A stretch of 64,000 bases of DNA, from positions 1 to 64,000 of IMG/VR virus record IMGVR_UViG_3300025887_000010; one strand, 5' to 3'. The position numbers were made by a program, and so were the translations under genes. Under the pieces are notes generated by a model. The model searched no databases. It saw only the letters and a program-made list of their open reading frames with translations, and was not told the origin of the DNA. Below, one piece after another: positions 1 through 64,000 of this stretch. The DNA comes from a virus. Every line of letters starts with the position of its first letter. Positions within the stretch are counted from its first letter, which is position 1.

Positions 1-1
1 T

Positions 2-1363
2 CGACTTGGGTATGTGAAGCCTGGTACAACGAACCTATCACTCAAGGTACCATCGATGTGGACAGGCAAAGATGGCATCAGTTCGAGAGACTCATTCCTT
101 TCAGCTGATCAGAGACCCATCTTTCTGTCTGAATGCAAGTACCTCTACTCACGACTCATATCGATGGGTGTGCTTGAGTCTACAGACATGAAGGCAAAGG
201 TCAAAGGATTCGTTGCGATCGCCTCTATACAGACATTGAGTGCAGCGAACCAACAGAACCAAGGCATTTCGTTCCAATCAGCTGGAGGTCGAACGAATGC
301 TTCAATCTTCAGTCAGTTTGCTGATGGACCTGTGGAGACATCGAATCGTGTAGAGTCTGAAGCAAATCAGAGTGCCGCATCTTCGAACTACATGGCTGAT
401 TCGATGCCATTCAGTATGCCCTCATCAACAGCATCTCCAGTGTACCCACACAACCATGTGGAGCATTCGGAGTCTGGTCACTATCGTGAAGTTGACGACA
501 CACCTGGTTCTGAACGAATTGCTGAGAGACACCGTACGGGGACTGGATATGAGATCGATGAGAATGGGACTCAACGCAATGTGATTCGAAAGGATCGATA
601 CACGTTGGTATGTGGTGACGACTTCATCATTGTGAACGGAAACGTCAACATCTATGTCGAAGGTGATGCAGGTGTGGTGGCCAACAACGTCAACATCAAT
701 ACGAAAGAGGACCTCAACATCACATGTGGTTCGTCTCTCAACATTAAGGCTGCAGACATGAACATTGAGATCGAAGGTCAGAAGGTTGAAACGATTGGTG
801 CTGATTCTGCATTGAGTGTTGGTGGCTTCATGACTGCAGCAATCGAAGGCAATCTTCAATTCGATTCAAAGGCATTCGCCGCAGTCGCAAGATCAGGCAC
901 ACTCAATCTTGAAGCTTCTGAGTCCATTGGTCTGAGGTCAGATGATGCAATCAATGCAGTCGCAACCTCAGACATCTCAATCTTCAGTGCAGCATCCACA
1001 ACAGTGGGTTCGAGTGGTAACGTTTCGATTGCTGGTGGCGGTAATGTTGGAATCAGTGGATCAGGGTCAGCAACTCTCTTTGGTTCGAGTGGAACATTCG
1101 TCTCATCTGATGGGAATGTTTCGATTGCAGGTTCAGGACCCATTCGACTCTCACATCCTGTTGAAAAGGCTCTGTATGCTGATACAGCAGGTCTTGCTAC
1201 TCTTGGAACCCCAGTGCCAATCAGTCCATCAGGTTCATCGAGTGATGGTGGAATCAGTGCAACTCTTCAGACTACAGACGAATCGACTCAAAACCTTGGA
1301 GAGCTCGTCTCACTCTATACACTGTCATCATTCGATTCGAGTGAAGCGTCCTCAAAGGGATGA
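2..1363 (+). CDS. Tail spike / needle protein with gp5-C-like beta-helix, 5' partial
   Basis: The reading frame is open to the left edge, so the true start lies outside; a GTG at 14 is the first candidate inside. The central part (about residues 185-260 from that GTG) has the short repeats typical of the T4 gp5 C-terminal triple-stranded beta-helix (VNGNVNIYVEGDAG, NINTKEDLNI). A long Gly/Ser-rich tail follows with repeats such as GNVSIAGGGN. No lysozyme or peptidase domain is visible. It reads rightward, opposite to the virion block at 4.7-10 kb, whose gp5-type protein lacks such a helix, so this may supply the cell-puncturing shaft. A separate tail spike is the alternative. Confidence 0.7.
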   Translation, partial: RLGYVKPGTTNLSLKVPSMWTGKDGISSRDSFLSADQRPIFLSECKYLYSRLISMGVLESTDMKAKVKGFVAIASIQTLSAANQQNQGISFQSAGGRTNASIFSQFADGPVETSNRVESEANQSAASSNYMADSMPFSMPSSTASPVYPHNHVEHSESGHYREVDDTPGSERIAERHRTGTGYEIDENGTQRNVIRKDRYTLVCGDDFIIVNGNVNIYVEGDAGVVANNVNINTKEDLNITCGSSLNIKAADMNIEIEGQKVETIGADSALSVGGFMTAAIEGNLQFDSKAFAAVARSGTLNLEASESIGLRSDDAINAVATSDISIFSAASTTVGSSGNVSIAGGGNVGISGSGSATLFGSSGTFVSSDGNVSIAGSGPIRLSHPVEKALYADTAGLATLGTPVPISPSGSSSDGGISATLQTTDESTQNLGELVSLYTLSSFDSSEASSKG

Positions 1364-1375
1364 ACACACAACAAT

Positions 1376-1402
1376 CCCTCACATTCGTGTTGAGTGTGAG
1401 GG
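1376..1402. terminator. Hairpin at a convergent gene junction
   Basis: CCCTCACA and TGTGAGGG form an 8-bp stem around an 11-nt loop between the convergent ends of the spike gene and the 1422-1715 gene. No strong T-run follows on either strand, so termination is plausible but unproven. Confidence 0.4.
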
Positions 1403-1421
1403 AGAATCGAATTGGTTTGGC

Positions 1422-1715
1422 TTAAGACATGAACTCATCGAAGTACGATTGATTGAATGCAACCAATTCTTCGATCGAATCGTAACGATTGAATTTGCCT
1501 TCCTTGACGTAGGTCGTTGGGTAGAATTCAGAATCAACTTCATCTGTGTTGCAATCTTGAACATCGACGAATTGACCTTGGTCCTTGACGATTGCACATT
1601 GTAGGAAACCATCATATGTGAATGAGAAACCGTATTCGGTCTCCTTTACGTTTTCGGACATTCCTTTGAATGCTGAGTTCGATTCGAAGAGTGCTTCCAG
1701 TTGCTTGACAGTCAT
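1422..1715 (-). CDS. Hypothetical acidic 97-aa early protein
   Basis: I do not recognise the family. The start at 1715 (MTVKQLEALF) is chosen because AAAGGAGA stands just upstream and the early promoter 1743-1772 lies behind it; the longer open frame to 1838 runs through that promoter and a tandem repeat and is not believed. The product is acidic with regular aromatic residues and looks like a small soluble globular protein. It is a single-gene early unit that converges on the spike gene. Confidence 0.75.
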   Translation of the reverse strand: MTVKQLEALFESNSAFKGMSENVKETEYGFSFTYDGFLQCAIVKDQGQFVDVQDCNTDEVDSEFYPTTYVKEGKFNRYDSIEELVAFNQSYFDEFMS

Positions 1716-1742
1716 GATTGAGTCTCCTTTGTTTATAGTTCG

Positions 1743-1772
1743 ATTATAGACTATCGGAGACGCAATGTACAC
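1743..1772 (-). promoter_or_regulatory. Early promoter
   Basis: GTGTAC, 18-nt spacer, TATAAT, read leftward, followed by the conserved CTATAAAC leader and AAAGGAGA. It drives 1422-1715. Confidence 0.85.
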
Positions 1773-1780
1773 AGCTCGTT

Positions 1781-1822
1781 TTGCATCGCATACACAACCG
1801 ATTGCATCGCATACACAACCGA
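1781..1822. repeat. Two tandem copies of a 21-bp repeat
   Basis: A 21-bp unit beginning TTGCATCGCATACACAACC occurs twice head to tail (1781-1801 and 1802-1822), directly behind the promoter at 1743-1772. It may bind an upstream activator or be a simple duplication. Confidence 0.9.
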
Positions 1823-1881
1823 CTGACGATCCGTCCATTCATTTCTTGTTCCGTAAATTACGAGACAATACTGACTTCCGA

Positions 1882-2169
1882 TCAATCTTCAGGAGTAACC
1901 AGTGACTCACTGAGTAACGTATGCCAGGTTGATGAATAATATATTGTCGAAGCAGGTGGTGTGACCCAGAGAGCTTCGTTGTCACCATCTATTATATCAC
2001 ACTTCGAATCAGATGTACACAATTCATTGCAACATTTGTGCAATTTAATGCACTTACCTCTGTGACCCTTGCATCTAGTGCATACAACATAATTGATTGA
2101 TCTTGAGACCCCACGACGAGCAAGAACTCCAGTCCCTCCACATCGTCTACAGTATTCAGTTACGAACAC
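1882..2169 (-). CDS. Small Cys-rich protein, doubtful 3' half
   Basis: The GTG start at 2169 overlaps the end of an out-of-frame ORF stopping at 2160. The N-terminal half has zinc-finger-like Cys pairs (CRRCGGTG, CTRCKGH) resembling one DnaJ-type zinc unit. The C-terminal half is encoded by an early promoter (1991-2020) and the repeated 70-bp element (1900-1969), so it is probably read-through from a truncated gene. Function unknown. Confidence 0.4.
   Translation of the reverse strand: MFVTEYCRRCGGTGVLARRGVSRSINYVVCTRCKGHRGKCIKLHKCCNELCTSDSKCDIIDGDNEALWVTPPASTIYYSSTWHTLLSESLVTPED
1900..1969 (-). repeat. Four-copy 70-bp element, copy 1
   Basis: On the minus strand: CTGGGT, then TCGACAATATATTATTCATC plus AA (1950-1929), then exactly 13 nt, then ACTCAGTGAGTCACTGG. 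CTGGGT can pair with ACTCAG, and the core has a short TYGA/TCAA stem. An early promoter (1991-2020) lies just upstream and would transcribe it. The other copies are at 11579, 23818 and 44888. Confidence 0.7.
1991..2020 (-). promoter_or_regulatory. Early promoter inside an ORF
   Basis: GTGTAC, 18-nt spacer, TATAAT, read leftward. It lies inside the 1882-2169 frame and about 20 bp upstream of element copy 1, which suggests a short non-coding transcript. Confidence 0.75.
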
Positions 2170-2283
2170 CTGAGCACTTCATCCCATTTGGGATCATCAT
2201 GATCGCGAACATTTTCGACAGCTTTTGCAGCTTGAGTTGGTGTCGCATACCATGCATGTGAAGAGTTGACTGGGTAGCAAAGC
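2160..2283 (-). pseudogene. Out-of-frame continuation of the 2284-2490 gene
   Basis: In another frame, immediately after the stop at 2284, about 40 codons read plausible protein (CYPVNSSHAWYATP, then DPKWDEVLRCS) and stop at 2160. No ATG opens this frame. The 68-aa gene upstream is therefore probably the 5' half of a roughly 110-aa gene with an indel, a sequencing error or a programmed frameshift. Confidence 0.5.
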
Positions 2284-2490
2284 TTATGAATGGGTGTGGA
2301 TGCTGTACTTCAGATCAGAGTCATCATGTTCACACTTGACAGTCACATCCCATCTTGCAATGTCCAGTTGACGCTCTCCACCTGATGGAGACCATATGCC
2401 ATCATAGACCCTCTGAAGAGAGATCGATTTGAAGCCTTCAGACTCAAGAGCAGACTTGACCTTACGTGCGACCTTTTCTCTTGCATTCAT
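2284..2490 (-). CDS. Hypothetical 68-aa protein, probably frame-truncated
   Basis: The start at 2490 is preceded by AAAGGATT. The N-terminus is a basic amphipathic helix (MNAREKVARKVKSALE) followed by beta-like segments. No family recognised. The continuation in another frame (2160-2283) suggests the original product was longer. Confidence 0.6.
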   Translation of the reverse strand: MNAREKVARKVKSALESEGFKSISLQRVYDGIWSPSGGERQLDIARWDVTVKCEHDDSDLKYSIHTHS

Positions 2491-2532
2491 AACAGAGAAT
2501 CCTTTCTCATCACTTCTTTGTGGCTTTGCATC

Positions 2533-2823
2533 TCACCGGATTGAATTGACACCCGCTACGACGAATGCAAAAATGAGAGCTACGATTGCGGTCAAACCTA
2601 TGACAAATTCCAGTAATGAAGGCTCTTGAGTAGACTCAAATGGCTCAGGAATGTAGTTGCGATCAATCTTCTGACCTCCACATACAGAGCAGGTGTAGTC
2701 TGGTTCAAATGGAGAAGCATCCGCATTCAAAATCATCGGGACTCCACAGTTTTCGCACGATTTCGTTGTCATTTCAGTCTGTTGATCACCATTCAGCTGA
2801 CGTGGGTATGGGTTGGGTGTCAT
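2533..2823 (-). CDS. Zinc-ribbon protein with C-terminal membrane anchor
   Basis: The ATG at 2823 overlaps the previous gene's stop (ATGA), implying coupled translation. Residues about 23-50 hold two CxxC pairs (CENC, CSVC) typical of a zinc ribbon; a hydrophobic helix at about 70-90 (EFVIGLTAIVALIFAFVVAG) forms one C-terminal membrane segment. It is probably a small tail-anchored cytoplasmic protein. Specific function unknown. Confidence 0.7.
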   Translation of the reverse strand: MTPNPYPRQLNGDQQTEMTTKSCENCGVPMILNADASPFEPDYTCSVCGGQKIDRNYIPEPFESTQEPSLLEFVIGLTAIVALIFAFVVAGVNSIR

Positions 2824-3065
2824 AGGTCCAACCTAGCGATGATCTGCTTGGCGTAGTGGGCTTGCGCTGCGGCCTTTGCGTCATCTTTTGGGCCGCGCCA
2901 AATTACGTCGCTACCAAACTCATGGCATACAATCCCAAACGACACCTCGGCTAGGTCGAAATCCGTCTGGTCAATTTGATAGAATGCAGAGAAGTCGCCG
3001 GATATGCAGATGCTGACGTAAAAACCACCGTCGCACTCCTCCGGTCCCCACTCCAAAGGCTTCAC
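2820..3065 (-). CDS. KPLEW-type small protein (alphaproteobacterial phage type)
   Basis: GTG start. It begins KPLEWG and ends with DDAKAAAQAHYAKQI, a pattern I recall from small hypothetical proteins of rhizobial prophages and phages (KPLxW... AKAAAQADYEARI). Role unknown. The frame is open upstream without a start and joins an ORF at 3113-3193 through a one-base shift at a GGGG run, so the gene may originally have begun at 3193. Confidence 0.65.
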   Translation of the reverse strand: MKPLEWGPEECDGGFYVSICISGDFSAFYQIDQTDFDLAEVSFGIVCHEFGSDVIWRGPKDDAKAAAQAHYAKQIIARLDL

Positions 3066-3112
3066 GCATTCATGCAGGCGGGCGATGATGGATGCTGCTA
3101 CAATTTTTGGGT

Positions 3113-3193
3113 TTAAGACCCCTGCCCGTAGCCTCGATCATCAAAGCATTCAGCCTTGCTAACGTCTATCGCAATCATCTCACTTAGGTTCAT
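3113..3193 (-). CDS. 26-aa ORF, likely the displaced N-terminus of the 2820-3065 gene
   Basis: A GGAGAC ribosome site precedes the ATG at 3193 (MNLSEMIAIDVSK), but the frame stops at 3113. A one-base shift near 3117-3122 (GGGG) would continue it as VLNPKIVAASIIARLHECV into KPLEW of the next gene. It is either an indel-broken gene or a short leader peptide. Confidence 0.45.
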   Translation of the reverse strand: MNLSEMIAIDVSKAECFDDRGYGQGS

Positions 3194-3241
3194 TGTCTGT
3201 CTCCTTCAACTGTGCCAGCTTGGCCTCGGCGGTGAAATTAC

Positions 3242-3412
3242 TCATGCGGAAATGTCCTCTGGATCGCGCAATGACGCCAAAAACTCCCATGCGGATACGG
3301 AAGCAAGATCGCGCTCATTATTGTCAGAAATGAGAGAAATAGCATCATCAACATCGCTATCAGACGCATTTGGGTTTGCGCTCAAGTACTCGAAAAATTC
3401 ATCAAGAGACAT
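3242..3412 (-). CDS. Hypothetical acidic 56-aa protein
   Basis: The start at 3412 (MSLDEFFEYL) is preferred over an ATG five codons upstream because GAGGA sits nine bases before it. It is mostly helical and acidic (SDSDVDDAISLIS). No family recognised. The stretch 3413-3573 to its right shows no gene. Confidence 0.55.
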   Translation of the reverse strand: MSLDEFFEYLSANPNASDSDVDDAISLISDNNERDLASVSAWEFLASLRDPEDISA

Positions 3413-3573
3413 TTGACCTATCCTCATCCTTAAATATCTGCAAAAGAGCAGGGTGTATTCTGTAGTGCTGACTTACAGGCGCGTGCATATAAAGAGAAAA
3501 TGCCTCGGCCACATATTCTTTGTCGTTTGTGTTGGCATACTTCGAAAGAAGATAATTCCAGCCGACTATACAG

Positions 3574-4098
3574 TCATTTTGCGAGGGCGGCGTCCATCGC
3601 GATCATATACGTACACCGCAATTCCTCATTCGGGTAACGACGACGAACGTCTGCGATCAATGACGACGAAGCATCCACCAACGCCTGCACCTTCGTGTAG
3701 CAATCTTCCTGCATTTGACTGCCGTGTTGGGACATAGTACGTGCGCCCAGTTCTTCACATTCGACAGCAGAAGCCTCCATTCCTGCCCTATATGCGTGGG
3801 GTAGTATAGCTGCGCCATCTCTTACGCCTTGTGCTTTTCCGTCAAGATATAGACTGTTTCTCATTGACGTAATCTTTACACATATGTCATTGAGGGATTG
3901 ACCTGTGTATTGCATTGTTCCACATGTTGCGCGCCAGACGACGTTTCGCAACATGGATTCTGCCTTTTCAACACGTTCTTCAAGATCGGAAATCATGACT
4001 GAGGCGTCATCAGCGGTATCCTGAAAGCCGTCTGGGAAAGGTGTTGACCCGATGCGCTTCTGGATGGCCCGAATAGCTTCTTTGTCAATGTGAGTCAT
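3574..4098 (-). CDS. Hypothetical 174-aa coiled-coil protein
   Basis: The start at 4098 (MTHIDKEAIRAIQKR) follows AGGAGA, and the early promoter 4141-4170 lies just behind. A coiled coil at about residues 30-55 (SDLEERVEKAESMLR) precedes a mixed helical region and a C-terminal helix (AMDAALAK). No enzyme motif is visible. A similar heptad pattern occurs in many small phage proteins, so I assign no function. Confidence 0.7.
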   Translation of the reverse strand: MTHIDKEAIRAIQKRIGSTPFPDGFQDTADDASVMISDLEERVEKAESMLRNVVWRATCGTMQYTGQSLNDICVKITSMRNSLYLDGKAQGVRDGAAILPHAYRAGMEASAVECEELGARTMSQHGSQMQEDCYTKVQALVDASSSLIADVRRRYPNEELRCTYMIAMDAALAK

Positions 4099-4140
4099 GT
4101 CGTCTCCTGTTTGTTTGTTATAGTATAGGTTTATAGTTCG

Positions 4141-4170
4141 ATTATAGAACAAAGGAGCTCAAAAGTACAC
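4141..4170 (-). promoter_or_regulatory. Early promoter
   Basis: GTGTAC, 18-nt spacer, TATAAT, read leftward, upstream of 3574-4098. Confidence 0.85.
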
Positions 4171-4489
4171 AGCTCATTGCATCAAGATCGAACCACTGCT
4201 GTAGGATGGGTGAATTCGTTGAAAATATATCAAGCCGACCGTGTTGCAGTGAGGAATGGGGGTTGGTTACTCGCGAGTCGGATTTGGAAAAGGCTCAACG
4301 AGTAGGTGTGAGAACTGGTGTGCAGACACAACGCAAGGGTTCGTTTGCATCACCATGTCAATCAGGTTCAGAGACCAGTTCAGCACAGCAAAGGGCACCC
4401 GATCCTAGACCTGAGTGCCCTTCGAGATGCCAATTTTTGCACCTAAAAAAATGCCGCTCACCCGTTTTCAAAGGGGTGAAAAAGAGAGA
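4171..4489. other. 319-bp intergenic stretch with two hairpins
   Basis: No convincing gene on either strand. It holds an 8-bp hairpin (AAGGGCAC at 4391-4398 with GTGCCCTT at 4415-4422) and the terminator at 4458-4479. I looked for a tRNA around 4330-4370 and did not find a consistent cloverleaf. Confidence 0.6.
4458..4479 (-). terminator. Rho-independent terminator of the gp15-side operon
   Basis: TCACCC and GGGTGA form a 6-bp stem. On the minus strand a run of seven T follows after 8 nt (GCGGCATTTTTTT). It lies just after the stop of 4490-4639. Confidence 0.55.
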
Positions 4490-4639
4490 TCAAGCGGATT
4501 CGAGGGTCGTTACGCGTGCATCGAGAGCAATGATGAGGTTTTCAAGCTCTGTAATCTTGGTCTGCAATTCATTTAGATTGCTGTCATGCTCTTCAGCTGT
4601 GATAGGTGTGCCTTTGATAAGACGAAAGATGAGGTTCAT
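4490..4639 (-). CDS. 49-aa coiled-coil protein at the end of the tail operon
   Basis: ATG at 4639 with AAAGGAGA upstream. After GTPITAEEHDSN, a motif often seen near the start of phage fibre or whisker coiled coils, the rest is a heptad helix (LNELQTKITELENLI). It is last in the 14-15 operon, before the terminator, and may be a small virion-associated trimerising peptide. Specific role unknown. Confidence 0.65.
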   Translation of the reverse strand: MNLIFRLIKGTPITAEEHDSNLNELQTKITELENLIIALDARVTTLESA

Positions 4640-4667
4640 TCGAAGTCTCCTTTAGGAAGAATGTAGA

Positions 4668-5459
4668 TCATGGTAGTGGTTCTCCTATGATGGTTGAGTC
4701 GATTGGTGTAGATTCAGTTCCTGCAGGAACATCAAGGTCATGCAGCTCAAGGATGACGGTTCGAATGGTTCCATTCACGATCTCATACAGAGGTGTGCCA
4801 GGTGGAGGACCTGATCCTTCGTCCACAATGCCATCGAATTTGGTGATCTCGATGTCAGAGTTGGTGACGACACCCTGTAGATTGGTTTGAACAGAGAAGC
4901 TAAGCACATACTGGACGACACGCATTTCGTTGTCTTCGATGTTGTCTTCTTGGCTGACAGATTCGAGAGTCACCATGATGTCGTGATCCAACTCCCTATA
5001 GGAAGAGTTGCGAATGGACACATTGAGATTTGGTCGGAAGAACGGCAGAATCTGTTCGAGGATTTCACAGGCTTTGATGTTGTCTCTGGCGAGGATGCGC
5101 ATGTCGAATGACAGATTGTATGGCGCACTCGAATAGCCAATCTGTGTTGCATCCTGAGGATTCCGGAATTTCTGATGCATCGACACCTGACGACTTGAGT
5201 CATACGACAAACCGGTGAAGGTGTAGGCGATTCGAGGATATGTTTCGATAAAGCGATTCAGGTCTTCAGGGTCTGATTCACGTTTCTGAAAGTGAGAGCG
5301 TGATTCAGGCACATATCGAATTGGTACCCGCGACAACTTTTCAACGGTAGCGCCATCAGCACTCAGATGAGAGTGATAGACCGACGAGAAGAGTTTGCCG
5401 AACATCGAGATCGTTGTGCGAATGTGTGCATGGGCGAACCAGCGTCTTTCAATGGGCAT
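4668..5459 (-). CDS. 15: Tail sheath stabilizer and completion protein, gp15-like
   Basis: T4 gp15 caps the finished tail and joins it to the neck. The 263-aa length fits T4 gp15 (about 272). The family pattern is visible: an N-terminal IRTTISMFGKLFSSVYH segment, VPIRYVPESR, DPEDLNRFIETYPRIAYTF, and SYDSSRQVS. The start overlaps the gp14-like stop (TAATG), and the 14-15 order matches the neck and tail-completion role. Probably late-expressed with 13 and 14. I am confident of the family. Confidence 0.85.
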   Translation of the reverse strand: MPIERRWFAHAHIRTTISMFGKLFSSVYHSHLSADGATVEKLSRVPIRYVPESRSHFQKRESDPEDLNRFIETYPRIAYTFTGLSYDSSRQVSMHQKFRNPQDATQIGYSSAPYNLSFDMRILARDNIKACEILEQILPFFRPNLNVSIRNSSYRELDHDIMVTLESVSQEDNIEDNEMRVVQYVLSFSVQTNLQGVVTNSDIEITKFDGIVDEGSGPPPGTPLYEIVNGTIRTVILELHDLDVPAGTESTPIDSTIIGEPLP

Positions 5460-6148
5460 TATGAGAATCCAAACGGGTTACTTTTAGGGTCGACAGATGG
5501 TGTGCCAGGCTCTGCATCCTTGAGACGTTCGTTCTGGGTCTGAGGATCGTTATTGACTTGGGCGTCATTGATCTCTTGCTCAGTCGGATCGACAAGGTCC
5601 ATTGATGGGTCAAGAGCCTTCAGGATTTCGTTGAGGTTGTTGGAGTCAAGATCATCAATGAGCAGAGGATCGAAGTTGGTTGTGCCTTCACCAGCACCAT
5701 AGACGCGCATCGTAGCAGGAATTGAGAAGTGTCTGCCACCAGAAAGCATCGGATCAGGTGTGTCGACATCAATGATCTCAAAGATACGATCAAGTTCGCG
5801 AACATAGATGAGATCGCCCTCTGTAGGATACTTGTCGAGAATCTCGATGAACTTCCGTTTATCGAAATGGATCGTGACATTGTCTTTGCCATACGAGAAT
5901 CCTGCAAAATCGAACATTGCGTTGGGACCCATGTACTGACCAGTCGAAGCCTCAATGAAGATGTCGACACCGAATGCATCTCGGAAGGTGCTAACAGTCG
6001 GCTCTTGCATGACAGGATCGAAATGAGCGTCCACCCTTGGCATATACTGAACTCCGATTCCATGGTCGTAGATGAAATCGGAAGTAAGGTCCTCGATGAT
6101 CTGCGCATCGTTGTCCCAGAGGAAGTTGTTGAAGTGTGGATTTGCCAT
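5459..6148 (-). CDS. 14: Neck protein gp14-like (head completion)
   Basis: T4 gp14 forms part of the neck that seals the filled head and docks the tail. The N-terminus (MANPHFNNFLWDNDAQIIEDL, IGVQYMPRVD) and FGVDIFIEASTGQYMGP follow the family. 229 aa against 256 in T4. AAAGGAC precedes the ATG. A charged, Gln/Asn-rich C-terminus ends FGFS. It lies between gp15-like and gp13-like genes. Confidence 0.85.
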   Translation of the reverse strand: MANPHFNNFLWDNDAQIIEDLTSDFIYDHGIGVQYMPRVDAHFDPVMQEPTVSTFRDAFGVDIFIEASTGQYMGPNAMFDFAGFSYGKDNVTIHFDKRKFIEILDKYPTEGDLIYVRELDRIFEIIDVDTPDPMLSGGRHFSIPATMRVYGAGEGTTNFDPLLIDDLDSNNLNEILKALDPSMDLVDPTEQEINDAQVNNDPQTQNERLKDAEPGTPSVDPKSNPFGFS

Positions 6149-6157
6149 GATAGTCCT

Positions 6158-6484
6158 TTACAGAACGAACTTCTTGAGTGAGGATTTGAGTTCGTCGGAA
6201 AGAGTGATCAATGCTTCGCTCTTACTGAATTGAGAGATGTGAGAAAGGACGTTCGTCTTCGGATAATAGTGCCAGGCACCATCCTTTGTCAGACAGCTCA
6301 TTCCATTCATCTCTTCGCCTTTTTCATCGACAGTGGGTTTGCCGACACGATTGCGATTTGCTTTCACTACAGCAACAGCCCAGTCTTGGCCTTTGTTGTA
6401 GAGAACGCTTTCATTCATCTTCGAGAAGCCTGGATCAGATTCGTTCGATTCCATGACTTCCTTGATGATGTCGTTGAGTTTCAT
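6158..6484 (-). CDS. Hypothetical 108-aa protein with LxE-type N-terminal helix
   Basis: The start at 6484 follows AAAGGACT. The N-terminus MKLNDIIKEVMESNE is an amphipathic helix with an IxE site, like the capsid-targeting leaders of T4 internal head proteins that gp21 protease cleaves. The remainder (WAVAVVKANRNRVGKP, HYYPKTNVLSH) is unrecognised. It sits inside the late 13-14-15 operon, so a virion or core role is possible. Confidence 0.65.
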   Translation of the reverse strand: MKLNDIIKEVMESNESDPGFSKMNESVLYNKGQDWAVAVVKANRNRVGKPTVDEKGEEMNGMSCLTKDGAWHYYPKTNVLSHISQFSKSEALITLSDELKSSLKKFVL

Positions 6485-6495
6485 ACTGAGTCCTT

Positions 6496-6795
6496 TCAGA
6501 GACGTGCAAGAGCTTTGAGTTGCTGAGTGCTCAACATGGTGTTTGATTGGCTTCCATCGATATCGTTGTGAACGATCTCGATATATCCACCAGAACGCTT
6601 CACAGCGAAGTCCGCTTCACCGAGATACATCGTATTCGCGATAGGTTTCCCTTCAGCATCGATCCATGGATCGCCAATCTTCAAATTGTTGTCGTATCCA
6701 CGAGAAAGCACGGTTTTGTACGTATCCTTCGGGGGTTTGCCGATACGCACTTGAACTTCGTTGAGGACAGATGTGATAGATTCATTCAGATTCAT
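6496..6795 (-). CDS. Hypothetical 99-aa protein with LNE-type N-terminal helix
   Basis: It begins MNLNESITSVLNEVQV, an amphipathic helix with two LNE sites, similar in style to the neighbours at 6158 and 9697. The body is beta-rich (YLGEADFAVKRSGGYIEIVHND). It lies between genes 13 and 14 of a late operon. Candidate internal head protein, on N-terminal pattern only. Confidence 0.65.
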   Translation of the reverse strand: MNLNESITSVLNEVQVRIGKPPKDTYKTVLSRGYDNNLKIGDPWIDAEGKPIANTMYLGEADFAVKRSGGYIEIVHNDIDGSQSNTMLSTQQLKALARL

Positions 6796-6806
6796 TTTTG
6801 CTTCTC

Positions 6807-7553
6807 CTATGCAATTGTCATGACTGTACGCATCACAGATGCGTTTTCATACAGTTCTTCTTCGAGCTCTTTGATCTCTTCCTTCGCAGAGGAAAGGAGT
6901 TGATCACCATTGAGTGTGTAGCCACCAGGCAGTTCGACATTGGTGTATTTGGTGATGTTATTTCCCCATTGACGCTTGATGAGAGCTGTCGTATATTTGA
7001 TCAACCATACATCCCGCCAGAATCGAGTTGAAATGTCCCCGAGACTGAACGTTGCACGGTACATGATGTTGTAGCCAACCACAAATTCTTCCGAGCGTTC
7101 CTCAATATGCAGAAACCGAGTGCTCTGGTTGAATCGATAGACGGGTGGTGGCCTCAATACGTTGCGAAGATACGAAAGATCACGTTGAGCAAGGAACATG
7201 CTTACTTTGTCGTGGACTCCACCAATCATAAAGTGTTGATTCGATATCGAGTATTCTTCTCCACCACCAGAAATGCTAGTTCCTCCACCGCTCATACCGA
7301 GAACCTCGAGAATAGCGATCGTTTCTTCAGGAACTTCGAAGCCTTGATCAGCTGCAATTTGCTCTGTGATCTCGACGATGAAAATGCCTTCATCAGAAGC
7401 CTCGTCATGATAGTCGGTAAAACGATCGACAGCTTCATAGACAGCAGCAATGCACTGATCTTCGGTGACATTGACACGAATGACAGGTTCACCAATTTTC
7501 ATCTTTGCATGGGCGATGAGATCGTTGATGGATGCAGGTCGTTGAAGGCTCAT
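6807..7553 (-). CDS. 13: Neck protein gp13-like (head completion)
   Basis: T4 gp13 completes the neck after DNA packaging. Family signs: NDLIAHAKMKIGEPVIRVNVTEDQ near the N-terminus, then AVYEAVDRFTDYHDEA, and near the C-terminus WRDVWLIKYTTALIKRQWG. 248 aa against 309 in T4, so a compact form. A late-type promoter at 7586-7593 lies 33 nt upstream. It opens the operon 13 - two small genes - 14 - 15. Confidence 0.85.
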   Translation of the reverse strand: MSLQRPASINDLIAHAKMKIGEPVIRVNVTEDQCIAAVYEAVDRFTDYHDEASDEGIFIVEITEQIAADQGFEVPEETIAILEVLGMSGGGTSISGGGEEYSISNQHFMIGGVHDKVSMFLAQRDLSYLRNVLRPPPVYRFNQSTRFLHIEERSEEFVVGYNIMYRATFSLGDISTRFWRDVWLIKYTTALIKRQWGNNITKYTNVELPGGYTLNGDQLLSSAKEEIKELEEELYENASVMRTVMTIA

Positions 7554-7585
7554 TGATGAGGTCCCTTTTGGTTAAACTGTTCTTC

Positions 7586-7593
7586 TATTTTAC
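7586..7593 (-). promoter_or_regulatory. Late-type promoter before 13
   Basis: GTAAAATA on the minus strand, 33 nt upstream of the gp13-like start and overlapping the 3' end of the hub gene. Same class as the boxes before 20, 21 and 23. Confidence 0.6.
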
Positions 7594-8417
7594 ACACCGA
7601 ATCCGTCCTTAGAGGCACCAAACGGCCAATACATTCCGACGAGACGATTTGTAGCATAGCCTTGGATGTTGACAGAATTCGATTGATTGCCACCTAACAC
7701 ACGAAGACGACCACCTTGAATGGAGTCGAGTAATGCAACATGACCAGAAGAAGGGTTGGGAGGTCGATCGAACACAACCACACATCCATGAAGAGGCTCA
7801 CTGATCTTCTCAAAGGCAGAACTTCGTGTGAATGAGCGAGCCATGCCTGTAATGCCGTCTGTTGATTGACCTGCTTGAGTCATACACCATTTGACAAAGG
7901 ATGCACACCACGGAGTCTCATCGTCTGAGAAACCATTCGATCTCGCGTACTTGACGATCTCAGGATTACTGCCATTCCGAAATTCTTTCGTGCCAATCTC
8001 TCCAACTGCAGTTTGGAACCAAGATGGACCTGTACCACTGAATGTTGCATTCGATGGACCTTCGTACTGCTCGTTTGTGTCGAGGATACCATGTTCATTG
8101 ATGATGCCATCACCATCACCATCACCAAGACCTTCGATAGGATTGATGGTTCCAAAGATGACAGCATGTTGTTGAGCTTCATCGATAAATGATCCGAAAA
8201 CGAATGTGCCTACCATTGCGCCAGTCGGTGTCGAACCAACTCCAGCAAGACCAGCAGATGTGATTGGAGAAACGACAAGGCTCCAAGGCAGTTGTTCGAC
8301 AGGAATCTCGTCACTGTAGTATCCGAACCAGCGAACACGAAGACGACCTCTTTGTTGCGGGTCCGCACGATCCACGACCATGCCTACCATGTATTTTGAA
8401 GAGCTCTTGAAGTTCAT
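7590..8417 (-). CDS. 5: Baseplate hub protein: gp5-type OB fold plus Cys-His peptidase
   Basis: Residues 1-96 look like the gp5/VgrG OB domain (KYMVGMVVDRADPQQRGRLRVRWFG). A Gly/Asp linker (GDGDGDGIINEHG) may bind calcium. Residues 135-265 resemble CHAP-like hydrolases (TIGR02594 type) with Cys171 (TPWCASFVKWC), His226 (SGHVALL) and a late Asn. The T4 lysozyme is thus replaced by a probable peptidoglycan endopeptidase, and the gp5 beta-helix is absent. It is coupled to the gp27-like gene by ATGA, consistent with a gp5-gp27 hub complex. Confidence 0.8.
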   Translation of the reverse strand: MNFKSSSKYMVGMVVDRADPQQRGRLRVRWFGYYSDEIPVEQLPWSLVVSPITSAGLAGVGSTPTGAMVGTFVFGSFIDEAQQHAVIFGTINPIEGLGDGDGDGIINEHGILDTNEQYEGPSNATFSGTGPSWFQTAVGEIGTKEFRNGSNPEIVKYARSNGFSDDETPWCASFVKWCMTQAGQSTDGITGMARSFTRSSAFEKISEPLHGCVVVFDRPPNPSSGHVALLDSIQGGRLRVLGGNQSNSVNIQGYATNRLVGMYWPFGASKDGFGV

Positions 8418-9697
8418 CCTACAGAATCCTTGAATGCTTGAATCGTTGCGACATACTGTGAGTTCGGAAAGAAATCATGCTTGATGGCATCGATCACATA
8501 GTTGCCTGACAGATACTCGTCAGATTGTTGAAAATCTAGTGAGTTTGAGAAGCCTGGAATTCGCACATCGTACTTTTGACCGACATTGAGATCGAAGTGA
8601 CCAGGAACTCGTCCATGGATCACGAAGTTCTTCATTTGTTGCTTCTTTGAGTTGTGTGCTGCAATCTTCGTCTCATAACGGGACTGCTCACTCTCTTGAG
8701 AGAAGAGACCGTTGTGTCGAAAGACAGTCGTCCACATCGAATCAGCACCAACCTCAGCATCAAAGATCGAAATGGGTTTTGAACCGAGGTGTTCGGTGTC
8801 ATCGAATGACTCGGCATAGTCGTAAAGGCTGTCTTCTTCCTTGCGTTCGAACAGGTCGATCATCTGCACTCGAGTCTTGAACATGCCTGACGAAAGGTTC
8901 TCAAGAGTGCTTGAAGTCTTCATGACCTTGAAGTCGAGAAACGAATAGAGATGTCGAGTCATGCGAGTGTCATTTGTCAACGAAAGATTTCCGTCAACAC
9001 TCGACTTGTTTGCCAACCACCGATAAGTCTGCCGAGCGGGAGTCTTGTACAGCAGATCGACAGGGACATGGAACATCTCACCATTGATGGTCATGAACGT
9101 CACGTAAGGAGAGTTCTCGAACACATCCGAGAATGAACGTTTCGTTAACCATGAGATCGATTTCAATGGTCGCCAGTTTGGTATGATGCCACAGATTTCT
9201 TGAGCTGTAGCTGACGATTTCAGTTCGTTCGGAAAGTCGAGCTCTTTCAGTATGGCATCGATTTCGTTCTCAGCCTGTTGATTGATGATGGCTCGAGAGA
9301 TCGAATTTGAATGAGATCGAATGACGTGTTCAGATGTTCCGTGAATGGTGTATGTGATCGACGACGGAGAAGTTGGTGCACGATCAGTGATCTTGGTGAC
9401 TCGAAACTTGAGTGTTCGGTCATTTCCAAGGCAGTCTCTTGTTAAGACTTCGACTTTCTCTCCACCCTCGATGGGAAAAGTGCTTGGTAGGTTCTGAGTG
9501 TCGACAATCAGAAATTCGGCAGTCAGGTACGGATTCGAAAGGTTCTCATATACTGTGAAGCCGAGCAGTTTCTCAGGAATCGAAATGGTGCCATTCTCAC
9601 CTTCAAGTGTGAAGTCCAAAACCTTGTAGTCCCCGGGATTCGTGAGAACCACCGGGGTGACAGGACCATCATTAAATGATGAGATGAAGTCAACCAT
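8414..9697 (-). CDS. 27: Baseplate hub subunit, gp27-like
   Basis: A trimeric gp27-type ring attaches the needle to the baseplate. 427 aa against 391 in T4. It shows the tandem beta-barrel layout (IPEKLLGFTVYENLSNPYLTAEF, then KFRVTKITDRAPT), KRSFSDVFENSPYVTFMTINGEM, and a C-terminal barrel (VIHGRVPGHFDLNVGQKYDVRIPG). It directly precedes and overlaps the gp5-type gene, as expected for partner subunits. Confidence 0.75.
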   Translation of the reverse strand: MVDFISSFNDGPVTPVVLTNPGDYKVLDFTLEGENGTISIPEKLLGFTVYENLSNPYLTAEFLIVDTQNLPSTFPIEGGEKVEVLTRDCLGNDRTLKFRVTKITDRAPTSPSSITYTIHGTSEHVIRSHSNSISRAIINQQAENEIDAILKELDFPNELKSSATAQEICGIIPNWRPLKSISWLTKRSFSDVFENSPYVTFMTINGEMFHVPVDLLYKTPARQTYRWLANKSSVDGNLSLTNDTRMTRHLYSFLDFKVMKTSSTLENLSSGMFKTRVQMIDLFERKEEDSLYDYAESFDDTEHLGSKPISIFDAEVGADSMWTTVFRHNGLFSQESEQSRYETKIAAHNSKKQQMKNFVIHGRVPGHFDLNVGQKYDVRIPGFSNSLDFQQSDEYLSGNYVIDAIKHDFFPNSQYVATIQAFKDSVG

Positions 9698-10026
9698 TAG
9701 AATTCGGCTTCAAGCATTCCGCTCTTGTTGATGAAGACATATACTTTGCCGCCATCTGATTTGTCGTCTCTGGGACTCTCGAATGTGATACTAAACACGG
9801 CGTTCTTTCCGGTGATGCCTTGATACTTCATATTGTAGATGTCATACGCCTTTGTCTTGTAGCCAGTTGCAGTCAAGACTTCAGCAAGCTCTTTCTCTTT
9901 CCACTTTGAAATAGTTGGTTCAAGAAGCTTCATGACATCCATTCCAACTGCTTCATTGAACGATTTTTCGGTTTTGCCTTCAAGCACGTTCTTGATGGTA
10001 TTGTGTAGGCTATTGTGTAGGCTCAT
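9697..10026 (-). CDS. Hypothetical 109-aa protein with LxE-type N-terminal helix
   Basis: AAGGAA precedes the ATG, which lies inside the end of the resolvase gene. The N-terminus (MSLHNSLHNTIKNVLEGKTE) is an amphipathic helix followed by a VLE site, like 6158 and 6496. The body (YDIYNMKYQGITGKNAVFSITF) is beta-rich. It sits between the resolvase and the hub genes. Function unknown; candidate internal protein. Confidence 0.65.
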   Translation of the reverse strand: MSLHNSLHNTIKNVLEGKTEKSFNEAVGMDVMKLLEPTISKWKEKELAEVLTATGYKTKAYDIYNMKYQGITGKNAVFSITFESPRDDKSDGGKVYVFINKSGMLEAEF

Positions 10027-10606
10027 TTCGCTTTTTCCTTCTAGGTTTGCGCTTATTTTTCAGATTGTATGACTTGCAGTTCAACATGGCAAGAGAATCA
10101 ACAACGTCTGATGCAGGTGATGCACCCTTGTCGCAACCAACTCGATCATGGACATAGAAGCCTAACTTCTTGAACCATGCATCTGCCATTTGCTCTTTCT
10201 TCGCAGCACCAGTTCCGGCAAATTCCTTTTTTGCAGTCATCGGTGAAACAATTCGAATCTCCCAACCAAGCATCGCCAATGCGACCTTCATCACACCAGT
10301 GTTTTCAGCGATCAAAGTGAGATTGCCTTTTGAACCGAGGCTGTACCCCTCGATATACGCAATTCCTGGGGTGAGGTGCTTGATCTCTTGAATGAGAATG
10401 TGAGTTAGATGACCAAACATCTGCAATTGGTTGTGACCGGATTTCTTCGGTCCGTACCAAATACCTTTGATCGTGATGTCGCCCTCCTTGTAGATTCCTT
10501 CATACTTCGGTTCACGATTGATGAAGAAGAAGTCCTTGCCGTTGATGCAGACGGCAGGACTTGATGTGCTGTAGTCGATTCCGAGAATGTTCTGTGGTTC
10601 TTCCAT
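10010..10606 (-). CDS. RuvC-like Holliday junction resolvase (RNase H fold)
   Basis: It probably cuts branched DNA during packaging or recombination, filling the role of T4 endonuclease VII. Visible acidic residues of the RuvC fold: Asp11 (LGIDYSTSSPAV), Glu86 (YIEGYSLGSKGN), Asp167 and Asp170 (SDVVDSLAML). The C-terminus is strongly basic (KNKRKPRRKKR). A late-type box lies only 3 nt before the ATG, so either the message is leaderless or the box is coincidental. Confidence 0.75.
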   Translation of the reverse strand: MEEPQNILGIDYSTSSPAVCINGKDFFFINREPKYEGIYKEGDITIKGIWYGPKKSGHNQLQMFGHLTHILIQEIKHLTPGIAYIEGYSLGSKGNLTLIAENTGVMKVALAMLGWEIRIVSPMTAKKEFAGTGAAKKEQMADAWFKKLGFYVHDRVGCDKGASPASDVVDSLAMLNCKSYNLKNKRKPRRKKRNEPTQ

Positions 10607-10609
10607 GTG

Positions 10610-10617
10610 TATTTTAA
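10610..10617 (-). promoter_or_regulatory. Late-type box abutting the resolvase start
   Basis: TTAAAATA on the minus strand, followed by CAC and the ATG at 10606. The spacing leaves no room for a leader; the same arrangement recurs at 22843 on the plus strand. Confidence 0.4.
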
Positions 10618-10661
10618 CATGGACAAGCGCAAGATTTTTGACTTAAGGCCACATACAGGAA

Positions 10662-10973
10662 CTAGATAAAGTCGACATGAAAGTCGTAGTGGTAGACAAG
10701 ATAAAGACAATCATCGTTCAGCTTTTTTCCAAGCTTTAAAGGCACATATTCGTAGCCTTCACACTTCATCCATGCAGCAAATTGTCTACCCCTTTCATAA
10801 TTTATGACTGAATCTATTCTAACGAACTCATCGATATTTCGCCAAGGCTTCAATTTCATACCTTCACGATACCCAATTCCAAATGCTCTTGTTAGAGCTA
10901 TCGATTTCACGGTAGTTTCTTCATGATCGTATTGGTGTCTTTCGAGTTCATCTTGTTCTTCGTGAACTACCAT
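10662..10973 (-). CDS. RMF-like small protein, paralogue A
   Basis: Start at 10973 with AAAGGAGA and early promoter 11001-11030 behind. The core AFGIGYREGMKLKPW ... YERGRQFAAWMKCEGYEYV matches the neighbouring gene at 11140. The arrangement of an RGF/GY...G motif, then Y.xGRQFA, recalls ribosome modulation factor proteins, but this is only a pattern. Probably an early host-interaction protein. It ends HYDFHVDFI. Confidence 0.6.
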   Translation of the reverse strand: MVVHEEQDELERHQYDHEETTVKSIALTRAFGIGYREGMKLKPWRNIDEFVRIDSVINYERGRQFAAWMKCEGYEYVPLKLGKKLNDDCLYLVYHYDFHVDFI

Positions 10974-11000
10974 TCTGGAGTCTCCTTTGTTTATAGTTCA

Positions 11001-11030
11001 ATTATAGAATATCGTAGCTCAAAAGTACAC
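11001..11030 (-). promoter_or_regulatory. Early promoter
   Basis: GTGTAC, 18-nt spacer, TATAAT, then the CTATAAACAAAGGAGA-type leader; drives 10662-10973. Confidence 0.85.
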
Positions 11031-11089
11031 AACTTATTTTTTGTAATTTTTGACAATTGCGATAATGAAGGGGAGGGGTTCACACATCA

Positions 11090-11117
11090 TTCGCCCACGA
11101 AATAACTCATGGGCGAA
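11090..11117. terminator. Hairpin after the 11140 gene
   Basis: TTCGCCCA and TGGGCGAA form an 8-bp stem with a 12-nt loop just after the stop at 11140. Three copies of CTTTCA lie beside it. No clear T-run, so it may be a processing hairpin rather than a terminator. Confidence 0.35.
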
Positions 11118-11139
11118 AGACTTTCACTTTCACTTTCAC

Positions 11140-11481
11140 TTATTCGGGAACAAAACCGAATGAGATCATGCAGAAATCTTTGAAGCGAGGTTCAACCCAC
11201 TTATTCAATTTCTGTCCTGTTTTCAGCCGGACATTCGCGTACCCGTAAGCTTTCATGTAGGCAGCAAATTGGCGACCATACACATAAAACCTATGAGCAT
11301 CTGCATCATCTGGCCATGGATTTCCAGCCATGAAATCCTTGAAACCACGATTGAAGACTTCTCGTCTAAGAGATTTCTTCACAGGTACTGGCTTCACCAT
11401 CATATGGTCATTGCTCAAAATGTCAATGACCACAAGTTCCTTTCCTTTTTCAGCAGTAGTCTTCTTCGCTTTGGTTTTCAT
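11140..11481 (-). CDS. RMF-like small protein, paralogue B
   Basis: The start at 11481 (MKTKAKKTTAEKG) is chosen because the longer frame runs through the early promoter at 11522-11551. The core NRGFKDFMAGNPW ... YVYGRQFAAYMKAYGYANVRLKTGQKLN aligns with the gene at 10662, so the two are paralogues. The pattern faintly resembles ribosome modulation factor. The basic N-terminus could bind RNA. Function unproven. Confidence 0.6.
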   Translation of the reverse strand: MKTKAKKTTAEKGKELVVIDILSNDHMMVKPVPVKKSLRREVFNRGFKDFMAGNPWPDDADAHRFYVYGRQFAAYMKAYGYANVRLKTGQKLNKWVEPRFKDFCMISFGFVPE

Positions 11482-11521
11482 TTGACTTACCCCAGTTTTG
11501 GTTAAAATTGGTAGTAATTTA

Positions 11522-11551
11522 AGTATATAATAGGTGGACTCAGAAGTACAC
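11522..11551 (-). promoter_or_regulatory. Early promoter
   Basis: GTGTAC, 18-nt spacer, TATACT, read leftward into 11140-11481. Confidence 0.75.
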
Positions 11552-11578
11552 AACTATTTTCATGTAACCTGAAGTTAT

Positions 11579-11646
11579 CTGGGTTACATAATAAGTTTGA
11601 CTATATAATATACATCAATCTCTACGAAGGTACTCAGAGAGTCACA
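11579..11646 (+). repeat. Four-copy 70-bp element, copy 2
   Basis: CTGGGT, core TTGACTATATAATATACATC plus AA (11597-11618), 13 nt, ACTCAGAGAGTCACAGG. A leftward early promoter at 11704-11733 would transcribe it as the complement. An overlapping 8-bp hairpin (ATGTAACC 11562-11569 with GGTTACAT 11582-11589) adds structure. The 213-bp gap 11554-11766 holds no gene. Confidence 0.7.
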
Positions 11647-11703
11647 GGTTTAACCGGTGAAGCATCTGGAAGTCATTATTGTATCACAGAGTATGGAACA
11701 AAC

Positions 11704-11733
11704 ACTATACAACATTCTGACACCGAAGTACAC
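11704..11733 (-). promoter_or_regulatory. Early promoter upstream of element copy 2
   Basis: GTGTAC, 18-nt spacer, TATAGT. No gene follows before the element at 11579-11646. Confidence 0.75.
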
Positions 11734-11766
11734 AACTTTGTTGCAAATTGAGCAATAAAATTTGAT

Positions 11767-11958
11767 CTACGATGTACGCTCGATGTCCCAGAAGTCCCCC
11801 TTTGTGACTTGACCGATTTCAAGTGTCATGATGACCTTCTCCCAGTACCAACTCATATCGTCTGTCGCGCTCGTCTTGCGACTAAGTCCAGGTGGAGGAT
11901 TTTCGTCGTCAAATTCCGAGACTTTTCCATTCCACATAGTTTTCGTAAATGTTCTCAT
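11767..11958 (-). CDS. Hypothetical 63-aa protein
   Basis: The ATG at 11958 overlaps the DUF4031-like stop. An AAAGG lies ten bases upstream. The sequence includes FDDENPPPGLSRKTS and a C-terminal WDIERTS. No family recognised. It is downstream partner of the DUF4031-like gene in an early unit. Confidence 0.6.
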   Translation of the reverse strand: MRTFTKTMWNGKVSEFDDENPPPGLSRKTSATDDMSWYWEKVIMTLEIGQVTKGDFWDIERTS

Positions 11959-12185
11959 TGTCCATAGCCTTTCTTCACCTTCTCGATCAATTCAATCGAC
12001 GTGATGATTTCGCATTTTGCTTCGATCTCTTTTATTCGACGCTTTGGAATGTCGTAATGCTTGTAGGAGTGATACCAGCAACGTTTGATTCCAAGTTCTT
12101 CCGCCATCCTGTGGAGATTCGCAATCGAATACGGCTCACAGATGAGATGACGTCTTCGATCTGTGAAATAGACGAGATCAATCAT
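11955..12185 (-). CDS. DUF4031-like protein
   Basis: The pattern RRRHLICEPYSIANLHRMAEELGIKRCWYHS then KHYDIPKRR matches DUF4031, a short family of unknown role common in phages and actinobacteria (a cytosolic protein with conserved W and HYD). 76 aa, near the usual length. A 60-nt leader separates it from early promoter 12266-12295; the leader also holds an ATG-opened 22-codon frame overlapping this start. Confidence 0.65.
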   Translation of the reverse strand: MIDLVYFTDRRRHLICEPYSIANLHRMAEELGIKRCWYHSYKHYDIPKRRIKEIEAKCEIITSIELIEKVKKGYGQ

Positions 12186-12265
12186 TTTCCATACGGGCTT
12201 TCTGAAAAGAGAGACTCACCAACTTAAATTGTGATAGTTGGTTTGTAGTCATTTGTTATAGTTAG

Positions 12266-12295
12266 ATTATAGACTACAGAAGAATGAAAGTACAC
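12266..12295 (-). promoter_or_regulatory. Early promoter
   Basis: GTGTAC, 18-nt spacer, TATAAT, drives the DUF4031-like gene and 11767-11958. Confidence 0.85.
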
Positions 12296-12485
12296 TACAG
12301 AGTTTTCTTCCTGAAAGCTATCATTGCAGATTTAAGCTTGTTGAGGTTTTCGATCCTCTTTTCGTGGAATTGATTGACTCGTCAATCATGCAGATTTCGT
12401 TATCAACCATTTCTGTAGATATGGCCATATCGTTTTGGAAGATGTCTCCAAGAGAAGCATCAAGCTTTCTGGACACCTCGAACAT
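12295..12485 (-). pseudogene. Frame-disrupted small gene
   Basis: From ATG 12485 (MFEVSRKLDASLGDIFQND) the frame reads to DESIN and then into non-coding-looking Ser/Thr text, stopping at 12321. A -1 shift near 12365 continues as FHEKRIENLNKLKSAMIAF to a stop at 12295-12297. The combined product would be about 60 aa, helical. Indel, sequencing error or programmed frameshift. Confidence 0.45.
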
Positions 12486-12517
12486 TATGCATCTACGCGT
12501 CAACCTACGAGTCAAAA

Positions 12518-12850
12518 TTACTGTTCCTTCATTGAGAGATTGTCGATGATCTCGATCAACGCAATCATGAGCAACGATCTTCCATGACTGTGTTCAGATG
12601 TGTTTGTTCTTCCATTATGGAAAAGCTCAGCAGTCCATGCATCGTCGAATAGAGAAAGCTCGATGGTTGTGCACCCTGGAAGTTCTCTTTTGATGAAATC
12701 GAAGGCAGAATCAGATGATCCCGTGTATGCCTTGTAGGCAAGCATTGCTGATGTCGCACTTGAAAAATAGTGCGCGAAGTCTATAGTGAGAAGTTTGTCA
12801 CCAGCAATGACTCGATTCCTGAGCTCAATGATATCTTCTTTAGTCGTCAT
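12518..12850 (-). CDS. Hypothetical 110-aa protein
   Basis: The start overlaps the DUF551-like gene by 11 bases. It contains IDFAHYFSSATSAMLAYKAYTG, a WTAEL segment and SLLMIALIEIIDNL. This fits a generic phage protein described for several genomes as hypothetical. No catalytic motif identified. It follows galU and the DUF551-like gene in one operon. Confidence 0.65.
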   Translation of the reverse strand: MTTKEDIIELRNRVIAGDKLLTIDFAHYFSSATSAMLAYKAYTGSSDSAFDFIKRELPGCTTIELSLFDDAWTAELFHNGRTNTSEHSHGRSLLMIALIEIIDNLSMKEQ

Positions 12851-13064
12851 GTTCTTTATCCTTCATGTCAATAGGAGCTTCCAATTCTGGTCTCCAGTGT
12901 GTTGGTGTAGGCATATCAAATGTGAAGTTTGTGCCGATTATTGAAGTGACATTTTTGGATTTTCTCATCGGGAAGATGTGATTTCCGAATTTAGGAATTT
13001 TAAGCCAAACGAGAAAATTTCCTTCATCAGGAGCAGTCGAAAATGGAAGCCATTCATTGTTCAT
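12840..13064 (-). CDS. DUF551-like protein
   Basis: The 74-aa protein begins MNNEWLPFSTAPDEGNFLVWLK and later has PTPTHWRPELEAP, the W.P...AP.EG..VLVW...THW.P pattern of DUF551, a short family common in prophages and of unknown role. The ATG overlaps the galU stop (ATGA), so translation is probably coupled. Confidence 0.7.
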   Translation of the reverse strand: MNNEWLPFSTAPDEGNFLVWLKIPKFGNHIFPMRKSKNVTSIIGTNFTFDMPTPTHWRPELEAPIDMKDKEHDD

Positions 13065-13960
13065 AGTGTTTTCTCCTTTTCGGAATTTGTGATTTCAATC
13101 AGAAAATCCCTAAATTCATCACCTAGATCGATTCGTTGCAATGCAAGCGAAACAGTTGCCTTCAGAAATCCGATTTTGGATCCGCAATCAAACCTTGTTC
13201 CATCAAATACGAATGGTCTAACTACAACTTTCGGATCGAGAGAGGAAATCTTGCATTGAAGATTGATGGCGTCCGTCAGTTGATACTCTCCACCTGATCC
13301 AGGTTTGATATGACCCAGATGGCTAAGAATCTGAGGATCGAGAATATATCGACCAACAGCTGCAAGATTTGAAGGTGCATTACCAGGCGCAGGCTTTTCA
13401 ACCATTCCTACAGTATTGCCATTGTGAGTGTCCATGACACCATACTTCGAGAGTTCTTCAGGATCGTTCATTCTCATGCATGCGATCATCGTTCCACCAT
13501 CGTAAGCATCAACCATCTGTTTCATACAACCATTATCACCAATCCCATCATTCTGAATGATGTCGTCAGGAAGTATTACTGCAAAAGGTTCGTTCTTGAT
13601 GAGATGTCGAGCACAATAGATTGCATTCCCAAGACCGATCGGATCAGATTGACGAACATAAGCGATAGATCCGCTTTCCATCTCAATACCTTTCAGCATT
13701 TTGAGTATGTCGTCTTTACCCTTGCTGCTCAAAGCCTCATTCAATTCTGGTGATCGATCGAAGTAGTCTTCAAGAGAGCTCTTTCCACGAGAAGTTACAA
13801 AGATGAACTCACTGATTCCTGCTTCTCTCGCTTCATCAATCGCATACTGAATGAGAGGTTGATCGATGAGATTGAGTATCTCTTTTGGAATGGATTTTGT
13901 TGCTGGCAAAAATCGAGTTCCTAGTCCCGCTACGGGGAATACGGCTTTAGTTACCTTCAT
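13061..13960 (-). CDS. galU: UTP-glucose-1-phosphate uridylyltransferase GalU
   Basis: It makes UDP-glucose from UTP and glucose-1-phosphate. The nucleotidyltransferase signature VAGLGTRFLPATKSIPKEIL (residues 10-29), DQPLIQYAIDEA, and FAVILPDDII are clear. 299 aa is the usual bacterial size. AAAGGACT precedes the ATG; an early promoter (14279-14308) lies one gene upstream. With galE (19642) and glf (41749) it would give a route to UDP-glucose, UDP-galactose and UDP-galactofuranose, most simply to sugar-modify phage DNA. Confidence 0.92.
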   Translation of the reverse strand: MKVTKAVFPVAGLGTRFLPATKSIPKEILNLIDQPLIQYAIDEAREAGISEFIFVTSRGKSSLEDYFDRSPELNEALSSKGKDDILKMLKGIEMESGSIAYVRQSDPIGLGNAIYCARHLIKNEPFAVILPDDIIQNDGIGDNGCMKQMVDAYDGGTMIACMRMNDPEELSKYGVMDTHNGNTVGMVEKPAPGNAPSNLAAVGRYILDPQILSHLGHIKPGSGGEYQLTDAINLQCKISSLDPKVVVRPFVFDGTRFDCGSKIGFLKATVSLALQRIDLGDEFRDFLIEITNSEKEKTL

Positions 13961-13962
13961 GT

Positions 13963-14229
13963 TCAGAGTCCTTTGGTTTGTTCATATTGAATTGGTGGAG
14001 AAGTGTTTTCATCAATTGTCAGAAACGGGGCAATCTTCTGAAACCGATCATCAAGGAATTCCTTGCGATCACGAGCAATAGGGATAGGGATTGGAATTTG
14101 TTCCTTCGGTAAATGAGACGTAAAGTACGGCAGGATTCCATGCGCTTTCGAGCCTACAGAAACAAACAAACCTATAACCCTGTACATCTTTCCAGTCTTG
14201 AGATGCAGCCAGAGTGTGCCTTCACTCAC
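13963..14229 (-). CDS. Hypothetical DUF1653-like protein
   Basis: GTG at 14229 is chosen as start because CGGAG stands nine bases before it, while an ATG at 14280 coincides with the -10 of the early promoter 14279-14308. The N-terminal GTLWLHLKTGKMYRVIGL resembles the DUF1653 beta fold. A Pro/Ile stretch (IPIPIPIA) and RDRKEFLDDRFQKIAP follow. First gene of the galU operon. Confidence 0.6.
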   Translation of the reverse strand: MSEGTLWLHLKTGKMYRVIGLFVSVGSKAHGILPYFTSHLPKEQIPIPIPIARDRKEFLDDRFQKIAPFLTIDENTSPPIQYEQTKGL

Positions 14230-14278
14230 GTCCAAATTCTCCGTGTGTTCTTCCTTCGATTGAATGATTCGATAATTC

Positions 14279-14308
14279 ATTATAACACACGATCGAAGGA
14301 ATGTACAC
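14279..14308 (-). promoter_or_regulatory. Early promoter of the galU operon
   Basis: GTGTAC, 18-nt spacer, TATAAT. Its -10 overlaps an upstream ATG, which argues that the following gene starts at the GTG 14229. Confidence 0.85.
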
Positions 14309-14317
14309 AGTTTTGTT

Positions 14318-15529
14318 CTAGAACCACTCAGTGAATCGAGCTGATTGGCCGTAGGTGGGATGATGCAGGAACACTTCTACACCTTGACGATTTACAAAAC
14401 CAAATTTGCTGTGCCAGCTGTCAGGTGCAGAAGGTGAACGAACGTGTTCCATCTGGAGGTGTGTACCAGACGCAGTGTTTGGAGAACCTGATGAGATCGC
14501 TGTGATTCCGACGTGGTCCTTTTCAGATATGAAAGTGTCGACACCTCTGCGTTGTCGTATCTTGTGGTGAACATGGTGAATGTACGAATAAAGGTGATCA
14601 CATTTGCCGATCAACTGTTTTGCTTCGGAGACGAACAGACCGTAGAGCTTCTCTTCTTTCGCATTGTCGCCATGAGTCAACTGAATCGCATTTTGCTCGA
14701 AGCCATAGTATTTGCGATCGAGCGAGCTCAAGTTGTATTCAGACGCATTGACGGTAGGCCAATTTTCAAATCGCGATGCAATGTCCTGACTGAGACACCA
14801 ACCTGATCGATAGTCGTGGTTTGACATGACGTGCACCAAATCGACATCAGCCACTTTCGCACACTCCTTAATGGCGTCGATAGTTGCAGCCTTTGCGTCA
14901 CTGTAGACCTGAAAAAAGGAACCGTCGGTATCTTGATCGGTTCCTCGTGTGGATCGTTTGCCGTCTTCTGTGTGGAGAATGTCGTTCCCCATTACAAATA
15001 GGATTCGTGAGATGCCAAATGGCTTTGCCTTCTTCAAGAGTGCTTTCGTTCCTTCGATCACTCGGTGACGAGCAACCTGTCGATTGTATACGTATCCAGT
15101 TTCACTCTTTACACAAAGCTTACCGAAGTGTACGTCAGCAAGATCAACAACTAGAAGGTGATCGCCAAGAGCGAGTTCGCTTCGTGGTTCGTAAGGGATT
15201 GCACCATCAGATTTCGAATCATCGATGGCTTGGAGGATCATAGTTTCGAATGATATTTTCTCGTGGGTTTCAGGGTTCTTGATGAACAGACTGTAACCGT
15301 TTCCGTCTTCGTCTTTCTGTATCTGCCAAAAGTGACCTAAATTTCGAGGATCGTCGAGGTTGCCTACTTTCGCAGCCCTTCTGATTTCATCGGGTGCATC
15401 ATTCCATGCTTTAGCCTTTGCAATGTCCCGCTCAACTGACCGAAGTGATATTCCTGTCTTTATACTAATCTCAGCATTTGAGTAACCTTCGGTTCTCAAT
15501 GCATAAGTTTTCTCATAGCGTTTTGTCAT
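14318..15529 (-). CDS. Calcineurin-like metallophosphoesterase with N-terminal HTH
   Basis: Residues about 10-40 form a helix-turn-helix (GYSNAEISIKTGISLRSVERDI). The rest holds metallophosphoesterase motifs: DLADVHFGK, FVMGNDILH, MSNHDYRSG, and TAISSGSPNT/H residues near the end. 403 aa. Similar proteins occur in many phages, often annotated DNA repair exonuclease; the substrate is unknown. A late-type box at 15551-15558 lies 22 nt upstream, so it may act late, for example in DNA end or tail-tip processing. Confidence 0.75.
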   Translation of the reverse strand: MTKRYEKTYALRTEGYSNAEISIKTGISLRSVERDIAKAKAWNDAPDEIRRAAKVGNLDDPRNLGHFWQIQKDEDGNGYSLFIKNPETHEKISFETMILQAIDDSKSDGAIPYEPRSELALGDHLLVVDLADVHFGKLCVKSETGYVYNRQVARHRVIEGTKALLKKAKPFGISRILFVMGNDILHTEDGKRSTRGTDQDTDGSFFQVYSDAKAATIDAIKECAKVADVDLVHVMSNHDYRSGWCLSQDIASRFENWPTVNASEYNLSSLDRKYYGFEQNAIQLTHGDNAKEEKLYGLFVSEAKQLIGKCDHLYSYIHHVHHKIRQRRGVDTFISEKDHVGITAISSGSPNTASGTHLQMEHVRSPSAPDSWHSKFGFVNRQGVEVFLHHPTYGQSARFTEWF

Positions 15530-15550
15530 GAATTGTTCCTTCTACTCACG

Positions 15551-15558
15551 TATTTTGA
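15551..15558 (-). promoter_or_regulatory. Late-type promoter before the metallophosphoesterase
   Basis: TCAAAATA on the minus strand, 22 nt before the start at 15529. Confidence 0.5.
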
Positions 15559-15579
15559 CAGAGCAGTCAGATCAATTAA

Positions 15580-15994
15580 TCACAGATGAACATACATGTC
15601 AATGGTGCTGTTCTTTGTTCGATAGAGAACCCATTTGACGGTACCGTTGACGACCTTTTTCTTCACACGGATGAATAGTGGGTGCCATTTCCCTGATGCC
15701 GCTATCATTTCTTGACTGTGAAAGCCAGGGATTTGGTCTGCGTCTACATGGATGTGGAATTCGCTAGGAACCATTCGAATATTCCATTTTCCATGAAAAC
15801 CCAGCTGTGGAAAGGAAGAGTTGAGCGTCATGTCGGAAACTGTCCACGATGATCTTTTCTCCACTTTCTGTTCGACCAACCCATGGGGATATGGTTTTAT
15901 CAGGGTTAATGTTTGAAGCAATACTTTCACGCTTGAGGATTACCAGTTCACCTTCAAACTTAGGCAAACGAGTAGTGAGCAATCTTCTTCCCAT
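15580..15994 (-). pseudogene. Frame-disrupted early gene of unknown function
   Basis: ATG 15994 with AGGAG upstream opens MGRRLLTTRLPKFEGELVIL and reads through SGEKIIVDSF; that frame stops at 15764. A second frame from about 15830 reads good protein (FPQLGFHGKWNIRMVPSEF, FHIHVDADQIPGF, KWVLYRTKNSTIDMYVHL) to a stop at 15580. One indel would give a protein of roughly 135 aa. No family recognised. Confidence 0.5.
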
Positions 15995-16003
15995 TTTCTT
16001 CTC

Positions 16004-16330
16004 CTATCCGATGAACACACAGCTACCAAGGCGAGTGACAGAGATTTTGCCAGTATCCTGTCCATTATCAGCCTTGATCTTGTTGAATCGAACGAAGTCA
16101 TTCAGAATTTCCTGAACTTGACGAGCGCTTGCAGACAATGTCGAGCTGTGATCGTATCCACGAATTTGTTCATTGGATTCATTCAACTCAGTGACAAGAC
16201 TGATATTGTAGTGAATGAAAAACTTGACCTTCCGAATACGGCGAATGAAGTTTTTTGCATCTACTGGGTCCAAGAAGACCTCCACTTGATCTTCAGTGAC
16301 CTTCATGAGTGGTTCATAGTCTTTTGACAT
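16004..16330 (-). CDS. Hypothetical 108-aa protein
   Basis: It starts just after early promoter 16360-16389 (MSKDYEPLMKVTEDQVEVF). A basic helix (FIRRIRKVKFFIHYNIS) and a C-terminal beta segment (GKISVTRLGSCVFIG) are visible. No family recognised. It is followed by the frame-disrupted 15580 gene in the same unit. Confidence 0.7.
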   Translation of the reverse strand: MSKDYEPLMKVTEDQVEVFLDPVDAKNFIRRIRKVKFFIHYNISLVTELNESNEQIRGYDHSSTLSASARQVQEILNDFVRFNKIKADNGQDTGKISVTRLGSCVFIG

Positions 16331-16359
16331 GATGTGTTCCTTTGTTTCTTTATAGTTTT

Positions 16360-16389
16360 AGAATATCATACGGGAGACCCGATGTACAC
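16360..16389 (-). promoter_or_regulatory. Early promoter
   Basis: GTGTAC, 18-nt spacer, TATTCT with TGA just before it (extended -10). Confidence 0.8.
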
Positions 16390-16418
16390 TACTTTGTCAA
16401 CATTTTTGCAAAAAATGT

Positions 16419-16748
16419 TCACTCGATTTCGAAGAAGTCTTCAAAGAGAGTATTTGCGAATATAATGTCTGTGCAGTCTGACAAAAGATCTTGCATTTCA
16501 CGATGTTCGCCATCAGCAATTACACCAAGCTGGCTATTTGTCTTCTTCGACAACACAAACTCTAATTCTGTCAACTCAAAGATCGACTTATTCGAAATGA
16601 TTCGAACAACCTCTCTCATGAAGTGTTCTTCAGTGCATTCTCGATTGATCATACCGTTACTGTATGCAATATTGAGAGCGACCTTGATGATCTTTGGGAA
16701 ACTCGACTTGCACATTTCCATCAGACTGCTTGTCAGATTTTTGTTCAT
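16419..16748 (-). CDS. Hypothetical 109-aa helical protein
   Basis: The ATG follows the stop of the 56-aa gene directly. Helical segments (FPKIIKVALNIAYSNG, MREVVRIISNKS) end in an acidic tail (NTLFEDFFEIE). No family recognised. Last gene of the 17766-16419 early operon. Confidence 0.65.
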   Translation of the reverse strand: MNKNLTSSLMEMCKSSFPKIIKVALNIAYSNGMINRECTEEHFMREVVRIISNKSIFELTELEFVLSKKTNSQLGVIADGEHREMQDLLSDCTDIIFANTLFEDFFEIE

Positions 16749-16919
16749 TTACCTATGCCCTTTGTTGCGAATCACGTGAGCTGCAAGGATTGACAATCCC
16801 AATGGCAACCCCAGTATCATTCCTATATCTCGTCGAAGTAGAGGCTTCTTGGAGTTTGATTCCAATTTTGCCTTCTCAATTTGAGCCTGCTTGCGCTTAT
16901 TCGGTTTACGCTTCTTCAT
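16749..16919 (-). CDS. 56-aa basic single-pass membrane protein
   Basis: ATG at 16919 overlaps the previous stop (ATGA) with GGAG upstream. The first 30 residues are strongly basic (MKKRKPNKRKQAQIEKAK); one hydrophobic segment follows (IGMILGLPLGLSILAAHVI). Probably inner-membrane with a cytoplasmic basic arm; possible early host-takeover or exclusion factor. Function unknown. Confidence 0.7.
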   Translation of the reverse strand: MKKRKPNKRKQAQIEKAKLESNSKKPLLRRDIGMILGLPLGLSILAAHVIRNKGHR

Positions 16920-17386
16920 GATAATTCTCCATTTTTTGTCAATTCTGTTAGCGCAATTTCGATAGAGTCAAGAAGAGCTTGCTTATCACTGAGATTTGTT
17001 AGTCCAGATTTCTCGAAAACATACTTTATCGTGAGTGGACCCACTTCGTATTCTCTGGTTTTGGCGATCTCTTTGTAGTATGGATGATCTGCTCGCATAC
17101 GATACCATACGATCTCTTCCCATACCGGTGAATGATTGCGACCCCAACCACTTCCATCAGATGTGAGATAAACGACAACATCAGAGATATCATGTCGTGT
17201 ACCACCGATGGAATTGAATTGAATGTGATCTGGTCGTTTCCGTTTGCACCCATGAAAAACCCAAGGACCCCATCTGCGGAAATCGGTATTCGCGATAGGC
17301 ATCCAATCTGATGGAGGAGGTCGATTGTTTTCGGTGAAGCTCTGGTGATCTATCATGACATCTTCCTTATCGCTATTACTTGACAT
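16916..17386 (-). CDS. Hypothetical 156-aa protein
   Basis: The start at 17386 (MSSNSDKEDVM) has GGAG before it and overlaps the DUF4326-like gene; the longer frame is less likely. Rich in Trp and Arg (SDWMPIANTDFRRWGPWVF, WEEIVWYRMRADHPYYKE), resembling small DUF551-like cytosolic proteins in its first half. Function unknown. Confidence 0.65.
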   Translation of the reverse strand: MSSNSDKEDVMIDHQSFTENNRPPPSDWMPIANTDFRRWGPWVFHGCKRKRPDHIQFNSIGGTRHDISDVVVYLTSDGSGWGRNHSPVWEEIVWYRMRADHPYYKEIAKTREYEVGPLTIKYVFEKSGLTNLSDKQALLDSIEIALTELTKNGELS

Positions 17387-17726
17387 TTTGTTCTCCAAAT
17401 GAAATTCTTTCGTCGAGGATGAATTCTCGAATGACCTCAGCGTGACATGGTTTTGGGTGACAAAAGCAACCAAGCTTGATGACCTCGCCTCCTTTTGCTC
17501 TCATTCTCAAATCCTTGAGAGCATTCACAACGATATTGTTCTTGTTCTCAATTTGAAATGTGAGCCATTCACGATAAGCAAATATTGCCAGCTCTCTGGT
17601 TTTTCGATATTTGGCGCCATGGGATTTTTTACTCAAGTGACTGAATGGATTCCCCAGTGGATGGCCTCTGCCTACATAATCACTGTATGGTTCTCCAAGG
17701 CGTTTGTTTGCGATGAATATTTCCAC
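17376..17726 (-). CDS. DUF4326 protein
   Basis: The signature is clear: EPYSDYVGRGHPLGNPFSH, AYREWL, and a Cys/His segment LGCFCHPKPCHAEVI. DUF4326 is a short family frequent in phages and their hosts whose role is unknown; the conserved Cys/His set suggests metal or nucleotide-related chemistry. GTG start with AAGGAA upstream. Part of an early operon with the secreted protein 17766. Confidence 0.8.
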   Translation of the reverse strand: MEIFIANKRLGEPYSDYVGRGHPLGNPFSHLSKKSHGAKYRKTRELAIFAYREWLTFQIENKNNIVVNALKDLRMRAKGGEVIKLGCFCHPKPCHAEVIREFILDERISFGEQNVK

Positions 17727-17765
17727 CTGGTTGATTCCTTAGTGTCCAGAGTTTCGACGTGAGGA

Positions 17766-18242
17766 CTATTCCACGCTGTAGGATAGTCCAAATACGAGAC
17801 CAATTTCGTCATCTTTCCAGTCATAGCTCGGTGTGATGCGAACTGTGAAATCTTCATCGACGTATGCAACACCGAACAATCCTACGAGACCGATATCCTG
17901 AAATGGTCCTGGTGCAAATTCGTAATACCCAGTTCCAAGACCTCCGTAAAATCCCCATCCAAGACCGTCGTGACCATTGTAGGTTGCGACAGCATAAACT
18001 GTCAAATCGTCAAAGCTGTTCAGAAAAAAGCCGTATTCCATGAAGCCTAGTGGATATTTCTCAACTCGACATCCCAAACCGAAGTTGATTTCCCGGACAT
18101 CTTTGATCAGGTTTCGATCAGTGTGGTACGACAATCCGTGAACAACCACATTGTCGCACAATGAGTCGTCATAATCAGTGGATGCAGCCACAGTTGAAGT
18201 TATCAGGGTGAATGTAGCAGTAGCAAAAAGAGTTTTGAGCAT
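17766..18242 (-). CDS. Secreted early protein, possible small beta-barrel
   Basis: It opens with a typical signal peptide (MLKTLFATATFTLITSTVAAS). The mature part is rich in aromatic and Gly residues with alternating strands (GWGFYGGLGTGYYEF, GLVFGLSYSVE at the C-terminus), as in small outer-membrane barrels. Under an early promoter (18270-18299), it could alter the host surface, for example to exclude superinfecting phages. This is inference from sequence character and timing. Confidence 0.65.
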   Translation of the reverse strand: MLKTLFATATFTLITSTVAASTDYDDSLCDNVVVHGLSYHTDRNLIKDVREINFGLGCRVEKYPLGFMEYGFFLNSFDDLTVYAVATYNGHDGLGWGFYGGLGTGYYEFAPGPFQDIGLVGLFGVAYVDEDFTVRITPSYDWKDDEIGLVFGLSYSVE

Positions 18243-18269
18243 TTGATATTTTCCTTTGTTTATAGTTCC

Positions 18270-18299
18270 AAAATATCACATTCTGTGCTACATGTACAC
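18270..18299 (-). promoter_or_regulatory. Early promoter
   Basis: GTGTAC, 18-nt spacer, TATTTT with TGA before it; opens the 17766 operon. Confidence 0.75.
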
Positions 18300-18315
18300 T
18301 ACTTCTTGTACATCC

Positions 18316-18828
18316 TCAAAAGATTTTTCCGCGAAGAACATCGAAGACGACAAGTGGCAAAAGCCATGGGAATACTCGGGTGTGGATTGGCGTTGAACGC
18401 CAGTAGGTTTTGGTGCTGTCAATCCATCCATAATCTCGATGCCAAAGCACCATGTGACGAGGGATGAGTGTGTTTGACGACGAATAGCATAACCAAAGAC
18501 CTGCACGAAATGTGAGTAATGAGACAAACAGCTTCAGCCAACTTCCCTCGATCAGGTATAGTGTAGTGATCGCAAAATCCTCACAATCTCCTTCCTTTTC
18601 CTTGCTGATGAGATGCCACCCAGAGATTGTTCCCCACCTGCTTCGCTCATATCTGAAATCTTCCACGAATTTCTCAACGGGGGACATCCTCGAGTAATCC
18701 AACGCCTTCTTTATCGAGTCGCGAATTGTTTCCAGCTTGGCAATGCTGTCAGATGTCTCCCCAGATTCGAGTGCGGCCGTGATATCGTACTGGGCTTTCA
18801 ATAGGTGAAACTTGAGGGATTCTGTCAT
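18316..18828 (-). CDS. Transglutaminase-like cysteine peptidase with hydrophobic segment
   Basis: The start at 18828 (MTESLKFHLLKAQYDI) has AAGGAA upstream. The core RSRWGTISGWHLISKEKEGDCEDFAITTLYLI matches BTLCP-type bacterial transglutaminase-like peptidases (PF06035), with the Cys in GDCEDFA, His in LWHRDYGW and Asp in DYGWIDST as the likely triad. A hydrophobic stretch (LKLFVSLLTF) follows the Cys. An early, possibly membrane-linked protease acting on a host protein; target unknown. Confidence 0.65.
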   Translation of the reverse strand: MTESLKFHLLKAQYDITAALESGETSDSIAKLETIRDSIKKALDYSRMSPVEKFVEDFRYERSRWGTISGWHLISKEKEGDCEDFAITTLYLIEGSWLKLFVSLLTFRAGLWLCYSSSNTLIPRHMVLWHRDYGWIDSTKTYWRSTPIHTRVFPWLLPLVVFDVLRGKIF

Positions 18829-18883
18829 TCTCTTTTCCTTCACAGAAATGTACTTCACATAAATGTATTTTATGTTCAATTCT

Positions 18884-18913
18884 ACCATATCACATTTCGT
18901 GCAAAATGTACAC
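18884..18913 (-). promoter_or_regulatory. Early promoter
   Basis: GTGTAC, 18-nt spacer, TATGGT with TGA before it; drives 18316-18828. Confidence 0.75.
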
Positions 18914-18936
18914 AACAGATTGAGAATTATGCACAG

Positions 18937-18970
18937 AAAAGCCCTCTAATCCTGAGATTAGAGGGCTTTT
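18937..18970. terminator. Strong bidirectional Rho-independent terminator
   Basis: A perfect 15-bp stem (AAAAGCCCTCTAATC with its complement, loop CTGA). Runs of T end both strands. It closes the leftward decoration-protein transcript just before the next early promoter. Confidence 0.92.
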
Positions 18971-18992
18971 TCGTTCCTAATCTCTCGTTAGA

Positions 18993-19592
18993 TTAGGTGA
19001 CTGTCAGCGTCAGCGTATCCGAGGCAAGATTACCCTGGACAGTAGCAGTGATGACAACCACACCAGGTGCAACACCAGTGATCAAACCACTCACACTGAT
19101 AGTAGCGATACCAGTATCAGCAGATGCATATTCAACAGTCGGTGCATTCGCAACACCGTTTCGGGTAACTGTGTTCGTGGTCTGGACGGTCCCAGCGACG
19201 GCAACAGCTGCAGGATCAGGACCAAATTCGATCACATAGGCACCGGTTCCATCGTATCCAACACTCGCGATTCCAGCACGGAAGATTCGATAGGCAGAGC
19301 CGAGAGTCAGACCGGGAAGTCCGCGATCACGAGTGATGATTGCGCCCGAAAAGTCGTCGCCATCAGAGACAAGGTTCGCAACATAGAATGATGCGCCTTC
19401 ACCGACTGATACTTCAGTGCCGTCGGAAGTGCCGGTACCAGGAATGACCAGTGAGTTGTTGATCATGGTCAAGTTGTATACAGTGTTGAGTTCGTCCGCG
19501 ATGACGAAGTGCAGATCATCGAGTTTTGCAATGACGACGTTCGCAAGATCGGTAGATGCTGCTGTTAGTGCTGCGGCAAATTTGGTTTCCAT
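18993..19592 (-). CDS. Virion surface / decoration protein with Ig-like domain
   Basis: A single-gene late unit: GTAAAATA box at 19629 upstream and a strong terminator behind. The C-terminal 70 residues match bacterial Ig-like (Big_2) domains (ASADTGIATISVSGLITGV, VVVITATVQG). The first 120 residues are a separate beta-rich region (VYNLTMINNSLVIPGTG). It is comparable in concept to T4 Hoc, a capsid-surface Ig protein. Virion location is inferred from late expression and fold. Confidence 0.65.
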   Translation of the reverse strand: METKFAAALTAASTDLANVVIAKLDDLHFVIADELNTVYNLTMINNSLVIPGTGTSDGTEVSVGEGASFYVANLVSDGDDFSGAIITRDRGLPGLTLGSAYRIFRAGIASVGYDGTGAYVIEFGPDPAAVAVAGTVQTTNTVTRNGVANAPTVEYASADTGIATISVSGLITGVAPGVVVITATVQGNLASDTLTLTVT

Positions 19593-19628
19593 GTGTATTC
19601 TCCTAATAGTTCACATAATGTATTCGGG

Positions 19629-19636
19629 TATTTTAC
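19629..19636 (-). promoter_or_regulatory. Late-type promoter of the decoration gene
   Basis: GTAAAATA on the minus strand, 37 nt before the start at 19592. Confidence 0.65.
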
Positions 19637-19641
19637 ATCCG

Positions 19642-20613
19642 TCAGTACTTGCGATTGTTTTGCCAAAGCATAGCATGCTCTACCATGTCCTTGATGTTGT
19701 ACTTTCGCTTGAAATCTAAGAGGGAAACAGCACGAGTGCAATCACATACGAGATGGGGTGGATCACCCCGACGAGCATGTTTCGAGTTGACAGATTCGAA
19801 ACGTTTACCCATGACAGATTCCACAATATTCATCAACTGTCTTACGGAAGTTCCATGTTGGCTTCCAAGATTAAAGATACCGGGCACTGGATCAGAGGTG
19901 TCGTTTTTGACCATCGCGGTGATATGCGCATCCACAAGATCGCATACATGAATGTAATCACGTACAGCTGTTCCATCAGCTGTCGGATGGTCGTTACCGA
20001 AAAGATTGAAACGTTCACCAGTTTGAAGTGATCTGATGAGATTTGGAATGAGGTGGGTCTCAGGAAAGTGCGATTCACCAATTTTGCCATCAGGATCAGA
20101 ACCTGCGACATTGAAGTACCGGAAAACAGTCGCGTTGAGGTCATCATGCTGGTATGTCATATTCGCCAGATACATCTCACACGCAAGCTTTGAAGCACCA
20201 TAAGGCGTCAAGGGCTTAGTCGCGTCCATCTCACGAAGACGTTTTTTCGAAGGTGAGTAAACAGCAGCAGTAGAAGAGAATACGATGTTTCGGACACCAT
20301 GAATAATCGAAGCATTGACCACATTCATGAATCCTACCAGATTGTTTGTCCAGTATTCATGCACCATCTCAAAACTTTCAGGTACGATACTCATAGCAGC
20401 AAAGAACATGACTGCATCAGGTTCTTGAGAGCCTATTGTATGGTCAAGCCTCTCAATGTCAAGAATATTGTATGGATATATTCGACAGTTGATAGCATCG
20501 ATGTGACCAGTTGCGAGGTTGTCATATACGATGACTTCATGACCTTGCTCTTCTAATGCTTTGCATGCATGTGAGCCAATGTATCCAGCTCCTCCAAAAA
20601 CCATGACTTTCAT
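19642..20613 (-). CDS. galE: UDP-glucose 4-epimerase GalE
   Basis: It interconverts UDP-glucose and UDP-galactose using bound NAD. Evidence: GGAGYIGSH Rossmann motif (residues 7-15), SSTAAVY, catalytic YGASK, and RYFNVAGSDPDGKIGE. 323 aa, close to the usual 330-340. The start at 20613 overlaps the previous stop (TGATG) with GGAG upstream. It supplies the substrate for the UDP-galactopyranose mutase at 41749. Confidence 0.92.
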   Translation of the reverse strand: MKVMVFGGAGYIGSHACKALEEQGHEVIVYDNLATGHIDAINCRIYPYNILDIERLDHTIGSQEPDAVMFFAAMSIVPESFEMVHEYWTNNLVGFMNVVNASIIHGVRNIVFSSTAAVYSPSKKRLREMDATKPLTPYGASKLACEMYLANMTYQHDDLNATVFRYFNVAGSDPDGKIGESHFPETHLIPNLIRSLQTGERFNLFGNDHPTADGTAVRDYIHVCDLVDAHITAMVKNDTSDPVPGIFNLGSQHGTSVRQLMNIVESVMGKRFESVNSKHARRGDPPHLVCDCTRAVSLLDFKRKYNIKDMVEHAMLWQNNRKY

Positions 20614-20939
20614 CAACCTGTCTCCTTCATTCCGTCAAAAATTTCTACCTTTGTTGGATTGCGAAGAATTCGACCTATGGCTTGCATATTCAACTGCTGA
20701 AGTTCGAAGGTCAGAGAAGCATTCTCAACAGTGACAGCACGTTCGTATTTTTTGCTGTCAAGCAATTGTCGTTCTCGAGCTTCAGATTGCTCAGCTCGAA
20801 TACAAAGAGCCTCAATTGTTTCAGCAGCTCTTTTCAGTGCGGAAGGGTAGTCCCATATGGCACCTGACGTTGCATACTTTGCGTCCTCACTAATTTCAAG
20901 AAGAGTTGCGGCCTCTGCTCGTGCATCTTCAAATTTCAT
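20613..20939 (-). CDS. Hypothetical 108-aa coiled-coil protein
   Basis: Starts MKFEDARAEAATLLEIS and is helical throughout (ALKRAAETIEALCIRAEQSEARER). Coupled to uvsY upstream and galE downstream by stop/start overlaps. No family recognised. Confidence 0.65.
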   Translation of the reverse strand: MKFEDARAEAATLLEISEDAKYATSGAIWDYPSALKRAAETIEALCIRAEQSEARERQLLDSKKYERAVTVENASLTFELQQLNMQAIGRILRNPTKVEIFDGMKETG

Positions 20940-21370
20940 CGTACATCTCCCATTTCAAATCGTCGATAGTCCAGGATGGATTTGATGAGGAAGTTTCGAG
21001 TGTTGATCTGTCGAACGACCTCTTCGAGAACTTCTTTCATTTCGACGAGAGTTTCCTTTCGACGACGAATCTTCTTCAGATCGTCGTCAGCTTTCAGCCA
21101 CAAAGGCATTTCAGACTTCATGACCTTCAGATTGAACGGCTTCGCCTTGTATTCCTCAGCAGAAGCTTGACCACCGTAATAGAGACGCTTCTTGAACTCA
21201 GCAGTTTCGAATTCGTCATCAAGAGAACGAATTGCCCTCTTGACACGAATGAGGCGCGTAAAGTATTTGTGGTGGAGGTGCGGAATCTTGCGAGATTGAT
21301 CTGCGAGATCAGGGGTGATGTCGCAATCCTTTTCCCATTCGTTGACGATATCTTCGGTTGTCATCTTCAT
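20936..21370 (-). CDS. uvsY: Recombination mediator UvsY
   Basis: UvsY loads UvsX recombinase on gp32-coated single-stranded DNA. The 144-aa length matches T4 (137 aa). The layout fits: KYFTRLIRVKRAIRSLD, then LYYGGQASAEEY, KSEMPLWLKADDDL and the ending RNFLIKSILDYRRFEMG, parallel to T4 RGFAIKHIQDMRAFEAG. The start at 21370 overlaps the preceding virion gene's stop (ATGA), so it can be made from a late transcript. Confidence 0.85.
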   Translation of the reverse strand: MKMTTEDIVNEWEKDCDITPDLADQSRKIPHLHHKYFTRLIRVKRAIRSLDDEFETAEFKKRLYYGGQASAEEYKAKPFNLKVMKSEMPLWLKADDDLKKIRRRKETLVEMKEVLEEVVRQINTRNFLIKSILDYRRFEMGDVR

Positions 21371-21825
21371 GATTTTTCGATCTTCACTTCTTGATACAAC
21401 ATGGTGAGACCACACGTGATCGATTCAGGGGACGACACGTTCGACGTCAAGTCGATTGCATCGAGGGTGACTGGAAACGCATTGATGTATCGGAAACTGA
21501 TGCCATCAAAGCCATGATTGTTCGGAACGACAACTGAAAAGTCAGACACTTCAAGAGCTACATTTTCAGCTGTCCGCATTGCCTCAATCCACTCAAAGAC
21601 ACTCAGCCAGTTCGTGAAGTCTTCGTCAACGATGAACTGTGCCGTAAATGGCACCCATTCCCATGAGCCCGTGGGAAATGGAATCTCGTAAATCCCTCGA
21701 TTGACACTCACATTTCCGATTGAAATTCCAGGGGTGGTGGTTCTTGTGCAACTGAACGAGACTCCAGGAAGTCGGTTGATCTTCAGAATGAAGTTGTTGC
21801 TTTGTGCGTTATTCTGCTGGCTCAT
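21367..21825 (-). CDS. Tail-tube-like virion protein
   Basis: Beta-rich protein with the pattern FILKINRLPGVSFSC, PGISIGNVSV, EIPFPTGSWEW, FIVDEDFTNWLSVFEWI, recalling a group of small tail-tube-fold structural proteins in marine T4-like phages. A late-type box (21854-21861) lies 29 nt upstream. Tube initiator, completion or baseplate-associated protein are all possible; it is not clearly gp19 itself. Confidence 0.6.
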   Translation of the reverse strand: MSQQNNAQSNNFILKINRLPGVSFSCTRTTTPGISIGNVSVNRGIYEIPFPTGSWEWVPFTAQFIVDEDFTNWLSVFEWIEAMRTAENVALEVSDFSVVVPNNHGFDGISFRYINAFPVTLDAIDLTSNVSSPESITCGLTMLYQEVKIEKS

Positions 21826-21853
21826 CGTTTGGTTCCAATCTCTATTCTATGAG

Positions 21854-21861
21854 TATTTTGA
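21854..21861 (-). promoter_or_regulatory. Late-type promoter before the tail-tube-like gene and uvsY
   Basis: TCAAAATA on the minus strand, 29 nt before the start at 21825. Confidence 0.55.
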
Positions 21862-21871
21862 CAAAATGTAT

Positions 21872-22261
21872 TCAGTCTTCTCGGTAGAATAGGTGGTTGC
21901 CGACTTGAGCGACAAACTGAATTTTGTCAGCCCAATATGGCCGAACAGATGTCGTATGGAAGTGGGTTGCATCAATCCCATAATTCGGATGCTCGATAAT
22001 GTCGATTGCAATATCAACAGCTTCGTCAAATCGTTCAGGCTCATTGATGACGAAGTTTTCCTGTCCTTCGTAAAAGGAGAACTGACTGACGCCACTTAGA
22101 CTTCTCTGAGTCATGACTTCGCAAAGTGTGTCAGGATAGGCTTCAGACAATTTCCGAGCCATTACGACTTCGCCTACATACGTCATTCCTTGAATGCCTT
22201 CACCTCGAGCTTCGAAGTACATCGTCAGTGCGAGGCATGTGATGGGTGCTGACAGAATCAT
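21872..22261 (-). CDS. Endolysin: SleB-type cell wall hydrolase
   Basis: The Hydrolase_2 (SleB/CwlJ) pattern is visible: CLALTMYFEARGEGIQGM, VGEVVMARKLSEAYPDTLCEVM, SQFSFYEG and a late HFHTTSVRPYW. 129 aa is a bare catalytic domain. These enzymes cut peptidoglycan glycan strands. No signal peptide. It is the last gene of an operon led by an early promoter (22804-22833), while the spanins are on the other strand. Confidence 0.75.
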   Translation of the reverse strand: MILSAPITCLALTMYFEARGEGIQGMTYVGEVVMARKLSEAYPDTLCEVMTQRSLSGVSQFSFYEGQENFVINEPERFDEAVDIAIDIIEHPNYGIDATHFHTTSVRPYWADKIQFVAQVGNHLFYRED

Positions 22262-22497
22262 GAGGTGAAAACCTCGGGATTGGCTTCAACACCACGAGTT
22301 TGGCTAAGCATCGCATCAGCATACTGATATTGCATTGTGACAAGAGTCTCGATGATCCGTTGCATCACATGAGGTTGCGTTTCACTCTTAAGTGGACGGC
22401 CGTGAATTGCGATGGAGGCATGATCAATTGTGATTGGAGCATTCATCGCAAGATGATCACGAACACTGATGTGTGTTTTTGCAGGCTTGTTGAACAT
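22258..22497 (-). CDS. Hypothetical 79-aa protein of the RDHLA / ADAML type
   Basis: The stop overlaps the endolysin start. The sequence has HISVRDHLAMNAP near the start and QYQYADAMLSQTRGV near the end, resembling short prophage proteins that begin TLRDYFA and end ADAMIxxR, common in alphaproteobacterial phages. Function unknown. Confidence 0.65.
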   Translation of the reverse strand: MFNKPAKTHISVRDHLAMNAPITIDHASIAIHGRPLKSETQPHVMQRIIETLVTMQYQYADAMLSQTRGVEANPEVFTS

Positions 22498-22506
22498 GGT
22501 GTTCCC

Positions 22507-22587
22507 CTAAAGTGAAAGGACAAAGTGGACAGTCACATACGCAATGATCACGAATGCTGCGAAGTCGAAAAGGAACTTGCCAATCAT
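22507..22587 (-). CDS. 26-aa single-pass membrane peptide next to the endolysin
   Basis: ATG at 22587 overlaps the previous stop (ATGA). Almost the whole peptide is one hydrophobic helix (FAAFVIIAYVTVHFVLSL) after MIGKFLFD. It is two genes upstream of the endolysin and may be a tiny holin- or regulator-like peptide. Supported by position and hydrophobicity only. Confidence 0.55.
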   Translation of the reverse strand: MIGKFLFDFAAFVIIAYVTVHFVLSL

Positions 22588-22775
22588 GCCTGTACCACCG
22601 TCGTTTCATCGACTGAAACAATCGACTCTTCAGAGACGATATGTTGAACATCTGGAATACTCACATTTGCACTAACATTCTCGATGAAGAGTGCATTTGC
22701 GGCTTCAGCGCTTTCAGCAGTTATGTCCATAACTACCTCCACGGTAATTGTCGAAGTGATTATGTATGTTGGCAT
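22584..22775 (-). CDS. Hypothetical 63-aa protein
   Basis: First gene after early promoter 22804-22833. It begins MPTYIITSTITVEVVMDI then EAANALFIENVSANVS, resembling very small beta-alpha phage proteins. No family recognised. Confidence 0.65.
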   Translation of the reverse strand: MPTYIITSTITVEVVMDITAESAEAANALFIENVSANVSIPDVQHIVSEESIVSVDETTVVQA

Positions 22776-22803
22776 TTTGGTATTCTCCTTTGTTTATAGT
22801 TCA

Positions 22804-22833
22804 GTTATATCATACGGGGATCAATATGTAAAC
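22804..22833 (-). promoter_or_regulatory. Early promoter of the endolysin operon
   Basis: GTTTAC, 18-nt spacer, TATAAC with TGA before it. Confidence 0.75.
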
Positions 22834-22842
22834 AAGAGAGTT

Positions 22843-22850
22843 GCAAAATA
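22843..22850 (+). promoter_or_regulatory. Rightward late-type box abutting the lysis cassette
   Basis: GCAAAATA on the plus strand, 3 nt (CGT) before the ATG at 22854, the same spacing as at the resolvase gene (10610). Confidence 0.45.
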
Positions 22851-22853
22851 CGT

Positions 22854-23165
22854 ATGGAAAACAAGAATCATCTCATCATCGCATTCGTTTCTGAAGAGCA
22901 CCTCCATCGGGAGATGTTCCAGTTCGCTATCTTACAGCGAAAGATCAGAAAGTGGGTCAAGAACCAGCGAAGGTCTGCAATGGAGATCGTGAATCAGATT
23001 CGCAGAATCCAGAACACATTCGACAGTGCATTCATCGAAAAGGTCGTTGATGGAAAATTCACACTTGAAGAGCGGAAGATCATCAACACGGTTCTTGGTC
23101 GAATGCCACCACATCACGAATTCACAGTGAAGTGGGATTTGGAAATGAGGAAGCTCAGATGCTAG
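22854..23165 (+). CDS. Hypothetical first gene of the rightward lysis cassette
   Basis: 103 aa, charged and helical (LQRKIRKWVKNQRRSAMEIV, GKFTLEERKIINTVLG), no membrane segment. Its 3' end overlaps the i-spanin start. Operon membership suggests a lysis-related or late role; family unknown. Confidence 0.65.
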   Translation: MENKNHLIIAFVSEEHLHREMFQFAILQRKIRKWVKNQRRSAMEIVNQIRRIQNTFDSAFIEKVVDGKFTLEERKIINTVLGRMPPHHEFTVKWDLEMRKLRC

Positions 23166-23473
23166 CAGTAGTCAATTTCGTTCGTTCGTATTGGAAGATC
23201 CTCGCAGTGATCGCTTTCATCGGTGGCTACACGACAGCCGTTTATGTCTACGCGCAAAACGTGATCGAGGACAGGATCGCAGCTGAAAAACTGAAAGCCG
23301 CAGAACTCTACAACCAAAAGCTCGAGGTCGTTTTGTCTGACAACGCCGCAGAGGTTCAGCGAATATTGGAACAAAACGCGACCGACATTCAGCAGCTTAC
23401 GGATGTTGAAGACAGTCAGTCTACGAGCATCGAGCTTAACAACGCAATCGACATTCTGAGAAGGAGACAATGA
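23159..23473 (+). CDS. Inner-membrane spanin (Rz-like)
   Basis: Start at 23159 with GAGG upstream, overlapping the previous stop. One N-terminal membrane helix (WKILAVIAFIGGYTTAVYVYA) is followed by a periplasmic coiled coil (EKLKAAELYNQKLEVV). This is i-spanin architecture: with the next gene's lipoprotein it would fuse inner and outer membranes at lysis. The pair overlaps by ATGA, as in Rz/Rz1-type systems. Confidence 0.75.
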   Translation: MLAVVNFVRSYWKILAVIAFIGGYTTAVYVYAQNVIEDRIAAEKLKAAELYNQKLEVVLSDNAAEVQRILEQNATDIQQLTDVEDSQSTSIELNNAIDILRRRQ

Positions 23474-23736
23474 TGAGAGTATTCCTGATCGCAACATTCA
23501 TATTTCTATCAGCCTGTGGAGAAACGTACCTTCAGCGCAAGATTCCTGCAAAACTGCTCACATGTGAAGGAGTCGAGATTCCTGAAGGCCGATTGACAGA
23601 TCGTCAGATTTCTCTGCTCCTTTTCGAGTACGACACGAATCTTCGCATCTGTGTGGCAAACTCAGACTCCATCGAGCAGCTCGTCAACAATGATTCAACA
23701 ACAATCGGAGATATCGTGCGCACTCTCCAACCATAG
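23470..23736 (+). CDS. Outer-membrane lipoprotein spanin (Rz1-like)
   Basis: The N-terminus RVFLIATFIFLSACGE is a lipoprotein signal with lipobox LSAC; the mature protein starts at the Cys. The 88-aa size and immediate position after an i-spanin fit an o-spanin. ATG overlaps the upstream stop. A leftward early promoter (23733-23762) sits at its 3' end and would give antisense RNA. Confidence 0.75.
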   Translation: MMRVFLIATFIFLSACGETYLQRKIPAKLLTCEGVEIPEGRLTDRQISLLLFEYDTNLRICVANSDSIEQLVNNDSTTIGDIVRTLQP

Positions 23737-23762
23737 TATCACACTTTAGGTTGTTTGTACAC
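23733..23762 (-). promoter_or_regulatory. Early promoter antisense to the lysis cassette
   Basis: GTGTAC, 18-nt spacer, TACTAT with TGA before it. Transcription would start near 23726 and run against the o-spanin and i-spanin genes. Confidence 0.6.
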
Positions 23763-23780
23763 AAATTTTCACTAAATAGT

Positions 23781-23815
23781 GAGCTCCAGGATCATTCTGG
23801 TTAATCCTGGAGCTC
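23781..23815. terminator. Strong hairpin between convergent units
   Basis: GAGCTCCAGGAT and ATCCTGGAGCTC form a perfect 12-bp stem with an 11-nt loop, between the spanin genes and the DHFR end. T-runs are weak. Confidence 0.6.
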
Positions 23816-23817
23816 GC

Positions 23818-23885
23818 TGGTAACACTCGACGGCATTGACAATATATTATTCATCAATGCTGGTTCGAGTATTCACCGAGTCCCA
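23818..23885 (+). repeat. Four-copy 70-bp element, copy 3
   Basis: CTGGTAACA, core TTGACAATATATTATTCATC plus AA (23836-23857), 13 nt, ATTCACCGAGTCCC. In this copy the flanks pair strongly: ACTCGACGGCATTGA (23825-23839) with TCAATGCTGGTTCGAGT. Its right end overlaps the last codons of the DHFR gene. Confidence 0.65.
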
Positions 23886-24403
23886 TTGACAGGTCTTTGT
23901 TTTGGGACCTCGGTTTCAGGAAATCGAGTCTCCCACAGTCGATCAAAACTCAGACGGTATTCGAAAACCCGAGCATTGTCACCCAAATTCATTGAAGACC
24001 CAACCTTCCATTCGCTCTCATCGAATTCGAAGTGTGCGTCAGCATCAACGACTTCTGTGTCTACCACTGTTCGAAGTAGACGATTGCATAGAGGAAGGAA
24101 TCTCTTGTAGATTTCTGCTCCTCCGGCAACAACTACGTTGTCATAGTCAGCAAACCAGGCGATAGCTTGTTCAGGAGTGCAGTAGATGACACCATTCTCT
24201 TGTGTACGTTTCTGACTCGTTATGACGACCATGAATCGATCAGCGAGTCGGAAAGGAAGACTTTCGTACGTCTTCCTCCCCATGATGACGATCTTGCCTG
24301 TTGTACTTCGCTTGAAGAACCTCAAGTCTTCAGGAATGTGCCAAGGCAGTTTGCCGTCCTTGCCGATTGCACCATTTCGATCTGTTGCTACGATTGCGAA
24401 CAT
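23873..24403 (-). CDS. folA: Dihydrofolate reductase
   Basis: It regenerates tetrahydrofolate after thymidylate synthase. DHFR motifs: AIVATDRNGAIGKDGKLPWHIPEDL (first 30 residues), KIVIMGRKTYESLP, VVVAGGAEIYKRFLP and DAHFEF. 176 aa, slightly longer than usual at the C-terminus. The ATG overlaps the thyA stop (TGATG), so the two are coupled. Confidence 0.92.
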   Translation of the reverse strand: MFAIVATDRNGAIGKDGKLPWHIPEDLRFFKRSTTGKIVIMGRKTYESLPFRLADRFMVVITSQKRTQENGVIYCTPEQAIAWFADYDNVVVAGGAEIYKRFLPLCNRLLRTVVDTEVVDADAHFEFDESEWKVGSSMNLGDNARVFEYRLSFDRLWETRFPETEVPKQRPVNGTR

Positions 24404-25188
24404 CAGACCGCCACCGGAGCTTTGATTGTTGGATGTGGTTCGTATCCAAACAGCACGAAGTTTTCGTACTTGAAGTCGAAGATGGAATCAGGTTTCGAAT
24501 TGATAACCATCATGGGCAATTTTCTCGGTATGCGTGACAGTTGTTCAGCGACTTGATCGAAATGGTTCAAGTAGATGTGAGCATCGCCAATGGAATGGGT
24601 GAATGTGCCAACGCCAAGGCCACAGATTTGAGCAAGCATCTGCTGCAGAAGAGCATATGAAGCGATGTTGAATGGAACGCCGAGGAACATGTCAGCACTG
24701 CGCTGGTACATCAACAGGTCGAGCTTTCCGTTGTTGACTCGGCACTGGAAGAACATGTGGCAAGGAGGCAGACCCATCTTAGACGTTTCAGGTGGGTTCC
24801 AAGCGGAAACGACCATTCGGCGGCTGGCAGGATTCGTCTTCAATTGTTCAACCAGTTCACTGATCTGATCGACGCCACCGAAGTCGCGCCATTGCTTTCC
24901 ATATACGGGACCGAGATCGCCATTCTCATCTGCCCATTCATTCCAGATGCGCACGTGGTTTTCCTGCAGATATCGGATGTTGGTGTCACCCTGAAGGAAC
25001 CAGAGCAACTCGTGAATGATCGCCGGCAAATGAACCCTCTTTGTTGTCAAAAGAGGAAAACCTTTCGACAGATCGAACTTCATCTGTGCACCGAAGACTG
25101 ATTTCGTTCCGACCCCTGTGCGGTCCATGTTTGTGTCTCCTTCCTCCATGATTTGGCGAAGAAGTCGTAGGTATGATGTTTCTGACAT
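24403..25188 (-). CDS. thyA: Thymidylate synthase ThyA
   Basis: It makes dTMP from dUMP and methylene-tetrahydrofolate. 261 aa, as in E. coli (264). Visible: [28 protein letters not shown], Cys143 in [27 protein letters not shown], and HIYLNH. It follows the primase with one intervening base. A second TS-fold enzyme, the dCMP hydroxymethylase, is at 47044. Confidence 0.95.
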
Positions 25189-25189
25189 T

Positions 25190-26215
25190 TCAGGTTCCCT
25201 TCAGGTTTTCAATGTGCAGCAAGCGAGCTTTGACACCCTTTTCGAAGCGCATCTTGCTGAGGATTTTTGTTCTGGTCTTAGGATCGGTATTGATCACAAA
25301 GTCGTTGAGGTCTTTGCCATGCTCAGCAAATTCCGATGGGTAAAATGCGACTCTAAAGCCAGCATCAATTGCTTCACGCTTCATCTTCATGATTTGTCGA
25401 TTGAATGGTTCATTGTCGTACCACAGAATCGTCTGATCATTATCGATCTCATCGATGTTCTGCACTCGCTGATAGATCGCAGAGTCGAGAACCGCAACAG
25501 AGTTTGGTGTGAAGCATGAGTCAAAGAAGCCTTCGAAGACGTGAACTCTCTTATCGAGATTCAGTCGATCAAGACCAATCACCTTTGGAATTGTTCGATC
25601 GATGATGGCTGTCTGATAGCGAAATTTGCCCTCCATGTAGCGAGCCTGAAAACCAAAGATCGAACTATCTCTCTTTCGAAAGGGAAAGACGATCGCAGGT
25701 CGAGACGCATTCGATTTCGAATCGCTATACGTAGCAGCAATCTCGAAGAAGTTCTCGCTGAAGTAGATTTGCTCCCAACGACTCTTGAGGATTTTGCGAC
25801 TGTTCAGATAGACGACGGCTGGGTGAGTGCTGCTGAGATTGAGGACACTTCCCAGATCGAACTGATCAACGTCAGGATATTCGACTGGCTTCACTTCCTC
25901 ATCTTCGTCATCAGTTTTCTGATTCAAACTGATTTTCTCTACATCACCACGAAGATTGCCAAGCCGATATTGGCGATAGAGACTATAGTCGAACTGCTTC
26001 AGGAAATCAGCGAACGAGATACCGGGCAGACAGTTGAAGCAATTGTATGCAACAGCATCGCCATTGAGAAGAATGCCGCCACGAGTTTTGTTTGGGTCCT
26101 TCTTCGAGTCACCACAGAGAGGACATCGAAAATGCAATTTGTCTGGAGAAGCCCAATGAGCTTTCTCCAGACGTTGCATTAGGACATTTTCAACGAATTC
26201 GCGAGCGTTTGACAT
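25190..26215 (-). CDS. 61: DNA primase, gp61-like
   Basis: It makes RNA primers for the lagging strand with the gp41-type helicase (outside the window). Zinc-binding pairs CPLCGD (Cys31, Cys34) and YNCFNC (Cys59, Cys62); a TOPRIM-like segment with [10 protein letters not shown] and later [11 protein letters not shown]. 341 aa against 342 in T4. In the early operon with thyA and folA. Confidence 0.88.
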
Positions 26216-26234
26216 TTCGATACTTTTCGTTTCT

Positions 26235-26846
26235 TCAGAAGGATGAGTAGATTGCTGTGTCGAGAGCTTTGGCCCATGCTTCCATCATGCACTCTTCCAT
26301 GAGGTTAGAAGTCACAAGGGTCGAGCGAGCAGGCCATTTGGCGTAGTTGAGAACCTTCGTTTCACAATTTTCCTTCCATCCTTGAGGAGTAGCACCGCGA
26401 TCGAAGAAATTCATCATCTCCTTAGCAACTTTAAACTGTGCCGTGGCCTGCATGAAACCCATAGACCAGCTCATGGCATGCTCGGGGTTTTCAGCTATAG
26501 AAGTGGTGAACTCTTCCATTTTCTTCGGGAAACAATCAATGGTGTGCTTTGCAATCCAAAGAAGATTGGCGAAGCGCTGTTCACTTTTGTCGATGTATTC
26601 GTTCTTGTCGAGCTTGATAAACTCTTCGAGTGGTCCGCGACGTTCGATGCGTGCCAATCGTTCTGCTTTCTTTTGAGCTTGCTCTGCTTCTTTAGCAGCG
26701 ACACGTTCTTTGCGAGCAAGTTCCTCTGTCTGGACATCAGCGAGCATTTTCCGAAGATCATCAAGAGAAGTGCGACCATCTACATTCTGGTGAGTGATGG
26801 CTTTGATTTCACTACGAAGTTGTCTTTTTTCTTGATGCTTGTTCAT
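26235..26846 (-). CDS. Hypothetical 203-aa protein with charged coiled coil
   Basis: Start at 26846 (MNKHQEKRQLRSEIK), GGAG upstream. Residues 35-75 form a highly charged helix (ELARKERVAAKEAEQAQKKAE); the C-terminal half is helical with Trp/Met (MSWSMGFMQATAQFKVAKEMM). No family recognised. First gene of the primase-thyA-folA operon after promoter 26884-26913. Confidence 0.7.
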   Translation of the reverse strand: MNKHQEKRQLRSEIKAITHQNVDGRTSLDDLRKMLADVQTEELARKERVAAKEAEQAQKKAERLARIERRGPLEEFIKLDKNEYIDKSEQRFANLLWIAKHTIDCFPKKMEEFTTSIAENPEHAMSWSMGFMQATAQFKVAKEMMNFFDRGATPQGWKENCETKVLNYAKWPARSTLVTSNLMEECMMEAWAKALDTAIYSSF

Positions 26847-26883
26847 GATCATCTCCAGTTTGTTTTGATTTAACTTATAATTC

Positions 26884-26913
26884 AAAGTATCATGCTGGAG
26901 ACACAATGTACAC
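26884..26913 (-). promoter_or_regulatory. Early promoter of the primase-thyA-folA operon
   Basis: GTGTAC, 18-nt spacer, TACTTT with TGA before it. Confidence 0.7.
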
Positions 26914-27509
26914 TACTTTGTCAACATCTTTGCAAAGAATTTGGCGTATCTTTCAAGGATCAGATCGCACAGTGTCGGAACTTCCTCTCTGATTTGCCAA
27001 TTCGTGTTATCGACACCGAAGTCACACTTCATCGAAAGAGCCTCGATGTGCTTCTCAGATTCATGGACTTCGCCTTCAGGTGTTGTCTTCTCATTCGCAA
27101 CGTGAACGAGACAGCCACCAGCATCAAGGATTTTGTCGGCTTCGTTGTGGAAACGTATTCCATCGACCATAAAGACCTTTGCATCGCGAGTCTCCATTGA
27201 CGAAATGCTTCGGTCTATCCAAAGATCGTTATGGATCATGTCGCGACCCCACTCTGTGCCGAGAGTTGTCATCAGTTGACGAGAAGTCTTTCCACCAAAA
27301 TCGTGGAGAGTGTGATCACGCATACGATTGTCATAGACGTTTCCACGAGGAACTCCGAGTGCGATTAGCATGTCATAGATCGGCTGTGAGAAGGAAGCTT
27401 TGTCCACACAATTTGGAAAAGATCGGTGTATTTCGTCGGTGAGAAGTCGTGCGGTCGAGCTTTTGCCAGAGTCTTTGTGGCCAACAAAGCCGATAATCAG
27501 TTTCGCCAT
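26913..27509 (-). CDS. Deoxynucleoside monophosphate kinase
   Basis: P-loop GHKDSGKSSTARLL (residues 10-23), GGKTSRQLMTTLGTEWGRDMI and VDGIRFHNEAD are typical of phage dNMP kinases of the T4 gp1 type. T4 gp1 phosphorylates hydroxymethyl-dCMP as well as dTMP and dGMP, so this enzyme may feed the hydroxymethylcytosine pathway started by 47044. 198 aa. Confidence 0.85.
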   Translation of the reverse strand: MAKLIIGFVGHKDSGKSSTARLLTDEIHRSFPNCVDKASFSQPIYDMLIALGVPRGNVYDNRMRDHTLHDFGGKTSRQLMTTLGTEWGRDMIHNDLWIDRSISSMETRDAKVFMVDGIRFHNEADKILDAGGCLVHVANEKTTPEGEVHESEKHIEALSMKCDFGVDNTNWQIREEVPTLCDLILERYAKFFAKMLTK

Positions 27510-27521
27510 TTACTATGTCCT

Positions 27522-28085
27522 TTAGCTTACATATTCGGAGAGAGCGACATCTATTTCGAGTGCCCTCGCGTTCGTGAGAATACACAGTTCTTCGAGCTTC
27601 ACTAATTGTCGCTGAACGATCGACTGTAGACGATGGTAGATGAGCTCTAAGCGATCAGCACGATTACCCATCTTGCGTTGCTCTGAAAGCACCATCAGAT
27701 GGTCGACCTTGTCAATGAAGTGGAATATGTGATATTCACACTCAGTGAAACCAGGCTCATCAACCTCGTATGCCACGGTAGGAAGGAATTCCCACTTTCG
27801 GTCGAGATCATCTTCGATCTCTTGTGTGGCTACACCCAGCGCCGGGTATTTGCCCTTCGCCCAGCCATTCACGTCACCAGTGATCTGCTCGTACGTATCG
27901 TGAAACAAGAGATATTGCAAAAGAGGGACGGTGACGCTATCAGGAAAGAAAATGAATGCAAGTTGTGCACAACCACCCATGTGGCGACCATTTGTGTAGC
28001 CGCCATGGTTGATCATTGGTGTGGAATGATCGCGCAGAACAACGTTGCCGTCACGAACAAAACTGATTCGTTTTGAGAGTCTCAT
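27522..28085 (-). CDS. HD-domain nucleotide phosphohydrolase
   Basis: YfbR-type HD domain: HSTPMINHGGY near the start, LLFHDTYEQITGDVNGWAKG with the central HD, and a helical C-terminus. Such enzymes dephosphorylate dNMPs or hydrolyse nucleotides, fitting the nucleotide-metabolism neighbourhood. 187 aa. Stop overlaps nothing; start overlaps the exonuclease stop (ATGA). Confidence 0.75.
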   Translation of the reverse strand: MRLSKRISFVRDGNVVLRDHSTPMINHGGYTNGRHMGGCAQLAFIFFPDSVTVPLLQYLLFHDTYEQITGDVNGWAKGKYPALGVATQEIEDDLDRKWEFLPTVAYEVDEPGFTECEYHIFHFIDKVDHLMVLSEQRKMGNRADRLELIYHRLQSIVQRQLVKLEELCILTNARALEIDVALSEYVS

Positions 28086-28948
28086 GACCGATACCTTTCA
28101 TTGACTAACACTTCTTCGATGTAAATGCCGCATTTACAAACTGAACGAACCCACTCGGTCTCTTCATCAAGGTCATCTATACGAATACCCGATTTCTCCC
28201 AGGCTTTCTCATCTGGGTTCCAGCGATACTTGCGACTCTTCAGGATTTCCTTCACTTCGAATGGCGAATTGCGAATTCGAACGATGTGCGAAGGTGTGAA
28301 TGCCTTTGTGAGAAGTGTCTTGAGATTGTCACGGACCAATACAAAACACGCATACGAGTCTTCGAGGGAGTCGTGGTGGTTCATGTAGTAGCCGAATGCC
28401 TGTGCCATAACCGAAGCAAGAGATGAAGTTGCAGAGCCATAACGTTCCTGCATGTTGAGATCGTTGACAGTACAAATCCAAGGGATGTCGACCCGCTTGA
28501 TCTTCTCAATGAACTTACGATCGAATGCAGCGTGATGAGCAGCAACGAAGTCACAGTCTTCAAAAATCATCTGAATCATCGCAGGTGCAATCGACATTCC
28601 TTTGACCATAGCATTTGTGATGCCTGTGAGAATTGTGATCTCCTCAGTGATTGGCTTTGAAGGCTCATTGTAAAAGGTGTCAGATGATACGACACGAATG
28701 TCAGTCATGTCTTCGTCAAACTCTACGAGTAGATAGGAGAGTGCGATGATTTCGTCATCGTCATCAAACCCAGTGGTCTCGGTGTCTAGGACGATTGCTT
28801 TGTGTGAGTATTCGACACCGATCTTCGGAACAGTGTTCGTCAGATGGGCAACAGGTAACCGGATGAGATACCGCAAAGGTTGTCCTATCTCAATCACACA
28901 CAAAGGAAGATCGTTCAACTCGTCTATTGAAAGTCCAAATTCACTCAC
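28082..28948 (-). CDS. DnaQ-like 3'-5' exonuclease (DEDD)
   Basis: GTG at 28948 is chosen as start because it overlaps the upstream stop (GTGA) with AAGG before it. DEDD motifs: VLDTETTGFDDDDEIIALS, VAAHHAAFDRKF and HDSLEDSYACF. A C-terminal extension (RNSPFEVKEILKSRKYRWN, then CKCGIYIEEVL) is typical of phage and plasmid exonucleases of this group. 288 aa. It may trim DNA or RNA; T4's dexA is a functional comparison. Confidence 0.8.
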   Translation of the reverse strand: MSEFGLSIDELNDLPLCVIEIGQPLRYLIRLPVAHLTNTVPKIGVEYSHKAIVLDTETTGFDDDDEIIALSYLLVEFDEDMTDIRVVSSDTFYNEPSKPITEEITILTGITNAMVKGMSIAPAMIQMIFEDCDFVAAHHAAFDRKFIEKIKRVDIPWICTVNDLNMQERYGSATSSLASVMAQAFGYYMNHHDSLEDSYACFVLVRDNLKTLLTKAFTPSHIVRIRNSPFEVKEILKSRKYRWNPDEKAWEKSGIRIDDLDEETEWVRSVCKCGIYIEEVLVNERYRS

Positions 28949-29166
28949 GATGTGTACGCCTTTTCGCACTGTGCAACATAGGCGAGAGCTGTGGCTTCGA
29001 ACCTTTTGCTGAGCTTCGATTTGTCAATTCGAATTTCACAAGGGCCTTCACCGATTACTTCGAATTCTACTGACTCCTCAGCATAAGCGACTTTGACGAT
29101 GATTGAGATACACAAAGAAAGTATGATCCCAAATAGAACAGCAATAACTAGATTCTCATTCTTCAT
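28945..29166 (-). CDS. 73-aa protein with N-terminal membrane anchor or signal
   Basis: AAGGAA precedes the ATG. After MKNEN a hydrophobic segment (LVIAVLFGIILSLCISIIVKVAYA) could be a membrane anchor or signal peptide; the rest (PCEIRIDKSKLSKRF ... AQCEKAYTS) has two Cys that might bond in the periplasm. Function unknown. Confidence 0.65.
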   Translation of the reverse strand: MKNENLVIAVLFGIILSLCISIIVKVAYAEESVEFEVIGEGPCEIRIDKSKLSKRFEATALAYVAQCEKAYTS

Positions 29167-29186
29167 TTTGATTTTCCTTCTGTTGT

Positions 29187-29217
29187 GCTAGTTCGGCAAA
29201 TTGTTCACCGAACTAGC
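29187..29217. terminator. 10-bp intergenic hairpin
   Basis: GCTAGTTCGG and CCGAACTAGC form a perfect stem, 11-nt loop, between 29226 and 29166 genes. No T-run on the minus strand, so partial termination or mRNA stabilisation are possible. Confidence 0.45.
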
Positions 29218-29225
29218 GATGCTAC

Positions 29226-29483
29226 TTACGCTTGAACAACGGTTTCGAGAATCTTGGCGAAGTGCCGTTGAGCTTCGCGAGATGCCTTGTCCAGGGTTTC
29301 TGCTTGGGCGAGAACGTCCTGTTTGACGACAGAGTTGACACCATCTTCACTCATAACGAGCTTGTCACGGACGATCTTGAAACAACCGATGTCGTCCTGT
29401 TCAAGAACGAAGTTTCCGAGTTCGGAGTTTGCGGTCCAGATGTTTGCACCGGTCTTCTTGAAATTGAGTCGTGAGATACGCAT
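29226..29483 (-). CDS. Hypothetical 85-aa protein
   Basis: ATG at 29483 (MRISRLNFKK) preferred over a TTG two codons upstream. Beta segments (NIWTANSELGNFVLEQDDIG) then a helix (LDKASREAQRHFAKILETV). It follows the clamp gene and 29486 in the operon. No family recognised. Confidence 0.65.
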   Translation of the reverse strand: MRISRLNFKKTGANIWTANSELGNFVLEQDDIGCFKIVRDKLVMSEDGVNSVVKQDVLAQAETLDKASREAQRHFAKILETVVQA

Positions 29484-29485
29484 GA

Positions 29486-30244
29486 TCAATATTTCCCTTC
29501 CTTGATGAGTTTGACTGTTTCGTTGATTGTTTCGGGGTCGATGATCATTCGAGAGTCGAACAATGACACCTTGCCGTCGACTGTCTGCTGAAGCATGATG
29601 GAGAAATTCAGCAGTCCCTCTTTTCGTGTTTCGACGTAGTGAGGGTGGTGAGGAATGATCGATTTCTCTTTCAGACCGTTGATGAGTAGGACCAGGAAGT
29701 CTTCCATTTCCTGAGTCGTTTCCATCCCATTGTCGATTCGCTTATCGTTGACATATGTCATCCATGCGAACTGACCTTGAGTGTCGATCTGCTCGATGAA
29801 GAAGCGGGCAGATGAGAATGTTGACCAAAACTCGTCTTCCCACAGCTCTTCAGGAATAATCGGAATGTTGCGACCTGTAATGCCGCGAGAAAGACCAGCG
29901 AACTTGTCGCCATGCATTCGTTGCATGAAGAAGAAGCTCGAAGAGTCTGTACGAACGAGTCCTTTCTCCTTAACGAGGAAACTTTTCGCGTACTTTCCGA
30001 ATTCCTTCAGAGCAGGCTTATCCGAAAGATTGATCGGAATCGGCTGAGTGATGAGATTGTAATTGAGAAGAAGAATATCACAAACTTCGCTCCAGGCGAT
30101 AAATGACGTTACGTCGAAAAGAAAGTCAGACTTCTTCTCAGCGCGACGAGGATACCGATTGGTGCACTTGACCATCTCGTCAAAGTGCTTCTCGAGAGAA
30201 TAGCCGTTCTCAGCCAGGGCCATCTGAATAGATGGATGAAGCAT
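29486..30244 (-). CDS. Hypothetical 252-aa protein coupled to the sliding clamp
   Basis: Starts within the clamp stop (TAATG), so its yield is tied to gp45. Motifs visible: KKSDFLFDVTSFIAWSEV, SSSFFFMQRMHGDKFAGLSRG, EELWEDEFWSTFSSARFF. No known enzyme pattern. In T4 this position holds clamp-loader genes, but the sequence does not look like an AAA ATPase. Confidence 0.65.
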   Translation of the reverse strand: MLHPSIQMALAENGYSLEKHFDEMVKCTNRYPRRAEKKSDFLFDVTSFIAWSEVCDILLLNYNLITQPIPINLSDKPALKEFGKYAKSFLVKEKGLVRTDSSSFFFMQRMHGDKFAGLSRGITGRNIPIIPEELWEDEFWSTFSSARFFIEQIDTQGQFAWMTYVNDKRIDNGMETTQEMEDFLVLLINGLKEKSIIPHHPHYVETRKEGLLNFSIMLQQTVDGKVSLFDSRMIIDPETINETVKLIKEGKY

Positions 30245-30966
30245 TACACTTCACTCCAGTTGGCGATCGAGAAGACATACGAGATGACCTTGCCTTTGAA
30301 TACCACGAACTTGTTGTGGATTCGTACAGTGTAGTCGCCTGGAAGAACATGGAATGCTTCACGAGAGAACCCGAGGGTGAAGTCGTTGTTCGTGTCGACG
30401 TTTGTGTTGAAACGGAAGACCGACGAGTTTTTCACTTCATTGCCTTGGTCATCAACATCCGCAGAGTACAGAACGATCTTGCCACCGATTGAGCGAATGC
30501 CGATCGTGTTGCATGAAGAAGTCTTGCGACCTTTTTCGAACGTCTTCAATGTGTCTTCTTCGAGGTCGAACGACATGAGTGGTTCCATACTGAGATACTT
30601 CTCGACCTTTTCAGGTTTCGGCGCAATGCCTTCCAGCAAGGATGGTTCGCTCAGGAAGTATTCCTGTGTGAATTTGCCGTCATCGGACTTGAAGACAACA
30701 CGATCTTCTTGGAACTCGGCGTTGTATCCGCCAGTGCCTTCGAACAGTTCGATGATAGAATGGAATGCCTTGATATCCCAGATGGGCAGACCGACTTCCT
30801 CATTGACGGTGTCAGGCAGTTCAACGTTAACATCCGAATGACCGGTCACTGACTTCGTTTCGGAGGAAGCACAGATGGCTTTTCCTGGATAGATCACGGT
30901 CGCATTCGAGAAACCTTTGAAGTGCGCCAACGTCTCAATAACGGCTTTTTGGAATTTGTAGCTCAT
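30244..30966 (-). CDS. 45: Sliding clamp, gp45-like
   Basis: A trimeric ring that tethers the polymerase and, in T4, activates late transcription with gp55 and gp33. 240 aa against 228 in T4. The fold pattern fits: LPIWDIKAFHSIIELFEG, GKFTQEYFLSEPSLLEGIAPK, and FSREAFHVLPGDYTVRIHNKF near the C-terminus. Promoter 31008-31037 is just upstream. Confidence 0.78.
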   Translation of the reverse strand: MSYKFQKAVIETLAHFKGFSNATVIYPGKAICASSETKSVTGHSDVNVELPDTVNEEVGLPIWDIKAFHSIIELFEGTGGYNAEFQEDRVVFKSDDGKFTQEYFLSEPSLLEGIAPKPEKVEKYLSMEPLMSFDLEEDTLKTFEKGRKTSSCNTIGIRSIGGKIVLYSADVDDQGNEVKNSSVFRFNTNVDTNNDFTLGFSREAFHVLPGDYTVRIHNKFVVFKGKVISYVFSIANWSEV

Positions 30967-31007
30967 GTGCTTACTTTCTTTTCATTGGAGTTTAGGTTTG
31001 ATAGTTC

Positions 31008-31037
31008 ATTTTAACACGAAAGGTCTGTCTTGTACAC
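31008..31037 (-). promoter_or_regulatory. Early promoter of the clamp
   Basis: GTGTAC, 18-nt spacer, TAAAAT, read leftward. Confidence 0.75.
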
Positions 31038-31412
31038 ATCTTTGTGCACCCTTGACGGCTTATTTCCTGTGATGGAGGTGATAAGCTTTGCGGCATCACG
31101 AAAATGTCCACAGCGAATGCCATCAAGCGACAAGGTGTGGTTCGGAAAGTCGAAGCCTCTCTCGAGGTCTGCCTTCTTGATTGGTAGACCATTGGCTTCG
31201 ATGAGATTGTTGAAGTTGTGAGCTTCCTTCTTGGTGAATTGTGCAGTAACGGTAGCGATGCGCTCGTCTTCAATCGAATCCAAGACACACACAAGCGCAA
31301 ATGGATTAAGACATCTGATGAGAGCATCCTGATGAGTCTCAAGCTCCTTGATCAATTCAGCGAGCTCTCTATTCGTGGCATTCTGTATGGTCTGTGGGTG
31401 AGTTCTTTCCAT
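31011..31412 (-). CDS. Hypothetical 133-aa protein
   Basis: Between 46 and 45. It has an N-terminal helix (RELAELIKELETHQDALIRCL), IATVTAQFTKKEAHNFNNLI and KLITSITGNKPSRVHKDVY. Its last codons contain the clamp promoter. No family recognised. Confidence 0.65.
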   Translation of the reverse strand: MERTHPQTIQNATNRELAELIKELETHQDALIRCLNPFALVCVLDSIEDERIATVTAQFTKKEAHNFNNLIEANGLPIKKADLERGFDFPNHTLSLDGIRCGHFRDAAKLITSITGNKPSRVHKDVYKTDLSC

Positions 31413-31422
31413 TTCGTCTTCC

Positions 31423-33030
31423 TTACTTGATGACAGAGAAGTTCTGCTCTTTCTCGATGGTGATGGTGTGATCGAAGTGATCAGAGAAGCCGAATTTCGG
31501 AGTCATACCAAAGAAGTTCATGCCTTCAAGCGATTTGACAACATCGTTCATGCGGATGACGTTCACATCTGAGAGGTTGTTGCCGTATTCATCGATGACC
31601 AACAGATTCGTGCTGACTGATGTCAACTTCTCTGCGAGATCACGCCATGTAAGAAGCATACAGAGATCGATCATCGCCTGTTCGCCAGTTGAGAAGTTCT
31701 CGTATGAGGCAGAATCGCGATAACGAGAACGAAAGCTCTCGTTGAACTCGGAATCGAACTCGATCAGCAGTGGAATACCGAATCGATCGAGATACCCATT
31801 GACCCGCTCATTGATAAACGGAATGTATTCGGATATGATGACAGATTTGGCTTCACCTTTCTGCAGCGACTTCTGAATCGTCGAGTACTCAGCAATGTCA
31901 GTTGTGAGGATTTCCCATTGAGTCGAAAGTTCTGCGATTTTCTCTTCGGACTCCTTGATCTTCACCTTCAGATCATCAGCTTGATCATTACTGTATGAAC
32001 TTTCGACTTTCAAAGCATCTCTCTTGTCGCGAATAGTCGATCTTGCGGCTTCAACCTTGCCTTCAAGAGCATTCTTCTTTTCGAGAAGAACATCGTATTC
32101 ACTCACACAGCTCTCGACCTCTTTCTGCGACTCGGTAATTGATGAACGTATCCGATTCAAATCTGATTCGTCAACAGTGTGATCAGCTCCACATGTGGGA
32201 CAAACACCTTTCTCAGATGCTGACTCAAGTTGTTCAAGCTCTTGTGTAAGCAACGTCAGTTTCATTCGAGCACTGTTCATCTTCATTCCAGCATCTTTAA
32301 CGGATGATGAAATCTGTTCAAGCTTCTCTTGACCTTTTTCGAGTCGAGGAGCATTGGCTTCGATGAACTCTTCGAGCTCCTTGATGAGGTCTTGATCGGG
32401 AACACGACATGAATCGAGGAGACTCGAATGGGTTTCAAGCATTGTTCGAGCTCGATTCGTTTCGAACTCGTTGTCAGAAAGAGTCGAATTTAGACGCTTG
32501 ATCTTGCCTTTCGCGATGTCGTTCATGCGACTGGAGATTTGTAGATCGAGAATGAACTCGACGAAACCTCTGCGACTTGCAGTCGTTCGCTGCATGAAAG
32601 GAGTATTCTTCGTGCCGATGAAGATGATCTGCTCAACAACAGATTTCGAAACCGCGATCAGGTCATTGAGAGCTTTCTGTTTGTCAATGATCTTCATATC
32701 GGTCCAAACTTCATCCCCGTTGACAGTAACCTGGAACTTGTCAGGACGTGTTCCACGGACAATAGTGACATCTGACGTGCCGACTCCAATCTCGAGCTCG
32801 ACAACACAGTCCTTTCCATTGATGAAGTTCGCGATTCCACCTTTCTTGATGTCACGCAAAGGAGAGCCGTACAATGCAAAGAAGATCGAGTCGAAGATCA
32901 ATGCGGTCTTTCCTCGACCATTGTCGGCCTGGATAATCGTCACTGGGTATTTCGAGAGATCAACGACTGTCGGTGTATTGCCATACGACAGGAAGTTCCT
33001 GATGTTGATTTGACGGAATTCGAGTCTCAT
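31423..33030 (-). CDS. 46: Recombination endonuclease subunit gp46 (Rad50/SbcC-like)
   Basis: ATPase that works with gp47 to resect DNA ends for recombination-dependent replication. Walker A at residues 35-42 (ADNGRGKT), long coiled-coil arms, a zinc hook CPTCGAD in the middle, a signature FSTGEQAMIDLCMLL and Walker B LLVIDEYG near the C-terminus. 535 aa against 560 in T4. Overlaps gene 47 by ATGA. Confidence 0.92.
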   Translation of the reverse strand: MRLEFRQINIRNFLSYGNTPTVVDLSKYPVTIIQADNGRGKTALIFDSIFFALYGSPLRDIKKGGIANFINGKDCVVELEIGVGTSDVTIVRGTRPDKFQVTVNGDEVWTDMKIIDKQKALNDLIAVSKSVVEQIIFIGTKNTPFMQRTTASRRGFVEFILDLQISSRMNDIAKGKIKRLNSTLSDNEFETNRARTMLETHSSLLDSCRVPDQDLIKELEEFIEANAPRLEKGQEKLEQISSSVKDAGMKMNSARMKLTLLTQELEQLESASEKGVCPTCGADHTVDESDLNRIRSSITESQKEVESCVSEYDVLLEKKNALEGKVEAARSTIRDKRDALKVESSYSNDQADDLKVKIKESEEKIAELSTQWEILTTDIAEYSTIQKSLQKGEAKSVIISEYIPFINERVNGYLDRFGIPLLIEFDSEFNESFRSRYRDSASYENFSTGEQAMIDLCMLLTWRDLAEKLTSVSTNLLVIDEYGNNLSDVNVIRMNDVVKSLEGMNFFGMTPKFGFSDHFDHTITIEKEQNFSVIK

Positions 33031-34016
33031 TGGGTAGCCTCCGTGTGGATTTCTTGAAGCTTCTCGTGAGTGTCGACGGAAAGGATTTCCTTCTGAACAA
33101 CAATGAAGTTTCGGGTTTCAGTTGATTCGTCGATGTCGATCACAAACTTGACCTCGTCGATGATTTCGAAGTTCGAGTTGATCGTCGAAAGCACACCCTT
33201 GAACTTCTCAAGATTGGCTTTCGACGTGTCATGGTCGACTTTTACGACGATCGAATGAGCTTTCTTCAATGCATCCCGATTTGCCGAAATCCATTTGACG
33301 GCATGTTCATTGTCGATGCGGTTGTTGTTGATGGCAACTCGAATGAACATCGGTGATTGAGGATAGTGAATGTGCTCCAACCTTCCGTCTTCCCACGCAA
33401 TGTGAAAACCAAGATGTTCGACACTCTGTTCAGAACCAAGCTGATAGCCAACACCAAGGTTGTAGACGTTTCCGAGTTTTCCTCGCTGGTGGACGTGACC
33501 ATTCAGAATAGTGATGCCATCAGCTTGCAGCTTCGAGCTATTGTCCTGGTGTGTGAATGCGTACACTGGTTCCAGCATCGATACATCAAGCGTTTTTTGT
33601 GTGAAGGTGTTGTAGGGATAGACGATGAACTCGAACGGCTTGATGAACTCAGTTACCGTCGTGGTAATCGAAATCTTTGTGTCATTGCCGAGAATTCGAG
33701 TTTCACCGAATGAGGTAAGCGAATCGATCGAGCTTTCAGTAGTGACTGATCGGCCCTTGATGTCATGGTTGCCGACATTGAAGATCACATGGTCGAAACG
33801 GTCACGAATGAGACCTGCGAATTTACGAAATGTTGCTGACGTTCGCGGAGTCACAGCGTAATTTTGTGTGGTGTCTCCATTGATGACGAGAGTTCGAACA
33901 TCTTTAGGAACGTTTTTGACGAAGAATGTGACGAATTCGAGAAAGGCATCTGCGAAAAGTGCAGAATCGTTGTCTTTCCCGATATGAAGATCGGTCAGGA
34001 CTGCAATTCCATTCAT
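33027..34016 (-). CDS. 47: Recombination endonuclease subunit gp47 (Mre11/SbcD-like)
   Basis: Nuclease partner of gp46. Metallophosphoesterase motifs: AVLTDLHIGK, VINGDTTQN, NVGNHDIKG, AFTHQDN and LNGHVHQRG. 329 aa, near T4's 339. Translationally coupled to gene 55 upstream and 46 downstream. Confidence 0.92.
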   Translation of the reverse strand: MNGIAVLTDLHIGKDNDSALFADAFLEFVTFFVKNVPKDVRTLVINGDTTQNYAVTPRTSATFRKFAGLIRDRFDHVIFNVGNHDIKGRSVTTESSIDSLTSFGETRILGNDTKISITTTVTEFIKPFEFIVYPYNTFTQKTLDVSMLEPVYAFTHQDNSSKLQADGITILNGHVHQRGKLGNVYNLGVGYQLGSEQSVEHLGFHIAWEDGRLEHIHYPQSPMFIRVAINNNRIDNEHAVKWISANRDALKKAHSIVVKVDHDTSKANLEKFKGVLSTINSNFEIIDEVKFVIDIDESTETRNFIVVQKEILSVDTHEKLQEIHTEATQ

Positions 34017-34648
34017 GATGGATTTCCTTCATCCTTGATGGCTTCTGCTGCACGCTTCTCTTCAGCTTCACGTTTTTTCATGATTTCACTCTCCTTTTTC
34101 TCTTTCCTGAGGCGATCGCTGTATTGCTTCGCGTAATTGAGGTCTTTGTCCGATTCCTCGTCCGATTTGTAGTTGTCAGCGAGCTTGCGAATGTCCACAA
34201 GCGAAGCATTGTAGAATTGTTGATGCGACGGATCGACTCCAATGTCTGTTTGACCATCCATGAAGGCTCCAGTGTAGCGAGTCTGCAAGTTCATCTGTTT
34301 CTGTGCTTTGTTCACAACTCCGAGAAACCCGTAGTAGACCGTCGTTGTGAGGAATGAGAAAGCTGATCCTGAAGCCATCTTCGAAGGATCGTACTTGTTC
34401 TGAATCGCATTGATGGCAACCAGACAGGCACTCGAAATCAGGTCATCACGTTCGCGAAGTGGAATTCGTTGCCACTTGTACGACCGAGCATAGTTACGTG
34501 CAATCCTGATAATGCAATCCCCGACATACTCGGGAATTTTCGGTTCCTCTGTCCCATTTTCTCTTGCTGCATCACGTCTTTCAACGTAATCGTTCAGCAC
34601 GGATGTGAGCTTTTTTCCGTCAACGTAATGGGCTGATCGTTTTCTCAT
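34013..34648 (-). CDS. 55: Late transcription sigma factor gp55
   Basis: Start at 34648 (MRKRSAHYVDGKK) overlaps the NADAR stop (ATGA) with AGAGGGG upstream. The gp55 region-2-like block is visible: EPKIPEYVGDCIIRIARNYARSY, RIPLRERDDLISSACLVAI, FSFLTTTVYYGFLGVV. 211 aa against 185 in T4. It should direct host RNA polymerase to the TAAAATA boxes with gp33 (46796) and gp45 (30244). The C-terminus is a highly charged helix. Confidence 0.82.
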   Translation of the reverse strand: MRKRSAHYVDGKKLTSVLNDYVERRDAARENGTEEPKIPEYVGDCIIRIARNYARSYKWQRIPLRERDDLISSACLVAINAIQNKYDPSKMASGSAFSFLTTTVYYGFLGVVNKAQKQMNLQTRYTGAFMDGQTDIGVDPSHQQFYNASLVDIRKLADNYKSDEESDKDLNYAKQYSDRLRKEKKESEIMKKREAEEKRAAEAIKDEGNPS

Positions 34649-35082
34649 AGAATCCCCTCTTGAATTTCGAATCTCACTCTCATGAGTATGTTTCCGAGAT
34701 GATTCTGTCCATCTCCGATTGGGCATTGGCCCCAAAACTTGTCATTCCAAACGTTACCTTCAACCAACTCTTCCTCTCCCGTTTCCGTCAGCATTTTTGC
34801 GAGGTCTGGGTTCTGACTGAACTTCTTTTCTATGATGGAAGTCATGATAGCGATCTTGATTTGGCACCAGTCACTCCGAATCAAATTTTGAGTCTTGCGG
34901 TAGAAACGCTTTGCCTTTCCAGCAGTGGGAAGAAGTGAGATCGCGATCTGCACCTCTCTGTCATGGGTCTTTGACGCAGCGTAAGCATGTTCAGAAGACA
35001 CAAAATCCAGCGATAAGTGCCGGACTTTGCAAGGGTGAAAGTTTGAGAGGAACTGGAATTCCCCTCGAAAGCTTGAAATCAT
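34645..35082 (-). CDS. NADAR-domain protein (YbiA/DUF1768 type)
   Basis: NADAR hallmarks: GEFQFLSNFHPC, VSSEHAYAASKTHD, AGKAKRFYR, EELVEGNVWNDKFWGQC and a Gly-rich NHLGNILMRVR. 145 aa is the usual size. Family members are N-glycosidases acting on riboflavin intermediates or on ADP-ribosylated nucleobases, so an anti-defence role against DNA ADP-ribosylating toxins is possible. Between an early unknown gene and the late sigma factor. Confidence 0.85.
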   Translation of the reverse strand: MISSFRGEFQFLSNFHPCKVRHLSLDFVSSEHAYAASKTHDREVQIAISLLPTAGKAKRFYRKTQNLIRSDWCQIKIAIMTSIIEKKFSQNPDLAKMLTETGEEELVEGNVWNDKFWGQCPIGDGQNHLGNILMRVRFEIQEGIL

Positions 35083-35450
35083 GTTGTGACTTCCTCGAGT
35101 GCGATGTTTTGGTTAGGTGCTTGAACGATCTTGAAGGTCTTTCCGTCGAGAACGATCTCATCATTGAGTTCGAAACCAAATGCGACAGTCCGTTCTTGAT
35201 GAGAGTCACTGATCATTGATGCATTGGAGTAGGTCCAATATCCACTTTCGACATCGTGGCCGATGGTGAACTGACGAATCCATTCGTGATTGTCACGAGG
35301 GAACGACTTGATGCAAATTGAAGTTGCGGTCGTACGAAGCTTAATATCTTCATATCCAGCTTTCGGACGAAGTTCAAGCAATTCATTTCCTTTGAAGTTG
35401 CTCATAACGAGCAATCCAGGAAAATCTGCGAGGACACGAGTTTGTTGCAT
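35079..35450 (-). CDS. Hypothetical 123-aa protein upstream of NADAR
   Basis: AAAGGAGA precedes the ATG, right after promoter 35478-35507. Beta-rich (LLVMSNFKGNELLELRP, VAFGFELNDEIVLDGKTFKIV). ATGA overlap with NADAR suggests a shared role. No family recognised. Confidence 0.7.
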   Translation of the reverse strand: MQQTRVLADFPGLLVMSNFKGNELLELRPKAGYEDIKLRTTATSICIKSFPRDNHEWIRQFTIGHDVESGYWTYSNASMISDSHQERTVAFGFELNDEIVLDGKTFKIVQAPNQNIALEEVTT

Positions 35451-35477
35451 TTGATATTCTCCTTTGTTTATAGTTTA

Positions 35478-35507
35478 AGAATATCATATGGGGCACACTT
35501 TGTACAC
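35478..35507 (-). promoter_or_regulatory. Early promoter of the NADAR-55-47-46 operon
   Basis: GTGTAC, 18-nt spacer, TATTCT with TGA before it. Confidence 0.8.
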
Positions 35508-35568
35508 TAGAAAGTGCAAAGGGTTGCAAACAAATTGCAACCCTTCGTTTCGTCAACAGATGGTGTGA

Positions 35569-36591
35569 TTAGTCGAAATCGAACCCGTCGAAATCGTCGT
35601 CATCGTCATCATCTCCACTGTCATCATCAGTTGGAGGAGTTGGGCTCTTCTCTTCCTTCTTCGATTCAGCTTCATCATTAAATGATTTCGGAGAAGACTT
35701 CTTCCCCTCTTTCGGATTTTCAGCTTCATCTTCCTTGGGCTGTGGTTTCGGCTTTTCGTCCCTCTTGATGTCTTCCTTCGGCTTCGCGCGGGATTTCGAA
35801 GTGATATTGAACTCTTCGATCTTGTCGGCGAATGTGTCCTGGATGACAGGATCGTCGATACCAACGACTTCGATCAATTCGGCAATCAAGTCTTCGTACT
35901 TCTTGAAGCGATCTTCCTTCAGAAGGTCACCAAGTGGCTTGACGTTGTCGGCGTACATCTTCTCGAATTTTGCTTCGTCGGCTTCGTCAAACCAGGGAGA
36001 GGATTCCTTCGCGAAGTAGGACTGTTCGTAGTTCGGATACCCTTCTTTGTCGACCATACGGATGATCAGATCGCGGCCGGTCGTTCCGAAGATGTCGAAT
36101 GGGTTGAAAGGCTTCGGTTGTTCTTCTGCGAATTTGTCCTCGGGAGGGTTGATCGCATTTTCGACCATCTTGCGAATGGCTTGTGGAGAGTAGAAAGGCA
36201 GGATTTTGCCGTTGTTCTTCGGGTCGATCTTGTCTTCGTAGACGTAGACGAACATTTTGGTGATGTTCTTCTTGCCAATTGCGCGAGAACCTTTGACATC
36301 GCCAGCTCCCCAGAGCGCAGACTTGTATTGCTGACATGGATCAGAAAGACCGATCGAACGCCGAGAAAGGTTGTTGTAGGCCTTTGAACCTTTTTTGAAC
36401 GCGAACTTGATGTACGTGATCATGTGGTTGACGCCGTCTTCAGCAGGAAGCAAACGGACTCGTGAGTAACCCTGATTCGATGGATCGCGACCCATCACAA
36501 AGTTCTCTTCTTGCTCGCGATTCGCGGACTGAAGTTTCGCCTTCATTGCGTCGAGGTCGCCTGAGGTCTTACGTAGGTTGGAAAATGACAT
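35569..36591 (-). CDS. 32: Single-stranded DNA-binding protein gp32
   Basis: Coats ssDNA in replication and recombination. The N-terminal basic region and core follow gp32 (GYSRVRLLPAEDGVNHMITYIKF, SPQAIRKMVENAINPP, YPNYEQSYFAKESSPW); the C-terminus is a very acidic tail (DDDSGDDDDDDDFDGFDFD) that in T4 binds partner proteins. 340 aa against 301. Only one Cys is present in the region of the T4 zinc ligands, so the zinc site is lost. Tandem early and late promoters precede it. Confidence 0.9.
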   Translation of the reverse strand: MSFSNLRKTSGDLDAMKAKLQSANREQEENFVMGRDPSNQGYSRVRLLPAEDGVNHMITYIKFAFKKGSKAYNNLSRRSIGLSDPCQQYKSALWGAGDVKGSRAIGKKNITKMFVYVYEDKIDPKNNGKILPFYSPQAIRKMVENAINPPEDKFAEEQPKPFNPFDIFGTTGRDLIIRMVDKEGYPNYEQSYFAKESSPWFDEADEAKFEKMYADNVKPLGDLLKEDRFKKYEDLIAELIEVVGIDDPVIQDTFADKIEEFNITSKSRAKPKEDIKRDEKPKPQPKEDEAENPKEGKKSSPKSFNDEAESKKEEKSPTPPTDDDSGDDDDDDDFDGFDFD

Positions 36592-36655
36592 GGTAGTCTC
36601 CGGTAAATGAAAGGACTGATTTTGCCACGGTAGGCTATGCCTTTTTGATTGTGTC

Positions 36656-36663
36656 TATTTTAG
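36656..36663 (-). promoter_or_regulatory. Late-type promoter of gene 32
   Basis: CTAAAATA on the minus strand, 65 nt before the start and just downstream of the early promoter 36672-36701. Confidence 0.55.
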
Positions 36664-36671
36664 ACTAATTG

Positions 36672-36701
36672 ATCTTATCACAATCTGGAATGATTGTAAA
36701 C
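36672..36701 (-). promoter_or_regulatory. Early promoter of gene 32
   Basis: GTTTAC, 18-nt spacer, TAAGAT with TGA before it. Confidence 0.65.
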
Positions 36702-36713
36702 AGCTCATTTCGA

Positions 36714-36965
36714 CTAATTACCCGCTGTTGAGCGAATGAGATGAGGGAACTTCAGCTTTCCCATTCGCGCATGCGCCCGATCGACACATGTTCCGAATTC
36801 GTGGCCTGTGCAATCGAGCCATTTCTCTATCTCATTTATTTTGTACACATTGAAGATCACAAGATCACGATCTCCGATCGTGTAGAACGTCATTCGGTCA
36901 GTTGGACACTCGTCCAGGACCTTCTGCACCTTCTTGATCCATTCCTCTTCGGCTTTCGTCAACAT
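36714..36965 (-). CDS. Hypothetical 83-aa protein
   Basis: Start at 36965 (MLTKAEEEWIKKVQKVLDE), AAGGAG upstream. Helix then beta (FYTIGDRDLVIFNVY) and EKWLDCTGHEFGTCVDRAHA. No family recognised. Last gene of the 38420-36714 operon. Confidence 0.65.
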   Translation of the reverse strand: MLTKAEEEWIKKVQKVLDECPTDRMTFYTIGDRDLVIFNVYKINEIEKWLDCTGHEFGTCVDRAHARMGKLKFPHLIRSTAGN

Positions 36966-36975
36966 GGAGTTCTCC

Positions 36976-37155
36976 TTATCCAAGCAGCCAGACGACGGTC
37001 GCGAACCAAATGGTTGCGCCACTGATTACACAAACAGTGAGAAGCCACCACGGAATCGTGATTCCTGGAGTGGTGTTTTTGAGATTATCGATGAGTTCGA
37101 TGCGTTCGATGTCATCAAGGTACATTTGGATCTTCCGGTAATCGTCTCTCGTCAT
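36976..37155 (-). CDS. 59-aa single-pass membrane protein
   Basis: ATG at 37155 overlaps the GapR-like stop (ATGA). A charged N-terminal helix (MTRDDYRKIQMYLDDIERIE) is followed by one C-terminal membrane helix (WWLLTVCVISGATIWFATVV). Function unknown. Confidence 0.65.
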   Translation of the reverse strand: MTRDDYRKIQMYLDDIERIELIDNLKNTTPGITIPWWLLTVCVISGATIWFATVVWLLG

Positions 37156-37388
37156 AGTCCCGCTGCCTCCATATAGAGAGATGTCATGGTTTCGTCCTCA
37201 TCACGCTTTGCGCGTGCGATCCGTGAAAGGCGAATGACCTTCCGCAGATACTTCGGCTCGAGACCTTGTTCTTTGGCCTCTTTCATCAATTCGGACTTGT
37301 CCTTCTTGATGACTGATGTACGTTCATCGAGAACCTTGTGGCGGTCAATGAATGATTGGACGAGCTCTTCGCTTGGTACCTTACTCAT
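37152..37388 (-). CDS. GapR-like (DUF2312) nucleoid-associated protein
   Basis: Start at 37388 (MSKVPSEELVQSFIDRH) with the stop of 37385 overlapping (ATGA). The layout LDERTSVIKKDKSELMKEAKEQGLEPKYLRKVIRL, ending YMEAAGL, is that of GapR/DUF2312, which in Caulobacter binds overtwisted DNA ahead of polymerases and is essentially alphaproteobacterial. 78 aa, slightly shorter than GapR. A phage copy may guide host topology or nucleoid takeover. Confidence 0.78.
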   Translation of the reverse strand: MSKVPSEELVQSFIDRHKVLDERTSVIKKDKSELMKEAKEQGLEPKYLRKVIRLSRIARAKRDEDETMTSLYMEAAGL

Positions 37389-37756
37389 GCGGTTTCCTTC
37401 CGTGTTTGAGTCTTGTGGATTTCGTTGAAGTTCCATGGTTCTTCGTTCAACAGATTCTCAACTGCGACTTCAATTTCTACGAGAGAAGGACTTATGAGAG
37501 GCTTGGAACCATCGGGATTGCGAAGCTTGAAGATCGGATTGTCAATCTCGACTCCAAAGAATTTTGCTGCATTCTCGACTGCTTCCTCAGGTGGAGTTGT
37601 TGATCCACAGAAGTTGTTGTCGAGGCGCCAAAAGTTGGAAGCCACACCGATGAAGTTCGGGAATGGTCCAGTGTGCTTGTTGATCATTGACGACATGCGA
37701 TTGCGAAGATCACGAATGACCTTCATATACATGTCGGTGCGAAGCTTGCGATTCAT
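37385..37756 (-). CDS. Hypothetical 123-aa protein
   Basis: Starts MNRKLRTDMYMKVIRDLRNRM; contains NFWRLDNNFCGSTTPPEEAVENAAKFFGV. Overlaps both neighbours by ATGA. No family recognised. Confidence 0.65.
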   Translation of the reverse strand: MNRKLRTDMYMKVIRDLRNRMSSMINKHTGPFPNFIGVASNFWRLDNNFCGSTTPPEEAVENAAKFFGVEIDNPIFKLRNPDGSKPLISPSLVEIEVAVENLLNEEPWNFNEIHKTQTRKETA

Positions 37757-38088
37757 AGTCTGTGCCCTTCCATGAGCTTTCGGATTTTGCGAGAACCGAG
37801 ACGATCCTCAGAGTGAATGGCGAATGCTTTCGGAAAACCGAGATTTTCACGATCGCGCTGAATGAGATACTCTGCAAATTCAGCGCCATTCTTCGAATCG
37901 GGACCAAGGTTGTATGCGAACTGAACGAACTCAGGTGCACCAAACTCCTCGACGATATCAACACCTTCATCGTATGAGCGAACAACCACCCAATCTTCTT
38001 CGATCACCCCACTTGCGAAGGTTTCGAAGAAGGTCTGAAAGGCCCCGGTTGGGGACCTTTTATTGTCAATAAAAAGTCTGTAGTTCAT
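37753..38088 (-). CDS. Cyclic-phosphate processing receiver-domain (cREC) protein, degenerate
   Basis: The pattern MNYRLFIDNKRSP ... WVVVRSYDEGVDIV ... GAEFAEYLI ... HSEDRLGSRKIRKLM matches the cREC-type receiver-like domain found in phages and bacteria. The usual FDHDLG motif reads FAYNLG here, so catalytic or metal-binding function is probably changed. Coupled to neighbours by ATGA. Role unknown; suspected in cyclic-nucleotide or RNA-end phosphate metabolism. Confidence 0.65.
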   Translation of the reverse strand: MNYRLFIDNKRSPTGAFQTFFETFASGVIEEDWVVVRSYDEGVDIVEEFGAPEFVQFAYNLGPDSKNGAEFAEYLIQRDRENLGFPKAFAIHSEDRLGSRKIRKLMEGHRL

Positions 38089-38420
38089 GATCCGAAGAGC
38101 TCCTTGATGCGTTCTTGGGTTGCTTTGAAACGATTGCCGGTTGACTTTTCCATGTACAGCCAGCTAAACTTATTGCGACGAAGTGTTTTCCCGATGATCT
38201 TGAAGTCTTCGGTTTCCAACTTGATGCCGATTGTTGGTGCATAACTGCGGGCATTTTCCATTTCAGGAGAGTCTTTGCCAGCTTCGATAATGCTGAATTT
38301 CGCAATCAAAGAATTCGAATGAACTTTTCCACCTTTGAATTTGAACTCTAGTTCGGGAAATTCTTTCGAAAGAACTTTGATCATCCGAGCTGTGAGGTCA
38401 TTTGCAGTTTTGACATCCAT
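38085..38420 (-). CDS. Hypothetical 111-aa protein
   Basis: Start at 38420 (MDVKTANDLTARMIKVLSK), AAGGAAA upstream. Segments KFKGGKVHSNSLIAKFS, FKIIGKTLRRNKFSWLYME and RFKATQERIKELFGS suggest a small nucleic-acid-associated fold, but no family is recognised. First gene after promoter 38460-38489. Confidence 0.65.
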   Translation of the reverse strand: MDVKTANDLTARMIKVLSKEFPELEFKFKGGKVHSNSLIAKFSIIEAGKDSPEMENARSYAPTIGIKLETEDFKIIGKTLRRNKFSWLYMEKSTGNRFKATQERIKELFGS

Positions 38421-38459
38421 TGTTCGTTTTCCTTGTTTTATCAAATTGCTTGTATTTAT

Positions 38460-38489
38460 AGAATATCATACGGTAGTCCTGATGTACAC
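38460..38489 (-). promoter_or_regulatory. Early promoter of the 38420-36714 operon
   Basis: GTGTAC, 18-nt spacer, TATTCT with TGA before it. TATAAATA just downstream is part of the usual leader here. Confidence 0.75.
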
Positions 38490-38517
38490 AACTAAATACA
38501 AAAATTTTGACAAAAAT

Positions 38518-39675
38518 TCAGAAAAGATCGAGAGGGGCGGCAGGAACCTTTGATTTCGAGAGGACTTTCCAGAACTCATCGTACCATGAGTCTTCAGAGA
38601 AGTGCTTGCGTGCAGACTCAGCGATAGACTTTCTGTCATCAAACGATAGTGAGTTGACATATACGAGCTTGATCTTCAGGTCAAGTACCCACTCAGGATC
38701 ATCATATGCGACAGGTTTGACACCAAGGTCCGTCACCTGGTTGATGTAGTGATCGGCAGCATGAGTTTGACCTGCCTTGTCAACGAACGTGATCGGTATT
38801 CCACCAAATAGCAGTGTCTCGATTGCAATCAAACCAAGCGACTCATCGGGTCGAGCGACCAAACATGTCGAGCATTTCTGATACTCGAGCAGAAGCTGAT
38901 CTCTCGTTTCATTGTGATGAAGAACGGTGTTCTCAGATTTGTCGAGAGTCTTGATGATGTTCGGGAAGTCTGCACCGGAGACGTATGCGTCAAATTCGAT
39001 TCCAGCCTTTGCAATCTTTCCGAAATTCTTCTGTGGGTGGCATCGACCGACCATCAACGTTTTGCCTTCATTCGGCACGACATCCATTTCCCAAATCTTC
39101 GGATCCATTGTCGTGTAGACGTCAGCATCGTCAGAAATATAAGTGTGTGGCGGAGGATTGTCCATCGTATCAGAGAACTCGAAATGCTTTGCGCGAATCC
39201 ATGGTGAAGCATAGACTCGGCCACCATTCTCTGTGATGGTCATGCAATTCCTGACGATGCCCTGCAGGAACATCGGACTTGGTATCCAATCTGGGATCAT
39301 ATGGGTCGTTGGAATGAACTTCGAAATGGCAGCTGGAACTGTAGTCGTTGAAGCATTCGACCAACAGAAATCAGGATTGATGATCTTCGCCTGATCAATG
39401 TAGGCCTTTCCGACCCTTCGAGACATGGCGACTGCTTCCTTTGGTCCATGAAGTTCCAACACTTCGTCTCGACTCAACTCACTAACAGAGTGGAATGTCG
39501 CATATTCCAGGAAGACTGGATCAATCTTGCCAGTGCACAGAACGTGAACGTCAATTCCCTTCTTCTTAAGGATTTTGATCCACGAATGCTGACGAGCTTC
39601 GATGCCGTTGCGAGGCTTTCGGTGATCCTTGAACGCACCACCAGTGATGTGAGTCGAGACGATAAGGATTTTCAT
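38518..39675 (-). CDS. GT-B (GT4-like) glycosyltransferase
   Basis: Start at 39675 overlaps the MazG-like stop (ATGA). Rossmann start MKILIVSTHITGGAF, then the donor-site half with LMVGRCHPQKNFGKI, ARPDESLGLIAIETLLFGGIP and later DDPEWVLDLKIK, as in GT4-type enzymes. 385 aa. A sugar acceptor is not evident; with GalU/GalE/Glf and a dCMP hydroxymethylase present, modified DNA bases are one candidate, virion or host glycan the other. Confidence 0.7.
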   Translation of the reverse strand: MKILIVSTHITGGAFKDHRKPRNGIEARQHSWIKILKKKGIDVHVLCTGKIDPVFLEYATFHSVSELSRDEVLELHGPKEAVAMSRRVGKAYIDQAKIINPDFCWSNASTTTVPAAISKFIPTTHMIPDWIPSPMFLQGIVRNCMTITENGGRVYASPWIRAKHFEFSDTMDNPPPHTYISDDADVYTTMDPKIWEMDVVPNEGKTLMVGRCHPQKNFGKIAKAGIEFDAYVSGADFPNIIKTLDKSENTVLHHNETRDQLLLEYQKCSTCLVARPDESLGLIAIETLLFGGIPITFVDKAGQTHAADHYINQVTDLGVKPVAYDDPEWVLDLKIKLVYVNSLSFDDRKSIAESARKHFSEDSWYDEFWKVLSKSKVPAAPLDLF

Positions 39676-40100
39676 GCACAAATGCCTTTCAGCATTTTGG
39701 AGTCAATAACGTACGACGAAAGATCGGGTGCTTTCCAACCTTCAGGCTTGATGGCATCAGGAAGGCCGAGAGGATTTGGACGACCAGGTTTGACACCAAT
39801 CTCCTTTTCCATATTGGCATCGTGAACCTCGATGAAAGCCCCAAGTGACATATCAGTGCCGATCAGAATGTTGAGAGTTCCGACGTTGAAATATAGACCA
39901 TCGATGAGTGCATCAACAATCTCGGCTGCATCTTTATCTGCGATTGCATTCTTCAGTTCAGTAAGCTCTTCTTCCATCATACGAACACGAAGTTCAATGA
40001 AAGCTTTAAGCTTCTCAGGGTCACTTGCGATCTCGTCGTAGCGGTTAACGTGACCCATCTTTTCATGGAATTCTTCCACTATGTCGAAAATGTTCATCAT
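39672..40100 (-). CDS. MazG-like nucleotide pyrophosphohydrolase
   Basis: All-alpha NTP pyrophosphohydrolase pattern: IVEEFHEKMGH, ELRVRMMEEELTELKNAIADKD, AEIVDALIDGLYFNVGT (EExxE then ExxD-type metal ligands). It could hydrolyse dCTP or dUTP, the role of T4 gp56 in hydroxymethylcytosine phages, though substrate is not shown. 142 aa. Coupled to the glycosyltransferase. Confidence 0.75.
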   Translation of the reverse strand: MMNIFDIVEEFHEKMGHVNRYDEIASDPEKLKAFIELRVRMMEEELTELKNAIADKDAAEIVDALIDGLYFNVGTLNILIGTDMSLGAFIEVHDANMEKEIGVKPGRPNPLGLPDAIKPEGWKAPDLSSYVIDSKMLKGICA

Positions 40101-40357
40101 TCTTTGATCTCCTCTGGTTCATAGACCTTGTCGCCGATATTTGAAATTTGTGTTGTCAGCAAAAATGAATTCGCTGTGAGTTTGTTCTGAAACTGAACGA
40201 ACGATTTCACAAGCTCTGTGATGACAGGTGGCTCATTACCATCCAGAGCTTGAACTATCGTTCCGAGAGTGCTCGAAAGATTTTCGTTCAGTTCATCGAT
40301 TCCAAGGCTAGTATCGCGCAGCCTTGCGACGATCGTTTGCATTTCTTCAGGGCTCAT
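40097..40357 (-). CDS. Hypothetical 86-aa helical protein
   Basis: Starts MSPEEMQTIVARLRDTSLGIDELNE; helical with FVQFQNKLTANSFLLTTQIS. It overlaps the MazG-like start. No family recognised. Confidence 0.65.
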   Translation of the reverse strand: MSPEEMQTIVARLRDTSLGIDELNENLSSTLGTIVQALDGNEPPVITELVKSFVQFQNKLTANSFLLTTQISNIGDKVYEPEEIKE

Positions 40358-40368
40358 CCTATTTCCTT

Positions 40369-41253
40369 TCAGAGAAATTTGTCATAGGCTTTTTCGATCG
40401 AGAACGACTCGTTACCGAAGTGTTCATGGACCTTTGCGATCTCGTCGATTGTGGTCTTCTTATAGTCGCCGAGGAAGACTTCGAATGGCTTCGCTCCAGG
40501 CTGCTTCGTTTCGGTCATCGTATCAATTCCCATCAAGATCATTCCGAAATCGATGCGAATGTCTGTCATCTCCTCAAACGCCATCGCGTAAAGCGATATT
40601 TGACGTTTGTATCCACCAATGTCTTTCGCAGACTTCTCTTTGCGAGACGATTTGAAGTCGATCAGTGTGATGAGACCATTGAACTCGACATCGTATGCTC
40701 CTCCATCCTTGTTCAAAACGCCTTCGAGTGTGTAGTCCTCGTCGTATTCCCCAATACAGTCAACTCTACCAGCAATCTGAAGAACATCCGAATAGAGAGC
40801 ATGCTCCAAACAGTGAACGTTGTCGATTTTGTCGAGGTATGGACGAAGCTTCCTGAATAGACTCCATCCTCGCATGTGAGTGTCTTTGACGACCTCATTT
40901 CGAATGTAGAGTTCGGCCATATCGTGCATCGACGTACCACGAGTTCGGGCCTCATGACTGACGCGATCGGCTTCTTCTTCACCAACAGCATCTCTCCAAG
41001 CCTGAAGCCAACCATTCTCACCCTGAAGATCAGCAATCTGACCGAGTATCGTCGTTGCAGATGGATATGCGCGTTTCTCAGGATTGTCGTCAGTTGGTGG
41101 AATGATGTAGTAGCGCCCAGGGAATTTGCCTTCCTTGTACGCGTCGATGTTATGCACGTCTTTGCGAAATTTGAACTGATCCCAGTCGTGAGTGAATGGG
41201 ACCAGTCTTGGTTGTTGCTCAGCCGACTCTCTGAATTTCTTGAAAATACTCAT
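40369..41253 (-). CDS. PD-(D/E)XK nuclease (Cas4/RecB-like)
   Basis: Nuclease motifs in order: SATTIL, ARTRGTSMHDMAELYI, AGRVDCIGEYD, LITLIDFKSSRKEKSA and GYKRQISLYAMAFEEM, the RecB-family core (D in GRVD, DFKS as D..K). 294 aa. No Cys cluster for Cas4 iron-sulphur. Phage relatives act in DNA end processing. Early promoter 41260-41289 precedes it. Confidence 0.8.
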   Translation of the reverse strand: MSIFKKFRESAEQQPRLVPFTHDWDQFKFRKDVHNIDAYKEGKFPGRYYIIPPTDDNPEKRAYPSATTILGQIADLQGENGWLQAWRDAVGEEEADRVSHEARTRGTSMHDMAELYIRNEVVKDTHMRGWSLFRKLRPYLDKIDNVHCLEHALYSDVLQIAGRVDCIGEYDEDYTLEGVLNKDGGAYDVEFNGLITLIDFKSSRKEKSAKDIGGYKRQISLYAMAFEEMTDIRIDFGMILMGIDTMTETKQPGAKPFEVFLGDYKKTTIDEIAKVHEHFGNESFSIEKAYDKFL

Positions 41254-41259
41254 GGTCTA

Positions 41260-41289
41260 GCTATATCACATCCTGCTCATCTTGTACAA
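41260..41289 (-). promoter_or_regulatory. Early promoter of the PD-(D/E)XK nuclease operon
   Basis: TTGTAC, 18-nt spacer, TATAGC with TGA before it; lies in the 3' end of 41261-41752. Confidence 0.7.
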
Positions 41290-41752
41290 CAGTTTTTGGA
41301 TGAGGAATACGATGAGGATACGGTTTTGGTGGACACATGAAGTACGAGACATTCTCTTCGAAGTTCCGATTGTGTTGAATCATCCAATCTTCTTGACCTT
41401 TCTCCTTGAGGTGCTTGTTGATATCAGAGATCATCATACTGACGGTGCTCAGATCAGAACCGGACTCGAAAAGGGTGTCGTAGAACATGTTCGACCACAT
41501 CACATCTTTGCAACGACCATCAGGTGCGCACAACCAAAGATGTGAAAAGAGTCGGCGTTTGCGAATGACCTTCATTGAAATTCTACTATTTTTCGGAATG
41601 CCCATACCAAAGTTCGGATCGATTCCGATATTTATCAGCGCCATTTTGGTATGTTCGCTCATTTCGAGATGATACTCTAGAAGATTGAGAGCGTAATCCA
41701 CCTTCATCAGATCGTTTGGTAACTTGTTGATTTCGTCTTCGTACGGTCTCAT
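41261..41752 (-). CDS. Hypothetical 163-aa protein
   Basis: MRPYEDEINKLPNDLMKVDYAL, later FSHLWLCAPDGRCKDVMWSNMF and CPPKPYPHRIPHPKTV. Coupled by ATGA to the mutase upstream. No family recognised. Confidence 0.65.
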   Translation of the reverse strand: MRPYEDEINKLPNDLMKVDYALNLLEYHLEMSEHTKMALINIGIDPNFGMGIPKNSRISMKVIRKRRLFSHLWLCAPDGRCKDVMWSNMFYDTLFESGSDLSTVSMMISDINKHLKEKGQEDWMIQHNRNFEENVSYFMCPPKPYPHRIPHPKTVVQDEQDVI

Positions 41753-42786
41753 TTGAAGTCCTCTGCTGCTCGCATTGCTGAATTGACAGCTTGATCCATA
41801 TCTAAATAGGCATAAAGACCAAGGCGACCAATGAAGGTTATCGAGTATGGCCGCGCCATCTTCTTGTATTTTTCGTAGAGCTTACGATTCTCTCCGTCCA
41901 CATCTTTGACAGGATAGAATTTGCGATCACCATTTTCTTCAGCAGCACATGGCTCTTCCCACATTACGGCAGATGTTTCGGACGATCCATAGCTATTCGG
42001 AAGCTTCGACCACTCTGTGATCCGTGTGTATGGGCCAGTGTTAGTGAAGTTCACTGTTGCAGCCTGGAGAACATTCTCGAGTGGGAGTGTTGCATGATGG
42101 AACTTGAGAGAACGATACGGAAGGTGTCCATGGATGTAGTTGAAATACTCATCGATAGGCATCGAATTGAAAATCCAGTCCGCACTTGCGATGAAATCAC
42201 CACCGTATCCAGTTTTACCAAACTCCATAAAGTCGCAACCTGTCATAACATTGATGTTCTCATGATCGAGCATGTTTTCAACCATTTTGGTGTATCCATC
42301 CTTAGGAAGCACCTGAATGTCGTCGTTTGGGAAGTACAGCTCATTCATATCGTCACGAATGGGAACACGATTCATGATGCTCGGACTCACCCTTTCAAGT
42401 GACATTCCCCACATCTTCTCGGTGTAAGGACGGAAGAAGATGTCGATAACGTTTTCTTCGCCGACGATTTCTTTCGTTTCCTTGTTCACAGGAAGCGTGA
42501 CAAGACGTCCATCTTCAAGAAGAGCTTTGACCTTGTGCTCATATTTCACCCATTCCGTGAATCGGCTCAGAAACTCGAAGACTTTGACGTTGTTCGTGTG
42601 GAACAGGTGAGGACCATATTTGTGGATTCGATGTCCGTCATCGATCACATAATCAAAAGCGTTGCCGGCAACATGGTCACTCTTCTCCATGACGACGATT
42701 TTGTGTCCCTTTTCAGCGAGAAGACGAGCAACTGTTGATCCTGAAAGTCCTGCTCCGACGACAATGAATTTGCATTTTTTGCTCAT
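41749..42786 (-). CDS. glf: UDP-galactopyranose mutase Glf
   Basis: Converts UDP-galactopyranose to UDP-galactofuranose with FAD. N-terminal dinucleotide motif FIVVGAGLSGSTVARLL, then VVMEKSDHVAGNAFDYVID, HKYGPHLFHTNNVKVFEF, PYTEKMWGMSLERV, ITEWSKLP and FIGRLGLYAYLDMDQAV. 345 aa, slightly shorter than the bacterial 370-380. Its start overlaps the GT-B-like gene, suggesting the transferase uses its product. Galactofuranose enzymes are rare in phages. Confidence 0.9.
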   Translation of the reverse strand: MSKKCKFIVVGAGLSGSTVARLLAEKGHKIVVMEKSDHVAGNAFDYVIDDGHRIHKYGPHLFHTNNVKVFEFLSRFTEWVKYEHKVKALLEDGRLVTLPVNKETKEIVGEENVIDIFFRPYTEKMWGMSLERVSPSIMNRVPIRDDMNELYFPNDDIQVLPKDGYTKMVENMLDHENINVMTGCDFMEFGKTGYGGDFIASADWIFNSMPIDEYFNYIHGHLPYRSLKFHHATLPLENVLQAATVNFTNTGPYTRITEWSKLPNSYGSSETSAVMWEEPCAAEENGDRKFYPVKDVDGENRKLYEKYKKMARPYSITFIGRLGLYAYLDMDQAVNSAMRAAEDFK

Positions 42787-43898
42787 TTGCGTGCATCCAA
42801 AATTTTCTGGAGTTCTTCACGTTGAACTCGTTTCGTAAGTGGGTGTTTCTCATAGAGGCAGTCTTTCTGTGCTTTCGCAAGAGCAACTAGACCAGCTGTA
42901 TCGAGACCCTCGATTTTGTCGGCAGTGAGGTTTTCGTACGCTTCACCGTAGACTTCAGCTTCTTTCTGATCACAAAGCAGAATCGATCCTGCATCAGCAA
43001 CTTGAAGCGGACGGGCACGCCACCAACCAGAGCCAGCATGGCTGTACGCAGGCATCAGGCAACCCCATTGTTTGTTAAAGATGCGACACATTTCGGTCTC
43101 AGTGACTCGTTCGCATTTGTATTCGCCACGTGATGCACCGAAGAAGTTCACCTTCCATTCGACCTTCTTGCTCTTCATCCACTTACGTGTCTTGTTATGA
43201 ACGAGAGATGCGAAGTTCCATTCACGAAGCTTTTTCTCAGGACGAATGCCAATGGTGTCAGGCTCATCGAACATGTCAAGATCAGTGTCGTTTTCGAGAC
43301 CGAAATTGTTGTCAGGTCGACGATTTAGGTGGTACGGATTTGGGTTGTATGTGAAGACACGCTCACTTGGCCATTCGAGACTCAAGAGACTCAGATCGCC
43401 ACCAGCAAATGCGCTCATCAGAAGGCGATTCTTGCCATTGACAATGCTGTCGCAAGCATCCTTGTAGAACGATTCGTACTTCTGCACTTCCTCGAGTGAC
43501 TCCTTGCCACCCCAGTTCGACCACAGATAGTCGCGATAGCCATTTCCTTCTTCGAGCTGCTTCTTGTAGCCGATGATGTCTTTGAAGATACCAGGGAATT
43601 GCCAATCATCGAAAGCAACAATGCAATCTGGGCGAGCGCCGATAGCATACAGACCTGACCACAGATACTGTGTGAAGGCTGCTGTTGGGTGGACGATCGC
43701 AATCACGTCCTCATACTCGGAAAGGTCTTCGCCCAGTTTGACGACTCGTTGTTCGACTTCGTATCCCATTGCTTCGAGACCATTCACGAGTGAGTAGTGC
43801 GAAGGAACGATCTGCAAGCGAAGAAAAGCCGAGTGTGCATTTCGGTTGCATTGAGCTTTGTTCATTCCGGTGACGAGGATTTTCGGTTTTGCAGTCAT
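42783..43898 (-). CDS. Putative GT-B glycosyltransferase coupled to Glf
   Basis: Start at 43898 (MTAKPKILVTGM) with GGAG upstream. The N-terminal half is Rossmann-like (KILVTGM, YSLVNGLEAMGYEV, VIAIVHPTAAFTQ). The C-terminal half has WKVNFFGASRGEY and CLMPAYSHAGSGWWRARPLQVADAGSILL, similar in layout to the donor site of T4 beta-glucosyltransferase (..NIEFFG...IIG...). No name can be given on identity alone. With Glf in one operon it is a candidate DNA galactofuranosyltransferase. Confidence 0.6.
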   Translation of the reverse strand: MTAKPKILVTGMNKAQCNRNAHSAFLRLQIVPSHYSLVNGLEAMGYEVEQRVVKLGEDLSEYEDVIAIVHPTAAFTQYLWSGLYAIGARPDCIVAFDDWQFPGIFKDIIGYKKQLEEGNGYRDYLWSNWGGKESLEEVQKYESFYKDACDSIVNGKNRLLMSAFAGGDLSLLSLEWPSERVFTYNPNPYHLNRRPDNNFGLENDTDLDMFDEPDTIGIRPEKKLREWNFASLVHNKTRKWMKSKKVEWKVNFFGASRGEYKCERVTETEMCRIFNKQWGCLMPAYSHAGSGWWRARPLQVADAGSILLCDQKEAEVYGEAYENLTADKIEGLDTAGLVALAKAQKDCLYEKHPLTKRVQREELQKILDARK

Positions 43899-43931
43899 AG
43901 GTATCTCCATAGAGGTTTTGTTCTTAAGTTC

Positions 43932-43961
43932 AGTGTATCACAATTTAGCCAGCTTGTACAC
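43932..43961 (-). promoter_or_regulatory. Early promoter of the glycosyltransferase-glf operon
   Basis: GTGTAC, 18-nt spacer, TACACT with TGA before it. Confidence 0.7.
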
Positions 43962-44184
43962 AGTCAATGCCATGTTTTTGCCATCTAATTGTCTCGATGG
44001 CATTCGCAAACACTTCGTGTTCGTTCATCTCGAAAAGGAGTTTCTCACGAAGTGGATGCTCGAAGTCTTCGACATCGGTACAGTGATTGCGGAAAATGTA
44101 TTGTCCGAATCTCACATTATTGTCGGCAGATTTCCACGCACGGAAAACTTCAACGAGTTCGGAATAGGTCTCAATCTTTAGCAT
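43945..44184 (-). CDS. Hypothetical 79-aa protein
   Basis: Start at 44184 (MLKIETYSELVEVFRAW) lies inside the end of the phosphoesterase gene. Sequence continues FGQYIFRNHCTDVEDF and ETIRWQKHGIDCVQAG. No strong ribosome site. Function unknown. Confidence 0.6.
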   Translation of the reverse strand: MLKIETYSELVEVFRAWKSADNNVRFGQYIFRNHCTDVEDFEHPLREKLLFEMNEHEVFANAIETIRWQKHGIDCVQAG

Positions 44185-44797
44185 CAGGTAGATCCAGGTC
44201 AAAGTATTCAAGTTCTTTCAGGGTGATGAACTGTGTATTTTGCCTCTTCTCACGGCGAGAAATATGATGATGACCACCAATCCAATAGTCGGGTTGATGA
44301 ATTTCGAAAAGCTCCTGAAGTATCTCGCGAGTGTTTGTGATTTCATGACCGAATTGATCTTCGACATACGATTGTGGAAAGTCGTGTGAGATGACCACTC
44401 GAGGCTTCGCAATTTCGTAACGGGTAAGTATGCTGAGAAACTTGTCTTCAGTGACTTCCTCATCAGGCCACCAATTTATGCCTGGTATAAGAACCTTTCC
44501 AGGATTGTCAGGCGTTTTCGCACCGCCGAAGTAGAAGATTGAGCGTTTCCTGTCGTAGTAGCCGTCTGAGATGTAGTTTCCCATTCCTTCAGCAATTTGT
44601 GGGTGGTCATGATTGCCTCTAATAAACAAATGACTGGGATTCTTGTTTACCCATTGAACGATTTCCACCATTTCATGCGGTCTGAAAAAACCGAATCCAA
44701 AGTCGCCAACCTGAATAGAGTTCTCAACGACTTCTGCAATTTCAAAGTATTCCTGAAACTTAGCGTGGACATCGCCAATAATTCGGACTTTGGTCAT
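44171..44797 (-). CDS. Calcineurin-like metallophosphoesterase
   Basis: Complete motif set: RIIGDVHAKF, QVGDFGFGFF, FIRGNHDHPQI, VISHDFPQSY and YWIGGHHHISRRE. 208 aa. Compact phosphoesterases of this type act on diverse phosphoesters including 2',3'-cAMP and DNA ends. The substrate is not evident. Early promoter 44821-44850 precedes it. Confidence 0.82.
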   Translation of the reverse strand: MTKVRIIGDVHAKFQEYFEIAEVVENSIQVGDFGFGFFRPHEMVEIVQWVNKNPSHLFIRGNHDHPQIAEGMGNYISDGYYDRKRSIFYFGGAKTPDNPGKVLIPGINWWPDEEVTEDKFLSILTRYEIAKPRVVISHDFPQSYVEDQFGHEITNTREILQELFEIHQPDYWIGGHHHISRREKRQNTQFITLKELEYFDLDLPDAKD

Positions 44798-44820
44798 ATT
44801 GATCTCCTATTTCTTAATTC

Positions 44821-44850
44821 ATGATATCACATTTCGTGCATGATGTACAT
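44821..44850 (-). promoter_or_regulatory. Early promoter of the 44171 phosphoesterase
   Basis: ATGTAC, 18-nt spacer, TATCAT with TGA before it. Confidence 0.7.
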
Positions 44851-44887
44851 AGTAAAGTGACTGTTGCCTCGTTAAACCTGGAGCTCG

Positions 44888-44962
44888 CTGAGTCTTACGA
44901 TCGTATTGACAATATAATATACATCAAACGACAAAGAGGAACTCAGCGATTCACTGAGTTCC
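44888..44962 (+). repeat. Four-copy 70-bp element, copy 4, with 3' hairpin
   Basis: CTGAGT, core TTGACAATATAATATACATC plus AA (44906-44927), 13 nt, ACTCAGCGATTCACTGAG. The ACTCAG part also forms a 9-bp hairpin (GGAACTCAG 44938-44946 with CTGAGTTCC 44954-44962). A leftward early promoter at 45022-45051 would transcribe it. The 319-bp gap 44798-45116 holds this element and two promoters but no gene. Confidence 0.75.
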
Positions 44963-45021
44963 CCTGGTTAGATCAAGGTTGTCAATCTTGTCTTACATAT
45001 TTCAGAACAAACTTTCGAAGA

Positions 45022-45051
45022 ATTATATCATAGTGGAGGCTATAAGTACAT
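45022..45051 (-). promoter_or_regulatory. Early promoter upstream of element copy 4
   Basis: ATGTAC, 18-nt spacer, TATAAT with TGA before it; no gene between it and the element. Confidence 0.75.
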
Positions 45052-45116
45052 AACCTTTATCAAACTTTTTGACATTTCAAAGAAAGATTTGGTCTTCTTC
45101 ATTCCACGTTTTCCAA

Positions 45117-45491
45117 CTACTTCTTTGTGCCTGGAGCAGAGGAGGTCAAGTGTTCCTCCGTCTCTTCGAGATACTCAAAGCTTCCATCAGTTGCTTCAAA
45201 GTTTCCCTTCAAAATCATCGACTTGATCCATTCTTCGTTAAGAAAACGATCGAAACAATCGATGATTTGACCATGAAGATGTGCAAAGGGTGAACAGAAG
45301 ATGATTCGATTCTGGTGGTATCTCGCAAAGAACCGAACATCTGCAATCTCGAATGAGACAAAGTCGACATTGCGGTTCAAATAGCCTTCAAGCTGAGAAT
45401 TCGTGCGATAATAGGAATGGAGAGGTACTCCAGAGATGTCGAGTGCAGTTCCGTCATCAGCAATGGTGACGTTTTTGTTGTAATGTCTCAT
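45117..45491 (-). CDS. Hypothetical 124-aa protein
   Basis: MRHYNKNVTIADDGTALDISG, FEIADVRFFARYHQNRIIFCS, then IIDCFDRFLNEEW; acidic C-terminus. ATGA-coupled to the 45488 gene. No family recognised. Confidence 0.65.
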   Translation of the reverse strand: MRHYNKNVTIADDGTALDISGVPLHSYYRTNSQLEGYLNRNVDFVSFEIADVRFFARYHQNRIIFCSPFAHLHGQIIDCFDRFLNEEWIKSMILKGNFEATDGSFEYLEETEEHLTSSAPGTKK

Positions 45492-46093
45492 TTTTGGACC
45501 TTTTTAATTACGTTGAGCACCTTCTTAGAGAATGCGTATTGATCTTCGAGTCGTAGGGATTGGCGAAGAATTCGGTAAGCTCTCTTCGAAAGCAGCCCTT
45601 TCTCCTTCCGCAGTTCGCTGAGATCGACTTCTTCGACCTCACTGTGATACTTCATGGCAGACAGAATCGAAAGTTCACCAGAGATAACGCCATTCACAAT
45701 TCCGGTTTTGCCGTTCTTTTCGACGAGATTTGGCATCGCTCGAAAAGAATCACGAAGGAACATAAAGTTTTCCTCATGATCTGATTGTACGAACGATTGG
45801 TAGATGTCATGCAATTTGTCGACGACACTCGTTGAAACCTCGCTGTCGTAAATGTGAGGCATGTTCGAAGTCTTCGCGATGTTGTTGATGAAGAAGAACG
45901 CAAAGTAATACTCGTCGTTCATCTTCCTTACGATCTGCTTCAGGTTACGCTGTGCAAATCCTCTCTGTGCAGTCGACATCTTCGGATACTTGAACCTAGG
46001 AACGAGTTCCTGGTCGAGAGGAAGATCATGGTCTGCCACGAAGATCATTCGATATCCGTGAGCAGACCGAAAGAGATCATTCTTATCAGCCAT
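45488..46093 (-). CDS. Hypothetical 201-aa protein
   Basis: Contains HGYRMIFVADHDLPLDQELV, YYFAFFFINNIAKTSNMPH and a basic C-terminus (RILRQSLRLEDQYAFSKKVL). Overlaps the FkbM-type gene. No family recognised, probably a soluble mixed alpha-beta protein. Confidence 0.65.
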   Translation of the reverse strand: MADKNDLFRSAHGYRMIFVADHDLPLDQELVPRFKYPKMSTAQRGFAQRNLKQIVRKMNDEYYFAFFFINNIAKTSNMPHIYDSEVSTSVVDKLHDIYQSFVQSDHEENFMFLRDSFRAMPNLVEKNGKTGIVNGVISGELSILSAMKYHSEVEEVDLSELRKEKGLLSKRAYRILRQSLRLEDQYAFSKKVLNVIKKVQK

Positions 46094-46799
46094 CGTCGTT
46101 CACGCGGATCGCCAAACCATTGTTGGTGGTCCATAGTGTGTGATAGCCGTATTTCGCGAGATGCTCCTTGACAGCACGTGCACTCTTCGTCACTCGATTG
46201 CCTTCGAAGTAGATGATAGAAGGACGAATCTTGTTCCAGTCGGTTGCAATGATTGCGTCGGCGTCTTCACCTTCGATATCAATCTGGATGATATCGGGTT
46301 GAGTCCCAGACGCGTTCACGAGAGACTCAATGGTCTGAGTCTTGAAGTTGAACTTCTCGATTGCGTCTTCGGCCTGGTCTTCTGGGTTCTGACGTGCTTG
46401 ATGGAACCAGTTTCGCAACTTCCCATAATGGATTGTTGAGACGCCGAGTGGTGCACGATATTCAGGCCAATCAGGTTTCGAGTATGTCCGTGCAACCTTC
46501 GACCAATATTCCTCCTTGATGCAAAAGATTTCGACATCTTCACCATCTGTCGACGAAACGATTGAAGGGATGATCTCGAAATCTTCATAGTCGATTTCAG
46601 CCATGTGATTGCGGATGATAGGATGAAGTGACGAGATTGGCTCGACGAGAATCAAGCTTGAGCGGTCTCGAAGTTGAGGAAGAATGCCGTAAAGCGGATC
46701 GTTGTATTTCGCATCATTTGCGCCGATGACCATCAAATCCAAATACGATTTCGAAGTCAAAAGAGTCATTATGGCTGCGTAGTATGGTGTCGTTCTCAT
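46086..46799 (-). CDS. FkbM-family methyltransferase
   Basis: SAM-binding start DLMVIGANDAKYNDPLYG, LILVEPISSLHP and DIIQIDIEGEDADAI followed by IIYFEGNRVT, the FkbM layout. FkbM enzymes O-methylate sugars and small molecules. In the gp33-hydroxymethylase operon it might methylate a base-linked sugar. 237 aa. Confidence 0.75.
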   Translation of the reverse strand: MRTTPYYAAIMTLLTSKSYLDLMVIGANDAKYNDPLYGILPQLRDRSSLILVEPISSLHPIIRNHMAEIDYEDFEIIPSIVSSTDGEDVEIFCIKEEYWSKVARTYSKPDWPEYRAPLGVSTIHYGKLRNWFHQARQNPEDQAEDAIEKFNFKTQTIESLVNASGTQPDIIQIDIEGEDADAIIATDWNKIRPSIIYFEGNRVTKSARAVKEHLAKYGYHTLWTTNNGLAIRVNDDG

Positions 46800-47044
46800 G
46801 ATATGTCCAGTTCTATGTGAGTGGATTTCGATTGCTTGAGCAAGTTGTTCTTTCTGGCTTCAGCAGAAACCCGTTCGATGAATGTTTGGGAGAACTTCAC
46901 CGTTTTGTGAATTTCCTCGTAATCTACATCGTGTTGCTCGCAGTAGTCCACAGCAGCATCAAAGAGTGAGTCGAACTCATTATCCGAGAAGTGCTGTAAG
47001 ATTTTCTGCTCGAAGTCAGATACGGTTTTTGGTGATGCACCCAT
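46796..47044 (-). CDS. 33: Late transcription co-activator gp33-like
   Basis: Short helical protein: FDSLFDAAVDYCEQHDVDYEEI, then TFIERVSAEARKNNLLKQS and a final hydrophobic-acidic LDIS. This pattern fits T4-type gp33 (T4: MSYLEATTAFLEE..., EAIDENLLRPS), which links gp55-polymerase to the clamp. 82 aa against 112 in T4. Start overlaps the hydroxymethylase stop (TAATG). Identity rests on the C-terminal pattern. Confidence 0.65.
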   Translation of the reverse strand: MGASPKTVSDFEQKILQHFSDNEFDSLFDAAVDYCEQHDVDYEEIHKTVKFSQTFIERVSAEARKNNLLKQSKSTHIELDIS

Positions 47045-47727
47045 TACGAGGGATCAGGAATGAGATTGAAGTTGCGCTCATAGAAGTGCATGTTCTGCAC
47101 TTGCCAGTGAAGTGTACCGATCTCTAGATCGAAGTCAAAAAGTGTGTGTGCATTCAAATCACAGACAAGCATGCTCATGACATGTATCTGCCATGCACGA
47201 TCATTTCGATATCCAGCCCAGGCATCGTTCGAACGCATTTGAACTACAGCATGAAGCTTACCATCACGAATCTGGTAGGAAACAGCATTGGTGCAGATAA
47301 AGTCAGACATACCGTTGTGAGCATACTCGACCCAAATAGATGGACGGTTGTAGATCATGACGGCTCGACGTGAACTCGGATTTTTCGCAAGTTCCTCTAA
47401 AACTTTGGCGTATTGATGATGGTATAACGGCGAAAAGATCAGCAATCCGTAATTGGAGTTGATGAGACCGTCACTGGATGAGATGTCTTGCCAGATTTTT
47501 GGAACGATGTCGTAATATCTACCGATATCGTTAACAGAACGACTCATCGATTCGTACCAATCGATTTCGGCATCGATGTATTTCGTGTTAAGATCACCGA
47601 ATATGGTTGCTTCATCAGCTTCAAACGATGCTCCGAGGATTTCGATTACGTTCGTTCCACCGAGATTGACGATGTCACCAGCAGCTTTCTTCTCGATGAA
47701 TAGGTTACGGATATCTTGTACGTTCAT
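47044..47727 (-). CDS. 42: dCMP hydroxymethylase, gp42-like
   Basis: Makes hydroxymethyl-dCMP from dCMP and methylene-tetrahydrofolate. Strong similarity to T4 gp42: NVIEILGASFEADEATIFGDLN, PKIWQDISSSDGLINSNYG, SSRRAVMIYNRPS, GMSDFICTNAVSYQIRDGK, RSNDAWAGYRNDRAWQ. Catalytic Cys145 (T4 Cys148) and Asp176 (T4 Asp179, the residue that selects cytosine over uracil) are in place. 227 aa against 246. Shows that phage DNA probably carries 5-hydroxymethylcytosine. Confidence 0.9.
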   Translation of the reverse strand: MNVQDIRNLFIEKKAAGDIVNLGGTNVIEILGASFEADEATIFGDLNTKYIDAEIDWYESMSRSVNDIGRYYDIVPKIWQDISSSDGLINSNYGLLIFSPLYHHQYAKVLEELAKNPSSRRAVMIYNRPSIWVEYAHNGMSDFICTNAVSYQIRDGKLHAVVQMRSNDAWAGYRNDRAWQIHVMSMLVCDLNAHTLFDFDLEIGTLHWQVQNMHFYERNFNLIPDPS

Positions 47728-48116
47728 TGGACGCTCTCCTCTTCTTCTGACAATTTGCGATTGAAGACATCAGCCTGTAGGTCTTGGCCGTCGATCTCTC
47801 TGTTGATGAACGCAGCCATGAAGCTTGCGTAGTTGACCATATCCATCAGGGTGTCTTCGACGGATTCGAAAACTGGAGCGTTATTGTTCGATTCCCATGT
47901 TTCGATCAGTGACTGAAGCCGAAGCTTCTTCGCATGGATGATCTCTTCGATCGTCTTGATGCCTGACGGATAATAGTCAGCTTGCTTGACGCGAGAGTTT
48001 GGATTTTGGTAATCCTGACCCTTGAGTCGTTGAAGTTCGATGCATTTCTGCAGGAACATAACCGAGTAGCGCTCTTTCGATACGCCGATGGCTTCGAGTC
48101 GGTTGGTTGTAGACAT
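47724..48116 (-). CDS. DUF1599-like (nucleotide-modification-associated) protein
   Basis: Pattern ELQRLKGQDYQNPN, IHAKKLRLQSLIE, VEDTLMDMVNYASFMAAFI fits DUF1599, which in phages often accompanies modified-base enzymes. It is translationally coupled (ATGA) to the dCMP hydroxymethylase. 130 aa. The annotation rests on motif pattern, and function is inferred from context. Confidence 0.55.
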   Translation of the reverse strand: MSTTNRLEAIGVSKERYSVMFLQKCIELQRLKGQDYQNPNSRVKQADYYPSGIKTIEEIIHAKKLRLQSLIETWESNNNAPVFESVEDTLMDMVNYASFMAAFINREIDGQDLQADVFNRKLSEEEESVQ

Positions 48117-49313
48117 TCACATTTCTCCTTTGTCAAACCGCATTTTCAAGAATTCTGGGTGGCGAAGACGACCGGCTGGAGTGTACTCCATGAATTCCGC
48201 TTCGCATTCTTCACCGATCAACTGATCACGAATTTCCCAGAGATATTCGCGTTGCCTATCGGAAAAGCCTCCGCCAATTTTCGTTGTGGTGCCTTTCTGG
48301 GTCTTAACTATCAACGCACCAAGCTTGCCTTTGAGGCGACCTCGTCCTTCATGAAATCCGGTGACTTCGAAAGAGTCTTCAACAAGAGGCTTGACCTTCA
48401 TCCAGTCGAGTGTGCGCTTGAATGAGTACTTGCCCTTCTTCTTCTTGAGGATTGCACCTTCATGACCGGCTTTGCGATACCGATTGTAGGCAGCTTCAGC
48501 TTCTTCGAGAGAGTTCACAATCTCATGTTCGGCGAGTGGAGTCACTAAGATCATTGATTTCAGAGCTGCATATCGTTCTTCGTATTCGCGAGTGCTTTTG
48601 CGAGACTTGAATTCTTCCATTGTGATTGCATCGAAGAGTTTCAGGCTAGAAAGGACTGCGTCTGAAGTGCTGCGATGGATAACACCAACTGAAAGGTTGA
48701 AGTCACCACCATCAGTGATTGCTTCACCATCGAAGACCATGTTGGGATACGCAGAAAGTTCATTGAGAATTTCCGGATCGATATTGTAGAGAGGCTTGCC
48801 GTTTCTCGAAAGAGTTTCAGTGGCTCCATGTGCATCTACAAGAACGACACAGCGAACTCCATCGAATTTCGGCTGAGCGTAACAAGGGAATTCAGTTTTG
48901 GATTTCGTGTAGGACCCAGCCAATTGAAGGCTAAAGGTCTTGTACGCGTCTTTGTAGACGGTACGGAACGATTTACCACCAATTCCGAGTTGGTATGACT
49001 GAAATCGCCCAAGAATCGAGTTGGTCACATTCAGCTGCAAGTCGGAGAAATCTTCGCAGTTATTGCGAAGCCATTTGAAGTCGGACTCTCCCAAGGCCGT
49101 GAGGATTTGTTCATCGGTGATGGCAGATTCGACATTTGGAAGGGTTGGGCGAAGTTTTGAGACTCCGAAGTTGTGGAATGGATCAAATGACCAGGTGATG
49201 ACTTGCACGGTGTGTGCATCAATCTCACGAAGAGCTTCAATTTTTGCATTGGTTCCTTTTGTGGAACCAAGCATTGATAGATCGCGATGGATAAGTTCGA
49301 ATGGATTCATCAT
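48117..49313 (-). CDS. 30: ATP-dependent DNA ligase, gp30-like
   Basis: Seals nicks in Okazaki fragments. Adenylation motif YAQPKFDGVRC (Lys149), PNMVFDGEAITDGGDF, GHEGAILKKKKGKY and LDWMKVKPL are present. 398 aa, below T4 (487) but typical of phage ligases. AAAGGAC precedes the start, promoter 49336-49365 behind. First gene of a seven-gene operon down to 45117. Confidence 0.92.
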   Translation of the reverse strand: MMNPFELIHRDLSMLGSTKGTNAKIEALREIDAHTVQVITWSFDPFHNFGVSKLRPTLPNVESAITDEQILTALGESDFKWLRNNCEDFSDLQLNVTNSILGRFQSYQLGIGGKSFRTVYKDAYKTFSLQLAGSYTKSKTEFPCYAQPKFDGVRCVVLVDAHGATETLSRNGKPLYNIDPEILNELSAYPNMVFDGEAITDGGDFNLSVGVIHRSTSDAVLSSLKLFDAITMEEFKSRKSTREYEERYAALKSMILVTPLAEHEIVNSLEEAEAAYNRYRKAGHEGAILKKKKGKYSFKRTLDWMKVKPLVEDSFEVTGFHEGRGRLKGKLGALIVKTQKGTTTKIGGGFSDRQREYLWEIRDQLIGEECEAEFMEYTPAGRLRHPEFLKMRFDKGEM

Positions 49314-49335
49314 ATTGTCCTTTGTTTATAGTTCC

Positions 49336-49365
49336 ACTATATCATACATAGCACGCATTGTAAAC
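49336..49365 (-). promoter_or_regulatory. Early promoter of the ligase-hydroxymethylase-gp33 operon
   Basis: GTTTAC, 18-nt spacer, TATAGT with TGA before it. Confidence 0.75.
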
Positions 49366-49381
49366 AAGAAAATTGTCAACG

Positions 49382-49607
49382 CTATTCGTGAAGGATGACA
49401 CCTGACTTGAGTGTGACGCGAATTCGATACTTGACGTACGGACCAACTGGTGGATTTTTTGGAAATCACAGGACCAGTGTAGCGCATAATACGACCTTGA
49501 ATTCGAATTCCGTCATTTCTCGAATATGCTGAAACTGTGGTTGTTCCTAACATATTCAGTCTCTTTCTAGTTCTCGCTTTACCGAGAAGGTAATCAGCTT
49601 TGGCCAT
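49382..49607 (-). pseudogene. Frame-disrupted small gene (probable indel at A6/T6)
   Basis: From ATG 49607 (MAKADYLLGKARTRKRL), AGGAAC upstream, the frame reads GIRIQGRIMRYTGPVI; a one-base shift near 49455-49465 (AAAAAA) continues PKNPPVGPYVKYRIRVTLKSG and stops at 49382-49384. Combined about 75 aa, basic. Without the shift the frame runs into the ligase promoter. Confidence 0.5.
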
Positions 49608-49636
49608 AATTTCTGTTCCTAAAGTGTAGTCCAAGT

Positions 49637-50338
49637 CTACTCAGAAGATTGCTTCTTGAGGATAAGTTTCAAAATTTGATCGACAGTCTGGACACTTTCG
49701 ACCTCGTGATCGTCGATTTCAAGTTCGAAATCTTCCTCGATGAGTATATGGATTTCGACACAATCCAAACTGTCAGCTCCCAAATCAGTGTGGATGTCTG
49801 AATTGGGGTGAACGAGATCGATATCAACCATGAGATGGCTTGCGAGAATACTTTTGATACGGGTAAGAAGACTGTCGTTTTCGACTTCCTTCACTGGTTT
49901 ATCATCAGTGATTGTCATCGGGATGATCGACGATTCACGATCTCCGAAAATATATAGGTTTGGGTTCTTCCAGCGAGCTTCGAATTCCTCGTTCGGAATG
50001 TAGAAGATGCGATCAATCCCAGCTTTGAATAGCTTGGAGATGCATCCTCCACATGGGAAACCAGTTACGTAGGCATCACATCCTTCGACACGAGTACCGA
50101 ATTGAGCAGCATTCAGGAGTGCATTCTCTTCAGCGTGGATTGAAAAGACAAGACGATCGTCGCGTTGTAGATTTTCAACTGCGTCATCATCGATACCTGG
50201 ACAATTTCCATTCCATCCAGTAGAGATGATGTGGTGTGACTTGGAGGCAATAACACATCCAACATGAGCACCGTTATGTTTCGAATTTTGCGATGCAAGA
50301 GATGCAACACACATTGGGTAGGTTGTGATGCTCTTCAT
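49637..50338 (-). CDS. dCMP deaminase fused to an acyl carrier protein
   Basis: Residues 1-135: cytidine/deoxycytidylate deaminase zinc site, His68-Ala-Glu70 (SIHAEENALLNAA) and Cys96, Cys99 (FPCGGC). Residues 155-228: an acyl carrier protein with NSDIHTDLGADSLDCVEI, Ser190 in the DSL motif being the expected phosphopantetheine site, and helix ESVQTVDQILKLI. Both parts are in one frame of 233 aa. The deaminase would convert dCMP to dUMP for thyA; the ACP role is unknown. I know of no family with this architecture. Confidence 0.88.
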   Translation of the reverse strand: MKSITTYPMCVASLASQNSKHNGAHVGCVIASKSHHIISTGWNGNCPGIDDDAVENLQRDDRLVFSIHAEENALLNAAQFGTRVEGCDAYVTGFPCGGCISKLFKAGIDRIFYIPNEEFEARWKNPNLYIFGDRESSIIPMTITDDKPVKEVENDSLLTRIKSILASHLMVDIDLVHPNSDIHTDLGADSLDCVEIHILIEEDFELEIDDHEVESVQTVDQILKLILKKQSSE

Positions 50339-50538
50339 CAAACTTCCTCCATCCTTTCGGCCGCATTGATCGAATTCGTCACATCCTCGATGTGTTTATT
50401 CGCATCGTTGATCGCATTCTGAGCTTCCAAACCTGCAATTCCACAGCGAACGTCAGAGTGAATGAACGCCTGTGTGAGTGCATTGCGCAATTTCACAATG
50501 AGATCAAACTGTTCTTTCGATTGGACTTTTTTATTCAT
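50338..50538 (-). CDS. Hypothetical 66-aa helical protein
   Basis: Start at 50538 (MNKKVQSKEQFDLIVKLRN), AAAGGAAA upstream. Helical with GIAGLEAQNAINDANKH. Stop overlaps the deaminase-ACP start (TGATG). No family recognised. Confidence 0.65.
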   Translation of the reverse strand: MNKKVQSKEQFDLIVKLRNALTQAFIHSDVRCGIAGLEAQNAINDANKHIEDVTNSINAAERMEEV

Positions 50539-50573
50539 GTCTACGTTTCCTTTGTTTAAGGTTTCATAATTCA

Positions 50574-50603
50574 ATCATAACACAAAGCAAATGCGATGTA
50601 CAC
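50574..50603 (-). promoter_or_regulatory. Early promoter of the deaminase-ACP operon
   Basis: GTGTAC, 18-nt spacer, TATGAT. Confidence 0.75.
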
Positions 50604-50607
50604 ACAA

Positions 50608-50634
50608 AAATGGCGAGCACGAGGCTCGCCATTT
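50608..50634. terminator. Terminator A of a duplicated terminator-promoter module
   Basis: AAATGGCGAGC and GCTCGCCATTT, 11-bp stem, followed by TTTTT on the minus strand. It is part of an exact 36-bp repeat (50597-50632) also present at 50752-50787. Confidence 0.85.
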
Positions 50635-50722
50635 CTTTTATAAATGTTGCTTTAGACGATTACAGCATGACAATCTCCCCTTATTCTAAAAGCGTTTGAA
50701 AGACGATTTCAAAAGTTTCGAT
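50608..50722 (-). ncRNA. Candidate short RNA with a two-codon minigene
   Basis: A leftward early promoter (50729-50758) and a terminator (50608-50634) bound about 115 nt with no real ORF. Inside is a strong ribosome site AAGGGGAG (50682-50675), then ATG CTG TAA at 50668-50660, a two-codon start-stop frame. It could be a regulatory RNA or a minigene. Confidence 0.5.
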
Positions 50723-50728
50723 AGTTAA

Positions 50729-50758
50729 GATATATCACACTCTGTACGTCTTGTACAC
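50729..50758 (-). promoter_or_regulatory. Early promoter of the short RNA unit
   Basis: GTGTAC, 18-nt spacer, TATATC with TGA before it. Confidence 0.75.
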
Positions 50759-50764
50759 ACAAAA

Positions 50765-50787
50765 ATGGCGAGCACGAGGCTCGCCAT
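50765..50787. terminator. Terminator B of the duplicated module, ends gene 23
   Basis: ATGGCGAGC and GCTCGCCAT, 9-bp stem, with TTTTT on the minus strand, about 30 bp after the gene 23 stop. Confidence 0.85.
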
Positions 50788-50813
50788 CATTTTGATCAGT
50801 GTTTCTGTTCGAC

Positions 50814-52133
50814 TTAGAACAGGATACCAGTCACGCGGAACAAGCGGTAGAACTTGTTGGTCCGTGCTACGACTGCGCCGTTCGTGTCTGCCAGAGGGTT
50901 GACAACGAAACCGGCCCGTGTCTTGAAGAACATGACTGGCTGACCCGATGTTGGGGACACAGTTTCAACGCTCCAGACTGGGACGTATGGGCAGTAGAAT
51001 GCACCAGCTGCATATTCGGCATCGCCTTTCCAACCAACCATGCAGAAACCTGCGTTGGGGGAAGAGACTTGCGCACGGTCGTCACGGTAGATGCGCACTT
51101 TGCCCATCAGCATGCCGACTGCAGTCGTGGTGTCAGTGATGACCTCAGATGCGCCGGAGAACTGGTTGTTCGCAGGGCTGAGTTCACTGATGAAGCCGGA
51201 GTTGGCGAGCAGGTTGTAGGTCTTCGTGTCAACCACGGCAAAGTTACCATGACCGGTACGAGTGTCAAACATGATCTGCGAACATTCATGCAGAATGCGC
51301 ATTGCCAAGATACGACCTTTCTCACCAATCCACTGACCGTCGGTGTCAGCGTTCAAATCGTATACGCCAGGAGTGGTTGTGTCGGAGCAACCCAGAACTG
51401 CCGAGATGTACAACTTGCGAAGCGTTTCGTAGTTGATTTCGGAAGTCAGCTGTTCGGACATCATCGAGCCGAACATGGATTTGCCGTCGACACCGTGTTG
51501 TGCTGCAAGGTCCTGAATCATTTCCATCGAGAAGTTCGACATCAATGCGCGGGTCTTGGCTTGCACAGGGACGGAGTCCACAGTCATGGCGACCTGAGCG
51601 GTCACGTCGTCTTCGCCTTCGCCACTGGACATGAACCCACCAGTCGTAAAGCCGGAACCGATACCAGTACCAGCGTCGGCAGTTGGATCAGAGGCGCGGT
51701 CAGTGGCAACAACAGCAGCTTCGCGAGCGCCGGCAGAATCGAGACCAGTGAAGTCAGCTTGTGTGTTGTTGAGCGCAATTTCAGCGCCAGATTGGTTATT
51801 GAACCGTGGACGCCATGCGAAAGCAAGACCGGTTGGACCAGTAAGTGGTTGAGTACCAACAAGCTGGTTACCCAGAATCTGTGGACCCATCCGGCGAACC
51901 AGAGAGATTACCACCTGGTCATAGCCAGAAACGCCGCCAGCAGTGTTTGTCGGTGCAGCTTCTTGGAAGACGCTCTTCTGAGAGGCCAGGAAGTTGCGTG
52001 TGTTTTCCAGCATACGGGCGATGCCCATCTGCTTGGTTTTGTCCTTGACAGGCTCCATCGTGTCGTCCTGTGCTTCAAGCACTTTCTTCCACTTTTGGGC
52101 AAGGAAATGGTCGTTTTCACCATAAAATTCCAT
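50814..52133 (-). CDS. 23: Major capsid protein gp23
   Basis: Start at 52133 (MEFYGENDHFLAQKWKKVLE) has AGGAGA and a late box (52183-52190) 50 nt upstream. gp23 hallmarks: VFQEAAPTNTAGGVSGYDQVVISLVRRMGPQ, GLAFAWRPRF, MSNFSMEMIQDLAAQHG, LTSEINYETLRKLYISAV, PYVPVWSVETVSPTSGQPVMFFKTRAG. 439 aa, shorter than T4 (521). Lxx-Glu sites in the first 50 residues fit gp21 processing. GC and Ala usage is higher than in neighbours, as usual for capsid genes. Confidence 0.95.
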   Translation of the reverse strand: MEFYGENDHFLAQKWKKVLEAQDDTMEPVKDKTKQMGIARMLENTRNFLASQKSVFQEAAPTNTAGGVSGYDQVVISLVRRMGPQILGNQLVGTQPLTGPTGLAFAWRPRFNNQSGAEIALNNTQADFTGLDSAGAREAAVVATDRASDPTADAGTGIGSGFTTGGFMSSGEGEDDVTAQVAMTVDSVPVQAKTRALMSNFSMEMIQDLAAQHGVDGKSMFGSMMSEQLTSEINYETLRKLYISAVLGCSDTTTPGVYDLNADTDGQWIGEKGRILAMRILHECSQIMFDTRTGHGNFAVVDTKTYNLLANSGFISELSPANNQFSGASEVITDTTTAVGMLMGKVRIYRDDRAQVSSPNAGFCMVGWKGDAEYAAGAFYCPYVPVWSVETVSPTSGQPVMFFKTRAGFVVNPLADTNGAVVARTNKFYRLFRVTGILF

Positions 52134-52182
52134 CGTGTTTTCTCCTAAGGGTGTTGGATCATTTGTTGCATGATCATTCGTA

Positions 52183-52190
52183 TATTTTAC
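52183..52190 (-). promoter_or_regulatory. Late promoter of gene 23
   Basis: GTAAAATA on the minus strand, 50 nt before the start. Confidence 0.75.
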
Positions 52191-52213
52191 TCGTGCTGGC
52201 ATTCGATTTTAGA

Positions 52214-52597
52214 TCAGGACTTCAACATCCTTGTGACGATCTTGTTGCCCTTTTCACGAAAGGCTTTCACGAACTCGGGTGACGAAATCCCAGAGCAGGA
52301 CTCTGCAATATGTACTTCAGTTCGATATCCTTGCGTGATCGTGTGACGGACAGAACCCATTGCGATTCCATTTTTGGTCGTAAGAATGTTCTCGATCACT
52401 ATGGATTCGCCATCATTATCCACCGAGGTGCTCACTGCAAACCCGGAAGACTCGAGGAAGGTCTTCGAAAATGATTCGATGACCTTCGAAATTGATTCGA
52501 CTTCAGAGTCAGTGAGCGTCAAGGATGTGACAGACTCCGTGAAGAGATTGTCACACCCTCTTTCGCTCAAATCCTCGAGGATTTGGCTGATCCGCAT
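52214..52597 (-). CDS. Hypothetical 127-aa protein between 22 and 23
   Basis: Start at 52597 (MRISQILEDLSERG) directly after the gene 22 stop, GGAAA upstream. N-terminus has an ILE site; Ser/Thr-rich (TESVTSLTLTDSEV) with SISKVIESFSKTFLESSGF. Placed inside the capsid block and preceded by scaffold, so a core or capsid-associated internal protein is likely. No family recognised. Confidence 0.65.
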   Translation of the reverse strand: MRISQILEDLSERGCDNLFTESVTSLTLTDSEVESISKVIESFSKTFLESSGFAVSTSVDNDGESIVIENILTTKNGIAMGSVRHTITQGYRTEVHIAESCSGISSPEFVKAFREKGNKIVTRMLKS

Positions 52598-52598
52598 A

Positions 52599-53786
52599 TC
52601 AGCTTTCCATTGCTTCATCGATTGCACTGAAGAGGTCACCCTTGACTTCGCTCTTGAGACTGAAATTAGTGTCAGCGTTCTCGACAATGCGCTTCATGTA
52701 GTTGTCGTTTTCGGAGTCTTTCTCGGTGAAGAACTTGGTCTTCAACATGGTGGCCTTGCCTTTGAAGTCTTCAAACGAGCTGAAGTCGACCTCGTTGACA
52801 GATTCGACGAAGCGTTCCTTTACAGAGTCCGTCATGTCGTCAGAAGCATTCTCAACGAAGCGTTCAATCTTCAGCAGAAGAGCTTCTTTGCGAACGGTAT
52901 CCAACTTGGTAGAAAGCTCTTCGACGAAATCGGTCTTGTCCTTCAGATCAGACTGCAGTTCCTGAATTTTGGAGCTGTTTTCGGCCTTCATCTCGAAGTC
53001 GGTGTCTGAGAACAGAGTCTGAGTTTCCTCAAAGAGAGTCTCCAGTTTGGCAAGACGTGCCTTATCGACGATGACATCACCATGAGATTCGAAGAAGTCG
53101 TTTGTTGCACGTTCGACGTATGCAGAAACACGACGGTCAATTTCTTTCTCCTGGGCTTTCGCATTGGCTTCGTACTTTCGCTCCATTTTCGATAGAGCCT
53201 TTTCAGAAACGGCAACAGCGACTCGTGCGATCTCGGTCTTCAGAACAGCGACAAAGGCGGCAGAGCGTTCTTCATCAAGGTCGAGAGATTCGATGACCTT
53301 CTTGACGACAGCGTTGTCGACCACGGAGATTGGAGCAGACTCACCAAGAATTGGAGCTTCATCGTCTTCATCGCCTAACTCGTCATCTTCATCGCCCATT
53401 TCGTCGTCCTCATCACCCATTTCATCGATGAGTGGATCATCAAGACCGTCGATGGACTCTTTCTTCTTCTTCTCTTCGTAGTCCTTGTCGTCCTTGTCGT
53501 CCTTGTCGTCGTCCTTGTCGTCGTCCTTGTCGTCGTCCTTGTCGTCGTCCTTGTCGTCGTCCTTGTCGTCGTCCTTGTCGGACTCTTTCTTCTTCGCTTC
53601 CATCTTGGCGAAGATCGAACGAATCTTGTACGATTCGCCTTTTGTCAGCGTGGGAGCGTCATCAACGGATTCGTTAAGCAGTGCGAATCCCTTGTCGGCG
53701 TTCTCAGCAAAAGCGGTCGTGATCTCATTCAGTTTGCTTGGGTTTTTGCTTGCAAGGTCCTGCAAAGCTTTCAGAATTCTATCCAT
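52599..53786 (-). CDS. 22: Prohead core scaffold gp22-like with acidic repeat
   Basis: Core scaffold that shapes the prohead and is degraded by gp21. Position between 21 and 23, helical, very acidic and Lys-rich; FEDFKGKATMLKTKFF and SIRSLDLDEERSAAFVAVL-type helices fit. Residues about 75-110 are a low-complexity KDDD run encoded by 12-bp tandem repeats (53485-53580). 395 aa against 269 in T4. Identity is by position and composition; its start has no visible late box, so it follows 21. Confidence 0.78.
   Translation of the reverse strand: MDRILKALQDLASKNPSKLNEITTAFAENADKGFALLNESVDDAPTLTKGESYKIRSIFAKMEAKKKESDKDDDKDDDKDDDKDDDKDDDKDDDKDDKDDKDYEEKKKKESIDGLDDPLIDEMGDEDDEMGDEDDELGDEDDEAPILGESAPISVVDNAVVKKVIESLDLDEERSAAFVAVLKTEIARVAVAVSEKALSKMERKYEANAKAQEKEIDRRVSAYVERATNDFFESHGDVIVDKARLAKLETLFEETQTLFSDTDFEMKAENSSKIQELQSDLKDKTDFVEELSTKLDTVRKEALLLKIERFVENASDDMTDSVKERFVESVNEVDFSSFEDFKGKATMLKTKFFTEKDSENDNYMKRIVENADTNFSLKSEVKGDLFSAIDEAMES
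53485..53580. repeat. 12-bp tandem repeat inside gene 22 (KDDD)
   Basis: TCGTCGTCCTTG repeats head to tail at least six times, encoding KDDD on the minus strand. It is in frame and does not break gene 22. Confidence 0.9.
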
Positions 53787-53802
53787 GGAATGGCCTCTCT
53801 TT

Positions 53803-54450
53803 CTAGAATTTTGTGATGTTGCGGATCAGTTTCCTGAACTCGCTTGTTGAAAGTTGGTCCACTTTGCGCAGTTTGCTTGCAGTAGACTTTGTGATGATTC
53901 CTTCCTCAACGAAGAACTCAGTGTTCTCAGCGAATGCACGAACCATCGCATCAGGAGCAGATGGATTCGAGACGATGTCCACGGCGGTCATGATGTACAT
54001 TTCCATATACTCGATTCCGTCTTTATGGACTTTCGACTTTCCTCCGCCTCTTGTTGAGACTCCCAAATTCACACCGGATGTGGCAAGACCTTTTGCAGTA
54101 TTGCCCATAGGGGTATCAGTAATCTTCGCTTTACCGTAGATGTTCTTTCCGTCGAACCGCATCTCGGTGATAAGGTGCGACACGTTTTGAAGAGCGACGG
54201 TCAATCCTTCTGGGTGGTCCAGTTCGCCGAGGGCAATGCCTCGTTTGATGCGTGTTTCGATATAAGCTTCGGCGGCAGGGAACAGAACATCCTCAGGATA
54301 GTTCCGTCCGTTTCCATTCACCAGATCGGCTTGGGCGAAGATACCTTCGATGTAGAAGGCGCTCACACCTGAATCATTCTTATTCTCAAAGAACTCCAGG
54401 TTCGAGTGTCCCACGTCTTCTGAGAAGAGATTCAGAGCGACTTTAGTCAT
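53803..54450 (-). CDS. 21: Prohead protease gp21
   Basis: Serine protease that cleaves head proteins after LxE/IxE. His79 in GELDHPEG, Ser132 in GVSTRGGG, plus FAQADLVNGNGRNYP and MTAVDIVSNPSAPDA. 215 aa, as in T4 (212). A late box (54479-54486) lies 29 nt upstream, inside the 3' end of the preceding small gene. Confidence 0.93.
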   Translation of the reverse strand: MTKVALNLFSEDVGHSNLEFFENKNDSGVSAFYIEGIFAQADLVNGNGRNYPEDVLFPAAEAYIETRIKRGIALGELDHPEGLTVALQNVSHLITEMRFDGKNIYGKAKITDTPMGNTAKGLATSGVNLGVSTRGGGKSKVHKDGIEYMEMYIMTAVDIVSNPSAPDAMVRAFAENTEFFVEEGIITKSTASKLRKVDQLSTSEFRKLIRNITKF

Positions 54451-54454
54451 GTGA

Positions 54455-54604
54455 TTATCCTTTTGGGTTTTTCTTTGTTATTTTACCCATTTCGTGCATT
54501 TGGTTGTCCCGCTTCGTTTCGATACCTTTGCTCAACTTTTCGTCGAACATCTGCTTGAATTTCTGGTAGTCACCAGCCTTGATGGTCTTGAAGGTTTCGG
54601 TCAT
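54455..54604 (-). CDS. 49-aa protein between portal and protease (core position)
   Basis: ATG 54604 overlaps the previous stop (ATGA). Basic and helical: ETFKTIKAGDYQKFKQMFDEKL, ending KKNPKG. It occupies the place of T4 prohead-core genes 67/68, so a small core protein is possible. The late box of gene 21 lies within it. Confidence 0.6.
   Translation of the reverse strand: MTETFKTIKAGDYQKFKQMFDEKLSKGIETKRDNQMHEMGKITKKNPKG
54479..54486 (-). promoter_or_regulatory. Late promoter of gene 21
   Basis: GTAAAATA on the minus strand, 29 nt before 54450, intragenic. Confidence 0.65.
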
Positions 54605-55053
54605 TCGTCAAATCTCCTTGAGATGTAAAATGATACAGGGGGGTACGGAATAGGATTCGGAAACATCCTTTGCAACCATGTACATCGAGGAATTTCATAG
54701 ACCTGGTAGGTCGTATTACCCGAATCGATTGATCGACCGATGTCGACCGAAACTTCATAACTGTGAGCTCCAAGGTCTTCTGACGGCAGCTTTGCAAGAA
54801 TAGGAGTCGACACCAGTTGGTGGACAATGTCTGCAGAATCGATGATCTCTCGCTTAAAGCTGACGCTACAAGATTTGACAACATCCCCAGACCATCGGTA
54901 GACGAGCTTGTCCGCCTCGATATATGGTGTGTAAAGCACGTCGTTCCGGACGTTTTCTGCGGTACCTTCATTGTAGGTCATGAACGGATAAATGACGAAA
55001 ACACTAACCCAGATGGCAGCGGCCAACGCTGTAATATATGATGTGATCTTCAT
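54601..55053 (-). CDS. Hypothetical 150-aa membrane-anchored protein
   Basis: ATG at 55053 overlaps the previous stop (TGATG). N-terminal membrane segment (SYITALAAAIWVSVFVIYPF), then a soluble domain with YRWSGDVVKSCSVSFKREIID and a C-terminal ...YPPVSFYISRRF. In the head block but not like known head genes. Two Cys may bond in the periplasm. Confidence 0.6.
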   Translation of the reverse strand: MKITSYITALAAAIWVSVFVIYPFMTYNEGTAENVRNDVLYTPYIEADKLVYRWSGDVVKSCSVSFKREIIDSADIVHQLVSTPILAKLPSEDLGAHSYEVSVDIGRSIDSGNTTYQVYEIPRCTWLQRMFPNPIPYPPVSFYISRRFDE

Positions 55054-55295
55054 CAAACTTTTCCTGATCCGGCTGCGTTGAATATACCCTGTATGAGATT
55101 CGCGGCAGCATCTTTGAAAACGGCATAGAGTGCGATGATGGCGAGGAGAACTTGAGCAACCTTACCGAATGTCCCCACCTTCTTCGCAGCTCTTTTCCAA
55201 AAGATGTTACCTTCTGCCATCTCGAGAAGCGCTTTGCGTTTCTCTGCAGGGATATCACCCCAAGATTCTGGCAGTCCTGAATTGTTTTCTGCCAT
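55053..55295 (-). CDS. 80-aa single-pass membrane protein
   Basis: MAENNSGLPESWGDIPAEKRK helical start, hydrophobic VAQVLLAIIALYAVF, then FKDAAANLIQGIFNAAG. One membrane segment; holin-like in style but its place among capsid genes argues for caution. Function unknown. Confidence 0.6.
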   Translation of the reverse strand: MAENNSGLPESWGDIPAEKRKALLEMAEGNIFWKRAAKKVGTFGKVAQVLLAIIALYAVFKDAAANLIQGIFNAAGSGKV

Positions 55296-55604
55296 TTAGA
55301 AGCTCCAATCGCCTTGTGTGTTTTCGAGTGTTTCCACTGCTTTTGCAAGCTTGTCGATTCGGGTTTTGACTTCCCGGAATGATAATGAGAATGATTTTGG
55401 ACCACTCTGTCCGTACGTCATGTCGAGCTTGTTGAACATTTCGTTCATGTCCGGATTCGAGAAGACCTTACGGCCCAATTCTTCGAGACTCTTCACCGCA
55501 GCTTTCGGCGTCTTGAAATTCAGAGAAAGGCTCACACCGGTCTCAACTTTGAATTCGTTGAAGACTTTTGGTGCTTCGGTTGGTTTAAGATCGGCAATCT
55601 TCAT
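55296..55604 (-). CDS. Hypothetical 102-aa protein after the portal gene
   Basis: Start overlaps the portal stop (TAATG). Includes FNEFKVETGVSLSLNF, RKVFSNPDMNEMFNKLDMTYGQ, and a helical C-terminus. It sits where T4 has 67/68. No clear homology by eye. Confidence 0.6.
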   Translation of the reverse strand: MKIADLKPTEAPKVFNEFKVETGVSLSLNFKTPKAAVKSLEELGRKVFSNPDMNEMFNKLDMTYGQSGPKSFSLSFREVKTRIDKLAKAVETLENTQGDWSF

Positions 55605-57145
55605 CAGTAGTTTTCCTCTTCCAGGTTTTTATAGCGCGGATCTTTTTTCTCTTCCGCGATCTGTTTGTCGATGCGCTCAATATCTTCTTCCGATTGGTAG
55701 AGGACCTCTTTGCGCACCGTGTTATGGCTGATATATTTGCCGACATATGGTTCAGCCTCACTTGCTGCGTTCAGACGCATACTCATCAACTCAAGGTCCT
55801 TCAGTTCGGTATAGAAGTTGTCTCGATTATAGGTGTAGCGAATCTTGCGGCGAATTTCTCGAAACTCAGAAATCGTCATCACCTTCTTGGCGACAACGTG
55901 TGTTTCGAGAAGATCGACAAAGAGCTTTGAGAATTTCGAACGTACTCTTGAGATAAAGCGATGGAACTTCAATTCGTCCCGTGTGATCTGAGACTCTTGC
56001 GAGAAAAGGCTGGTCGAATCAGTGAATCTGCTCACTGGTACGTCGAGCGCCATATAGAGCTTATTGCGGAACATTTCGACATCATCGAGATTTCCAAGAT
56101 CAGGTCCTTGGCTGAGGTTCTCTACTTCAGTCGACTTCTGATCACCTGTTCTGCCGAAGAAAAGGTCTTCGCCCATCGCCATCACTCGGTTTCGTGAAGT
56201 GAGCTGACCACGAACGGTGTCGAATCCGACTTCACGCTTCATTTTGCGAGCTACCTGGTCGATTTTCTGTTGAGATTTGGCAGGCGAAAGGTTGCCCGTC
56301 GAAACGTAGATGGCTCGGACGTCGTGTGAACGAGAAAGCCTGTGCACAATGAGTGAGCTCTCAACCAGATCGAGCTGGTTGGCTACGCGAATGGATTTGT
56401 GGAGAAAGCCGTATGTGATATTGCTGTTCTTGTCGATCAATCCTGAGGTGATCGAACTGACCTTTTCCAAAGGCATCTTGAATGCCACATTTGAACTGAT
56501 CGTTCCATCGTAGACGGATTTGGTGACGTTCAGCATGTTCGAAGAAGAACGAACTTCGCTCGATCTTAGATAGACCCAAAACTCTTCAACAACATTATAC
56601 TCCGAGTCCTGCTCTTCAACGATCCGAACTTTGCGCAATTTGCGAGGATCAAGCTGAGTGAGAGACGAGATACCGTTTTTCGGGTTTTTCGAGAAGTTCT
56701 TCACGTAGCATATGCGAGAATCGACATACCAATCGCGGAATATGTCGTATCCTTTAGACTCAAAGTCCAGCAGATCGATGATCTCTTCGTGGCATTCAAC
56801 TAACTTATCCGCGATACCCTTCGTGATGAGTTTGTCCTCAACAAGGTGGTCCGTCAGAAGATCAACCGTATTCTTGTCCTCTTCAAAAACAAGGACTGCG
56901 TTGATGATGTCTGCGATTGCCCAGTCCACTTCAGGGAAGAGGGAAATTCGACGGTAGCTGTCGATGAGCTCTGCTTCGGTCGTGTCGACAAAGTTTGTTG
57001 GATCAACGTAGTATTGCCCAGCACCTCTGGAAACAGAATCATAAGAGCCATCCTTTTCGAGCTCGATCGTGCCGGGCTGACGTTCTTTTTCGTCAGCTTT
57101 CGCAAAGACCTTCGTGAAAGGCATGTCGTAGCCCATAATTTTCAT
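55604..57145 (-). CDS. 20: Portal protein gp20
   Basis: Dodecameric portal at the special vertex, used for DNA entry and neck attachment. 513 aa (T4: 524). Signs: DSYRRISLFPEVDWAIADIINAVLVFE, DFESKGYDIFRDWYVDSRI, QLDPRKLRKVRIVEE, QGPDLGNLDDVEMFRNKLYMALDVPVSRF, FHRFISRVRSKFSKLFVDLL. A late box at 57175-57182 lies 30 nt upstream. Confidence 0.95.
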   Translation of the reverse strand: MKIMGYDMPFTKVFAKADEKERQPGTIELEKDGSYDSVSRGAGQYYVDPTNFVDTTEAELIDSYRRISLFPEVDWAIADIINAVLVFEEDKNTVDLLTDHLVEDKLITKGIADKLVECHEEIIDLLDFESKGYDIFRDWYVDSRICYVKNFSKNPKNGISSLTQLDPRKLRKVRIVEEQDSEYNVVEEFWVYLRSSEVRSSSNMLNVTKSVYDGTISSNVAFKMPLEKVSSITSGLIDKNSNITYGFLHKSIRVANQLDLVESSLIVHRLSRSHDVRAIYVSTGNLSPAKSQQKIDQVARKMKREVGFDTVRGQLTSRNRVMAMGEDLFFGRTGDQKSTEVENLSQGPDLGNLDDVEMFRNKLYMALDVPVSRFTDSTSLFSQESQITRDELKFHRFISRVRSKFSKLFVDLLETHVVAKKVMTISEFREIRRKIRYTYNRDNFYTELKDLELMSMRLNAASEAEPYVGKYISHNTVRKEVLYQSEEDIERIDKQIAEEKKDPRYKNLEEENY

Positions 57146-57174
57146 GTGTGTTCACCAATTCGTTTGTTTCTATC

Positions 57175-57182
57175 TATTTTAG
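57175..57182 (-). promoter_or_regulatory. Late promoter of gene 20
   Basis: CTAAAATA on the minus strand, 30 nt before the start. Confidence 0.65.
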
Positions 57183-57200
57183 ACGGATTCGGTATTCTTT

Positions 57201-57833
57201 TTAGACGTATGGATTTTCCTTCCACACTCTCCGAGGAGAGGAGCCAACAAACTTGGCAACTGGAAGAAAAATCGAGTGATGCCACTCTTCCGGTTGCACT
57301 CTCACGACCTTACCCATTGCTCGGTTGGGGATGTAGGACTTGATGGCAAATCGCAGTGGCTTGAGCTTTGAGATTGCCTGCACCTTCTGGTAGTTGATGG
57401 GCAGGCGATTGTCGTGCCTTACCACTTTCGATCTGACATTTCCGATGAGGAACGACATCACTTTCGCTCTCACAACAGGTGGCAAATAGTGAACGTTCAG
57501 TCCAAGAAGGTTCTCATGACTGTCGATGTCAAGAAAAATGATCAGTGGTGCAGCGTCGAAATATGGCAGACTACCTTCATCGAAAAGCTTCGACTGATAC
57601 CGAAACGTCATCATCGATCCTGGAATCATCTTCGAAACTGCCTGACGACCTTTGAACATGACAGCATGCTGAGCGATTGTCGGAGCGGTCGCCTTCACCT
57701 TGTTGTAGTACCACTCTGTTGCCTCTCGAGTCTTCTTCTTGACGTTACCAGCATTCCGAACTTTCGCAAGCTCCTTCGAAACTTTCTCGAAGAACTGTTT
57801 GTCATCAGTACTGAACTGTTCTGTTTCGGTCAT
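57201..57833 (-). CDS. Conserved T4-superfamily virion-associated protein of unknown role
   Basis: Pattern PGSMMTFRYQSKLFDEGSLPYFDAAPLIIFLDID ... LGLNVHYLPPVVRAKVMSFL ... FAIKSYIPNRAM matches a group of unnamed T4-type proteins seen near tail genes in cyanophages. 210 aa. Overlaps the tape-measure stop by ATGA. Probably tail or head-tail associated. Confidence 0.65.
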   Translation of the reverse strand: MTETEQFSTDDKQFFEKVSKELAKVRNAGNVKKKTREATEWYYNKVKATAPTIAQHAVMFKGRQAVSKMIPGSMMTFRYQSKLFDEGSLPYFDAAPLIIFLDIDSHENLLGLNVHYLPPVVRAKVMSFLIGNVRSKVVRHDNRLPINYQKVQAISKLKPLRFAIKSYIPNRAMGKVVRVQPEEWHHSIFLPVAKFVGSSPRRVWKENPYV

Positions 57834-59596
57834 CGGCTGACTCCGTCAAGGTAGAGGAACAATTCGTCTCTGTCTCGAGAGACAGGCTCCATAGGTCGTG
57901 TGACAACGTTCGTACTATTGTTGGTGATCGTTGCAGAGTTGATATTAGGCGTCGAAGAAGGAATTGCAGACAGACGTTTGATCGACTCGTTTTTCAAAGT
58001 CGTCTCCATCAGATTCATCGTTGGGACCAAACCTGCGCTTCCGCCAGTTGCTTGGTCCAAGAATGCTTGTGTCGGATCCGTTTCCGTTCCAAACATAGCA
58101 GCTGCCAATCGAGGAGATTTCGACGCAACCGCATCTTGGAAGTCCTGAACGATGTTTTCTACCATTCCGACGAGTGCGTCATAGATGAGATCGGGAATCG
58201 CCTTGATCTTGTCCATGATAACCGAGAAGTCAATTTCTGGAAATTCGATATCCTTCACCCAATCAACAAATCGATCAATGTATCCGATGAATTTGTCCTT
58301 CAAACTGGAGACGAATTCAAAGGCCCTAGTGTTGTAATCTTCTACGGTCAGACCAAGAACAGGGTCACCAGAACCAGTGATCAATTGCCAAGCACGATCG
58401 ATGAGGCGAACTGGAAGTTGAACAATGTACAATGAGACGTCGTCAATTGCCTCCATGATGGTTCGCTGTTCTTGGTCGTATTCAGCCTGAAGAAGGCGAT
58501 TCTGTCTCAGCAACTCTTCACGATTTTCGTTCGTCCGTTCGATTTGACGTGTGACATCTTCAAGGCGACTGCGAATTAGATCGATTTCACGCTGATCACC
58601 ATTCACCTGTGCAGTCTCTAGCTCCACAAGAAGCTCGATTCGCTTTGCGTTCAGTTCATCAAGTCTTTCAACCATGTTGTCAGCACCACGCTGGGTTTCT
58701 TCAATTCGACCAAGGATTCGCGCTTCGTCTTTGTCGAAAAAGAGTTCGATCGTGCTATTGAAGTGATCGATGATTCTGTCGAAACCCATACTGAGTCGAT
58801 CGAAACCTACAAGGTTCGTGATGACGGTCATAATACCACCTACCACAGCACCGACGATGAGACCAGCGAACGTACCGAAGACTGGAACGACCGAACCAAT
58901 AACAGCACCAGCTGCAGCGTATGTGCCGACCGTGCCTGCAGATGAAAGGATGGATCCGTCGACACCTGTGAAAACTGCGAGGATTGCAGACGAAAGACCG
59001 TCTTCGCTACCGAGCAATTTGCCGATTTCAGCACCAATGTCAAAGTTAATCTTGCCACCAAGAATGCCTGCACCAACTGCTGCTATTGTGCCAGTTGAGA
59101 CAAGAGCTGCAAGAGCCACAGGAATGTAGCTTGCAACCGAACTTGCGATCGCAGCTCCAAGACCAAGAGGAAGCAGATCGTGAAAACCCAGACGTGGAAT
59201 TTCTTCTTCAAGTGGATTCGGAAGATCAGGTCCTTCACTCTCAGTGCGATTCACGTCTTGATCGTGGAATCGGCGACGCTTGACTTCACCGCCTAAAAGT
59301 TCGACAAGGTTTCCGATGTTTTCATCGATTGATTCGAGAAAGCCATCCCTGTCACGATAGAATCTGTCGAGAACATCCTTTGCCTCACCTGCTTGATCAG
59401 GGTTACGATTCCTTTCGGATTCGATTCGTGATTCCTTTTCAGACTCTGTAATCCTGCGAGTGATTCGATCAGTTGTAGATTCGAGAGTTCGAGTGATTCC
59501 ACGAGTGACCTCACCAAATGTAGAGTCGACCTTTCTTGAAGCGATCGAGGATAATGCTCTAATCATTGCTTCTGGGTCCATGATTGGAAGTGCCAT
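57830..59596 (-). CDS. Tail tape measure protein (gp29-type position)
   Basis: 588 aa, close to T4 gp29 (590). Long helices and a Gly/Ala hydrophobic centre (ALAALVSTGTIAAVGAGILGG, VFGTFAGLIVGAVVGGIMT), Arg/Glu-rich coiled coils (VERLDELNAKRIELLVELETAQ) and a Ser/Asn tail (SATITNNSTNVV), all typical of tape-measure proteins that set tail length. Directly downstream of baseplate genes 6 and 25. Confidence 0.75.
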   Translation of the reverse strand: MALPIMDPEAMIRALSSIASRKVDSTFGEVTRGITRTLESTTDRITRRITESEKESRIESERNRNPDQAGEAKDVLDRFYRDRDGFLESIDENIGNLVELLGGEVKRRRFHDQDVNRTESEGPDLPNPLEEEIPRLGFHDLLPLGLGAAIASSVASYIPVALAALVSTGTIAAVGAGILGGKINFDIGAEIGKLLGSEDGLSSAILAVFTGVDGSILSSAGTVGTYAAAGAVIGSVVPVFGTFAGLIVGAVVGGIMTVITNLVGFDRLSMGFDRIIDHFNSTIELFFDKDEARILGRIEETQRGADNMVERLDELNAKRIELLVELETAQVNGDQREIDLIRSRLEDVTRQIERTNENREELLRQNRLLQAEYDQEQRTIMEAIDDVSLYIVQLPVRLIDRAWQLITGSGDPVLGLTVEDYNTRAFEFVSSLKDKFIGYIDRFVDWVKDIEFPEIDFSVIMDKIKAIPDLIYDALVGMVENIVQDFQDAVASKSPRLAAAMFGTETDPTQAFLDQATGGSAGLVPTMNLMETTLKNESIKRLSAIPSSTPNINSATITNNSTNVVTRPMEPVSRDRDELFLYLDGVSR

Positions 59597-59598
59597 GT

Positions 59599-61362
59599 TC
59601 AGCTCCTACCGATTCGGATTTTTGAATTGCCTATTTGAAGTATATTGTTCCGACGAGGCTTGATATTTTTGGACTTCGGACGAGCGAAGAATCGGATCGT
59701 CTTTGTGACGTCATTGAATCGCTGGACTCGAAGATTGCTGATAGAAACCAGACCGGTGTCTAAATCGATTGTGCCAACCTTCTCGTCGATCTTCGCAACA
59801 TTCCCATCGTCATCAACAGTTGTCAGAATAATGTCCGAACCATCTACCTGAACTTTCACTCTCCTGAGTGATGGGAAGATCGTGAACTCGTTCGACTCGA
59901 AGGTTTCGATCGAATTGTGAAAGTCGATTTCAAAGTTGTTGTTCTGCTGAAGAGTAGGCGAGAAGTCCTTGCTCAACATCACACTCACGAGGTTGCTCGA
60001 AACGGTTTCCGAAATACTGTCGACTCCCGCGCTGAACTGACTCAGGCGAAACTCATTGTTGAAGTCAGACAGGTTAGTCATGCCGAAGGTTTGGATATAC
60101 CGACGAATCTCATCAACGAGTGTTGAGTTGCGGAAGTCATTCTGGTTGGTGACGAACACTTCAACATCAACGTCAACACGAGTCACCTCTGCATCAACGA
60201 GTACGGGAGTGATCGCGAAGATGCCGAAATCATTCCGGACCGAATCTGAAATCTCTTCCTTCTGAGACTCTGTCAAGATCGAGGACTCTGTCGAGTTCAG
60301 AGAGATGTAGATGCGACCGGGTTGTTCAAAGCGATCAGAACCAGATTCAGAACCAGACCAAACCGACGTCGATCGAATGTACGGGAATCGATTGCGGATC
60401 ATCACGTCATAGTCGCGAAGTGTCACTGCTCTGTTCTGCACAGTCAAGAAACGAGATATGTTGCGCCGCAGAGAATCGTCAGATTCGTTGTCTGTTCCAC
60501 CTGCAGCCTTGCTTTTAGTGAGCACACTCACATCAGCTGCGTTTGAACGAAGCAGTGAGCTGTTGTCAGGCGTCAGAACGAACTCGAACGAGGTAAAGCC
60601 ATTGCCTGTACTTCCTTTTGTGAGGAACACAACGACCTTAATGATCGCTCCATTCTTGGGTTTGCGACCGATGACGCCATCGCCGAATTCGATCTGGTAT
60701 TTGCCATCGCCGAACTCACTCAAGAAGAAGACAGGGTCATCAGCACCAGTGCGAATTCGGTCGAATGACCCACTCCATTGTGAATACGTGTTGGTGTCAA
60801 GCTCTTCCTGTACATACACTTCGAGAAGAGATACGTCAACACCATCAAAATCAATCTTGATTGTCTCTTTCGAGTAGATTTGTTCGAACGACGTGTATAT
60901 ACCTTGACGAAGATCGACGTCTTCGAAACGGAAATCGTTGGTGACGGAACGATCAGCTGAAACTGTCTCGACAATCGAGAATGGATGGTCAATGTCACCT
61001 GCGTCGAATACAGCACCTTTCGAAATGGTGAACTGATTGAGGTCTTCGAAATCGGTGAGAGTCAACACCAAGTCGACGTTTGCTCTCGACGCATACGAGG
61101 AAAACGGAACATAGCCATAATTTCGAGCATGATTCGAAAGGTTGCGACGCAGTGTTGCAGTATTCGGTTGAGACTCTGCGAAAAGTGTGTTTGCAGAAAT
61201 CGAGTTCTTCTCGGTAACATCTGCAAGAACGGAGATGATCGTGTCAAAGACTGAACCTTCGACATCAAAATCCGAAAGGCTCTCTTGCTCCTTAAGGAGC
61301 TGACGCAATCTTTGACGGTTCGATTCAAAGTCGTGTCCTCTAAATCTCTGTGTGCTGCTCAT
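59599..61362 (-). CDS. 6: Baseplate wedge subunit gp6 (J-like)
   Basis: 587 aa (T4: 660). DVEGSVFDTIISVLADVTEKNSISANTLFAESQPNTATLRRNLSNHARNYGY is the gp6 N-terminal block, followed by YQIEFGDGVIGRKPKNGAII and DYDVMIRNRFPYIRS (J-like core). Forms the wedge hinge that opens at contraction. Coupled to gp25 (ATGA). Confidence 0.88.
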   Translation of the reverse strand: MSSTQRFRGHDFESNRQRLRQLLKEQESLSDFDVEGSVFDTIISVLADVTEKNSISANTLFAESQPNTATLRRNLSNHARNYGYVPFSSYASRANVDLVLTLTDFEDLNQFTISKGAVFDAGDIDHPFSIVETVSADRSVTNDFRFEDVDLRQGIYTSFEQIYSKETIKIDFDGVDVSLLEVYVQEELDTNTYSQWSGSFDRIRTGADDPVFFLSEFGDGKYQIEFGDGVIGRKPKNGAIIKVVVFLTKGSTGNGFTSFEFVLTPDNSSLLRSNAADVSVLTKSKAAGGTDNESDDSLRRNISRFLTVQNRAVTLRDYDVMIRNRFPYIRSTSVWSGSESGSDRFEQPGRIYISLNSTESSILTESQKEEISDSVRNDFGIFAITPVLVDAEVTRVDVDVEVFVTNQNDFRNSTLVDEIRRYIQTFGMTNLSDFNNEFRLSQFSAGVDSISETVSSNLVSVMLSKDFSPTLQQNNNFEIDFHNSIETFESNEFTIFPSLRRVKVQVDGSDIILTTVDDDGNVAKIDEKVGTIDLDTGLVSISNLRVQRFNDVTKTIRFFARPKSKNIKPRRNNILQIGNSKIRIGRS

Positions 61363-61745
61363 AGGACTCTCCTCAAAGTGCTTTCGTACGTGTAAATCTT
61401 TCGAGTTTCGATGAACTCGAACTCAACTCTGATGCTCAGATCAGCACTGGATTGCGTAACCACAATATCCTGAACTCGGATTCGTGGTTCAAATCGTAGC
61501 GTATTGCGAATTTTTGATCGAACGACATTCCGCTCGTGGGTGCCAAAGTTTTCGAACAGAAGTGACCGTAGACCAGCACAAACTCCAGGTCTTCCAATAA
61601 GAGCATCTTCGTCCTGCATCAACAGCAGATCGATATGTTGGAAAATCGATTCGCGATTCTTCTTCGTTTTCAAATCTCCACTGATGGGATTCGATTCGAA
61701 ATTGCCGTCTATGTCGATGACAGACTCTTTGAACTTATTCGACAT
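61359..61745 (-). CDS. 25: Baseplate wedge subunit gp25
   Basis: GPW/gp25 family: KKNRESIFQHIDLLLMQDEDALIGRPGVCAGLRSLLFENFG, KIRNTLRFEPRIRVQDIVV. 128 aa against 132 in T4. Links wedge to sheath. Overlaps the gp16-like gene. Confidence 0.88.
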   Translation of the reverse strand: MSNKFKESVIDIDGNFESNPISGDLKTKKNRESIFQHIDLLLMQDEDALIGRPGVCAGLRSLLFENFGTHERNVVRSKIRNTLRFEPRIRVQDIVVTQSSADLSIRVEFEFIETRKIYTYESTLRRVL

Positions 61746-62208
61746 TGTCGATCACCTCTGCATCTTCTCGATCTTCTCGCTCTTTCATCGTTGATCGATC
61801 TTTCAGTGCTTCACGACCACTCATGATGAGAACGTTGGTAGTCGAACCTTTCGTACCTGATCCATTAGGTTCGGTAGTGCCTTGTGGCTTCTTCTGAGCT
61901 TTCGCTTCATTGATTCGCAGAAGTTGACCATTTGCACCTGACAGTGTGTTCAAAAGAGTCGCAATCGTTTCGAAATACCGAGGACTGCCAGTCTGTTCAC
62001 CAAGCAGTTGAAGAGATTGGATTGCGTCACGCACGGTGTTAGTCGTGAACTCGAGGTTCTTCTTGACGATTTTCGTTTCTTCGTCATCGTCCTGAGAAAT
62101 CACAATCGTCACTGCTGGCAGCTTCTCGACATCAACAGTCGCGGATGGAGTACCACTCTTCAGTAGTTCCATCAACTCGTTCCTTTGATCTGATTTCTCG
62201 TTCGACAT
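61735..62208 (-). CDS. 16: Small terminase subunit gp16-like
   Basis: Central helical block FTTNTVRDAIQSLQLLGEQTGSPRYFETIATLLNTLSGANGQLL fits gp16-type terminase small subunits, which form rings that help the large terminase start packaging. 157 aa (T4: 164). C-terminus Ser/Gly-rich then charged. The large subunit is outside the window. Identity by pattern. Confidence 0.6.
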   Translation of the reverse strand: MSNEKSDQRNELMELLKSGTPSATVDVEKLPAVTIVISQDDDEETKIVKKNLEFTTNTVRDAIQSLQLLGEQTGSPRYFETIATLLNTLSGANGQLLRINEAKAQKKPQGTTEPNGSGTKGSTTNVLIMSGREALKDRSTMKEREDREDAEVIDNVE

Positions 62209-62209
62209 T

Positions 62210-62464
62210 CTACACGGCCTTGTGTTTCATTAGGACAGTCATAAAGTCCTCTCCAAAAAGGTGGCCCATGATCTCTTCGATCAACATCTCACGATCACGT
62301 TTTTGCGAATCGACGGCTTCGTTGTCGACGCCGATTTTGCGAGCATACCCAGCGAGAGCCTTAGTGTCCCAATCTTTGATCCTGTTGTACTCTGTGACCT
62401 CTTTAGACTCATAAGCTTCCATTACTTCGGCAATGGCTTCGTTCAAAAGTTTCAGTGTGTTCAT
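62210..62464 (-). CDS. Hypothetical 84-aa protein with LNE-type N-terminus
   Basis: MNTLKLLNEAIAEVMEAYESKE has an LNE site and amphipathic helix like the genes at 6158, 6496 and 9697. The rest includes WDTKALAGYARKIGV and EEIMGHLFGEDFMTV. Candidate internal head protein. Confidence 0.65.
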   Translation of the reverse strand: MNTLKLLNEAIAEVMEAYESKEVTEYNRIKDWDTKALAGYARKIGVDNEAVDSQKRDREMLIEEIMGHLFGEDFMTVLMKHKAV

Positions 62465-62474
62465 GTTCTATTTC

Positions 62475-62780
62475 CTAATTTGGCTTTCCATTATATGTTA
62501 CTAAGTTCGTGGATGCCTTGTCCATCCAGTTCGAGAGTTCGACTTCAGTTGGGAAGTTGAAGCAGCCAGCACCTTCATTCATGATTGCGAATATGGCCTG
62601 TTTGTGCTTCTGTCCTGTCTGGATGTGGACAACATTCGAGAACTTGACGCTATTGTAGAGCTTCGCTTCAAATCGACCAAGGAACTCCTCAGGACTGTCA
62701 GGATCACCCATAACGATCTTAATGATCTCACCGAATTTGAAGTCGCCAATCGACAGGAATTTGTGTTCTTGTTCAGACAT
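62475..62780 (-). CDS. Hypothetical 101-aa protein
   Basis: Start at 62780 (MSEQEHKFLSIGDFKFGEI) after GAGGAGGAG, overlapping the uvsW end. Contains KLYNSVKFSNVVHIQTGQK and FNFPTEVELSNWMDKAS. No family recognised. Confidence 0.65.
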   Translation of the reverse strand: MSEQEHKFLSIGDFKFGEIIKIVMGDPDSPEEFLGRFEAKLYNSVKFSNVVHIQTGQKHKQAIFAIMNEGAGCFNFPTEVELSNWMDKASTNLVTYNGKPN

Positions 62781-64000
62781 CGTAATACTCCTCCTCAATG
62801 TCGAACTCCTGCTCGATGTAGCGGAGCATTCGTTCTTCTGCATGGTTAGCACAATATGACTGGTTATTCGGTCCAAGTTCAAGATCATCGAAAATGTCGT
62901 AGATGTCTACAGAGTCCTTATCTTCAGAGACTCTCAGATATCGACCGACTGTTTGGATGACAGTAATCTTCGATTTGACAGGTGATGCCAGAACTCCAAC
63001 GTTGAGATTGTCGATGCTCACACCTGTTGAGAGTGTCGCATATGTCGCAAAGAGCTTGACACCTTTGCCTTCGTTTGCTCGTTTCTTTGCAAACTCGCGA
63101 TCTGCACCCTTGATCCCGCCATGAATGACGTAGACCTCTTCGTCAGGGTACAGCTTACGATAGAGATCGACAAGTCGTTTACCATGCTTCTTGAAGCGGA
63201 AGAGAATGAGAACGTTCTCATCCTTGTCGCGATTCTGAATGATGTCAAAAATTGCTCTATCTCGTGCCTTGATGGCAAGAAGAAACTTGATCTCATCCAT
63301 ATACTCAAGACGATTCTCGAAAAGATCAGGACGATCAGCGCGAATACGATCATAACCAAATCGAGAAGAGATGACCTTAAGCTTCGCACTTCTTCCTCGA
63401 TCGATCAGCTCCTTTGTAGTAGTCGTCTTGATGATTGGACCGAAGAGTCCACGAAGAACGAGTTCAGCTGTCTTTGAATCACGGAGTGATCCTGAAAGAC
63501 CATTTCGATGATGAGCATTCTGACACTTCTCCATGATTCCACGAATGGACGCAGATTCGGCAAGGTGGACTTCGTCAACGACGACAGAATCGAAGCACTG
63601 AAACCATTCAGGCTCCAGCTTGAAGATCGATTGCCATGTCGTGATGGTAATCTTCGCAGAGTTGTCCTTAGAACCGCGCAGTTTGTGAATGTCTTCTTCA
63701 TCAATGCCGAATTCAATCAGGTCTTCGTACGTCTGATTGAGAAGCATAATTGAAGGAACGACCACAAGGATGTTGTTGTCGAATATGCGAGCATGAAGAC
63801 AATATGCGACGTAGAGATAGATGATGAACGTCTTGCCAGAATTGGTAGGCGATTCGATCAAGCGTCTCTTTCCGCAGATCATCTGGATGGCAGCTTCTAT
63901 CTGATATTCGTCAGGTTCGAAGGGGAAAGTTTGTTTCTCGAACCATTCCATGAAGTCAGAGCGAAGGTTTTCTGGTCCATTGAAATTGTGGATGTATACT
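62773..64000 (-). CDS. uvsW: UvsW helicase, 5' partial
   Basis: SF2 helicase that unwinds R-loops and branched DNA and helps switch to recombination-driven replication. From the edge it reads YIHNFNGPENLRSDFMEWF; helicase motifs: SPTNSGKTFIIYLYV (I), VVVDEVHLAE (II), GLSGSLRDSKTAELVLRGLFG (III), TVIQTVGRYLRVSEDKDSVD (VI). The frame is open to 64000 without a start, so an N-terminal domain is cut off. Confidence 0.9.
   Translation of the reverse strand, partial: VYIHNFNGPENLRSDFMEWFEKQTFPFEPDEYQIEAAIQMICGKRRLIESPTNSGKTFIIYLYVAYCLHARIFDNNILVVVPSIMLLNQTYEDLIEFGIDEEDIHKLRGSKDNSAKITITTWQSIFKLEPEWFQCFDSVVVDEVHLAESASIRGIMEKCQNAHHRNGLSGSLRDSKTAELVLRGLFGPIIKTTTTKELIDRGRSAKLKVISSRFGYDRIRADRPDLFENRLEYMDEIKFLLAIKARDRAIFDIIQNRDKDENVLILFRFKKHGKRLVDLYRKLYPDEEVYVIHGGIKGADREFAKKRANEGKGVKLFATYATLSTGVSIDNLNVGVLASPVKSKITVIQTVGRYLRVSEDKDSVDIYDIFDDLELGPNNQSYCANHAEERMLRYIEQEFDIEEEYYDV

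Follow-up and report, generated by a model that had tools for sequence, protein, structure and literature searches.

Can a phage dCMP deaminase and an acyl carrier protein (ACP) share a single polypeptide and, if they do, what would an acyl carrier contribute to an enzyme of nucleotide supply? Both questions are raised by one gene in the 64,000-nt stretch of DNA analysed here (the window), which is part of a 126,862-base virus record. No paper describing a deaminase-ACP fusion was found in our literature search, in keeping with the first-pass annotation's impression that such a chain is undescribed. As far as the literature searched shows, it would be the first reported case of one chain combining nucleotide deamination with acyl carriage.

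One frame, two domains

The coordinates first given for the gene were right (Table 1); its strand, which had been left unstated, is the minus strand. An ATG at 50338 opens a frame of 233 codons that closes with a TAG at 49639-49637 and contains no internal stop. Seven nt 5' of this ATG there is a ribosome site, GGAGG; the ATG itself overlaps, as TGATG, the stop of a small upstream ORF for which Pfam and PHROG returned no convincing family match. The operon is dense, with this overlapping start and an adjoining downstream ORF, and it begins after a pair of hairpin terminators itself situated downstream of the major capsid gene. Both copies of the hairpin appear to be bidirectional. Internal starts that could yield a free ACP, at Met141 and Met170, were considered and rejected, as both are without a ribosome site.

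Table 1. Coordinates of the fusion gene, its parts and selected features of the window.
Feature	Position	Strand	Basis
dCMP deaminase-ACP fusion gene, 233 aa	49637..50338	-	intact ORF, SD site, TGATG overlap, matches to two families each in Pfam and PHROG, ORF shared with contig L001
Predicted deaminase domain, residues 1-140; zinc site His68, Cys96, Cys99, catalytic Glu70	49919..50338	-	PF00383, sequence and fold matches, AlphaFold2 model
Low-confidence deaminase end and flexible linker, about residues 125-152	49883..49966	-	AlphaFold2 pLDDT
Predicted type II ACP domain, residues 153-233; phosphopantetheine Ser190, codon 49769-49771	49640..49882	-	PF00550, PHROG 5934, AcpP identity, Foldseek
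Small upstream ORF, same operon, 65 aa from its ATG	50338..50535	-	stop overlaps fusion-gene ATG
Sigma-70-like promoter candidate of operon, TGTACA-17-TATGAT, TG before -10	50574..50602	-	consensus match only
Hairpin terminator between gp23 and operon, with a near-identical second copy	50597..50634	.	36-bp copies at 50597-50632 and 50752-50787
T4 gp42-type dCMP hydroxymethylase	47044..47727	-	PDB 1b49, E 5.8e-60, hydroxymethylase RND motif
ATP-dependent DNA ligase, neighbour	48117..49313	-	Pfam, PHROG
UDP-galactopyranose mutase	41752-42786		
Glycosyltransferase	38521-39681		
dNMP kinase	26916-27509		

A second contig (L001, 48,777 bases) carries the same open fusion frame. It and the window's record are separate assemblies with different end points, 99.96% identical over 9,929 bases with four single-base differences; H197R, in the ACP domain, is the sole difference between the two fusion proteins. 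An in-frame acidic DDDK-type repeat was noted in a gp22-like scaffold gene (window 53470-53585); L001 begins inside it, so that assemblies break there. That two genes were joined by a missing stop or in a chimeric contig is exceedingly unlikely, for while there is no third independent sequence of the fusion, L001 keeps the same ORF in spite of its SNPs and its own end point, the linker is open and in frame, the operon is tightly packed around the gene, and the G+C of both halves matches that of the window, with no foreign base composition evident in the ACP part. The one-chain join is real, and the in-frame fusion first described at this locus stands.

Alignments placed the zinc and catalytic residues, as well as the carrier serine, where the first-pass annotation had them. 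In the first half, dCMP_cyt_deam_1 (PF00383) covers residues 9-113 (E 1e-18; 67.5 bits against a curated cut-off of 25), the dCMP deaminase family PHROG 174 is matched at 4e-28, and the H[AC]E...PCxxC site is present, with H68 A69 E70 and P95 C96 C99 invariant among relatives. This half also matches the dCMP deaminases of S. mutans, human, T4 and S-TIM5 in both a PDB sequence search and Foldseek, and ACPs are among the PDB matches of the second half.

The second half had been called a canonical ACP, a description that profile, sequence and fold comparisons all sustain. PP-binding (PF00550) spans residues 160-226 (E 1.9e-8; 34.9 bits against a curated cut-off of 20.8), and PHROG 5934, an acyl carrier protein family, is matched at 1.1e-14. 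The NCBIfam models of stand-alone ACPs score below their cut-offs (TIGR00517, 59.8 against 70.45 bits; NF002148, 66.5 against 71), and on these scores the half belongs to the ACP superfamily as a fused domain and lies outside both stand-alone families. An ungapped alignment with E. coli AcpP gives 27 identical residues in 60, which by sequence comparison is far above chance. D35, S36, L37, D38, V40, E41, E47, E48, I54 and D56 of E. coli ACP, the positions at which AcpS and the fatty-acid enzymes recognise it, correspond to D189, S190, L191, D192, V194, E195, E201, E202, I208 and D210 here.

An AlphaFold2 model built from a 43-sequence alignment (mean pLDDT 89, both domains confident) shows a deaminase fold that ends near residue 140 and, beyond a flexible segment, a four-helix ACP beginning at 149, in which Ser190, within a DSL motif, opens helix II (residues 190-204). 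Confidence falls in the linker, to a pLDDT of about 51-67 in blocks over residues 121-150 and below 50 at residues 144-148, and the pTM of 0.60 suggests two domains without a well-defined mutual position. The structure-based comparison proposed for the ACP part bore out its assignment, the predicted fold matching many ACP structures at an rmsd of 0.7-1.2 (Foldseek).

Phosphopantetheine would reasonably be expected to come from the host, whose AcpS would attach it to Ser190, since the acids by which AcpS and fatty-acid synthesis recognise an ACP are kept and no ACPS-family match occurs in the 126,862-base record. A host source had been suggested from the outset and remains the likely one; the record may be incomplete, in which case AcpS or partner genes may be missing from it.

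The virus and the spread of the fusion

The virus is T4-like, with a gp23 capsid protein, a gp33 late coactivator, a gp45 clamp and gp32. Its nearest named relatives are the Pootjesviridae, phages of rhizobia, to whose capsid protein its own is 53% identical. Downstream of gp23 these relatives have a trypsin-like protease and a helicase in place of the deaminase-ACP operon, and no megablast-level DNA match links them to the virus. Judged by gene order around gp23 and by overall similarity, the virus does not appear to belong inside the family.

Because the virus encodes a thymidylate synthase, DHFR, a dNMP kinase and the gp42-type hydroxymethylase, its deaminase fits an ordinary role in the path from dCMP to dUMP to dTMP. 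Working beside the hydroxymethylase, the deaminase half would, with high probability, turn dCMP into dUMP by normal catalysis and so feed the phage's own thymidylate synthase. The cytosine-related neighbourhood first described is there in large part, in the form of this hydroxymethylase, an FkbM methyltransferase (Pfam) and a glycosyltransferase about 11 kb from the fusion gene; for the DUF1599-like protein the match falls under the Pfam cut-off (23.3 against 25 bits). That a single T4-like virus encodes UDP-galactopyranose mutase, glycosyltransferase, dNMP kinase and the hydroxymethylase may point to galactofuranosyl-hmC DNA, and the mutase is also seen in T4-like Aeromonas phages and in Rhizobium phages.

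The closest deaminases are those of the Pootjesviridae (42-50% identical over about 115-130 residues). Scanning of six Pootjesviridae-type genomes and of Phage C48C1 gave no PP-binding (ACP) match anywhere, with positive controls. Related phages had been proposed as a place to look for the same fusion, whose absence from close relatives was to count against it, and the outcome is mixed: it is present in the near-identical L001, the only contig returned by a full-protein scan for close relatives, and absent from all more distant relatives seen. Capsid-protein scanning found no relatives with the same locus. A scan of IMG/VR with a deaminase alignment kept 80 loci, and none of the 51 ORFs read through carried an ACP at the C-terminus. 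No second deaminase-ACP protein occurred among 50,697 phage records, where tblastn to E 10 matched 3,436 records without reaching 80% query coverage in any of them; tblastn against plasmids likewise found no such protein. Scans for the fusion motif, which used a spacing of 80-90 residues and would miss other linker lengths, returned the known contig plus three chance or out-of-frame matches from viral contigs (His codons CAC and CAT) and six matches, none a true fusion, from genome contigs (CAC only). In a BFVD fold search no viral protein clearly matched both domains, the few unnamed matches of at least 220 columns having an rmsd of 11-17. The ACP part alone gave no tblastn match in phages at E 0.01, from which it follows that BLAST by itself lacks the sensitivity for a survey of phage ACPs.

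Each half belongs to a known domain family, and the combination is new as far as these searches reach. The lack of an ACP in Pootjesviridae-type relatives, together with the lack of any other deaminase-ACP protein, makes it probable that this lineage acquired the ACP.

Readings of the ACP half

Phage ACPs have been called rare (PMC7760394) and their function unclear (PMC5463345), and they are listed among auxiliary metabolic genes (PMC8224337, PMC11705849). Our ACP scan of viral contigs yielded 80 loci, mostly stand-alone genes and some fused. Two RIIB-like proteins carry an ACP, one at residues 108-182, where it separates the RIIB core from an N-terminal region (L097:3713-5068), the other at residues 361-410, after the core (L154:2900-4282); the opposite domain order suggests two separate RIIB-ACP fusions. 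In L150, L156 and Vibrio phage P018-4 an ACP is followed by other domains in one protein, which in the last of these is a 186-aa 'hypothetical protein' consisting of an ACP and a PHROG 8860 domain (L191:2995-3555). The L156 protein looks similar, with an ACP and PHROG 8860-type architecture. On this evidence the phage ACP behaves as a module that can be joined to different partners.

The sequences flanking the other viral-contig ACP loci showed no deaminase motif, and a cytidine or dCMP deaminase is missing from 20 of the 24 ACP-bearing viral records scanned, being a separate gene in the other four; both results argue against a general functional link between ACP and deaminase in phages. Stand-alone ACP genes of probable T4-like contigs (L102, L108-L111, L129, L131-L133, L138, L141, L142) adjoin putative neck/tail and terminase genes, identified from sequence only. 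Taken with the ACP found among the virion-associated proteins of Erwinia jumbo phages (PMC7760394), these neighbours make a late or virion role possible for phage ACPs.

The reading we favour, with confidence near the midpoint, is that a dCMP deaminase of the Pootjesviridae/T4 type gained a complete C-terminal type II ACP by way of a flexible linker, the ACP serving as an independent host-interaction module. In this view the ACP is a mobile add-on, to which host AcpS probably supplies the phosphopantetheine. Since ACP domains occur on unrelated phage proteins as well, the ACP half may be independent of the deaminase's chemistry and might, tentatively, tether host ACP partners or act as their decoy. 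ACP binds proteins of unrelated function, SpoT for example (PMC3340395).

A less eventful history is a minority prospect: a free-standing ACP gene, of phage or host, became joined to the deaminase gene by chance, so that the ACP would act like any stand-alone phage ACP and its fusion would be meaningless. It would accord with a single lineage, with the prevalence of stand-alone genes among the viral-contig ACPs and with the one protein change between the two contigs falling within the ACP, where H197R possibly reflects relaxed constraint. A recent, near-neutral fusion is possible, and because the fusion occurs in one lineage only, selection on it cannot be measured. Set against a chance passenger are the retention of every ACP signature and recognition residue and the repeated ACP fusions in phages, which suggest a benefit of tethering.

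dCMP deaminases are allosteric enzymes, and the S. mutans enzyme has a structure with dTTP (PDB 5c2o). Phosphopantetheinylation or acylation of the ACP might therefore be imagined to switch or localise the deaminase in cis, coupling nucleotide supply to host CoA and fatty-acid status or to the membrane. The presence of both domains in one chain and the intact ACP surface are in favour of this; however, the long, low-confidence linker and the pTM offer no predicted domain interface, and the fusion is found in no relative, leaving no sign of a conserved coupling, so that we think such regulation unlikely. We would give no better prospects to a broader version of the host-interaction idea, in which fused ACPs would be a general phage tag that plugs nucleotide enzymes, RIIB and other proteins into host ACP partners or membrane-linked fatty-acid machinery, the deaminase being placed or regulated by host acyl status.

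Least supported among the mechanisms, and in our judgement improbable, is the role in cytosine hypermodification suggested by the first-pass annotation, with the ACP carrying an acyl or aminoacyl group destined for the modified base: the hydroxymethylase, dNMP kinase, glycosyltransferase, mutase and FkbM methyltransferase do make glycosylated hmC DNA plausible, but these genes account for a sugar on hmC with no need of an acyl carrier. A scan of roughly 30 window proteins turned up no acyl-ligase, acyltransferase, ketosynthase or further enzyme that uses an ACP. The deaminase, whose substrate is free dCMP, would draw it away from hmC synthesis, and most ACP-bearing records do without a deaminase.

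The fusion is less dramatic than first proposed, as it is confined to one lineage and its function is not readable from sequence. The wider pattern of phage ACP fusions adds interest. With an ACP covalently linked to an enzyme that is well understood, and with the RIIB-ACP fusions besides, there would be a direct handle on the host partner of phage ACPs.

Likeness to known systems

Among its closest counterparts, the deaminases of Agrobacterium phage Atu_ph04, Rhizobium phages AF3 and P10VF and Sinorhizobium phage phiM9, all Pootjesviridae, have the same deaminase domain, whereas their C-terminal tail is different or absent and carries no ACP. T4 cd (1vq2) and the dCMP deaminase of cyanophage S-TIM5 (4p9c) share the fold and the zinc and catalytic residues of the fusion but, unlike it, are single-domain enzymes without a carrier protein. 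With E. coli AcpP and the phage ACPs of PHROG 5934 the fusion has in common the DSL motif, the recognition acids and the four-helix fold; a type II ACP is normally free and about 80 aa long, while here it forms the C-terminal third of an enzyme. The RIIB-ACP proteins and the ACP-DUF protein of Vibrio phage P018-4 resemble the fusion in having an ACP in frame with another phage protein, and differ from it in the partner: a deaminase here, RIIB (a lysis inhibitor) or a domain of unknown kind there.

Follow-up and report, generated by a model that had tools for sequence, protein, structure and literature searches.

A possible gene-less interval between PeSL-like cassettes downstream of the major capsid protein gene of a T4-like phage

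The major capsid protein gene of a T4-like phage is followed by a short interval that may represent a slot without a gene between two PeSL-like (promoter early stem-loop) cassettes. The interval is located in the window, the 64,000-nucleotide stretch of DNA analysed here, which is part of a 126,862-base virus record. On the minus strand, the gp23-like gene is followed first by T1 and P1, a terminator and a promoter. A gene-free stretch of about 117 nt separates them from a second such pair, T2 and P2, which precedes a 66-aa open reading frame (ORF) and a deaminase gene (Table 1). The promoter, the terminators, and the repeat that joins them are beyond chance. Since a promoter and a stem-loop terminator are doubled as one exact block, we give about an even chance to the reading of the unit, based on its sequence elements, as a gene-less interval between PeSL-like cassettes. 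Most likely, it is either an emptied small-gene slot or a drifted duplicate that includes the 3′ end of gp23.

Table 1 Features of the locus downstream of gp23 and copies of a recurrent intergenic element. Positions refer to the window unless marked as record positions.
Feature	Position	Strand	Description
gp23-like major capsid protein gene	50814..52202	-	upstream neighbour of the unit; Pfam Gp23 E 1.3e-92, PHROG 138 major head protein
T1, predicted intrinsic terminator of gp23	50764..50788	-	about 25 nt past the gp23 stop codon; tail TTTTTGTGTG
Exact 36-bp block, first copy	50752..50787	-	hairpin, T tract, GTGTG, TGTACA
P1, predicted promoter, TGTACA/TGTGATATAAT class	50729..50757	-	matrix score 34.3; TGTACA (-35) 50757-50752, spacer 17 nt, TATATC (-10) 50734-50729
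Predicted short RNA, about 117 nt	50606..50722	-	both ends inferred from the positions of P1 and T2
Shine-Dalgarno sequence AAGGGGAG	50675..50682	-	duplex -8.6 kcal/mol
Two-codon frame ATG CTG TAA	50660..50668	-	read from the sequence
T2, predicted intrinsic terminator	50608..50634	-	-19.6 kcal/mol, z -5.6; same tail as T1
Exact 36-bp block, second copy	50597..50632	-	repeat comparison
P2, predicted promoter of the next gene, class of P1	50574..50602	-	matrix score 34.8; -35 TGTACA, -10 TATGAT
66-aa ORF downstream of P2	50338..50538	-	without family match
TTGATGTATATTATATTGTCAA element copies	11597-11618 (-), 23836-23857 (-), 44906-44927 (-), 1929-1950 (+), record 98074-98095 (+)		

The exact 36-bp duplication reported in the original prediction is real. 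Each copy is composed of a hairpin, a T tract, and the adjoining -35 hexamer TGTACA, and the copies are positioned 155 bp apart. With up to three mismatches allowed, the hairpin core occurs twice in the 126,862-base record and has no third copy, and none is expected in shuffles of the window. A search of the record for a second copy of the whole unit returned only short promoter or hairpin matches. The T2 hairpin with its T tract stands directly before TGTACA, and its stability fits the terminator that had been proposed there. A consensus scan of positions 48000-53000 listed six terminators versus 4.8 expected, which is no excess. A hairpin with a T-rich tail is found 3′ of gp23 in 43 of the 48 loci scored, several of which are near-duplicates; the 48 are a subset of 60 that leaves out the window's own species and 11 loci in which the gene end was cut or unmatched. 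Such a hairpin is located just 5′ of 4 of the 25 minus-strand promoters of the P1 class. Read-through frames starting from an ATG within the repeated hairpin, noted by eye, were rejected: no Shine-Dalgarno (SD) sequence lies shortly before them, and the repeat is accounted for by the perfect hairpin.

P1, which had been placed at 50729-50758, is a clear member of its class, with a matrix score far above the threshold of about 4. The pattern TGTACA-N15..19-TATNNT occurs 11 times in the window versus 0.14 in shuffles, and 21 times in the full 126,862-base record, including a second appearance, near its far end, of two sites already counted. The position matrix, derived from 20 sites and refined iteratively on its own matches, identifies 26 sites in the window, 25 on the minus strand and a weak one on the plus strand. 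A simpler consensus scan of positions 48000-53000 does not list P1, and its four sigma70-like sites are no excess over the 5.6 expected. Many of the class promoters are followed by a leader resembling AACTATAAACAAAGGA. From the promoter class, we infer that P1 and P2 are early. The motif TATAAAT at position 50639 on the plus strand, within the unit, was discarded as a late promoter; it occurs once per strand in the window and therefore lies outside any visible class.

An ORF of at least 35 aa with an SD match is present no more than 80 nt from the inferred start at 18 of the 25 minus-strand class promoters; therefore, a gene would be expected after P1. The seven promoters lacking such an ORF are 50757 (P1), 45050, 41288, 23761, 12294, 11732, and 2019, of which 41288 has, by eye, an ATG frame near its start and 12294 a short frame. 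P1, 45050, 11732, and 2019 are each followed next by a further class promoter. Minus-strand promoters 45050, 11732, and 2019, together with one at record position 68193, have no evident gene before the next class promoter about 180-250 nt downstream, and an 11-pair hairpin is located downstream of 45050. These gene-less stretches are possibly leaders or further RNAs.

The intergenic regions also contain a recurrent element with the core TTGATGTATATTATATTGTCAA, often followed by GACTCAGCGAGCTCCAGG. The core has four pattern matches in the 126,862-base record versus none for a reversed control, and a fifth copy matches a relaxed pattern. Four of the five elements sit 47-75 bp 5′ of a TGTACA-class promoter on the same strand, and they are candidates for an operator, an enhancer, or an RNA. 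Two promoter sites recur at both ends of the record (1743-2019 and 125145-125421, 123,402 bases apart), a pattern that a circular record or repeated ends would give.

The ATG CTG TAA frame lies where it had been predicted, in an interval that is indeed free of genes and close to the 115 nt first estimated. About 54 nt, among them AAGGGGAG, precede the ATG in the inferred RNA, and the TAA is separated from the T2 hairpin by about 25 nt. The ribosome site was originally called very strong, which is fair, although its duplex energy, calculated with what we take to be the 16S tail, is exceeded at 5 of 17 promoter-proximal gene starts and is the stronger at 12. An equally strong SD precedes 37 minus-strand ATGs, 30 of which open frames of at least 40 codons and two of which close within two codons. 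Since in addition the chance of an SD-ATG in a random 117-mer is 0.01-0.03, the SD-ATG here probably marks a genuine gene start or what used to be one. Frames consisting of ATG, one codon, and a stop behind an SD this strong number one on the minus strand and none on the plus strand of the window, versus a shuffle expectation of 1.0 per strand (60 shuffles) or 1.45 in a second set of 20. Window-wide, they are not commoner than in shuffled sequence, and the two-codon length is therefore not evidence of selection. An 11-codon frame opening with TTG at the SD, noted by eye, was set aside because the spacing is too short.

We propose that T1 terminates the gp23 message and that P1 starts a short RNA, which the identical terminator T2 would stop before P2 fires the next gene; these activities are read from the sequence elements. 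The RNA would retain the leader, the ribosome site, and the ATG, and the frame closes one codon later, so that a bound ribosome would make at most fMet-Leu. The coding part of the slot may have been lost. Alternatively, a terminator-promoter segment could have been copied with a bit of the gp23 3′ end and then drifted. The RNA would then be without a dedicated product. Recombination between the exact 36-bp copies could delete or exchange the 155-bp unit. An emptied slot is favoured by the composition of the repeat, whose parts are the functional pieces of a promoter-terminator composite, and by the full class membership of P1. However, P1, the SD, and T2 all appear intact, which a relic need not be, and the block has just two copies in the 126,862-base record. 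Gene loss stays a proposal, since no relative was found that carries a gene in the T1-T2 interval.

The slot after gp23 appears changeable, as it holds varied genes among eight relatives. The next annotated gene is a small one on the same strand in four of the eight and lies on the opposite strand in three; in a fifth relative, an unannotated frame after gp23 was recognized by eye. The sequence 3′ of gp23 differs from that of the window in all eight. Within the window, the last 45 nt ahead of T2 can be aligned in register with the gp23 end and the 3′ UTR that precedes T1, with the ATG CTG of the two-codon frame opposite ATC CTG of gp23. With score, length, and trimming varied in 18 combinations, the anchored P of this alignment ranges from 0.0003 to 0.008 versus shuffles and from 0 (of 6000) to 0.02 versus genomic samples; without anchoring, the similarity to the gp23 tail is weak (P about 0.015). 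The coding tail of gp23 alone has no significant similarity (score 29, with 95% of the null at 31). The alignment is suggestive of an origin of the unit by copying of the gp23 3′ end. In such a case, 36 exact bases next to flanks of about 62% identity would need homogenisation or strong constraint. Also counting against this origin, the P1 and P2 leaders are not each other's nearest; with partner ranks of 9 and 16 of 24, a tandem duplication that included the P1 leader is unsupported.

The best matches of the gp23-like protein among phage records have 46-53% identity and come from phages of Rhizobium, Sinorhizobium, Agrobacterium, and Ochrobactrum; most of those examined are classified in Pootjesviridae. 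In bacterial genome contigs, gp23 had a single fragmentary match of 39 residues at 41%, which was set aside. The only close relative found in IMG/VR, with gp23 and the repeat as queries, is IMGVR_UViG_3300006803_000027. It is 99.95-99.96% identical to the record over 8.7 and 12.4 kb, with four and five differences, respectively, none of them within the unit, and is therefore uninformative on selection. A portal protein search identified a second contig from the metagenome of this relative, with a 100% match. Blastn searches of phage records for homologues of the unit gave no match in one case and one chance match of 24 nt in another, and neither phage records nor IMG/VR provided an independent homologue that could show constraint.

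The 66-aa ORF downstream of P2 has no relative in phage records and no match to a Pfam or PHROG family. The next gene (49637-50341, minus strand) encodes a dCMP deaminase domain (Pfam E 1e-18, residues 10-114) fused to an acyl-carrier-protein-like domain (E 1.9e-8, residues 161-227) with a phosphopantetheine site, and is also matched by PHROGs. None of the 910 phage records with a tblastn match covers 80% of this ORF, and a literature search for a fusion of dCMP deaminase and acyl carrier protein found nothing. Short tandem repeats at 53457-53610 lie within the prohead core gene (T4_CASP family) and code for a stretch rich in Asp and Lys.

It is also conceivable, although unlikely, that the unit encodes an early small regulatory RNA of about 117 nt that acts by base pairing or protein binding, with ATG CTG TAA being incidental. 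Bacterial small RNAs usually have their own promoter and a strong terminator with a T tract, as predicted here, and three further class promoters (45050, 11732, and 2019) likewise reach the next promoter without an ORF of their own. However, Rfam has no match in the window at the gathering score. The whole RNA folds at z -2.3, but the 83 nt that remain without T2 fold at z +0.69, so that T2 accounts for the fold signal. Antisense pairing with the 89 predicted gene starts of the window gave no signal, as 44 of 100 shuffles reached its best value, and no homologue was found in which conservation would show. The regulatory RNA that had been offered as an alternative is thus left without structural, family, or target support.

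A working minigene is quite unlikely. It would produce fMet-Leu, and drop-off of the CUG peptidyl-tRNA or occupation of ribosomes would slow host translation during takeover. Minigenes of the lambda bar type become toxic when peptidyl-tRNA hydrolase runs short, as peptidyl-tRNA builds up. The frame is the sole one of its kind on both strands of the window, its SD is among the better ones, and it lies in a promoter-driven RNA without another frame; the chance of such a minigene in a random 117-mer lies between 0.0005 (at the unit's composition) and 0.002 (at that of the window). Against this stand the window count, which does not exceed the shuffle expectation, the second codon, a CTG where lambda bar has AUA (PMC8012679), and the missing comparative sign of constraint, including from the near-identical contig. 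Of the original minigene reading, the isolated predicted unit with its SD and frame holds; the depletion of peptidyl-tRNA was deduced from the frame itself, and the same three observations tell against it.

Very unlikely, too, is a double insulator, in which T1 and T2 in tandem along gp23 transcription would shield the P2 genes by their common strong hairpin and the P1 RNA would be a by-product, since transcription would restart at P1 between the two and terminators after gp23 are common, none having been shown to need a second identical one. We hold it equally improbable that the unit produces a dedicated early minigene RNA, with AUG-CUG-UAA between identical cassettes draining leucine tRNA or idling ribosomes during takeover. 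If the frame is translated, it offers a natural test of whether phages beyond lambda use two-codon frames; if not, the gene-less interval would give a clean picture of how small-gene slots empty and refill in T4-like genomes.

PeSL cassettes of T4-like phages were reportedly described by Arbiol and colleagues in 2010 and Comeau and colleagues in 2014. Such a cassette carries a strong sigma70-like early promoter beside a terminating stem-loop and is repeated in the genome, and its copies recombine, moving genes between related phages. The phage studied here resembles this arrangement in its sigma70-like promoter beside a predicted stem-loop terminator, its repeated block, the small-gene slot, and its T4-like nature, and differs in having just two copies of the block in 126,862 bases, with no gene between them. 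A terminator and a -35 element thus occur twice as one exact 36-bp block around a gene-less interval, in a T4-like lineage with a capsid protein nearest to those of Pootjesviridae phages. Among the titles and abstracts of literature on minigenes, PeSLs, and phage small RNAs, none describes the unit, which is no proof of its absence in print; work on PeSLs of T4-like phages is cited in PMC4503421.

Phage small RNAs, as outlined in the review PMC12197685, resemble the predicted RNA in being short and in having a promoter and a terminator to themselves; here, however, there is no structure beyond the terminator, no target, and no family match. The lambda bar minigene, given as AUG AUA UAA in PMC8012679 and compared here also on the basis of PMC7948969, similarly has a start, one sense codon, and a stop behind a ribosome site; in the unit, the second codon is CUG and the predicted RNA is free-standing between two terminators. 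The leader mini-ORF mg2 of axe-txe, as presented in PMC8708949, likewise consists of ATG, one codon, and TAA with a ribosome site. The cistron on which mg2 acts in cis lies 15 nt further on, whereas in the phage T2 and P2 intervene and the next ATG is 121 nt from the stop.
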